From: a virus
IMG/VR virus record: IMGVR_UViG_3300004770_000875
Coordinates: 1 to 30,520 of that record
Strand: one strand, 5' to 3'
Length of the DNA stretch: 30,520 nucleotides
A program made the translations under genes and the position numbers. Of this stretch, positions 1 to 30,520 are shown piece after piece; the first letter of the stretch is position 1; each line of letters begins with the position of its first letter. The notes beneath the pieces were generated by a model. It worked only from the letters and a program-made list of their open reading frames with translations. It was not told the origin of the DNA and did not search any database.

Positions 1-780
1 TTGGTGTGCCTGAATCTCGGCCTGGATGTCAATTTTCTGTAGCTCTTCGATTCCTGTCTGTAACTTCTCTGTCTCTTCTGCATGTTTATTAATCCATAGA
101 GTTTGTCTACGCTTTACAGCTTCAATTTGTTCTTCTATACGCTTGTTAGCATCTCCCACGGCCTTAATACGAAACTCTTCTTGTGTAATAGCGTCTTTGG
201 TTGCTTTGTTTTGTTCTTTTAGTTTATCGGCTTTTTCACTTAATAAGGTGATTCCTAGTAATTGTTCAATAATACCACGCTGATCGTTAGCTTTGAGTGC
301 AAGGAATGGTTCTGTATAAGTGTTAAGTGCTACGATATGCTTAAACATGTCGTGGCTCATGCCAAGCATACGTTCTATTTCTGCTTGTGTTTCACGGCTG
401 TCGCCTTGAGCATCATCGGTAATTTCTTTTTCGCTATCGCCTACAAAAAACTTCATTATGTTAGGCTTACGTCCACGTTCAATTCGATAGTTAATGCCGT
501 CTTTTTCAAAATCAATACAGACCATCATACCTTTTTGGTTAGTCTTATTGATTAAATTATCTTTTTTAATGTTTGTTAGTGCGTTGCCGTATAAAGCAAA
601 ACTCAGAGCATTAATAATAGTAGTCTTACCTGTTCCATTACGTGCCCCACTATCATCGCCTCCAAGGTCCAAGTTTTCGCCTAAGACAAGTGTAAGGTCA
701 TTACGATCAAAGTTAACGGCCTGGGTAGTATTACCCACACTCATGAAGTTTTTAACGGTTAGGTCTTTTATTTTAAACAT
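1..780 (-). CDS. 46: gp46-like recombination endonuclease subunit (SbcC/Rad50-type ATPase), N-terminal part
   Basis: This is the first 260 codons of an ORF that continues past the left edge, so there is no stop in the window. The start MFKIKDLTVKNFMSVGN is the usual gp46/SbcC beginning, and a Walker A motif GARNGTGKTT lies at residues 45-54, followed by INALSFALYG. Residues from about 180 on (KADKLKEQNKATKDA, then many E, K and Q) look like the start of the long coiled coil of Rad50/SbcC proteins. In T4, gp46 pairs with the nuclease gp47 to resect DNA ends for recombination-dependent replication and host DNA breakdown. The ATG at 778-780 overlaps the end of the upstream hydrolase gene by 8 bases (ATGTTTAA), so translation is probably coupled. 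The partner gp47 is two genes upstream rather than adjacent. The identification is from motifs and context. Confidence 0.93.
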   Translation of the reverse strand, partial: MFKIKDLTVKNFMSVGNTTQAVNFDRNDLTLVLGENLDLGGDDSGARNGTGKTTIINALSFALYGNALTNIKKDNLINKTNQKGMMVCIDFEKDGINYRIERGRKPNIMKFFVGDSEKEITDDAQGDSRETQAEIERMLGMSHDMFKHIVALNTYTEPFLALKANDQRGIIEQLLGITLLSEKADKLKEQNKATKDAITQEEFRIKAVGDANKRIEEQIEAVKRRQTLWINKHAEETEKLQTGIEELQKIDIQAEIQAHQ

Positions 781-1498
781 TTTTTAATTGTACACTATTA
801 TAGAGCATATTTGCAATATATAGTTGTCCTTCTTCGTTCGGGTGAAAAAAATACATTGGTATTTGATTTGTTAATTGACGTAAATAAAATTCATTCCATT
901 TATAAAAACAATCGGTATTAATTTGTTTGATATAAAATTGTATCTCATTGTATTCTAATAGAATTTGATCATCATCCATAATATCAAAATTTATTAATTT
1001 TTTAGTAGTATCAATAAAATCTGGCCACGGGGTTAACCACTTTTTTAAATTGTTCTCGTGTCCGTTTATCATTAAATATTTTTTGTTATTTGCTTTGAGT
1101 ACAGTTTGCAGTTGTATAATTTGCTGTAGCCAAAGTTTAAAAGCATATAACCTATTATGCCACTGTTGATATAGTGTGCGCCCCCAAATTTTATAGTAAT
1201 CTTCTTTGCCAAAGAGTTCGTGTATAAGTTGGGGATTAAAATGCACATCAAAGTTATTGTCAGATTTAAAAAATGTAAACTTAGCAGTATTAGTCCACAC
1301 TATTATGTATAGATCAAAGTCATCTTGTAGATGTTTTATAGTTCTATACACAAAATGCGAATTTGATCCTGTTCTATACGAATCATTGTATACTTCGGCA
1401 TTTAACTGCCGTCCCAATACTGCCGGCCAAGAATCTTCGGCTGGATTTGTTAATTCATCTCCATATACCCAACTGTCACCAGTAACATAAATTTTCAT
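773..1498 (-). CDS. SGNH/GDSL-type hydrolase-like protein inserted between genes 47 and 46
   Basis: A 241-residue protein begins MKIYVTGDSWVYGDEL. The GDSW block with candidate nucleophile Ser9 is at residues 7-10, G44 could be the block II glycine, WTN with N70 the block III asparagine, and HPNEEG with H219 lies near the end. Known SGNH esterases carry D-x-x-H in block V; here position 216 is Tyr, so any catalysis would rest on a Ser-His dyad. The start at 1498 was chosen because its ATGA overlaps the stop of the ligase gene; an in-frame ATG 21 bases upstream is less likely. No signal peptide is seen, so it should act in the cytoplasm or virion. Family members cleave acyl or acetyl esters, but the substrate is unknown. 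By hand count of five 60-base lines it is about 30% GC, lower than gp46 (about 41%), which hints at separate acquisition. Confidence 0.72.
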   Translation of the reverse strand: MKIYVTGDSWVYGDELTNPAEDSWPAVLGRQLNAEVYNDSYRTGSNSHFVYRTIKHLQDDFDLYIIVWTNTAKFTFFKSDNNFDVHFNPQLIHELFGKEDYYKIWGRTLYQQWHNRLYAFKLWLQQIIQLQTVLKANNKKYLMINGHENNLKKWLTPWPDFIDTTKKLINFDIMDDDQILLEYNEIQFYIKQINTDCFYKWNEFYLRQLTNQIPMYFFHPNEEGQLYIANMLYNSVQLKNV

Positions 1499-2577
1499 GA
1501 AAATTCTTTCTCTAACCAAGTTCTAGAAATTTTTCCGGATGGACTAACAGGAATACTTTCAACACATTCTAATAATCTTGGTTTACATTGAGGTCCTAGC
1601 CCAAGTAAATATTTTCTTATATCTTCAGGATCACAAGTACCTACATATAAACACTTAACTGCATCGTTGCCAAATACTACACAATCTGCTAGCCCCGGAA
1701 TATGGTTTAGTAACTGTGTTTCTAAACTAACAGGATTTAATTTTTTACCTTTAACATTAATTTGATCTCTGTGCCTGCCAAGTACCCGATAGTATCCAGC
1801 CTCATCCTGTTCTACCAGGTCTCCGGTATTATACCAATTGCTGGTAAACAAAGTAGGACCTTGGATGTATAGTTGTCCGTCAACAATGTCGGCTTCAATC
1901 CCGTCGGGTAACCCAACAGTCCCCATTCTGTGCGGTCCGTTTAAGGGATTAGTAAAGCAATGGCTAAGTGCTTCGGTCATGCCAAATGCTTCTATAATAG
2001 GTACATTAAATTTATGTTTAAGTTTTGTAAACAATTCGTCGGGCAAACTGGCACTAGCACCGCGAATAAAACGTAAGTGATCAAACGTAAATTGAGCAAC
2101 AACTCGCAATACATCGGGTACAGCAGTAATAAACGTCGGACTACAACTAGACATAGTGCGTATGTCTTTTATAGGTACATAGTATGTTTCACATCCGGCT
2201 AATTGTGTAGCCCAATAGAAGCCTTGCCCATGTGCATGCCATAAACTCATAATGCTCACATAACGATCATTAGCAGTTATATTGTAGGAGTTACAGATCT
2301 TTTGAGCTAAAATATCTAATTGTTCTTGACTAAAGCTACAAAACTTGCTATCGCCGGTGGTGCCAGACGTATACCAAAGCAGTCGCTCATTTGGGTAGTC
2401 GCCCCCGTTGCGTATTTGATCACCATTTTGAGTTATTAGTAAACTATAATCAGATTTAGCCAAGAGGTATTCATTTCGACTAACTGGCGCTTCTGGATTA
2501 ATAATCATGATGCTATAGTCGTTGAGTTGGGGAATATAATCCTGCGGGTTACTTACACATAGTACCGCTCGTTTCAT
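1495..2577 (-). CDS. AMP-forming acyl/aryl ligase of the ANL superfamily (compact form)
   Basis: A 360-residue adenylating enzyme with the ANL core motifs in order: P-loop YTSGTTGDSK at 69-78 (A3), EAFGMTEA at 196-203 (A5), YNTGD at 249-253 (A7), GRHRDQINVKGKK from 267 (A8 hinge) and PVSPSGKISR at 343-352 with the catalytic lysine K349 (A10). All key residues are present, so an active enzyme that makes an acyl-AMP from a carboxylate and ATP is expected. It is short: family members are usually 500 residues or more, and here only about 68 residues precede the P-loop, so most of the N-terminal subdomain is missing. No carrier-protein domain is attached. It overlaps gp47 upstream and the SGNH hydrolase downstream by ATGA, so the three are co-translated. 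Substrate and acyl acceptor are not visible. Sampled GC is about 38%. Confidence 0.88.
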   Translation of the reverse strand: MKRAVLCVSNPQDYIPQLNDYSIMIINPEAPVSRNEYLLAKSDYSLLITQNGDQIRNGGDYPNERLLWYTSGTTGDSKFCSFSQEQLDILAQKICNSYNITANDRYVSIMSLWHAHGQGFYWATQLAGCETYYVPIKDIRTMSSCSPTFITAVPDVLRVVAQFTFDHLRFIRGASASLPDELFTKLKHKFNVPIIEAFGMTEALSHCFTNPLNGPHRMGTVGLPDGIEADIVDGQLYIQGPTLFTSNWYNTGDLVEQDEAGYYRVLGRHRDQINVKGKKLNPVSLETQLLNHIPGLADCVVFGNDAVKCLYVGTCDPEDIRKYLLGLGPQCKPRLLECVESIPVSPSGKISRTWLEKEFS

Positions 2578-3593
2578 AGATTCCTATAGATATCTAACAA
2601 TAACGCTGGGTTATATTGATTACTATCGATTGTGTTTAATTGGCTGTAGACAATTTGATCCACAGACTCAAATTCAATATTGCCTTGTATTTCATAATCA
2701 GTTAAATCGGTTACCTTAGCAGGGATAAGTGTAATCTCACGTAACTTGTAAGTATCAATAAATGTTTCTTTGATAAACGTAGCCTCTTCGTAGCTAATAT
2801 CGATATCCAAGTTAACACGTACATGCATATTAGGTTTAAGCATAACTTCTGTGTGTTTAAGTACATCGGCTAGGCCAAACACACGATACATAGGTTGATC
2901 GGGCCAAGCATGATATTCTGGTTCCTTGTCCCACTCTAATATCATCATGCCACGATCATCGTCGCCGGCATCGGCATAGTTATGTGGGAAACAGTTGCCT
3001 AAGTAAGTAATATTTCCTTTGGTCTGGCGCTTATGGAAATGTCCCGAGAAAACATGTTCGAAACCTTGCATATCATTCTTAGGATCCACTTCACCGTGGT
3101 CTGGCATAGCAACCATAGCATTCATTAAATATCCAGGCAATTCAAAATGCCCAAACAAGTATTTGCCTTTTAGTTTTTTGAGTCGCTTAAAGTCATCGCC
3201 TACGAGCCAAGGTGCAATAGTAACATCGCCAAAGCTAGTCCAATCATTACATATATGGATGTTCTTGAGGTGCTTTGCCCATTCAACACTTTGTACGTCT
3301 CTCTTATCACGATAATACAAGTCGTGATTGCCAGGAATAAAGTAAGTATTTTCAAAGTTATCATTTAAGTGCTCCAGGGCTTGTAAGCTATATTGTAGCG
3401 TAAGAATATTGATACTAGCACGATTGTTATGCCAATCACCAAGAAAGAGTGCGGTATCGCACCCTTCTTCTTTGGCTTTAGTAGTTGCCCATTTAACAAA
3501 GTTTAAACAATCCTCGTTGTGTAAAGTACTGTTTGATTTTAACCCAAAGTGAATGTCAGTAAAGACCGCGGCCTTTTTGAATAGATTAGTCAT
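2574..3593 (-). CDS. 47: gp47-like recombination endonuclease subunit (SbcD/Mre11-type nuclease)
   Basis: A 339-residue calcineurin-like phosphoesterase with the full metal-binding set: DIH at 13-15, GDWHN at 52-56, GNHD at 88-91, GHFE at 148-151 and SGHFHKR from 183. This pattern and the length match T4 gp47, the nuclease partner of gp46, which resects DNA ends during recombination and replication. The C-terminal third lacks catalytic motifs and would hold the capping and partner-binding parts. It is the first gene of the four-gene minus-strand operon and ends in an ATGA overlap with the acyl ligase. No ribosome binding site precedes its ATG; a sigma70-like -10 box ends only 7 bases before it, so the mRNA may begin at or next to the start codon. 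No other start is possible without losing the DIH motif. Confidence 0.95.
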   Translation of the reverse strand: MTNLFKKAAVFTDIHFGLKSNSTLHNEDCLNFVKWATTKAKEEGCDTALFLGDWHNNRASINILTLQYSLQALEHLNDNFENTYFIPGNHDLYYRDKRDVQSVEWAKHLKNIHICNDWTSFGDVTIAPWLVGDDFKRLKKLKGKYLFGHFELPGYLMNAMVAMPDHGEVDPKNDMQGFEHVFSGHFHKRQTKGNITYLGNCFPHNYADAGDDDRGMMILEWDKEPEYHAWPDQPMYRVFGLADVLKHTEVMLKPNMHVRVNLDIDISYEEATFIKETFIDTYKLREITLIPAKVTDLTDYEIQGNIEFESVDQIVYSQLNTIDSNQYNPALLLDIYRNL

Positions 3594-3600
3594 AGCTAAT

Positions 3601-3629
3601 ACTATACAGGTTTATTTTGATAATTGCAA
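3601..3629 (-). promoter_or_regulatory. Sigma70-like promoter for the gp47-ligase-hydrolase-gp46 operon
   Basis: On the minus strand TTGCAA (3624-3629) and TATAGT (3601-3606) are 17 bases apart in the 47-base gap between the sigma factor gene and gp47. The -10 box matches TATAAT at 5 of 6 positions and the -35 matches TTGACA at 4 of 6. The gp47 ATG starts 7 bases beyond the -10, so the predicted transcript has almost no leader. Found by eye; not experimentally supported. Confidence 0.5.
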
Positions 3630-3640
3630 TACTAATTTAA

Positions 3641-4549
3641 TCAATCGTCGTCCCCTCCACCACCAAAATTGCCACTACTAGCACTATGGTTGGCACTACC
3701 ACCTTGTCCTTGGCGTGTGTAACTTGGGGTTAGGTTGTTCATTTCTAAAATGTCGTCACGTAAATTTTGGTTACGCTTTTCAATATTTAGAACACGAGTG
3801 AATGAGTTTGTAATTGCTGCTGTATAGTAAGCAAATGGGTTTTGTGATTTAAACTCATCAAACTGTAGACCAATTTGACTTAACTGTAGCAATGCTTGGC
3901 TACGCATTTCGTCGTTATATGTATATCCACGCCAGTTTGAACGTGTAGCATAACGCTCACATAACTTAATAAACATATGAGCTAGCTTAGGAGTCATTTT
4001 GCCGTGTTCGCGACTAAACTCACCTTTTTTAAGTGTGCCCTTCCAGTGGCTCTTGCCTACTATAACAGGCTCACCTGCTTCGTCAACTTTATAATGAAAG
4101 AACGGTGGAAAGTTACATTTAACATATTTGGTATTACCAGCAATGTCTAATTCATTATCGTCGTATTCACTGCGCACAGGACCGTCATCGTCTAGCTCGT
4201 AGGCTTTAACAGCGGCCTTGCGTGATTTAACATCGTCGATTGGAATATGTTCCCATGTCATTACACGGAATACAACATCGGTGTCAGCGACGTCTTTAAG
4301 TTTAATTTCAAACTCATCTAATTTACGTTTTGTACCATCACTAGTAGCGGCTTCGTGCGCTAGTTTAGCTAACCGGACAGCACGATCTTTACGAGCTTGT
4401 AATATGTTCTTTTTGTTTATTTTACTAGCGTCGGGCAGGATCATATCATAATCTGCGACATCTGGGCTAGTGTAATAGCAATAGGTGTTTTTGCTTTTGT
4501 GAATCTCTTTTAGAATATCTTTATTATTTAGATAATTGTTACGAGCCAT
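3641..4549 (-). CDS. 55: gp55-like late-transcription sigma factor, enlarged
   Basis: A 302-residue protein whose two ends match T4 gp55 (185 residues), the sigma factor that directs host RNA polymerase to TATAAATA late promoters. NNYLNNKDILKEI (4-16) corresponds to the gp55 N-terminus. Residues about 190-265 (KLCERYATRSNWRGYT, SQNPFAYYTAAITNSFTRVL, EKRNQNLRD) match its sigma region 2-like core. Between them lies an extra stretch of about 165 residues, which includes a Lys/Arg-rich helix near 50-75 and an acidic patch at 119-135. The tail is Gly/Ser-rich and ends GGGGDDD; no SLDFLYE-like sequence, which in T4 binds the sliding clamp gp45, is visible. The start is supported by AAAGGA about 11 bases upstream. 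It is divergent from the structural block whose upstream regions carry late-type boxes. Confidence 0.82.
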   Translation of the reverse strand: MARNNYLNNKDILKEIHKSKNTYCYYTSPDVADYDMILPDASKINKKNILQARKDRAVRLAKLAHEAATSDGTKRKLDEFEIKLKDVADTDVVFRVMTWEHIPIDDVKSRKAAVKAYELDDDGPVRSEYDDNELDIAGNTKYVKCNFPPFFHYKVDEAGEPVIVGKSHWKGTLKKGEFSREHGKMTPKLAHMFIKLCERYATRSNWRGYTYNDEMRSQALLQLSQIGLQFDEFKSQNPFAYYTAAITNSFTRVLNIEKRNQNLRDDILEMNNLTPSYTRQGQGGSANHSASSGNFGGGGDDD

Positions 4550-4574
4550 CCTTTGTTTCCTTTAAAGTTAGCAC

Positions 4575-4604
4575 ATACTAACATATTTAACCCCGTATGG
4601 TCAA
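4575..4604 (-). promoter_or_regulatory. Sigma70-like promoter for the gp55-like sigma gene
   Basis: On the minus strand TTGACC (4599-4604) is followed after 18 bases by TAGTAT (4575-4580), placing the start of transcription near 4568 and leaving room for AAAGGA before the ATG at 4549. The -35 lies in AGGTTGACC-N4-GGG, a string also present at the promoter near 30082. The -10 is weak (4 of 6). Confidence 0.5.
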
Positions 4605-4649
4605 CCTTTTTAAAAAATTAGTTCTTTATGTTAGCCGTTAATACTGACC

Positions 4650-4657
4650 GATAAATA
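4650..4657 (+). promoter_or_regulatory. T4-type late promoter box GATAAATA, leaderless geometry
   Basis: GATAAATA (then C) matches the late promoter octamer TATAAATA at 7 of 8 positions. It ends 5 bases before the ATG at 4663. In T4 the octamer covers about -13 to -6, so +1 would be the A of the ATG. No ribosome binding site precedes the gene. It is the first late promoter of the structural block. Confidence 0.65.
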
Positions 4658-4662
4658 CTTGT

Positions 4663-5673
4663 ATGCCAGTGCTACCTAACCAACCTCTACAAACTACCCC
4701 GTCAAACCAAAACTCTAGTTTTGGCGCACAAGTAGGACAGTCTGTTGTTAACAGTTTACAGGGCTCTGTGGGCCTAAACCCGTTGATGAGTCGTCAAAAC
4801 GTTAACAACATGTATGCCTACAGCGTTAATAACAGCAACGGGTATCGCACCGCCGGTCCTAATTTAATAGTTAATTATCCACAGGCCAGCTATGATTGGC
4901 GAGTACGTGTTAGTCTAGCACCAAATAGTAATTATTTTTATAACGATCCTAGTAATAGATTATTAAGTCCGTTAATCAGTGAAATTGGTAATAATGTAAC
5001 CAGCTCTGTAGTACAATCAATAAACAATTTATTTGGGCCAAATGGACAAACTCGTGTTGGGGTAGTATTTCCATATACACCACAAGTTCAAATTACACAT
5101 GCTGCAAATTATGCCGCACAAAAATTAACACACAATAATTATGCACAGTATTTTTATGAAAATTCAGAAGTACAGGCAATTAGTCTTAGTGGAGAGTTTA
5201 CAGTACAAAACGTAAACGAAGGTCAATACTTGTTAGCGGCAATTTATTTCTTTAGATCAATTACTAAAATGTTCTTTGGCAACGATGGCATGGCTGGTAA
5301 CCCGCCACCATTGGTATACTTAAACGGTTATGGACAATATTACCTGCCTAATGTTCCGTGCTTAGTAACTAATTTCAGTCATACCATGCCAGCAGACTGC
5401 GACTACATGGACGTTCCAGAACCTGGGTTAACTTATAATCCGGCAGTGACCAATCCGGTATTGAACAGTACACGCTTGCCAACTACTAGTACAATTACAC
5501 TAAGTCTACAACCTGTATACAGTCGGTACGCACAGAGTCAACGATTTAGTCTTAATGACTTTGCTCGCGGCGCACTTGTTAATAGTGCTGGCGCTGGCTT
5601 ACCAGCAACATCGTTTGGTGCTACTAGCCCTGCTCTTAACGGTGGACAAAGCGGTCCTGGAGGATTCCTATAA
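4663..5673 (+). CDS. 48: Baseplate tail-tube cap/initiator protein, gp48/gp54-like
   Basis: A 336-residue virion protein. In T4, gp54 and gp48 sit on the baseplate hub and start the tail tube. Similarity here lies in the middle and C-terminal part: FPYTPQVQITHAANY (136-150), SLSGEFTVQNVNEGQYLLAAI (174-194), YLPNVPCLVTNFSHTMPAD (227-245) and RLPTTSTITLSLQPVYSR (271-288), a beta-rich tube-type fold. The first 60 residues are rich in Asn, Gln and Ser, and the tail is Gly/Ser-rich. Which of gp48 or gp54 it replaces is uncertain; only one such gene is present here. It opens the structural block and its stop overlaps the gp53 start (TAATG). The start has no ribosome binding site and lies 5 bases after a late promoter box, so translation from a leaderless mRNA is proposed. 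Confidence 0.65.
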   Translation: MPVLPNQPLQTTPSNQNSSFGAQVGQSVVNSLQGSVGLNPLMSRQNVNNMYAYSVNNSNGYRTAGPNLIVNYPQASYDWRVRVSLAPNSNYFYNDPSNRLLSPLISEIGNNVTSSVVQSINNLFGPNGQTRVGVVFPYTPQVQITHAANYAAQKLTHNNYAQYFYENSEVQAISLSGEFTVQNVNEGQYLLAAIYFFRSITKMFFGNDGMAGNPPPLVYLNGYGQYYLPNVPCLVTNFSHTMPADCDYMDVPEPGLTYNPAVTNPVLNSTRLPTTSTITLSLQPVYSRYAQSQRFSLNDFARGALVNSAGAGLPATSFGATSPALNGGQSGPGGFL

Positions 5674-5975
5674 TGAATTCTAATTATAAACACGCTAGTC
5701 CTTATTACAACACACCAACTTGGGGTCAGTTCCTTGATGTATGGAAGGGTGTAACCATACCTGCAGATGTGTCTGACGCACGTTATCAAATTGATCCCCC
5801 GTATAATCTACGTCCAGATTTATTAGCACACGACATGTACCAAGACAGTAACCTGTGGTGGGTGTTTGCCGTACGTAATCCCAATGTCCTACTAGACCCA
5901 GTGTTTAGTTTTGTAGCACCCACTATCATCTATGTGCCAACATTGAGTGTTGTAAAAACCGCATTAGGTTTATAA
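5673..5975 (+). CDS. 53: Baseplate wedge protein gp53-like, short form
   Basis: A 100-residue protein matching the conserved part of T4 gp53 (196 residues), the last wedge subunit, which joins wedges into the baseplate around the hub. The diagnostic stretch is RPDLLAHDMYQDSNLWWVF (48-66) followed by NPNVLLDP, equivalent to the RPEELANAIYGNPQLYWVL region of T4 gp53, which has a LysM-like fold. The C-terminal half of T4 gp53 is missing. A strong ribosome binding site GGAGGA (5659-5664) lies 8 bases before the ATG, inside the end of the upstream gene, and start and stop overlap by one base (TAATG). Confidence 0.82.
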   Translation: MNSNYKHASPYYNTPTWGQFLDVWKGVTIPADVSDARYQIDPPYNLRPDLLAHDMYQDSNLWWVFAVRNPNVLLDPVFSFVAPTIIYVPTLSVVKTALGL

Positions 5976-5976
5976 T

Positions 5977-8550
5977 ATGCCAGAGTATATACCAAGTGGT
6001 AGCGCAATTGATGCTGCAAGAGTTGCGGCCGATCAAGCGCAAGCTACAGCAAAAGCTGCTTTGGATAATTTACACGCCAACCCCGATGATCCTGCAGCAA
6101 AACAAGCCGCTATAGATGCAGTGAATGCTCACGGAGATGCAGTTCTTAACTATGCTAACGTTGCCTCTGGCGAAGTCCCTTCACTTAGTCCTGGAGATGT
6201 TGCTTCGTCCCCCGATCTTAGTTCAGCAATTCCGTCTACCGGATCAATAACTGGCGCAATATCTGGTGCGCTTGGCAGTTTAGTCTCTGGTGGCGTAAAC
6301 GGATTAATAGGTAGCCTATTAGGAAATTTACTAGGTTCAACTATTCGAAAACCTGTGCCTACCGGTATTATTCCTAATCCTATGCACGATTATGCCAGCT
6401 GGACATACGCATTAAGTTTGTGGTGGCTGGATATTGGCGACTACAATAGCTTATCTAAAATTTCGGACATTGGAGTTGGTACTAATTTTCCTTTAGGACC
6501 AAACAGTTATGTAATTGCCGAAGATTCTGGACTATATCCTAGCCGTCGACTACCAACACAGTTAGGATTAAATTATAATATACAAGATGTAGACTTTGAA
6601 ACCATTGTTGGGCTTAATTCAAAAAGTAAAACTAGTAACATGACTACGGGAAATATGACTATCCTTGAACCCTATGGAGTTACTTTTTTAGACAGTTTAG
6701 TTCAAGCATCAAATGTACTCGGTGGCGGAGTAGACAACTATACATCTCGCCCTTATATGTTACAAGTGGATTTTGTTGGGTATGATGATGCTGGCAATCC
6801 TGTTCCTAGTAGTCAAACTAATATCTATCGTAAGCGTTTTCCTATACATATAATAGGAATGAAAATTGAAGTTACTAGCAAAGGTGCAGAATATAAATTA
6901 GAGTTTGTACCAATGAGCGAGCAAGCCAAGCAAAAAGAATATGCTACTGTTCCCAAAAATATTACTGTTAATGCCAAAACAGTTGATGATTTTTTCAATG
7001 CTAAGATAGCAACTAGCTTTACAGCACAACTTAATGAATATTGGCGAGCAGAAGCTACAAAAAAATCAGTACAATATGCTGACAGTATAGAATTTAATAT
7101 TGATAATGCTATCGGATCTTGTAAAATTGTTTACCCAAAACAGGCATCAATCCAACAGGCTAATCCTAATTCCAAGGGAATAGACCTGTCGACGGGAAAT
7201 TTTAGTATCCCAGCAGGAACACAAATACAAGAAATTATTAATAAAATTATATTATCTTCTGATTACATGGTTGGACAATTAGGCCTAGACAAGCAAGAAG
7301 ATAACCCGAGTAATGTACAAACTGGTGAAACCCAAATTCTTAATTCGTTTAAAACAACTGTAAGTAATACCTATGCAGGCACAGATGCAGGCGGCACACA
7401 AACAGTATCGGCGTTTGATAATATGAGAAATAACTATGCCAAGCATTTTACTTACAACATTCACCAGTACCCGGTGTATGACGCAAAGCACCCAGCAGCC
7501 CCAACAATGACAGATAGTAGACCGTATACTGTAAAATCTTACAATTATATCTACACTGGAAAAAATATTGATATCTTAGATTTAAAAATAAACTTTGATA
7601 CCACATACTATACAGCAGTTAATTCATATACGACAGAAAAAGCAAGTACTAATTCTACTCCTAGTACTGCCATTGATAGTATTTTGGATTACGGTGCTAG
7701 TTTATTATTAAGCCCGCAATTATTGGGTTCCTTGGGGATATTGCCTGGCCTTAATCAAATTAAAAATTTAACACCACTTAGATACAAAAACATTGTGGGC
7801 GATCAAAGAGATAATGGCATGGGAATTATTAATGATCCTGCTAAACAAACAGCGGCCAATGTTCAACGATCTTTACTAACCGATCAAAAACAAGAAATGA
7901 TTAGTTTAGATTTACAAATAGTTGGCGACCCAACTTTCCTTAAACAAGACGATTGGTTATATAATCCCAATCCCAATGCTAGTGGTATCTTCAATGGCGC
8001 ATTAAGTCAATTTGATCTAGCACAAAAATATGGTCAGATTAAAATGGATGGTGGAGAATTAATTGTATCAGTACGAATTAATACGCCACAGGATCTTGAC
8101 TCAGACATTACTAATCAGGGATTAATGTATCCCCCAATTGGGTCAGTCCCTAGTTTGTTTAGCGGACAATATAAAGTTATTTCAATAAAAAATACTTTTA
8201 CTGGCGGCAAATTTACACAGGCACTTAGTTTAATACGATTATCAAACAGTGATATTATCGATAGTTCTGCGCCTACCAATCTTGGACGCGGTGCTGTTGG
8301 AATATTACAAAATAGTTTAAATTCTCTTAATAACACAGTTCAAGGCGCAGTCAACGGAGTGGTAGGACAAGCAGTTGGTGCAGTTGGCACGGCCGCAACT
8401 AATTTAGGACAAAGTGTATTGGGATTGGCAAATTCTACACTGGGTAGTCAAAGTCAGTCCGCGGGCGATTCTGCATCCGGGCAAGCCACACTTGACAGCG
8501 CCGGTGCTGTTAGTTCAGAATATGATGCAACACGTTGGGGTGAAGGATAA
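5977..8550 (+). CDS. Baseplate hub-like structural protein (probable gp27 counterpart)
   Basis: An 857-residue protein between gp53 and the gp5 spike, the place where a hub protein is expected. Visible parts in order: an Ala-rich helical N-terminus (11-60); a glycine-rich hydrophobic stretch (90-121); a beta-rich body from about 135 to 760 including YIYTGKNIDILDLKINFDTTYY (523-545) and LDLQIVGDPTFL (644-655); a second Gly/Ala/Val-rich stretch (771-823); and a polar tail. The LxxxxxGDP strand and its position before an OB-fold spike suggest a gp27/gpD-like hub core, but similarity to T4 gp27 is not obvious by eye, so this is mostly inferred from position. AGGT 8 bases upstream of the ATG supports the start. 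Alternative: another large baseplate component of marine T4-like phages. Confidence 0.55.
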   Translation: MPEYIPSGSAIDAARVAADQAQATAKAALDNLHANPDDPAAKQAAIDAVNAHGDAVLNYANVASGEVPSLSPGDVASSPDLSSAIPSTGSITGAISGALGSLVSGGVNGLIGSLLGNLLGSTIRKPVPTGIIPNPMHDYASWTYALSLWWLDIGDYNSLSKISDIGVGTNFPLGPNSYVIAEDSGLYPSRRLPTQLGLNYNIQDVDFETIVGLNSKSKTSNMTTGNMTILEPYGVTFLDSLVQASNVLGGGVDNYTSRPYMLQVDFVGYDDAGNPVPSSQTNIYRKRFPIHIIGMKIEVTSKGAEYKLEFVPMSEQAKQKEYATVPKNITVNAKTVDDFFNAKIATSFTAQLNEYWRAEATKKSVQYADSIEFNIDNAIGSCKIVYPKQASIQQANPNSKGIDLSTGNFSIPAGTQIQEIINKIILSSDYMVGQLGLDKQEDNPSNVQTGETQILNSFKTTVSNTYAGTDAGGTQTVSAFDNMRNNYAKHFTYNIHQYPVYDAKHPAAPTMTDSRPYTVKSYNYIYTGKNIDILDLKINFDTTYYTAVNSYTTEKASTNSTPSTAIDSILDYGASLLLSPQLLGSLGILPGLNQIKNLTPLRYKNIVGDQRDNGMGIINDPAKQTAANVQRSLLTDQKQEMISLDLQIVGDPTFLKQDDWLYNPNPNASGIFNGALSQFDLAQKYGQIKMDGGELIVSVRINTPQDLDSDITNQGLMYPPIGSVPSLFSGQYKVISIKNTFTGGKFTQALSLIRLSNSDIIDSSAPTNLGRGAVGILQNSLNSLNNTVQGAVNGVVGQAVGAVGTAATNLGQSVLGLANSTLGSQSQSAGDSASGQATLDSAGAVSSEYDATRWGEG

Positions 8551-8559
8551 TTATATAAC

Positions 8560-9975
8560 ATGGCAACAAATAATATACGTTCCTCAAAAGCCGATCCAGC
8601 AACCAAGGCCGACGGCTCGTCTGGCGTAACCATTGATGCTGGCCCGTACGAAGCTATAGTAGTCAAGCACGTAGAAGGCACACGCTCTGGACAAATGCTG
8701 GTTTATATTCCAGACTTTGGCGGAGTTAAAACAGATCCAGATAGTCAAATTTTAGTTAGTTACTGTAGTCCATTCTATGGAAAGACATACGGAACAGACA
8801 GCCAAGATTCGGATTCCAACGGCACAGATGCACAATGGAGTACAGGACAAAGCTACGGTATGTGGATGGTGCCGCCTGACGTAGGTAATAAAGTTTTAGT
8901 AATATTTGCCGCCGGTGACAGAGGACGTGGTTATTGGATTGGCTGTATCTACGACAGCCCTAGTCATCAAATGGTTCCTGCCTTAGGAAGAAACGTAGGC
9001 ACTACAACAAAACCACCCAATCCTGATGATGGCTTACCTACAGATATTAATAGTCCAGTAGTTGAAGCATATTCGGGCTCTAAAGAAGCATCTACACCTG
9101 ATGCTATTGCATCTACTCCGCGCTACGTACATCAATATCAAAATACTGTATTAGTAAATCAAGGACTTAACACAGATAAAATACGCGGAGCCATTAGTTC
9201 TAGTAGTTTGCGAGAAGCACCTAGTAATGTGTATGGCATTAGCACACCTGGTCCGTCAATTACTAAAACACAACAAACTAATTCTGCCGTTGGTGAAGAT
9301 TCAAAACAGGCAGTCATAGCTCGCAAAGGCGGGCATTCATTTGTAATGGACGACGGCGATAAGAATGGTGTAGATCAACTTATACGTTTGCGTACAACAA
9401 ACGGCCACCAGATATTAATGAATGATAAAGAAAACATTCTTTATATTGCCAGCTCAACTGGATTACAGTGGCTAGAGTTTAGTCACGATGGCAGCATTAA
9501 CATCTATGCTAAAGGTGGCATTAATATTCGTTCCGAAGAAACAATTAACCTACATGGCGATAAAGGAGTAAACATCAGTACTCCGGAAACAGTAAACATA
9601 CATGGTGATAGCGGAGTAAATATAACTTCGTCACAAGATGTTGCTGTTAATGCTCTGTCTAGTGTTACTGTAGCAAGCGATGGAACTTTAGATTTAAGTG
9701 CCAGTGGTACTGCTACTATTGCCACGGGGGGTACAATGAACATTGGCTCTGGCGATGTTATTAATATAGACGGTAGTAAACTTAATTTAAACAGTGGTAG
9801 CGCACCTTCGCCACTTCCTGTAGCAATTGATCAAAATAGTTTACCTGATGTAACATACGATGGAACAGTATGGTCATTTAGTCCCGGATCAATCGATAGT
9901 ATGTGTACCGTAGCACCGGCACACGAACCTTGGACAGACAGTCCAGGTACAGCTAAGAGACCTGCACCGGTATAA
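8560..9975 (+). CDS. 5: gp5-like baseplate central spike (OB fold and beta-helix, no lysozyme domain)
   Basis: A 471-residue spike. Residues 28-135 (AIVVKHVEG..GQMLVYIPDFGG, then VPPDVGNKVLVIFAAGDRGRGYWIG) form the OB-fold typical of gp5/VgrG proteins. Residues 250-310 (ARKGGHSFVMDDGD, IRLRTTNGHQILMND) lead into a triple-stranded beta-helix with repeats such as INLHGDKGVNIS and VNIHGDSGVNIT (about 328-357), then up to 410. The tail has HEPW at 455-458 and ends KRPAPV. T4 gp5 carries a lysozyme between OB-fold and helix; here that segment (135-245) is linker-like and a muralytic gene follows three bases downstream, so the functions appear split. GAAGGA at 8542-8547 is a ribosome binding site 12 bases before the ATG. 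Role: membrane-puncturing tip under the hub. Confidence 0.85.
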   Translation: MATNNIRSSKADPATKADGSSGVTIDAGPYEAIVVKHVEGTRSGQMLVYIPDFGGVKTDPDSQILVSYCSPFYGKTYGTDSQDSDSNGTDAQWSTGQSYGMWMVPPDVGNKVLVIFAAGDRGRGYWIGCIYDSPSHQMVPALGRNVGTTTKPPNPDDGLPTDINSPVVEAYSGSKEASTPDAIASTPRYVHQYQNTVLVNQGLNTDKIRGAISSSSLREAPSNVYGISTPGPSITKTQQTNSAVGEDSKQAVIARKGGHSFVMDDGDKNGVDQLIRLRTTNGHQILMNDKENILYIASSTGLQWLEFSHDGSINIYAKGGINIRSEETINLHGDKGVNISTPETVNIHGDSGVNITSSQDVAVNALSSVTVASDGTLDLSASGTATIATGGTMNIGSGDVINIDGSKLNLNSGSAPSPLPVAIDQNSLPDVTYDGTVWSFSPGSIDSMCTVAPAHEPWTDSPGTAKRPAPV

Positions 9976-9977
9976 TT

Positions 9978-10625
9978 ATGGATCTAGGAATACAAGCCGC
10001 CGCCGGATTACCAATTGCCAACACGCTTCCAGCAAGTTGGTTAGGACGCAGTGACATGCCTTTGAGTCCACCATCGTGGGCCACTATCCCTGCATTGTCT
10101 AACGTACAGTTAAGAAATTTGTTGGCACAGATAGCTTATAATGAAAGTGCATGGAATTACAATTTAATTGGTGATGACAACAAACTTGGTAGATATCAGT
10201 TTGAAGTGCAGACATTAGAAAATTACGGCCTACTGGCAAAAGGTAGCGTAGCCGCATATGGTTCCGATGCGGTTAATTATCGCCATAGTTGGCAATCAAC
10301 TTACAGCCCATACGAAAATTATTTTTATAACACCAAGAGTTTAAGTGGTTTTTTAAAAAATTCGTCAGCACAAGAACATCTAGCTTATCAATGCATTGTG
10401 GACTTATATACAGCAAGTACAAATGTGGGCACAATACAAGACACAGATTTGGCTCAAACAGCAGCCGGAATGATATATGTAGCATGGACTTTAGGTGTAG
10501 GTGCTGGCCCAACTACAAGTAACAGCAACGGCACTGGTGCATGGGCCTGGAGATATAACAACGTAGGAAACGGTGCAAATAATTTCAACAGCGGACGTTA
10601 CGCTATGGCTGTTTTAAGTCAATAA
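9978..10625 (+). CDS. Baseplate-associated lysozyme/transglycosylase-like protein
   Basis: A 215-residue protein placed directly after the gp5 spike. The stretch LAQIAYNESAWNYNLIG (49-65) with candidate acid E56, followed by GRYQFEVQTLENYGL (71-85), is the lysozyme/soluble lytic transglycosylase pattern (catalytic Glu, then G-x-YQF). It probably opens peptidoglycan during tail penetration, replacing the lysozyme domain found inside T4 gp5. There is no signal peptide or transmembrane segment, which fits a virion enzyme rather than a lysis enzyme. The C-terminal part is Asn/Gly-rich (SNSNGTGAWAWRYNN), possibly for wall or partner binding. Only two bases separate its ATG from the gp5 stop and the ribosome binding site is weak, suggesting coupled translation. 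Its stop TAA lies inside the next late promoter box. Confidence 0.72.
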   Translation: MDLGIQAAAGLPIANTLPASWLGRSDMPLSPPSWATIPALSNVQLRNLLAQIAYNESAWNYNLIGDDNKLGRYQFEVQTLENYGLLAKGSVAAYGSDAVNYRHSWQSTYSPYENYFYNTKSLSGFLKNSSAQEHLAYQCIVDLYTASTNVGTIQDTDLAQTAAGMIYVAWTLGVGAGPTTSNSNGTGAWAWRYNNVGNGANNFNSGRYAMAVLSQ

Positions 10626-10628
10626 ATA
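10621..10628 (+). promoter_or_regulatory. T4-type late promoter box AATAAATA, leaderless geometry
   Basis: AATAAATA (then CTATT) matches the late octamer at 7 of 8 positions and contains the stop codon of the lysozyme-like gene. As at 4650, it ends exactly 5 bases before the next ATG (10634), and no ribosome binding site is present, so +1 is predicted at the start codon of gp25. Confidence 0.68.
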
Positions 10629-10633
10629 CTATT

Positions 10634-11011
10634 ATGAGCATAATATATCGCGGATTTAGCACCCTAGTTAGCAAGAAGAAGTATAGCCTTACGGACTATG
10701 CTTTAGCCAAGCAGGACTTAATCAACTATTTTCACATTCGCAAAGGGCAAAAGCTCATGCAACCAAGTTTTGGTACTATCATTTGGAACCAAATGTTTGA
10801 GCCATTAAACGAAACTACTCGCGATATCATCAGTAACGATATTAAACGTATTGTAGGCTACGATCCTAGATTACAGGTTAATAACGTATCAGTAACTGAG
10901 CAAACCAACGGGTTACAAGTAGAAATAACACTGACTTATATACCAGCAAATCAAGTTGATACTATTAGTATGAACTTTAACAAGCACTCCGCAACTTTGA
11001 CTACAAATTAA
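10634..11011 (+). CDS. 25: Baseplate wedge protein gp25-like
   Basis: A 125-residue member of the gp25/GPW family, a small wedge subunit conserved in contractile tails and type VI secretion systems, where it anchors the first sheath ring to gp6-type wedges. The core DLINYFHIRKGQKLMQPSFG (35-54) with the R-K-G...P-x-FG pattern, then IWNQMFEPL and DIKRIVGYDPRL, follows T4 gp25. Length agrees with T4 (132 residues). The next gene is gp6, its structural partner. Upstream sequence lacks a ribosome binding site and carries a late box 5 bases before the ATG. Confidence 0.92.
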   Translation: MSIIYRGFSTLVSKKKYSLTDYALAKQDLINYFHIRKGQKLMQPSFGTIIWNQMFEPLNETTRDIISNDIKRIVGYDPRLQVNNVSVTEQTNGLQVEITLTYIPANQVDTISMNFNKHSATLTTN

Positions 11012-11031
11012 CTGGCCATATAATTTTACCT

Positions 11032-11039
11032 GATAAATA
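11032..11039 (+). promoter_or_regulatory. T4-type late promoter box GATAAATA upstream of gp6
   Basis: GATAAATA lies in the 51-base gap between gp25 and gp6. Its predicted start point near 11045 leaves an 18-base leader with TAGGT (11048-11052) before the ATG at 11063, an ordinary late promoter layout that contrasts with the two leaderless ones. Confidence 0.68.
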
Positions 11040-11062
11040 TTGAATATAGGTAAAAAACACAT

Positions 11063-14000
11063 ATGGCCCAAACAACACGTCAAACAAATCTACTAGTAAA
11101 TCAGGACTGGACTAAAGTCTACCAATCATTTACTAACGCAGACTTCACTAGTTACGACTTTGAAACACTTCGTAACTCAATGATCAACTATTTAAAAAAC
11201 TATTATCCAGACACATTCAATGACTTCTTAGAAAGTTCAGAATATCTAGCCCTAATTGATATGATTGCCTTCTTGGGGCAAAGTCTAAGTTTCCGCACAG
11301 ATTTAAACGCACGTGAAAATTTCATTGATACAGCACAAAGACGTGATAGTATACTTAAACTAGCACGTATGCTAGCCTACAATCCGACCCGCACACAAAG
11401 CGCAAGCGGATTATTAAAGTTTGACAGCGTCAGTACTACAGAAAGCATTACAGACAGTAGCGGTATTAACTTATCTAACTCTACAATTTATTGGAACGAC
11501 TTAACAAATAACAATTGGTTAGAGCAGTTTACTACAATTATCAACGCTACTCTAAACACAGGACAAGCAGTAGGTAAACCGGCCAATAGCCAAGTTATTA
11601 ACGGAATTCAAACCGACGAATACAGTATCAGCCTAAACAATAATAGTTTACCTGTAGCACCATTTACATCACCAATTCAAACTACACCCGTGACATTTGA
11701 AGCAGTTAGTGCCACCACGAGCGGACAAACATATATCTATGAAAATCCTCCAGTGTTGGCCAATAAGTTTAATATTCTTTATCGTAACGATAATAATGGT
11801 AATAGCAGTAACAACACTGGGTTCTTTGTTTACTTTAAACAAGGTTCGCTACAAGCTACAAACTTTACTGTTCAAAATGCCATTCCGAATAACCTAGTGC
11901 CGGTCAATAGTAATAATATTAACAATTCAGATCATTGGCTGTATGGATTAAATGTCAGTAATGGTATTCAAACAGTATGGACACAAGTGCCAGCATTAAA
12001 TGGTGTTAATGTTGTTTACAATTCTTCGACAGATAAAAATTTATATCAAATTGCCACACGTAATAGTGACCAAGTTACGCTAGTATTTGGAGACGGCAGT
12101 TTCTCTAATGTTCCACAAGGTAGTTTCCGTTTTTACTATCGTACTAGTAACGGACTAGCATACACAATTACTCCAGACGATTTAGCTGCGGTAACTATTG
12201 CTTTCCCATATATTAGTTCTAGTGGTAGCGTTGAAACTTTAACAGTTGTGGCAAGTTTAAAATACACAGTGACTAATGCTACCGCAGCACAAAGTCTTCA
12301 AAGTATTAAGACATACGCACCACAACAATACTACACACAGAATCGTATGATCACTGGCGAAGACTACAACATCTTCCCACTAACAACATTCACAAGTATT
12401 CAAAAGGTCAAAGCCGTTAACCGTACAAGTTCTGGTGTAAGTCCTTACTTAGATAGTTTAGACCCAACTGGAAGTTTTTCTAGTACAAACATTTTCTGTG
12501 ATGATGGATATATATCGGCTAACACCACTATAGGATCAGACACATTTAGTTTCTTGACTACTAACGATATCTATTCAGCAATTTATAATAATATTATTCC
12601 TATTGTTAGTTCGCCTGAAATGGTTAACTACTACTATGCTAACTACGAAAGATATACTCCAACACACAGCAACGTTACCTGGGTACAAACAGGTAATTCA
12701 ACTTCAAGTAGCTATGGTAACTTAACCTATAATGGTAATGTAATCAATGTTGGGTTGGTAGCTAGTGGTAATTTGAAATATGTCTCGGCAGGCGCCAGTT
12801 TACAATTTTTAACTAATATTAATGCTAATGCTACTACATTCTATTCAACAGTTACCAGTACCGTAGGTAACACACAGACTTATTTTGGCATGAATGTGCC
12901 AACAGGATCAATCGTAAAAACGATTATTCCTACATTTAAAAATGATTTTAGTAGCGCATTGATTTCTACTATTGCTACACAAGTATCTGCCAAAGTTAAT
13001 TTTGGGTTAACATACGATCAAGCGAATCAAGTTTGGACAAATATTCCTCCGGCCAATATTGGTACAGATACAACATGGTTGCTGAAGTTTACCTATACTG
13101 CCGGATTGTATAACATTCAATATAAAAAACTTACCTATATATTTGGTAGTGCTAGTGAAACAAAGTTTTACTACGACCCAAGTGTAAAAGTCTATGACAG
13201 CGTAATTGGTGCTAACATCAGTGACATTGTTAAAATTTTAAAAATTAACACTGCTCCGGGGCATACATATCAACTTGATAACGACATTGTATGGAATATC
13301 TACAATGTTATTACCGACGCCGACGGGTATGTGCAAACTGGCAATGTATTAGTTAGTAGTCCACAAACACAAATGCTTGGTGTTCCTGATAATCCCGACT
13401 TATTTACAACAGTGGTAGATGGAAATTCTTATCGTGATAGTTTATACTTCCAATATAAACACAACAGTCCAAGTCGTAATCGTATTAATCCTACACCGGT
13501 TAACATTGTTGACCTATATGTTCTTACAGCCGACTATGCTACAAGTTATGTTAATTGGTTAAGAGACACTACAGGATCACTAACAGAACCTGTAGCACCA
13601 ACAACAAGTAGTTTAGAAATTGCCTATAGTACCCTAGACAATTTTAAGCCAGTTAGCGATACAATCATTTATAACTCTGCTAAGTTTAAGCCATTATTTG
13701 GAGCCAAGGCAGATCCTAGTTTACAAGCACGTTTCCAGGTAGTTATTAATCCTGCTGTGAGTTTAACTCCAAACGAAGTCAAGACACAGGTTATTAATGC
13801 TATTAACGCTTACTTTGATGTAAACAACTGGAACTTTGGTGACACATTCTATTTCAGCGAATTAGCTGCTTACTTACATACTACCTTAGCACCTAATATT
13901 GCCAGCGTTTTAATTGTACCGGTCGACGATACTTTAGTATTTGGTAACTACTTCCAAATTAACGCAGAACCCTGGGAAATTATTACTTCCTCCGCAACAG

Positions 14001-14077
14001 TAGACAACATCGATATTATTAGTGCCGTCACAGCCGCACAACTTAATCTTGGAAATAACATAATAGGTACATATTAA
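11063..14077 (+). CDS. 6: Baseplate wedge protein gp6-like, enlarged
   Basis: A 1004-residue homologue of T4 gp6 (660 residues), which dimerises to form the inner ring of the baseplate with gp25, gp53 and gp7. The N-terminus is conserved: LLVNQDWTKVYQSF (10-23), YLALIDMIAFLGQSLSFRTD (61-80), NARENFIDTAQRRDSILKLA (82-101). GEDYNIFP is at 432-439. The C-terminal part (FQVVINPAVSLTPNEVKTQV, NWNFGDTFYFSELAAYLH) matches the gp6 end. The extra length lies mostly in the middle (roughly 110-410 and 480-720), which is rich in Asn, Thr and Ser and beta-like. Its stop overlaps the gp7 start by one base (TAATG), so the two are coupled. Confidence 0.92.
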   Translation: MAQTTRQTNLLVNQDWTKVYQSFTNADFTSYDFETLRNSMINYLKNYYPDTFNDFLESSEYLALIDMIAFLGQSLSFRTDLNARENFIDTAQRRDSILKLARMLAYNPTRTQSASGLLKFDSVSTTESITDSSGINLSNSTIYWNDLTNNNWLEQFTTIINATLNTGQAVGKPANSQVINGIQTDEYSISLNNNSLPVAPFTSPIQTTPVTFEAVSATTSGQTYIYENPPVLANKFNILYRNDNNGNSSNNTGFFVYFKQGSLQATNFTVQNAIPNNLVPVNSNNINNSDHWLYGLNVSNGIQTVWTQVPALNGVNVVYNSSTDKNLYQIATRNSDQVTLVFGDGSFSNVPQGSFRFYYRTSNGLAYTITPDDLAAVTIAFPYISSSGSVETLTVVASLKYTVTNATAAQSLQSIKTYAPQQYYTQNRMITGEDYNIFPLTTFTSIQKVKAVNRTSSGVSPYLDSLDPTGSFSSTNIFCDDGYISANTTIGSDTFSFLTTNDIYSAIYNNIIPIVSSPEMVNYYYANYERYTPTHSNVTWVQTGNSTSSSYGNLTYNGNVINVGLVASGNLKYVSAGASLQFLTNINANATTFYSTVTSTVGNTQTYFGMNVPTGSIVKTIIPTFKNDFSSALISTIATQVSAKVNFGLTYDQANQVWTNIPPANIGTDTTWLLKFTYTAGLYNIQYKKLTYIFGSASETKFYYDPSVKVYDSVIGANISDIVKILKINTAPGHTYQLDNDIVWNIYNVITDADGYVQTGNVLVSSPQTQMLGVPDNPDLFTTVVDGNSYRDSLYFQYKHNSPSRNRINPTPVNIVDLYVLTADYATSYVNWLRDTTGSLTEPVAPTTSSLEIAYSTLDNFKPVSDTIIYNSAKFKPLFGAKADPSLQARFQVVINPAVSLTPNEVKTQVINAINAYFDVNNWNFGDTFYFSELAAYLHTTLAPNIASVLIVPVDDTLVFGNYFQINAEPWEIITSSATVDNIDIISAVTAAQLNLGNNIIGTY

Positions 14078-17000
14078 TGGCCGTAACTAATACTTTAAAT
14101 TTATTACCAGAACCGTTTAGATCGGTTACTAACCAACGCTTCCTTGGCGCCACTATGGATCAATTGGTTACTGATGCTGCCAATGTCCCTGTTAATGGAT
14201 ATATTGGCCGTACATTTGCTCCTACCTATAAACTAGGTGACAACTATGTACCTGAACCAACTACTAATAGAGCAAATTATCAGCTTGAACCAAGCGTGGT
14301 TATTCGTGATGATAATGGCGACGTAATACATAACAGTGAATACATTGACTTATTACAAAGTATTAGCAATGCCGGTAATACCTCAACTAATCAACAAAGA
14401 TTATTTGGTACACAGAGTTATAACTATGATGGTCATTTTGACTACGATAAGTTTGTAAACTATCATAATTACCATTGGTTACCTAACGGTCCTGCAAGCG
14501 TCACAGTTACATCTAGCAAGACGCCAATGACTGCTGATTATACTGTAACACGAAATACCGCAGTAGGCGGCTATACATTCAGTGGACTTGGTGGTCATCC
14601 TGATCAACAGATAACCTTAGTTCGTGGAGGCACCTATACATTTACCGTTGATCAACTTGGTAACAAATTTTGGATTCAAAGTTTGCCTGGGGTCGATGGT
14701 GTTGATGTTGCTATACCAACGGTAAACACACGCGGCGTATATGGTGTTGAAAACAATGGCACCGATCTTGGTGTTGTAAAATTCACAGTACCTTTAAAAT
14801 CGTCACAAGATTTTTATATAGCTATGTCAACTCCTGTTGGGGCTAATAATGTAAATGCAGCGGTAACATTTAAGTATAGCGATATTCAAAATTCTTTATT
14901 AAGCGATTTTCTTGGTCGATTCCCTGAGGGTCTAGACGGCATCACTAATCAGTTACAAGGTAAAACATTTATCTTTATTGGGAATGACACCAACATGGCT
15001 GACTGGGAAGCACCAACTGGATTTGATAGTGTAACTGGCGCATATGATACTGTTACCAATACTCCTGTGCCAGTAGTTACTCGTCCGAGTGTATGGCAAG
15101 TTAATTTAGTACCTAGCGGATCTGATTATGTAATTCAAATCCTGCCAATGGTTACAATTACACCACAACAGCCTAAGGTGTTTATTACATCTGGTAAAAC
15201 GTATGCAGCTAATCAATTTTGGTTAGATTCAAATTATAATTATCAACAAGTGCCATTGATTACCGCCACAGCAGATTATCTATACTATCAAGATAGTAGC
15301 AATCCTGAGTTTGTGGGCGAAATAAAATTAGTTGATAACGTAAGCACTCCAATTGATATTGAAAATGACATCATTGGAATGACAGGCTACACAAGCCCAA
15401 CCGGAGTAATTTTTACCAACGGGCTAAAAGTTCGTTTCGATACATTAGTAACTCCTGACACCTATGCTAATAATGAATATTATGTAGAAGGCGTTGGCGT
15501 AGGAATTATGTTAGTTCCAGTTGCACAATTAGTTGTGCCGGAATCTTTTGGTGGACACATTAGTACTACTCCAGATTACATTACTATTAATCGCAGTAGT
15601 CAAGACCGTAATCCTTGGACTCGTAGTAATCGTTGGTTCCATAAAGATGTATTAGAAGCCACAGCTACTTACAATCAATCTAGCGTAGATTACGGCCCTA
15701 ATATTTTTGGCCGTCGTGCTATCATCGAATTTGAACCCAATTTACAATTATATAACTTTGGCAAACACGCCAAGAATACAGTTGACTTAATTACCTTTGC
15801 GTCAACTGATGCGTTTGTTGAAATCGAAGGCCCACAGACCTATCCAGTAAATAAGACCATAGATGGTGTAACATTAACACAGGATATGCGTGTAATCTTT
15901 GCCAATGACTATGACAAATTAATTGAAAACAAAGTATGGCAAGTAGATTTTCAAACTATTAACAGCGAAGTATTTGTAAGGCTACTTGAAACAACAGATG
16001 ATCCTGTTGTTGCTGGTGAGTGCGTAACTGTTACGCAAGGTACTACTAATGCTGGTAAAACTTTTTGGTTTGATGGAACCAATTGGCACGATAGTCAAGT
16101 AAAATCTACAGTTCAACAAGCACCATTATTTGATTTAGTTGATTCCGACGGATATAGTTTTGCTGATGCAACTATGTACCCTAATTCAACTTTTGCTGGT
16201 ACCAAAATATTTGGATATCCGATGGTTTTGGGTACCAATGACCCGGTACTTGGATTTCCGTTGGCATACCAAAACTTTAATAATATTGGTGATATTGTTT
16301 TTCAAGATTACTATATTTCTGATCAGTTTACCTATACAACAAATATCACAACTAGCAACACCTCAACATTAAATTGTAGTGCTGGCTATATTTTAAAAAA
16401 TTCTAGTCTAACCGATACTATAAAATTAAACAACTGGACACCCAATTTAGAAACATTGGAACAATATCAGGTTATTACTAAATTCTACGAAGGGTATCAA
16501 GTTCCTATCAACGGAACAAATTACACATTTGTACAAATTGATGTATTGCCAAGAGATTCAGCAACTGTTCCGCATTTAAAAGTTTACCTAAACAATACAC
16601 TACTAAATCCCTACACCGACTTAGTTACTACAGCCGATTCCAGTGGTAATACCATCTTGGGTATAAGCTGGGTGGGAATTTATCCAGTGGTGGCATTAAA
16701 AAATACCCCAAGACTTGGCGATAAGATCGATGTTAAGGTATTAAGCGATTCGATTAGCGAACTTGGATTTTATGAAATACCAAGTAACCTTGACTTTAAT
16801 CCATTAAATCAAAACTTTCCAACAGTTAAGACCAACGTTGGTTTAGTGCCTACTGCTATTACTTTAGGACAACTTAGAACACACTATAACAAACTAATAG
16901 AAAATACTACAATAAGCCCTGCTACGGCTGTACCTAATCAGGATCGCTACTTAAAAGCACAAGGCGGAACACTATTACAACATAGTAGCCCAGTTGTTTA

Positions 17001-20000
17001 TGGTATGACCTTCTTAACTGATCCTAAAGTTAGTTTTGTTGATGGTATTACATTAGCAAGACAAGAATATACAAGATTTAAAAATAAGTTTTTAAGTTTA
17101 TGCGAAAGCCTACGTACACTAGACTATACAAACCCACAATCTGGTGTAGATACAATATTACAAAATATTAATAGTGTTAAAAATTCTAGTTTCCCGTGGT
17201 ACTATAGCGACATGGTGCCGCAAGGCAATAATTATAATGAAATTGTTTATCCAGTTTTAAATGCTCGCCAGACTGCATATGAAATTACTAGCATTTTTAA
17301 TATTGCAAAATTAAGCAATCGTGCTGTATTGGTATATCATAATGGCATTCAATTAATAGCCAACAACAATGAATACTATTATGATCAAAGCACTCCCAGA
17401 ATTGTAATTAATGTTCCTTTAGCAGTAGGCGATACTATTACTATACGTGATTACTTGAATACAGACGGAAACTACATTCCAGAAACCCCGGTTAAGTTAG
17501 GATTAGCTCAGGCATATTCTCCGGCAAAGTATTTAGATACAACATATCAAACACCTATTATGGTTATTCGTGGACACGATGGTAGTATTACCCCTGCATT
17601 TGGAGACTTCCGCGACGACTATCTATTAGAACTTGAAAAACGGATCTACAATAACATTAAAGTTAATTACAATTCGTTAAACATTTTAAATCAATACAAT
17701 ACTATTCCTGGTCGTTTTCGGTCAATTGATTATAGTTTAGCAGATTGGGATCAACTACTTACAAAGAATTTTCTACAATGGGTAGGTAGTAACAATATTG
17801 ACTATACAACCAACACATGGTTTGATGCTAATAATCCTTGGACATGGAACTACAATCAATTTACTGATGTAGTAGATGGTAGTTACCTACAAGGCTCTTG
17901 GCGTGCCGTTTACAAATACTGGTTTGACACAGACCAGCCACACTTAGCACCTTGGGAAATGTTAGGCTTTGTTGAAATGCCAGACTGGTGGGAAACACGC
18001 TACGGTCCAGCACCATATACTAGCGGCAATACAACTCTATGGGAAGACTTAGAAGCAGGTTATATTTGGAACAGCAATGATAGTTTGGCCTATACCAACA
18101 CACAATTTGCTCGCCCTGGCCTACTTAACTTTATTCCTGTAGACCCTGCGGGCAATTTGTTAAATCCAGTAGATGCACATTTAGTACGTCAAATGAATAC
18201 GGTATCGGCAAGTAATTCCTTCCAAGTTGGTCATCAAGGTCCTGTTGAAACCGCATGGCGTCGTAGTAGTGACTACTTATATGCTGTGCAACAAGCACTG
18301 GCATTAGCACGTCCGGCTGAATATTTTAGTACACAAATTGACCTAAGTAGATTTTATAAAAATCCCGTCACCGGCCAATTTACTGATGTAATTAATCAAA
18401 AAATATCGCCTAGCTTGTTGGTAGTTAACGGTGATACTAAAACTGTACCCGGGACTACATTACGTACAGCTGGATATCTAAACTGGATTACAGACTACAT
18501 TAAAAACTTTGGTATGGATCCTGTTACTAAAGTTGAAAGTTATTTTAAGAATTTTAATGTACAGTTAGCTTACCGTGTTGGTGGATTCACAGATCAAAAT
18601 TTAATTACTGTGAAAGCAGAACAGACAAGTCCCGGCAGTACTAATGCTAGTGTTATCATTCCTAATGAAAATTACACAGTATATCTAAACAAGTCAGTTC
18701 CTGTTAATAAAATTTCATATAGTGCGGTAATTGTATCAAGGACTGAAACTGGTTATAGCGTAGCAGGATACGATACTACAAATCCATATTTTGTTATTGA
18801 GCCCAGTGTAGCAAATAATCAATCTACTACATTAACAGTAAACAACTTGACAGTAAAACTATATCAAAAGAGTAGTAAAGAAACTGTTTCAATACCTTAT
18901 GGTACTACGTTTACCAGTGTACAACAAGTTTCCGATTTCTTAATTAGTTATCAACGTCATTTGGTTAACCAGGGATTTAAATTTGAACAGTTTGATACAG
19001 AGTTAGAAATGACCCGCGACTGGACGTTGAGCATCAACGAATTTTTATTCTGGGCACAACAAGGTTGGAACGCAGGCGTATTAATTGTACTAAATCCAAT
19101 TAAAGATACCCTTGATGTACAAACTATTGGCAATACAGTAGATGAAATTACAAATTATCCTAACGGCAGTCGACTACTAGATGTAAACTTTAGACCAATT
19201 AAGAATAACAATTTTAATATTTTACGTTCAGATTATCCTGGCAAGAATCAAACGCAGATAACCACAGTTGATGGATTAAGCACTATTGCATTTGCTGAGT
19301 TACATCTAGTGCAGTTTGAAACTACATTAATTTTTGATAACGTAGATAACTTTGGCGACATACTATACATTCCTGAACAAGGCACACGCCAGTATCGTTT
19401 AAAACTAACTGGTGTAAAAACTGGCTTCTGGGACGGTGCATTAAGTGCGGCTGGATATATCTACAGTAATCCAGTTATCAATGTATGGCAACCTAATACA
19501 GATTATAAGCAAGGTGATATTGTTTCTTACAATAATTCTTACTATACTGCGCCCAATGACATTGTAGCTAACTTAGCATTTAAATTAAGTCAGTGGACAC
19601 AGATAAGTTTATCTGCGCTACAAACTGGCTTATTACCTAGCTTTGGCCACAATGCACAAGTCTTTGAAAACATTTATGATATTGATAATCCGCCACAGGA
19701 CAAAAACTATCAATTGTTTAGCTCTGGCTTAATTGGATTCCGTGAGCGCCCATTTTTAAGTAATTTGGGAATTGATATCTCTACACAGACTAAGTTCTAT
19801 CAAGGATATATCAAACAAAAAGGTACACAAAATGCTATTACAGCATTAACTTCTGCTACCTTTGACACAGTTAATAGTACTATTAACACCTACGAAGAAT
19901 GGGCATTCCAAGTTGGCCGCTATGGGGATATTGATAATAACCAATATACAGAGTTTGTACTTGATCAAAGTGTATTCTTAACTAACCCTGTAGCATTTAC

Positions 20001-23000
20001 TTTAACTGATAATTATGATACTGGTAATATCATTGTTAATCTAGCAGTGACTGGTAGTAACACAACATCTAATGTTTATAACGCTAGTAATATCGCTAGC
20101 ACAGTGACTTCTATTTACAATGATAGAACACAAAGCTCATATACAACAGACGTACCAAGTTGCGGTTATGTAAATCTTGCCGATATTGATTATCAAATAT
20201 TTGATATTGCTAAAATTACTCAAGTTCCAGCCCTAACAGAAGGTAAAAAACTTTGGGTAGCTAAAGATTTTAACTCTGGATGGAATGTTTATAGAACTGC
20301 CAATACTGGTGTTATAGCAACAACCCTTAATTATACTTTAGACAATTATGCTCAGTTGGTATTTAATTCTAGTCATGGATTAAATGCCGGAGACTATTTT
20401 GTATTACAAAACTTTAATACTAGTTACAATGGTATGTATCAAGTTAATGCGGTCAATGACTCTACAAGCATTAAGATTATTATACCTTCTAAGACAGCAT
20501 TAGTTACTGCTCAAGGAAAAATAACGGGCATTGGATCAGTTTTTAAACTTGATTCAATGGTAATTGATACATACAGTCAAATTGGGTTTATCACACCAAC
20601 GGCTGGCTGGATTGCCACTGACAGAGTATGGGTAAACACCGACACACAACCTGGCGCAACTGGCTGGGCAGTATACACATATGATGGTGCCACATGGTCA
20701 AGAACACGTCAAGAACAACCCCGGGTTGATATCACAAGTATTAACAGAACATTTATCTATAACAAAAATAACAATGTTATCTTGGCTGCACTCGATTACA
20801 TCGATCCAGCAAAAGGTAAAGTATTAAATACGGTGGGAGCCGACATTGACTTCCGATTAACACGCGATCCTGCACTATATAATGCCGGAAACCTTACAGT
20901 ATATTTAGATCATCATTGGGGACCACAACAAGTTGGTAAGATCTGGTGGAACTTAGATGCTGTTCGTTATATTGACTACGAACAAGACAAATTAATTTAT
21001 AGAATGAACCATTGGGGCGACGCTTTCCCTGGTAGTAACATTTTAGTTTATGAATGGGTTGAAAGTCCAGTTCTACCTAGCCAATATCTTTCTGTAGTAG
21101 GCGATGGTATTCCGTTACATAACGATGACTCTGCTTATAGTACATATGGTACTGTTGGACCAACCGGTGCTGTAACTGCTAATTACTATTTCTGGGTAAT
21201 TGGTAAGACAAGTATTAATACACAAGCTGGAAAATCAAACAGCGTATATGGTATTACTACCGCTATTGTTAATCCTCAAGCACAAGGTATTCCCTATACT
21301 ACAGTATTGCGCAACGATACCGTTGCATTATATAATGTTAATAACTCTTTAATTGGTACAAGTAGCATACTACATCTTGGTAGTCGTAGTACTGATGCTG
21401 GCCTAATACATAGTGAATATGCATTGGTGCAAGAAGGTAGTCCTGCAAGTATTTTACCTCCAGTTATCAAGCGCAAATTAATAGACAGTCTTGCTGGACA
21501 AGATGGCGCAGGCAATGCAGTACCAGATCCTACATTAACACCAGCTCAAGCATATGGTATTAGTATTCGTCCACGTCAGAGTTTGTTTATTAATCGTAAC
21601 TTGGCATTAACCAATTACTTAACTATAGTTAATAATAATTTATTGAGTTATCCTGTAGTTGAACGTAAGTTATTAACTGTACTAAACAGCGAAGAGTCTG
21701 TACCTCATACAGATTCTGGATTATATAGTTTAATAGTTGATACTCGTGCTGAATTGAATTATGTAGATACCGTGCCATTAAGCATAGGATATCAAGTTTT
21801 AGTTGATGCCGACGAAACCAACCTCGGCAAGTGGGCCATTTATTCTTGGTCTGGTGATGCGTGGACTTTATATCAATTACAAAGCTACAAAACAAATTTA
21901 TATTGGTCAAAAGTTGATTGGTATCAACCCGGTTACGACTATACTGTGGCACCCAATGTTACTGTAACTAATCGTCTTGAATTTGGTAAACTAACCTTAG
22001 CGGCTAATACTTACGTTAAAGTATTAAACAACGGTAGTAATCAATTTGAAGTTTACTACATTGACAATAACTTAAATCAAAATTTAGTTGGTATACAAAA
22101 CGGTACACTACAAATTAATACAGGCACAATTCCTGCACTAGAGCTAAGACAGATTTTAACAGCCGTGCAAAATGAAATCTTAGTTGACGATTTAGCCACC
22201 AAGTATAATCAATTATTCTTTACAATGGTTAAGTATGCATTGTCTGAACAAAAGAATATTGAATGGGCATTTAAAACTAGTTTCTTGAGTGCAACACAGT
22301 ATATTCGCGCACTAGCACAGTTCCCAAGTTACATTGCCGATAACCAAGACTATTATCTTGACTACATTAACGAAATAAAACCATATAGAACCACAGTTCG
22401 TGAGTTTGTTGTTGATTATCAAGGTCTTGATACTTATGGAAGTGATGCTACCGACTTCGATTTGCCGCCATATTATGATGCTAACGTAGGATACTACCGC
22501 AGTCCAAATGGTGAACAACCATACGATGCTACTACATTAAGTAGCGGAGTATACAGTCAATGGAATAACAATTACACATATCAAGTAGTTGATGTTATGA
22601 TAGAACGTCCCGGGACAGGTTATACAATGGTACCACAAGTGGTCATTGCGGGGGATAGTGGCACAGGTGCTGCTGGTTATGCTACGCTAGATGGTTACGG
22701 CGGAATTGCCAGTGTTATTATTACTAATCCTGGTAGTGGCTATACAACTGCCCCTGCGGTTACAATCAATGGTGTTGGCACTGGAGCAACTGCACGTGCC
22801 GTACTACGCAATGTGTTTGATGGTAATAACACTGGACACAATGTGATTAGAAGTATTCAAACTACAATAAAATTTGACCGGGTTGGATATACGGCCGCTA
22901 ATACTTTTGTATTTTGGAACACAATCACCTCGGCTAATATTGGACAAATCATTCCACCTGATACAATACTTGTTCTAGACAGTAAGTTTTATCGTTTAGA

Positions 23001-24579
23001 TACAGATTACACAGTTGATTCTGGTATAACATTCCCTGTTACTGATATTACACAAGTTTACGCTGGTGACTTTGATAATGCCAATGATCGTATTGTTGCT
23101 TACCGCGGCAATATTGACCTTACCTTAACGCAATCTGGATTAAACTATCCAGGGGTTATTGTAGACGGTAATACATTTACTGGCAATGTGTATGATAGTG
23201 TAATACAAAGCCGCTACACTGACAGTCTTGGGGTTAATCCAAGTGATATTATTGTTGATGGCGGCGAGTACGTAGATCGTTTTGAAAGTTATGCTCCGGA
23301 AGAGTTTGTTCCTGGGCGTATGTACGACAGTTTAAATCTAACAGTTCAAGATACTGACCACTTGGCATTCAGATTATTTGAAGATATGAATACGTTCTAT
23401 AACAGTTATAGAATTACTTCGTCTAATACTACGGTATTAACATCAAATTTATATTTAACTGATACTTCAATACTGGTTGACAATGCCGCAGTATTACCAT
23501 TACCGTCTCCCACACAGAATCAACCTGGTGTAGTTTTCATTAACGGCGAAAAAATTGTTTATTGGAGAAATTATGCCCTTGAGCATAAAATTGGGTGGTC
23601 GGCAAATACTGTAATTGCCACACATAGTTTAATAACCAACTCTGGTAATTTATATCTGACTACTGGTAATGTTTATGGTGCTTACTTTGCTAATGTAGCG
23701 TCAAATGTTACGCAGGTGTCGGCTAATACCATTGCTCAAATCCGCCGAGCAGTTGATGGAACTAGTCCAGCACCGATGCATCCAATTGGTAGCCAAGTAA
23801 TTGATTCTAGTATACAACAACTAATACCCGGATCTGCTAATAGTAATGTGGTATTATCCCATACCACTGTTTATACAGTAGCAGATAAACCAAGTTTGGG
23901 CGTTGTCTTAACAGGAAACGTAACTGGTAAACTAGGCGACGTAATTACTCAAACACAAACAGTTGATGCATGGCAAGCAAATACAAATATCGCTGTAGGT
24001 CAATTAACATATTACAGTGGTAATAGTTATACTGTTACCGGTAATGTATACGGAGTGACATTTAGTAGTATATCTAGTAATGTTGCGTTAACATTTGCTG
24101 GAAACACAAGCAATATATCTACAATGATGTTACTAGAAACGGTAACAGACACTAAATTAATTCCAGTTATATTGCTCAATGGTAATATTGCCGGATCACC
24201 GGTTAGATACGACTCTGGAACAGTTGTAGGAACAACTGGCACATACGATGCTTTTAGTACTGACCCAGAATATGCTTTTGGACCTGGTGGAATTCCACCA
24301 TACAATACCGCAGTTGAATACTTAGGCGGGGGCGATGGATTTGATAACACCGTCGGAACCGTACATATAAATGGAGTAGATACTGGAGTTTTTGTTACAA
24401 ACTCTTATATACTAGGTAAAGTTAATTCTTCGGCAGAAGTAATATTAAGTACTGGCACACGAGTTACACAGAGCAATGTTTGGTATAGTCCAGGCGTAGG
24501 AACACCGAGCAATGGGTTACCGCTAATAAACAGCAATACCCCAGAAGCAGTATTCTTAAAAGCCAGCAGATACTACTAG
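14077..24579 (+). CDS. 7: Giant gp7-like baseplate wedge protein (3500 residues)
   Basis: One uninterrupted ORF of 10.5 kb. The N-terminus (LLPEPFRSVTNQRFLGATMD, then HFDYDKFVNYHNYHWLPNGP around 117-136) and position after gp6 fit the gp7 family; T4 gp7 is 1032 residues and forms the outer arm of each wedge. Further parts include FWIQSLPGVDG near 200, aromatic wedge-like blocks such as WYYSDMVPQGNN near 1045, INEIKPYRTTVREFVVDYQG near 2763, two GxGY repeats (2844-2920), a block with AYRGNIDLTLTQSGLNYPG and YAPEEFVPGRMYD (about 3008-3088), and two W-x-ANT repeats (3174-3211, 3299-3336). Such large proteins are known from marine T4-like phages; here it may also cover gp8, for which no gene follows. 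No frameshift is seen. Domain borders are estimated. Confidence 0.82.
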   Translation: MAVTNTLNLLPEPFRSVTNQRFLGATMDQLVTDAANVPVNGYIGRTFAPTYKLGDNYVPEPTTNRANYQLEPSVVIRDDNGDVIHNSEYIDLLQSISNAGNTSTNQQRLFGTQSYNYDGHFDYDKFVNYHNYHWLPNGPASVTVTSSKTPMTADYTVTRNTAVGGYTFSGLGGHPDQQITLVRGGTYTFTVDQLGNKFWIQSLPGVDGVDVAIPTVNTRGVYGVENNGTDLGVVKFTVPLKSSQDFYIAMSTPVGANNVNAAVTFKYSDIQNSLLSDFLGRFPEGLDGITNQLQGKTFIFIGNDTNMADWEAPTGFDSVTGAYDTVTNTPVPVVTRPSVWQVNLVPSGSDYVIQILPMVTITPQQPKVFITSGKTYAANQFWLDSNYNYQQVPLITATADYLYYQDSSNPEFVGEIKLVDNVSTPIDIENDIIGMTGYTSPTGVIFTNGLKVRFDTLVTPDTYANNEYYVEGVGVGIMLVPVAQLVVPESFGGHISTTPDYITINRSSQDRNPWTRSNRWFHKDVLEATATYNQSSVDYGPNIFGRRAIIEFEPNLQLYNFGKHAKNTVDLITFASTDAFVEIEGPQTYPVNKTIDGVTLTQDMRVIFANDYDKLIENKVWQVDFQTINSEVFVRLLETTDDPVVAGECVTVTQGTTNAGKTFWFDGTNWHDSQVKSTVQQAPLFDLVDSDGYSFADATMYPNSTFAGTKIFGYPMVLGTNDPVLGFPLAYQNFNNIGDIVFQDYYISDQFTYTTNITTSNTSTLNCSAGYILKNSSLTDTIKLNNWTPNLETLEQYQVITKFYEGYQVPINGTNYTFVQIDVLPRDSATVPHLKVYLNNTLLNPYTDLVTTADSSGNTILGISWVGIYPVVALKNTPRLGDKIDVKVLSDSISELGFYEIPSNLDFNPLNQNFPTVKTNVGLVPTAITLGQLRTHYNKLIENTTISPATAVPNQDRYLKAQGGTLLQHSSPVVYGMTFLTDPKVSFVDGITLARQEYTRFKNKFLSLCESLRTLDYTNPQSGVDTILQNINSVKNSSFPWYYSDMVPQGNNYNEIVYPVLNARQTAYEITSIFNIAKLSNRAVLVYHNGIQLIANNNEYYYDQSTPRIVINVPLAVGDTITIRDYLNTDGNYIPETPVKLGLAQAYSPAKYLDTTYQTPIMVIRGHDGSITPAFGDFRDDYLLELEKRIYNNIKVNYNSLNILNQYNTIPGRFRSIDYSLADWDQLLTKNFLQWVGSNNIDYTTNTWFDANNPWTWNYNQFTDVVDGSYLQGSWRAVYKYWFDTDQPHLAPWEMLGFVEMPDWWETRYGPAPYTSGNTTLWEDLEAGYIWNSNDSLAYTNTQFARPGLLNFIPVDPAGNLLNPVDAHLVRQMNTVSASNSFQVGHQGPVETAWRRSSDYLYAVQQALALARPAEYFSTQIDLSRFYKNPVTGQFTDVINQKISPSLLVVNGDTKTVPGTTLRTAGYLNWITDYIKNFGMDPVTKVESYFKNFNVQLAYRVGGFTDQNLITVKAEQTSPGSTNASVIIPNENYTVYLNKSVPVNKISYSAVIVSRTETGYSVAGYDTTNPYFVIEPSVANNQSTTLTVNNLTVKLYQKSSKETVSIPYGTTFTSVQQVSDFLISYQRHLVNQGFKFEQFDTELEMTRDWTLSINEFLFWAQQGWNAGVLIVLNPIKDTLDVQTIGNTVDEITNYPNGSRLLDVNFRPIKNNNFNILRSDYPGKNQTQITTVDGLSTIAFAELHLVQFETTLIFDNVDNFGDILYIPEQGTRQYRLKLTGVKTGFWDGALSAAGYIYSNPVINVWQPNTDYKQGDIVSYNNSYYTAPNDIVANLAFKLSQWTQISLSALQTGLLPSFGHNAQVFENIYDIDNPPQDKNYQLFSSGLIGFRERPFLSNLGIDISTQTKFYQGYIKQKGTQNAITALTSATFDTVNSTINTYEEWAFQVGRYGDIDNNQYTEFVLDQSVFLTNPVAFTLTDNYDTGNIIVNLAVTGSNTTSNVYNASNIASTVTSIYNDRTQSSYTTDVPSCGYVNLADIDYQIFDIAKITQVPALTEGKKLWVAKDFNSGWNVYRTANTGVIATTLNYTLDNYAQLVFNSSHGLNAGDYFVLQNFNTSYNGMYQVNAVNDSTSIKIIIPSKTALVTAQGKITGIGSVFKLDSMVIDTYSQIGFITPTAGWIATDRVWVNTDTQPGATGWAVYTYDGATWSRTRQEQPRVDITSINRTFIYNKNNNVILAALDYIDPAKGKVLNTVGADIDFRLTRDPALYNAGNLTVYLDHHWGPQQVGKIWWNLDAVRYIDYEQDKLIYRMNHWGDAFPGSNILVYEWVESPVLPSQYLSVVGDGIPLHNDDSAYSTYGTVGPTGAVTANYYFWVIGKTSINTQAGKSNSVYGITTAIVNPQAQGIPYTTVLRNDTVALYNVNNSLIGTSSILHLGSRSTDAGLIHSEYALVQEGSPASILPPVIKRKLIDSLAGQDGAGNAVPDPTLTPAQAYGISIRPRQSLFINRNLALTNYLTIVNNNLLSYPVVERKLLTVLNSEESVPHTDSGLYSLIVDTRAELNYVDTVPLSIGYQVLVDADETNLGKWAIYSWSGDAWTLYQLQSYKTNLYWSKVDWYQPGYDYTVAPNVTVTNRLEFGKLTLAANTYVKVLNNGSNQFEVYYIDNNLNQNLVGIQNGTLQINTGTIPALELRQILTAVQNEILVDDLATKYNQLFFTMVKYALSEQKNIEWAFKTSFLSATQYIRALAQFPSYIADNQDYYLDYINEIKPYRTTVREFVVDYQGLDTYGSDATDFDLPPYYDANVGYYRSPNGEQPYDATTLSSGVYSQWNNNYTYQVVDVMIERPGTGYTMVPQVVIAGDSGTGAAGYATLDGYGGIASVIITNPGSGYTTAPAVTINGVGTGATARAVLRNVFDGNNTGHNVIRSIQTTIKFDRVGYTAANTFVFWNTITSANIGQIIPPDTILVLDSKFYRLDTDYTVDSGITFPVTDITQVYAGDFDNANDRIVAYRGNIDLTLTQSGLNYPGVIVDGNTFTGNVYDSVIQSRYTDSLGVNPSDIIVDGGEYVDRFESYAPEEFVPGRMYDSLNLTVQDTDHLAFRLFEDMNTFYNSYRITSSNTTVLTSNLYLTDTSILVDNAAVLPLPSPTQNQPGVVFINGEKIVYWRNYALEHKIGWSANTVIATHSLITNSGNLYLTTGNVYGAYFANVASNVTQVSANTIAQIRRAVDGTSPAPMHPIGSQVIDSSIQQLIPGSANSNVVLSHTTVYTVADKPSLGVVLTGNVTGKLGDVITQTQTVDAWQANTNIAVGQLTYYSGNSYTVTGNVYGVTFSSISSNVALTFAGNTSNISTMMLLETVTDTKLIPVILLNGNIAGSPVRYDSGTVVGTTGTYDAFSTDPEYAFGPGGIPPYNTAVEYLGGGDGFDNTVGTVHINGVDTGVFVTNSYILGKVNSSAEVILSTGTRVTQSNVWYSPGVGTPSNGLPLINSNTPEAVFLKASRYY
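22606..22836 (+). repeat. Two GxGYxxxPxVxI protein repeats inside gp7-like gene
   Basis: Residues 2845-2857 (PGTGYTMVPQVVI) and 2885-2897 (PGSGYTTAPAVTI) share 8 of 13 positions and are 40 residues apart, each followed by G-rich turns (GDSGTGAAG, GVGTGATARA). This is a beta-repeat style found in adhesins and phage fibres; here it lies between the INEIKPYR block and the C-terminal modules. Confidence 0.7.
23596..23709 (+). repeat. W-x-ANT module, copy 1, in gp7-like protein
   Basis: Residues 3174-3211 begin WSANTVIATHSL and contain SGNLY and TGNVYG. They are identical to copy 2 at 21 of 38 aligned positions. The pattern W..NT....G..YY.G..Y.V resembles small carbohydrate-binding modules of the chitin-binding type, but this is only a visual likeness. 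Confidence 0.65.
23971..24084 (+). repeat. W-x-ANT module, copy 2, in gp7-like protein
   Basis: Residues 3299-3336 begin WQANTNIAVGQLTYYSGN and contain VTGNVYG. A more distant relative, WQPNTDYKQGDIVSYNNSYY, lies at nucleotides about 19486-19545 in the same protein, so the module may occur three times. Confidence 0.65.
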
Positions 24580-24596
24580 ACCGGATAAACACCTAT

Positions 24597-24604
24597 GATA
24601 AATA
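24597..24604 (+). promoter_or_regulatory. T4-type late promoter box GATAAATA overlapping the first ATG of the next gene
   Basis: GATAAATA (then C) begins on the G of the ATG at 24595. Its predicted start point near 24610 lies after that ATG, so transcripts from it cannot use it; the GTG at 24637 remains. A weaker box GATAAACA is at 24584-24591. Confidence 0.65.
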
Positions 24605-24623
24605 CTGATAACAAACAAAATTT

Positions 24624-24629
24624 AGAGGA
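24624..24629 (+). promoter_or_regulatory. Ribosome binding site AGAGGA supporting the GTG start at 24637
   Basis: AGAGGA ends 7 bases before an in-frame GTG (24637-24639), whereas the upstream ATG at 24595 has no comparable site. Together with the late box at 24597 it decides the start. Confidence 0.6.
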
Positions 24630-24636
24630 AAAAGCA

Positions 24637-25290
24637 GTGGAAAATACACTAAAACAGCCAGACGAGCGCACAGGAATCTATGTCCGTGGGCACATCAAAA
24701 TTAGCGATGTAACCGAGGCCGATAATCATATTGTTCTAATCGATAAACCCAACGCTATTCACTATGAAAACTTTAGCCAAGCACTAGCTTGGTCGATTGC
24801 TAACAAAGGTGAAAACTATATCTATGAAATGACGTTTGGCAATGGCGGCACTAGTGTTGATCCTACTGGAATTATTACATATTTGCCTACAAATACAGTA
24901 GGACAAAATGCTAACTTATACAATCCAACATACAGTAAGATTGTTGATGATACAGCAACCGCAAATATTAACCCAGTTAATAATAAAATGACTATCGCAC
25001 ACATTCCCGGTACTGTGTACACTGACATTTTAGTTAGTTGTCTATTAGACTACGGCGAGCCAAGTAACCAATCAAACTTTGATAATAGTCAAAACTTAAA
25101 CGGTACTTATGTGTTTGACGAATTAGGCCTACGCGGACGTAGCACAGATGGCACAAGTGGTTTAACCTCAACCGGGTTATTGTTAACGCACGTGGTGTTT
25201 ATGCCTGTGCAAAAAAGTTTAAACAGATTAATTCAAGTTGACTATACTGTGAGAATTCAAACCTTAACAAATTTAAGTTCAATTGGATAG
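24637..25290 (+). CDS. Conserved virion structural protein of marine T4-like phages, function unknown
   Basis: With the GTG start the protein has 217 residues and begins (M)ENTLKQPDERTGIYVRGH; the alternative ATG at 24595 would add 14 residues (MINTDNKQ...). The stretch NAIHYENFSQALAWSIANKG, then IYEMTFGNGGTSVDPTGI and LYNPTYSKIVDD, is a style I associate with structural proteins of aquatic T4-like phages located between the wedge genes and fibres. It contains no membrane segment or enzymatic motif and appears beta-rich. T4 has gp8 here, but the sequence does not look like gp8. It could be a wedge adaptor or fibre-attachment protein; that is inference from position. Three ordinary gene pieces follow as fibres. 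Confidence 0.7.
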   Translation: MENTLKQPDERTGIYVRGHIKISDVTEADNHIVLIDKPNAIHYENFSQALAWSIANKGENYIYEMTFGNGGTSVDPTGIITYLPTNTVGQNANLYNPTYSKIVDDTATANINPVNNKMTIAHIPGTVYTDILVSCLLDYGEPSNQSNFDNSQNLNGTYVFDELGLRGRSTDGTSGLTSTGLLLTHVVFMPVQKSLNRLIQVDYTVRIQTLTNLSSIG

Positions 25291-25296
25291 TAAATT

Positions 25297-25740
25297 ATGA
25301 GTTATATTATTAACAAAACCAATGGTGCAGTTTTATCAACAGCAATTATGTCAGATGGTAAATTGCTAGATGGTACCATTGATGCTAGCACAGGCATATC
25401 CCTAATTGGTCAAAACTATCCTAACTACGGGGAAGTACAAAATGAAAATTTTGTAAGATTGCTAGAAAACTTTGCTGATGCAAATCCTCCTACAGTTAGT
25501 TTATCAGCTCTAAGCGCACTAACTGGAACAGTATGGTATGATACGGTTAATAAAAGATTGCGTGTATACGATGGCACAGACTGGAATGTAATTGGATTAC
25601 CGGCCGGAACTATATTGCTATGGCATAATTCAGTGGGTGCAGTACCTTCTGGGTTTTGGGTATGCGATGGTACCAACGGCACCCTTAACTTGACAGCAAG
25701 TGCTTTACCCGGAACAAGTTACATACAGAAATTGGCCTAA
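25297..25740 (+). CDS. Short fibre protein: N-terminal fibre module plus minimal tail-collar segment
   Basis: A 147-residue paralogue of the two following fibre proteins. Residues 1-98 (SYIINKTNGAVL, SLIGQNYPNYGEVQNENFVRLL, GTVWYDTVNKRLRVYDGTDW) are the shared N-terminal module, presumably the attachment part. Residues 101-130 (LPAGTILLWHNSVGAVPSGF, then CDGTNGT) are the first half of a tail-collar domain. It then ends NLTASALPGTSYIQKLA, where the 25774 paralogue has a 170-residue His-rich tip before its ending LPPYYALCYIQKMF. The tip is therefore missing here, as in an internal deletion that kept frame. A GGA at 25285-25287 serves as a weak ribosome binding site. It may be a connector or a relic; the ORF is intact. 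Confidence 0.75.
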   Translation: MSYIINKTNGAVLSTAIMSDGKLLDGTIDASTGISLIGQNYPNYGEVQNENFVRLLENFADANPPTVSLSALSALTGTVWYDTVNKRLRVYDGTDWNVIGLPAGTILLWHNSVGAVPSGFWVCDGTNGTLNLTASALPGTSYIQKLA

Positions 25741-25746
25741 AATTTA

Positions 25747-25754
25747 GATAAGTA
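25747..25754 (+). promoter_or_regulatory. Probable late promoter box GATAAGTA
   Basis: GATAAGTA (then C) in the 33-base gap before the gene at 25774 differs from the boxes found elsewhere at one position (A to G). Spacing leaves a leader of about 14 bases with GGA (25764-25766) before the ATG. Weaker than the other boxes. Confidence 0.45.
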
Positions 25755-25773
25755 CAAGATAACGGAATAAGAA

Positions 25774-27462
25774 ATGGCATATACACTAACAACAAGCGAC
25801 GGATCACTGGTAATTACTATTCCAGATGGTCAATTTGATAATACTACAAGTTTGACTCTGCCTGGTCCAAACGCTGTTGGATATGGTCAATTTCTGGATC
25901 AAAACATATTACAATTATTAGAAAACTTTGCGTCTAATACCAGCCCCAGTGGCGAAAGCGTACAAGGGCAACTTTGGTTTAATAAAAGTAGCAAGACTTT
26001 AAATGTCTTCACTGGCGACCAAGGATACTTACCGGTTTCGGGAATTATTGTTTCTACCGGCCAACCAGTTAATGCTAACGCAGGCAATACATGGTATGAC
26101 ACAACTCGTAATCAATATTTTTTCTACGATGGAGCTAATTGGACTTTAATAGGTCCTACCTATACCAAAGCACAAGGGGTCAGCGGAGCAATACCAATAA
26201 GTATTGGCGATGCTAGTTTAGTTGGCGTATCTCATAATGTTCTTCAATTACAATTTGGCAATAATATATTAGCTATTTTAAATAGTGATGCTTCATTTGT
26301 GCCAACTCCACTCACAGATGGGTTTCCTCGTATTTTCCACGGACTTACATTAAACAATAATTTATTTCCAGGCAACGATCAATTTTATACAAATGCAAAT
26401 ACTGCGGCATACTTGCCTGTAGACCCTACTATTGTTGGTATTCAAAGTAACATATCAACTCTAACTTCAACAGTTGCAACTAATTTAGCAACAACCAATG
26501 CTAATATTGTTACTGCAAACAATGCGGTCCGCAATGCGGTAGTAAGTTATATTGACAATCAGATTTCATCAACAAATTCTGCCTGGACTGCTAATGCCAC
26601 TGTACAAGAAATTGAAATTAGTCAATTACGTGCTAATATTAATGCTGCAAACGTAGCTATTACTAGTTCCTGGACTGCTAATGCTATTAGTCAACAAATT
26701 CAAATTAATTCATTAGTTGCCGGGGCTTATTCAAATTCTAACGCTTCTGCTTACTTGTCTACTAACAGCGGACAAATAACAGCACCAACTAAACCATATA
26801 ATACCAATACCACAGACGTAGCTACCACAGCATTTGTGCAAAGTGTTTTACCACGTGGAATGATTATGATGTGGAACAGCACAGCCGCTACTATTCCCAC
26901 AGGCTGGCAACTTTGTAACGGAACAAACGGTACACCAGATTTACGTGGACAATTTATTGTTGGATCAACGGGCGACGCCACTGGTGCCTACTTTACAGGA
27001 AATACTGGCGGTGCAACAGGAGTAGCATTATCTACTAGCAATTTACCAACCCATACACACGATCTTAGTTCAAGCAGCACAGCAACAGCAGGCGGACATA
27101 GTCATACTGCTACTACTACCGCAACAGATGCGGGACATACTCATAGTGTTTCAGAAACTGCTCATTCCCACTCAACAACTTTTCATAGAACTAGTAAAAG
27201 TAATAACGCTACCCCATACATGCTGTCAGATCCTACGTACGGGGAAAACATAAATGGATCGGTAGCAATAGCAACAACTAGTGCAACAACTGGGGTAAGT
27301 ATAGCATCAGGAGTTGCTAGTATTTCTGCTTCGACTACTGTAGAATCGGTTAGTGGGCATACTCATAGCTTAACTGGAACTACCGGTGAAACTGGCTCTG
27401 GTACATCATTTAGAACATTGCCCCCTTATTACGCACTTTGTTACATACAAAAAATGTTCTAA
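25774..27462 (+). CDS. Tail fibre with collar domain and His-rich tip (gp12-like)
   Basis: A 562-residue fibre. Residues 1-125 are the module shared with the neighbouring paralogues, with two W-YDT/LWF-type units (GQLWFNKSSKTLNVF, GNTWYDTTRNQYFFYDG). Residues about 221-318 look like a trimeric coiled-coil or helical stalk, with two copies of SxWTANA (near 269 and 299). PTKPYNTNTTDVATTAFVQS (338-357) is a typical fibre linker. A tail-collar domain starts at 359 (LPRGMIMMWNSTAATIPTGW, CNGTNGTPDLRGQF). Five HxH motifs follow (427-429, 442-444, 455-457, 464-466, 529-531), as in T4 gp12, where paired histidines bind metal in the receptor-binding tip. The protein should therefore bind the host surface. 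The C-terminus LPPYYALCYIQKMF is the usual end of collar proteins. Confidence 0.85.
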   Translation: MAYTLTTSDGSLVITIPDGQFDNTTSLTLPGPNAVGYGQFLDQNILQLLENFASNTSPSGESVQGQLWFNKSSKTLNVFTGDQGYLPVSGIIVSTGQPVNANAGNTWYDTTRNQYFFYDGANWTLIGPTYTKAQGVSGAIPISIGDASLVGVSHNVLQLQFGNNILAILNSDASFVPTPLTDGFPRIFHGLTLNNNLFPGNDQFYTNANTAAYLPVDPTIVGIQSNISTLTSTVATNLATTNANIVTANNAVRNAVVSYIDNQISSTNSAWTANATVQEIEISQLRANINAANVAITSSWTANAISQQIQINSLVAGAYSNSNASAYLSTNSGQITAPTKPYNTNTTDVATTAFVQSVLPRGMIMMWNSTAATIPTGWQLCNGTNGTPDLRGQFIVGSTGDATGAYFTGNTGGATGVALSTSNLPTHTHDLSSSSTATAGGHSHTATTTATDAGHTHSVSETAHSHSTTFHRTSKSNNATPYMLSDPTYGENINGSVAIATTSATTGVSIASGVASISASTTVESVSGHTHSLTGTTGETGSGTSFRTLPPYYALCYIQKMF

Positions 27463-27484
27463 GGCTTAAAATGCATATTAAACT

Positions 27485-27492
27485 CATAAATA
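27485..27492 (+). promoter_or_regulatory. T4-type late promoter box CATAAATA
   Basis: CATAAATA lies in the 54-base gap before the fibre gene at 27517. The predicted start point near 27498 leaves a leader holding AAAGGA (27506-27511) 5 bases before the ATG, a good layout. Confidence 0.65.
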
Positions 27493-27516
27493 TAACAAAG
27501 CGATCAAAGGATAAAC

Positions 27517-29067
27517 ATGTCGTATACAATTAATTTAACCAACGGAACTACACTAATCCCAGGCGGATTGTCTGATGGTACGGTTAATACTACTGCTTCT
27601 AGCTTAACCCTGATAGGTCGTGATTATGCAGGTTATGGTCAGTTTTTAAACGAAAATTTTGTTTACTTATTAGAAAATTTTGCTAGTACAAGTAGCCCAG
27701 CTAACCCACTAAAAGGGCAATTATGGTGGGACACAGCAAATAATATTCTTAAGGTTTATTCTGGCTCAAGTTGGAAAATCTCTACAGGTGCTACAAGTAG
27801 TCCATATACAAGCCCACCGAGCGATTTAAGTGCATTGGGCGGCGACTTATGGTTTGACACAACTAATACACAACTTAAAGTATATTCTGGTAGCCAGTGG
27901 ATTACTGTCGGTCCTGTAGCAACTCCCGCAACAGGAGATACTGGTGCTACACCGGCACTGGTTAACGACACCAGTTCCAGTCCTCACGTGGTAATACAAT
28001 TTAAAATTAGTGGTGTAATCTACGCTATTTTCTCTAAAGATACATTTAACACTAGCCTAAGCGGTTTTTCACAAATAAACGCCGGTATTAATTTTAGTTC
28101 AACAGCAAGCCCAACTTGGAAATTAAGTAATCAATCTGTTAATAATATTGCTGGTACAATAGTAGAACGAGACGGTACAGGTAGTATCAACGTTCAAAGT
28201 ATTAACGCTGCGGGTACACTAACAGTTGGAACTGTTGTGGCAACTACTATTACTAGCCCTGGTGGTATTAGCTCGTTTACTGGTAATGTAACTGGCAACG
28301 TTACTGGAACATACGGTACATTTTCTAGTATACAAACACAAGGTATTACAGCAAGTTCTGGATACACCGGTACAATATTAACTGCTGCTCAGCCAAACAT
28401 TACTAGTCTTGGTACTTTGAGTTCATTGAATGTAAATGGTACAACAACATTAACTGGTTCTGCCACATTAAATGGTGTTGCTATTGCCACAATTGGTGGC
28501 TCAGCAAGTTTTAGTAGTATCAACAGTACTCCTGTTGGGAATGCAACGCCAAGTACTGGCGCTTTTACTACACTACAGGTTACTACAAGTGTTACACCAA
28601 CAGCCAATTTAAGTGTTAATCTTGGTAGTACAAGTGCTTGGTTTAATAACATCTACGGTACTGCGATACATGCACTATACGCCGACTTAGCAGAACGCTT
28701 CCATGCAGACGCAGAGTATGCCCCAGGAACCGTTGTAGAAATGGGCGGTACGGCAGAAATCACCAAAGTGGTAGCAGAATTAAGCGATAAAGTGTTTGGG
28801 GTCATAAGTACTAATGCAGCTTACTTAATGAATTCCAGCGCAGGTAACAACGCAACACATCCACCAATTGCAATGAGTGGACGTGTTCCGGTTCGAGTAG
28901 TTGGATTAATTGCCAAGGGCGATCGTCTAGTTAGTGCCGGAAATGGACTGGCAAGAGCAGGTAAACAAAACGAATTAACACCATGGAATGTCATTGGACG
29001 TTCGTTGGTAGATAAAACAGATACAAACGAATCATTAATTGAAGCGATTGTTAAAATAAATTCATAG
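27517..29067 (+). CDS. Tail fibre with shared N-terminal module and Peptidase_G2-like C-terminal domain
   Basis: A 516-residue fibre. Residues 1-130 are the shared N-terminal module (SYTINLTNGTTL, GRDYAGYGQFLNENFVYLLE) with two copies of a WFDT..LKVYSGS.W unit at 68-87 and 110-129. The middle (about 220-375) is low-complexity Thr/Ser/Gly beta repeats, for example FTGNVTGNVTGTYGTF and AAQPNITSLGTLSSLNVNG, typical of fibre shafts. From residue 386 (LYADLAERFHADAEYAPGT, then VFGVISTNA and GRVPVRVVG) there is a compact domain widespread in aquatic phage fibres and similar to Peptidase_G2/intramolecular chaperone domains that trim or fold trimeric fibres; this assignment is from memory of the motif. 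AAAGGA 5 bases before the ATG supports the start. Confidence 0.78.
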   Translation: MSYTINLTNGTTLIPGGLSDGTVNTTASSLTLIGRDYAGYGQFLNENFVYLLENFASTSSPANPLKGQLWWDTANNILKVYSGSSWKISTGATSSPYTSPPSDLSALGGDLWFDTTNTQLKVYSGSQWITVGPVATPATGDTGATPALVNDTSSSPHVVIQFKISGVIYAIFSKDTFNTSLSGFSQINAGINFSSTASPTWKLSNQSVNNIAGTIVERDGTGSINVQSINAAGTLTVGTVVATTITSPGGISSFTGNVTGNVTGTYGTFSSIQTQGITASSGYTGTILTAAQPNITSLGTLSSLNVNGTTTLTGSATLNGVAIATIGGSASFSSINSTPVGNATPSTGAFTTLQVTTSVTPTANLSVNLGSTSAWFNNIYGTAIHALYADLAERFHADAEYAPGTVVEMGGTAEITKVVAELSDKVFGVISTNAAYLMNSSAGNNATHPPIAMSGRVPVRVVGLIAKGDRLVSAGNGLARAGKQNELTPWNVIGRSLVDKTDTNESLIEAIVKINS

Positions 29068-29079
29068 GAATAAAGAAAA

Positions 29080-30069
29080 ATGGCATACTCACAAGGCGGC
29101 TTAATTGCAGCATCGGACTACAATACTATAGTAGGTACTAGCCCTAGCAGTACCGCTAATACAATTAACACCGTTTGGGCAGTAGGTAATGGGCAATACG
29201 GATATGGTCAAACAGCTATCGGTCAGGTTAGTAGCGCCGGACTAGTAACAGCCGCTCAGTGGGCCACAGCAATTAATAACCTGAACAGTATTCGTACACA
29301 CCAAAGTGGTAGCGGAACTGGTATCGGAGCCCCAACATCGGGGTCATTGGCTACGTATTTAAGTACTTTCCAGACCAACGTTAATACTGCATATACAAAC
29401 GCATTAACCTATGCTTCCAGCGGGTCAACAACAACAGGCACAAACAATGCTACCGGTGAAACTAATGCAACAACTCAAAGTGCAATCGCATTTACAGTTA
29501 CACGTACAGCAACATTTGCATCAGCAGACCAAGCACGTTATTTCTTTAATGCCGGCGGCCGTTTAAACTTTGTTATTAGTAGTGTAACAAATAATGATGC
29601 TACTGCACGTTCAGCCGATATGGTTACATTATTAGGTACTAACATGACAGGTGTTAGTGGATTTGCTGCGGCATCCAATGCTGGGCGCACAGGCACCGGT
29701 GGTACAGTTAATACTGCTGCTACTAGTATTGGCTACTATGGGTTAACAACTAGTAATCAAGTGTTAAGTCAAGTTACCAGTGCTACTTCTGGTTATACTG
29801 GTGACTATGTATATATTGGCGCAAAATCAAATGGTGTACAAGGGTCTAATGCCGATGTGGGCACAGTTGTTACATTTACATTGTACATGTATTCTGCTGC
29901 ACGTGCCGCGTTACCAACTGCACCTGCCGCGGGACCTGGAGGTACACCCCCAACTGTTAATACTTCTGTCAATGACAGTATTAACGTCACTGTTAATCAC
30001 CGTGTCGACGTAGTATATCCGGAAACAACAAACCTAAGCGCAAGCTGGGGCACAGTAACAATCGCCTAA
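29080..30069 (+). CDS. Virion structural or fibre-associated protein, unknown function
   Basis: A 329-residue protein rich in Thr, Ser, Asn, Ala and Gly, starting MAYSQGGLIAASDYNTIVG. The N-terminal part is helical (VTAAQWATAINNLNSI near 62-77, then a Ser/Gly linker); the body is beta-like (SAIAFTVTRTATFASADQAR, FNAGGRLNFVISS), followed by a Pro/Gly linker (LPTAPAAGPGGTPP) and a beta tail ending SASWGTVTIA. I recognise the N-terminal style from structural proteins of aquatic phages near the fibres, but not a function. AGGA (29066-29069), which overlaps the previous stop, is the ribosome binding site. No own late box is seen, so it is probably read from the 27485 promoter. It is the last gene before the sigma70-type promoter and may end the late transcript. 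Confidence 0.65.
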   Translation: MAYSQGGLIAASDYNTIVGTSPSSTANTINTVWAVGNGQYGYGQTAIGQVSSAGLVTAAQWATAINNLNSIRTHQSGSGTGIGAPTSGSLATYLSTFQTNVNTAYTNALTYASSGSTTTGTNNATGETNATTQSAIAFTVTRTATFASADQARYFFNAGGRLNFVISSVTNNDATARSADMVTLLGTNMTGVSGFAAASNAGRTGTGGTVNTAATSIGYYGLTTSNQVLSQVTSATSGYTGDYVYIGAKSNGVQGSNADVGTVVTFTLYMYSAARAALPTAPAAGPGGTPPTVNTSVNDSINVTVNHRVDVVYPETTNLSASWGTVTIA

Positions 30070-30081
30070 TACTCATTTAGG

Positions 30082-30110
30082 TTGACCTATTGGGTGTAGT
30101 ATAGTATAAT
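30082..30110 (+). promoter_or_regulatory. Strong sigma70-type promoter opening a non-structural gene set
   Basis: TTGACC (30082-30087) and a perfect TATAAT (30105-30110) are separated by 17 bases, with the start expected near 30117 and the ATG at 30136. The -35 lies in AGGTTGACC-N4-GGG, shared with the sigma-gene promoter on the other strand, and TAGGT-TG-ACCTA around it is an inverted repeat. Such host-type promoters mark early genes in T4-like phages. Confidence 0.8.
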
Positions 30111-30135
30111 TACTATCTACACCTTTTATTCTATT

Positions 30136-30456
30136 ATGAGCGAACTCGAAAAACTTACAGCCGAAATTCGTCGGGCAACCGATTACCAAATTAATAAACA
30201 AATTCTGCGTGAAAAAATCTTAACCGATCTCCACGTACCTTATAATGGTGGACTGTTTAAAGTTACTCCAGAAATAATTATGTTTGCTAATTTGCAAACT
30301 CTAAATGAAAATTTTTATTTAGAAGACGTGTATCAAAATCCAATACATATTGTTAGTCCAAAAGAATTTGCAACTTTGTGTATGGAACACTATCAAAAAG
30401 TAATGAACCGTTGGCATCAAGAACATAATGAACTCAAACAACTCCGCAAAATCTAG
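30136..30456 (+). CDS. Conserved small phage protein, unknown function
   Basis: A 106-residue soluble protein starting MSELEKLTAEIRRATDYQIN. It is charged and mostly helical at both ends (EIRRATDYQINKQILREKI and CMEHYQKVMNRWHQEHNELK), with a central segment HVPYNGGLFKVTPEIIMF and YLEDVYQNPIHI. I associate this type with uncharacterised genes of aquatic T4-like phages but cannot give a function. It is transcribed from the promoter at 30082; no clear ribosome binding site precedes the ATG. It overlaps the next gene by 29 bases, suggesting coupled expression. No DNA-binding or catalytic motif is apparent. Confidence 0.75.
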   Translation: MSELEKLTAEIRRATDYQINKQILREKILTDLHVPYNGGLFKVTPEIIMFANLQTLNENFYLEDVYQNPIHIVSPKEFATLCMEHYQKVMNRWHQEHNELKQLRKI

Positions 30457-30520
30457 AGGTGTAGTTGTATTTGCGTTTAATACAGACATTGACTATGTTG
30501 AAATTGCAGATCGTGCTAGC
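30428..30520 (+). CDS. Start of a further gene, cut by the right edge
   Basis: An open frame begins at ATG 30428 inside the end of the previous gene and runs for 31 codons to the edge: MNSNNSAKSRGVVVFAFNTD, then IDYVEIADRAS. The hydrophobic strand GVVVFAFNT followed by DYVEIADRAS looks like the first beta-strand and helix of an alpha/beta fold, possibly a glycosyltransferase-like protein; with only 31 residues this is a guess. The 29-base overlap with the upstream gene is long but the frame is open and protein-like. Confidence 0.6.
   Translation, partial: MNSNNSAKSRGVVVFAFNTDIDYVEIADRAS

Follow-up and report, generated by a model that had tools for sequence, protein, structure and literature searches.

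The window, which is the whole 30,520-base virus fragment of IMG/VR record IMGVR_UViG_3300004770_000875, carries a gene for an AMP-forming carboxylate ligase (LIG) and a gene for an SGNH/DUF6071 protein (SGNH) between the recombination nuclease genes gp47 and gp46. Taken with its counterparts in related phages, this pair is best read as part of a mobile module, specific to phages, in which a carboxylate is activated and its acyl group transferred, probably to a sugar. In the explanation we prefer, LIG would activate the carboxylate and the acyl group would be passed to a sugar or glycan, with SGNH acting as transferase or esterase; since linkage alone cannot fix the acceptor, this explanation was held at slightly under even odds (roughly 0.47). 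LIG represents a phage-specific, shortened ligase family that is joined time and again to SGNH, DegT, PglD-like and TctC genes, and no report of such joining was found in the open-licence literature.

The gp47/gp46 junction as a cargo site

The four ORFs given in a preliminary description of this DNA, with overlaps of 4, 4 and 8 bases, were confirmed and lie on the minus strand (Table 1). The block is read in the order gp55-47-LIG-SGNH-46, with gp55 as its first gene, and the N-terminal 260 aa of gp46 are present, the rest being cut by the window end. The SGNH start was placed at the ATG at 1498, the mechanical ORF beginning at a TTG at 1519. The G+C content of SGNH is 30%, compared to 38% for the window. 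Promoter and terminator scans gave counts near chance, an Rfam search gave no match, and the PADLOC models (defence and counter-defence) gave no match at E 0.01, absence from a library being no proof. No glycosylation locus is visible within the window. The baseplate/tail region contains one 3500-aa ORF (14077-24579).

Table 1. Features of the gp55-gp46 block of the window, and DctP-type genes found near LIG in related loci
Feature	Position	Strand	Match
gp55-type late sigma factor	3641..4549	-	PHROG 12791, 8e-81
gp47 (SbcD-like nuclease subunit), upstream flank of cargo site	2574..3593	-	PHROG 100, 1.6e-61
gp47/LIG overlap, 4 bases, ATGA	2574..2577	-	
LIG, AMP-forming carboxylate ligase, 360 aa	1495..2577	-	Pfam AMP-binding 1.5e-25
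LIG/SGNH overlap, 4 bases, ATGA	1495..1498	-	
SGNH/DUF6071 protein, 241 aa	773..1498	-	Pfam DUF6071 8.3e-7
SGNH/gp46 overlap, 8 bases	773..780	-	
gp46 (SbcC-like), downstream flank of cargo site	1..780	-	PHROG 77, 6.4e-57
DctP-type protein near LIG	L238:8556-9566		
DctP-type protein near LIG	L257:8899-9927		
DctP-type protein near LIG	L055:3574-4572		

By gp47, the isolates closest to the window were jumbo phages, namely PA5oct at 50% identity and Asteriusvirus at 48%; in PA5oct and one Asteriusvirus gp47 directly adjoins gp46, leaving the junction empty. The relatives used for comparison were IMG/VR contigs, some of them 150-357 kb long, whose loci are given L-numbers here. They appear to derive from uncultured freshwater phages, a habitat read from the kind of metagenomes as the contig names carry none, and the host is probably betaproteobacterial. 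When the 47/46 and 55/47 junctions were surveyed in approximately 80 gp47 relatives, their contents were found to vary widely, from nothing or SGNH alone to radical SAM/SPASM, sulfotransferase-like, methyltransferase-like, LIG2 and endonuclease-like genes. L065 is a close relative whose gp47 shares 95% identity with the window copy; there gp46 follows straight after gp47 with a 4-base overlap, and the bases through the ATGA at the gp47 end are identical to those of the window. Occupied and empty sites are therefore both found in close relatives, together with varied inserts, as is expected of mobile cargo. Because the junction is a general cargo site, it gives little information on the function of an insert, and the earlier proposal that coupling to the nuclease is a clue to function or to early timing is not supported. 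The nuclease junction was accordingly rejected as a sign of a DNA-linked function; the 4-base overlap was also rejected as a sign of coupling, since the empty L065 site has the same overlap. The recombination-nuclease junction is a standing cargo site, and serves as a warning against reading function from neighbours.

A NUMOD3 protein, which is homing-endonuclease-like, was found in the same interval in L122, and a homologue of it lies between gp55 and gp47 in L034, the locus that holds the other LIG-SGNH pair. In L129 (720-1548) an SGNH ORF ends in a second gp55 C-terminal tail, beside a putative GIY-YIG endonuclease gene, and this duplicated tail is the scar of an insertion. In L375 (1-2157) SGNH is followed by a second copy of a gp47 C-terminal fragment, then by an HNH-like ORF and by gp46; the HNH call is a reading by eye to which Pfam gave no confirmation. 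The history of the site looks like endonuclease-associated gene acquisition, and such acquisition and variability at intergenic sites have been discussed for T4-like phages (PMC2993671, PMC2988022). Around gp46, genes for radical SAM/SPASM proteins abound, two of the protein clusters having 80 and 40 members (L102:9005-9985, L069:7014-8468).

A profile scan for SGNH identified 76 loci, with 50 clusters (93% identity) at 47/46. SGNH stands alone in 39 of the 50 and is accompanied by LIG in two; three contain SGNH with LIG2, a 500-aa AMP-binding protein, and a 314-aa TctC gene, the remainder being doubles or other mixtures. The preliminary description had counted relatives carrying only one of the two genes against its proposal, and at 47/46 that is indeed the usual state. 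As SGNH is alone in most of these clusters and ligases are found in few, SGNH is the older resident at 47/46 and the ligases are later arrivals; where it is alone, SGNH either works without LIG there or has a LIG elsewhere in the genome. Of 24 long relatives, possibly fragments themselves, only 4 yielded a LIG. The SGNH, LIG2 and TctC genes are operon-like and joined by small overlaps (L355:2680-5833, L357:5001-8147, L360:962-4102). The 314-aa protein of L360 was identified as TctC (7.3e-28) and begins like a signal peptide, and its nearest solved chains were Bug27 and a terephthalate-binding protein. LIG2 is 20% identical to LIG, and a scan with the L360 protein gave matches confined to the same small clade. 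Other LIG2 relatives at 47/46 (L070:7020-8450, L109:1302-2759, L095:7017-8465, L134:7017-8480) keep the P-loop and have altered TGD and GK motifs; judged from these residues, they may not be ordinary ligases.

The ligase and the SGNH protein

The motifs WYTSGTTGDSK, AFGMTE, TGD, GRxxDQ and GK are present in LIG, and their cores are invariant or nearly so in an alignment of 29 LIG sequences. Invariant positions (window numbering) were the T70-K78 region, G199-E202, T251-D253, G267-R268, D271 and K349, and the Gly preceding K349 is nearly invariant. LIG thus carries the motifs of ANL (AMP-forming) ligases, namely SGTTG.PK, GMTE, TGD, GR.DD.IK and PxxxGK with the catalytic Lys. The assignment of one gene to carboxylate activation in the preliminary description agrees with the motifs kept here; LIG very probably forms an acyl-adenylate. 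The complete N-terminal domain of approximately 400 residues is not present, LIG being shortened at its N-terminus, and its profile alignment to 5ie0 spans only residues 138-510 of the solved chain. The best folds for the AF2 model of LIG (pLDDT 84) were oxalate-CoA ligases (5ie3, E 8.8e-29), Pcs60 and MatB, in agreement with the sequence profile.

Within the phage family LIG copies were 58-100% identical to that of the window; the cellular matches reached 34% or less, and no genome contig matched above 34% as a cellular source. At E 1e-40, LIG was found in none of 300 genomes from the order of one Alcaligenaceae bin, a search that had no positive control. Ligase matches from the phage collection were considered as close relatives of LIG and rejected, as they were only 20-26% identical and resemble bacterial sequence in records. 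With synonymous sites near saturation in both comparisons, dN/dS was approximately 0.05 for LIG against L002/L003 and 0.08-0.18 for SGNH; given these low values, both are maintained proteins under purifying selection.

SGNH scored 29.3 bits in DUF6071 (PF19547) against a curated cut-off of 27, and its relative in L063 scored 49.4. Residues S9, N46 and H219 are invariant in 14 sequences from four SGNH subfamilies, which are mutually related by profile. The block I Ser, the block V His and the alpha/beta/alpha flavodoxin-like fold of SGNH proteins were all found, and the AF2 model (pLDDT 84) matched a GDSL protein and TesA in the PDB at E ~1e-5, with the SsfX3 acyltransferase (3skv) lower in the same fold search at E 0.01. 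The block III GxND is absent, a W[TS] motif standing in its place, and the conserved Asp three residues before H219 (DxxH) is also absent, so that catalysis is not assured. The earlier reading of this protein as SGNH-like is supported. No close relatives of SGNH were found among isolated phages, and nothing on DUF6071, SsfX3 or phage modules of this kind was found in the open-licence literature.

Ligase neighbourhoods and the proposed acyl transfer

From two scans, 130 LIG ORFs were collected and grouped into 61 clusters, 54 of which had two genes on each side. Most LIG genes have a gp43/dsbA-like or GTP cyclohydrolase-like gene beside them. In 49 of the 54 clusters, one or more of SGNH, DegT, NeuD/PglD-like, TctC, DctP and NMO lay within two genes of LIG; taken singly, these were the DegT aminotransferase in 27, SGNH in 18, the PglD-like sugar N-acyltransferase (NeuD) in 14, TctC in 11 and the nitronate-monooxygenase-like flavoprotein (NMO) in 10. 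Linkage was tested by comparing the 179 genes within two of LIG with the 539 genes that lie at least four genes from LIG in those loci (61 clusters). SGNH made up 23 of the near and 15 of the distant genes (Fisher p 1.7e-6), DegT 27 and none (p 1e-17), and TctC 12 and 2 (p 2.4e-6), each p value treating related loci as independent; for NeuD/PglD the counts were 14 and 1, and for NMO 12 and 0. Half of the LIG neighbourhoods contain DegT and most of those are without SGNH, which indicates that SGNH is not obligatory. The DegT proteins near LIG match WbpE, and the NeuD proteins match PglD/VioB. At approximately 200 aa these DegT proteins are about half as long as usual, and they retain the SF...K motif (L031:7197-7814). 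The DctP-type solute-binding proteins near LIG apparently lack a signal peptide, their sequence beginning with the mature domain, and in L271 two LIG copies in tandem (379 aa and 359 aa) have a DegT gene between them and are followed by SGNH and TctC.

LIG meets a same-strand SGNH end to end at no fewer than three genomic places, involving three SGNH subfamilies and mostly a 4-base overlap. At 47/46 the spacing from LIG to SGNH is -4 in the window and +1 in L262; beside gp43/dsbA, LIG runs into SGNHc at -4 in four clusters, SGNHc at another place has a spacing of +1, and SGNHb at a third place has -4. The linkage of the pair put forward in the preliminary description is therefore rare at 47/46, but recurs at several unrelated places. 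The LIG tree groups the window copy with those of L232/L233 (support 100/99), two loci at the GTP cyclohydrolase site that have no SGNH, and places the other 47/46 LIG (L262) elsewhere; forcing the window and L262 copies together cost 38.6 log units (AU p 0.0235, a modest test). The SGNH proteins of both 47/46 pairs fall in one 100/100 clade with that of L083, which has no adjacent LIG. As these LIGs are not sisters while their SGNHs form a single clade, either LIG was gained at 47/46 on two occasions by one SGNH lineage, or an exchange of LIG took place there; the trees would look no different had homologous recombination replaced LIG. The LIG tree requires a minimum of 10 changes in the SGNH neighbour.

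It has to be asked whether LIG and SGNH are simply unrelated cargo sharing a tolerated insertion site, as the preliminary description had offered in the alternative; the site would be exposed to homing endonucleases and the two proteins would act in different processes. The very diverse genes at the gp55/47/46 junctions, the homing-endonuclease-like genes in the same intervals (L122, L034), the recombination scars (the L129 gp55 tail and the L375 gp47 fragment) and SGNH alone as the rule at 47/46 would all fit, and this does explain the location. It does not account for the pairing of LIG with different SGNH subfamilies at several unrelated places, or for two ligase families having joined the same SGNH family, and we regard it as unlikely, while the strongest competitor. 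Repeated pairing of LIG with a hydrolase-like partner suggests instead that an acyl group is attached or removed during infection.

In the explanation that we prefer, the window shows one configuration of the gp47/gp46 cargo site in phages related to PA5oct and Asteriusvirus, where the SGNH/DUF6071 gene was resident first and the ligase was inserted later, upstream of it. LIG would activate a carboxylate to the adenylate, followed probably by CoA or by direct transfer, and SGNH may be an acyltransferase or (thio)esterase whose substrate is the activated acyl group or what is made from it. Other SGNH proteins, or possibly the PglD-like N-acyltransferase, would fill this role in related phages, where the amine may come from a DegT-type aminotransferase and the carboxylate may be brought in by a secreted TctC-type binding protein. 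Acylation would probably affect a sugar or glycan, either of the phage or of the infected cell. The presence of another ligase, LIG2, with TctC at the same SGNH site, and of TctC beside LIG elsewhere, was counted in favour of this explanation. Catalysis, the substrate, the use of the LIG product by SGNH and the glycan acceptor are the parts that we infer. A more elaborate version, in which the phage's own secreted TctC captures the carboxylate, LIG activates it, and an exchangeable acyltransferase (SGNH or PglD-like, with the amine from DegT) acylates a surface glycan in the course of infection, for example to keep out other phages, is doubtful.

The neighbours of LIG point in two directions, TctC to carboxylate uptake and the WbpE- and PglD-like proteins to amino sugar formation and N-acylation. 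Followed alone, the first leads to catabolic auxiliary metabolism, in which TctC would take up an environmental organic acid, LIG would make its CoA thioester for host carbon metabolism, and SGNH would be a TesA-like thioesterase balancing the CoA pool. TctC or DctP does lie beside LIG in many loci and TctC accompanies LIG2-SGNH at 47/46, the nearest solved enzymes to LIG are oxalate- and malonyl-CoA ligases, and the SGNH model is closest to TesA-type GDSL proteins; however, the commonest neighbours, the WbpE-like DegT and the PglD-like acyltransferase, belong to sugar decoration, and genes for a decarboxylase, a CoA-transferase or ring cleavage were not recognised beside LIG, so that we consider this improbable. 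Sites near gp43, dsbA-like, GTP cyclohydrolase-like and gp46/47 genes could also suggest that LIG and SGNH acylate or deacylate a hypermodified nucleobase of phage DNA, but those positions vary freely, the linked enzymes are of sugar type, and no base-modification gene is consistently linked with LIG, which makes this very improbable. Least probable of all is a small natural-product or peptide-tailoring pathway drawing on the radical-SAM/SPASM, PP-loop-like and hydroxylase-like genes of the same islands: radical SAM/SPASM genes often occupy the same site and PP-loop-like proteins lie within two genes of LIG in three clusters, but the radical SAM genes occur both with and without LIG or SGNH, and no precursor peptide or carrier protein was recognised.

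If acyl transfer by such a module is true, phage cargo would extend beyond stolen central-metabolism genes to a modular set for capturing an organic acid from the water, activating it and joining it to another molecule. The TctC neighbour would offer a direct route to the substrate, as the ligand of the binding protein should equal the substrate of the ligase.

Comparison with known systems

The family of every part is already known, as are cargo sites and auxiliary metabolic genes. LIG shares adenylation motifs, fold, and top profile and structure matches with the ANL oxalate- and malonyl-CoA ligases (AAE3 5ie0/5ie3, Pcs60 8aff, MatB 4fuq), but has 360 aa where they have approximately 510, and is without the first N-terminal region. 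With SGNH/GDSL hydrolases (E. coli TesA; DUF6071) the phage SGNH has in common the fold, the block I Ser, the invariant His and a conserved Gly/Asn near block II, whereas it has W[TS] in place of GxND, lacks the Asp three before the His, and is approximately 60 residues longer than TesA.

Pairs of a ligase and a GDSL acyltransferase are known in antibiotic pathways; SsfL1 and SsfX3 are reportedly a salicylyl ligase and a GDSL salicylyl-acyltransferase of a tetracycline pathway. The preliminary statement that no such system is known was thus too strong as to mechanism, and SsfL1/SsfX3 serves as a precedent for how the phage pair might work, with an acid activated by a ligase and transferred by an SGNH-fold enzyme. 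The PglD/VioB and WbpE-type aminotransferase pathways of O-antigen and protein glycans are represented by homologues that rank with the most frequent enzymes near LIG in related phages, although both homologues are absent from the window and the phage DegT is far from full length.

T4 offers the nearest parallel to the site. The two nuclease genes, taken earlier to be strict neighbours in T4, are separated there by 46.1 and 46.2, with 4-base overlaps to both 46 and 47. The T4 46-46.1-46.2-47 junction thus holds small genes inserted with short overlaps, as at the cargo site described here, but the inserts in the present phages are full metabolic enzymes that change between relatives.
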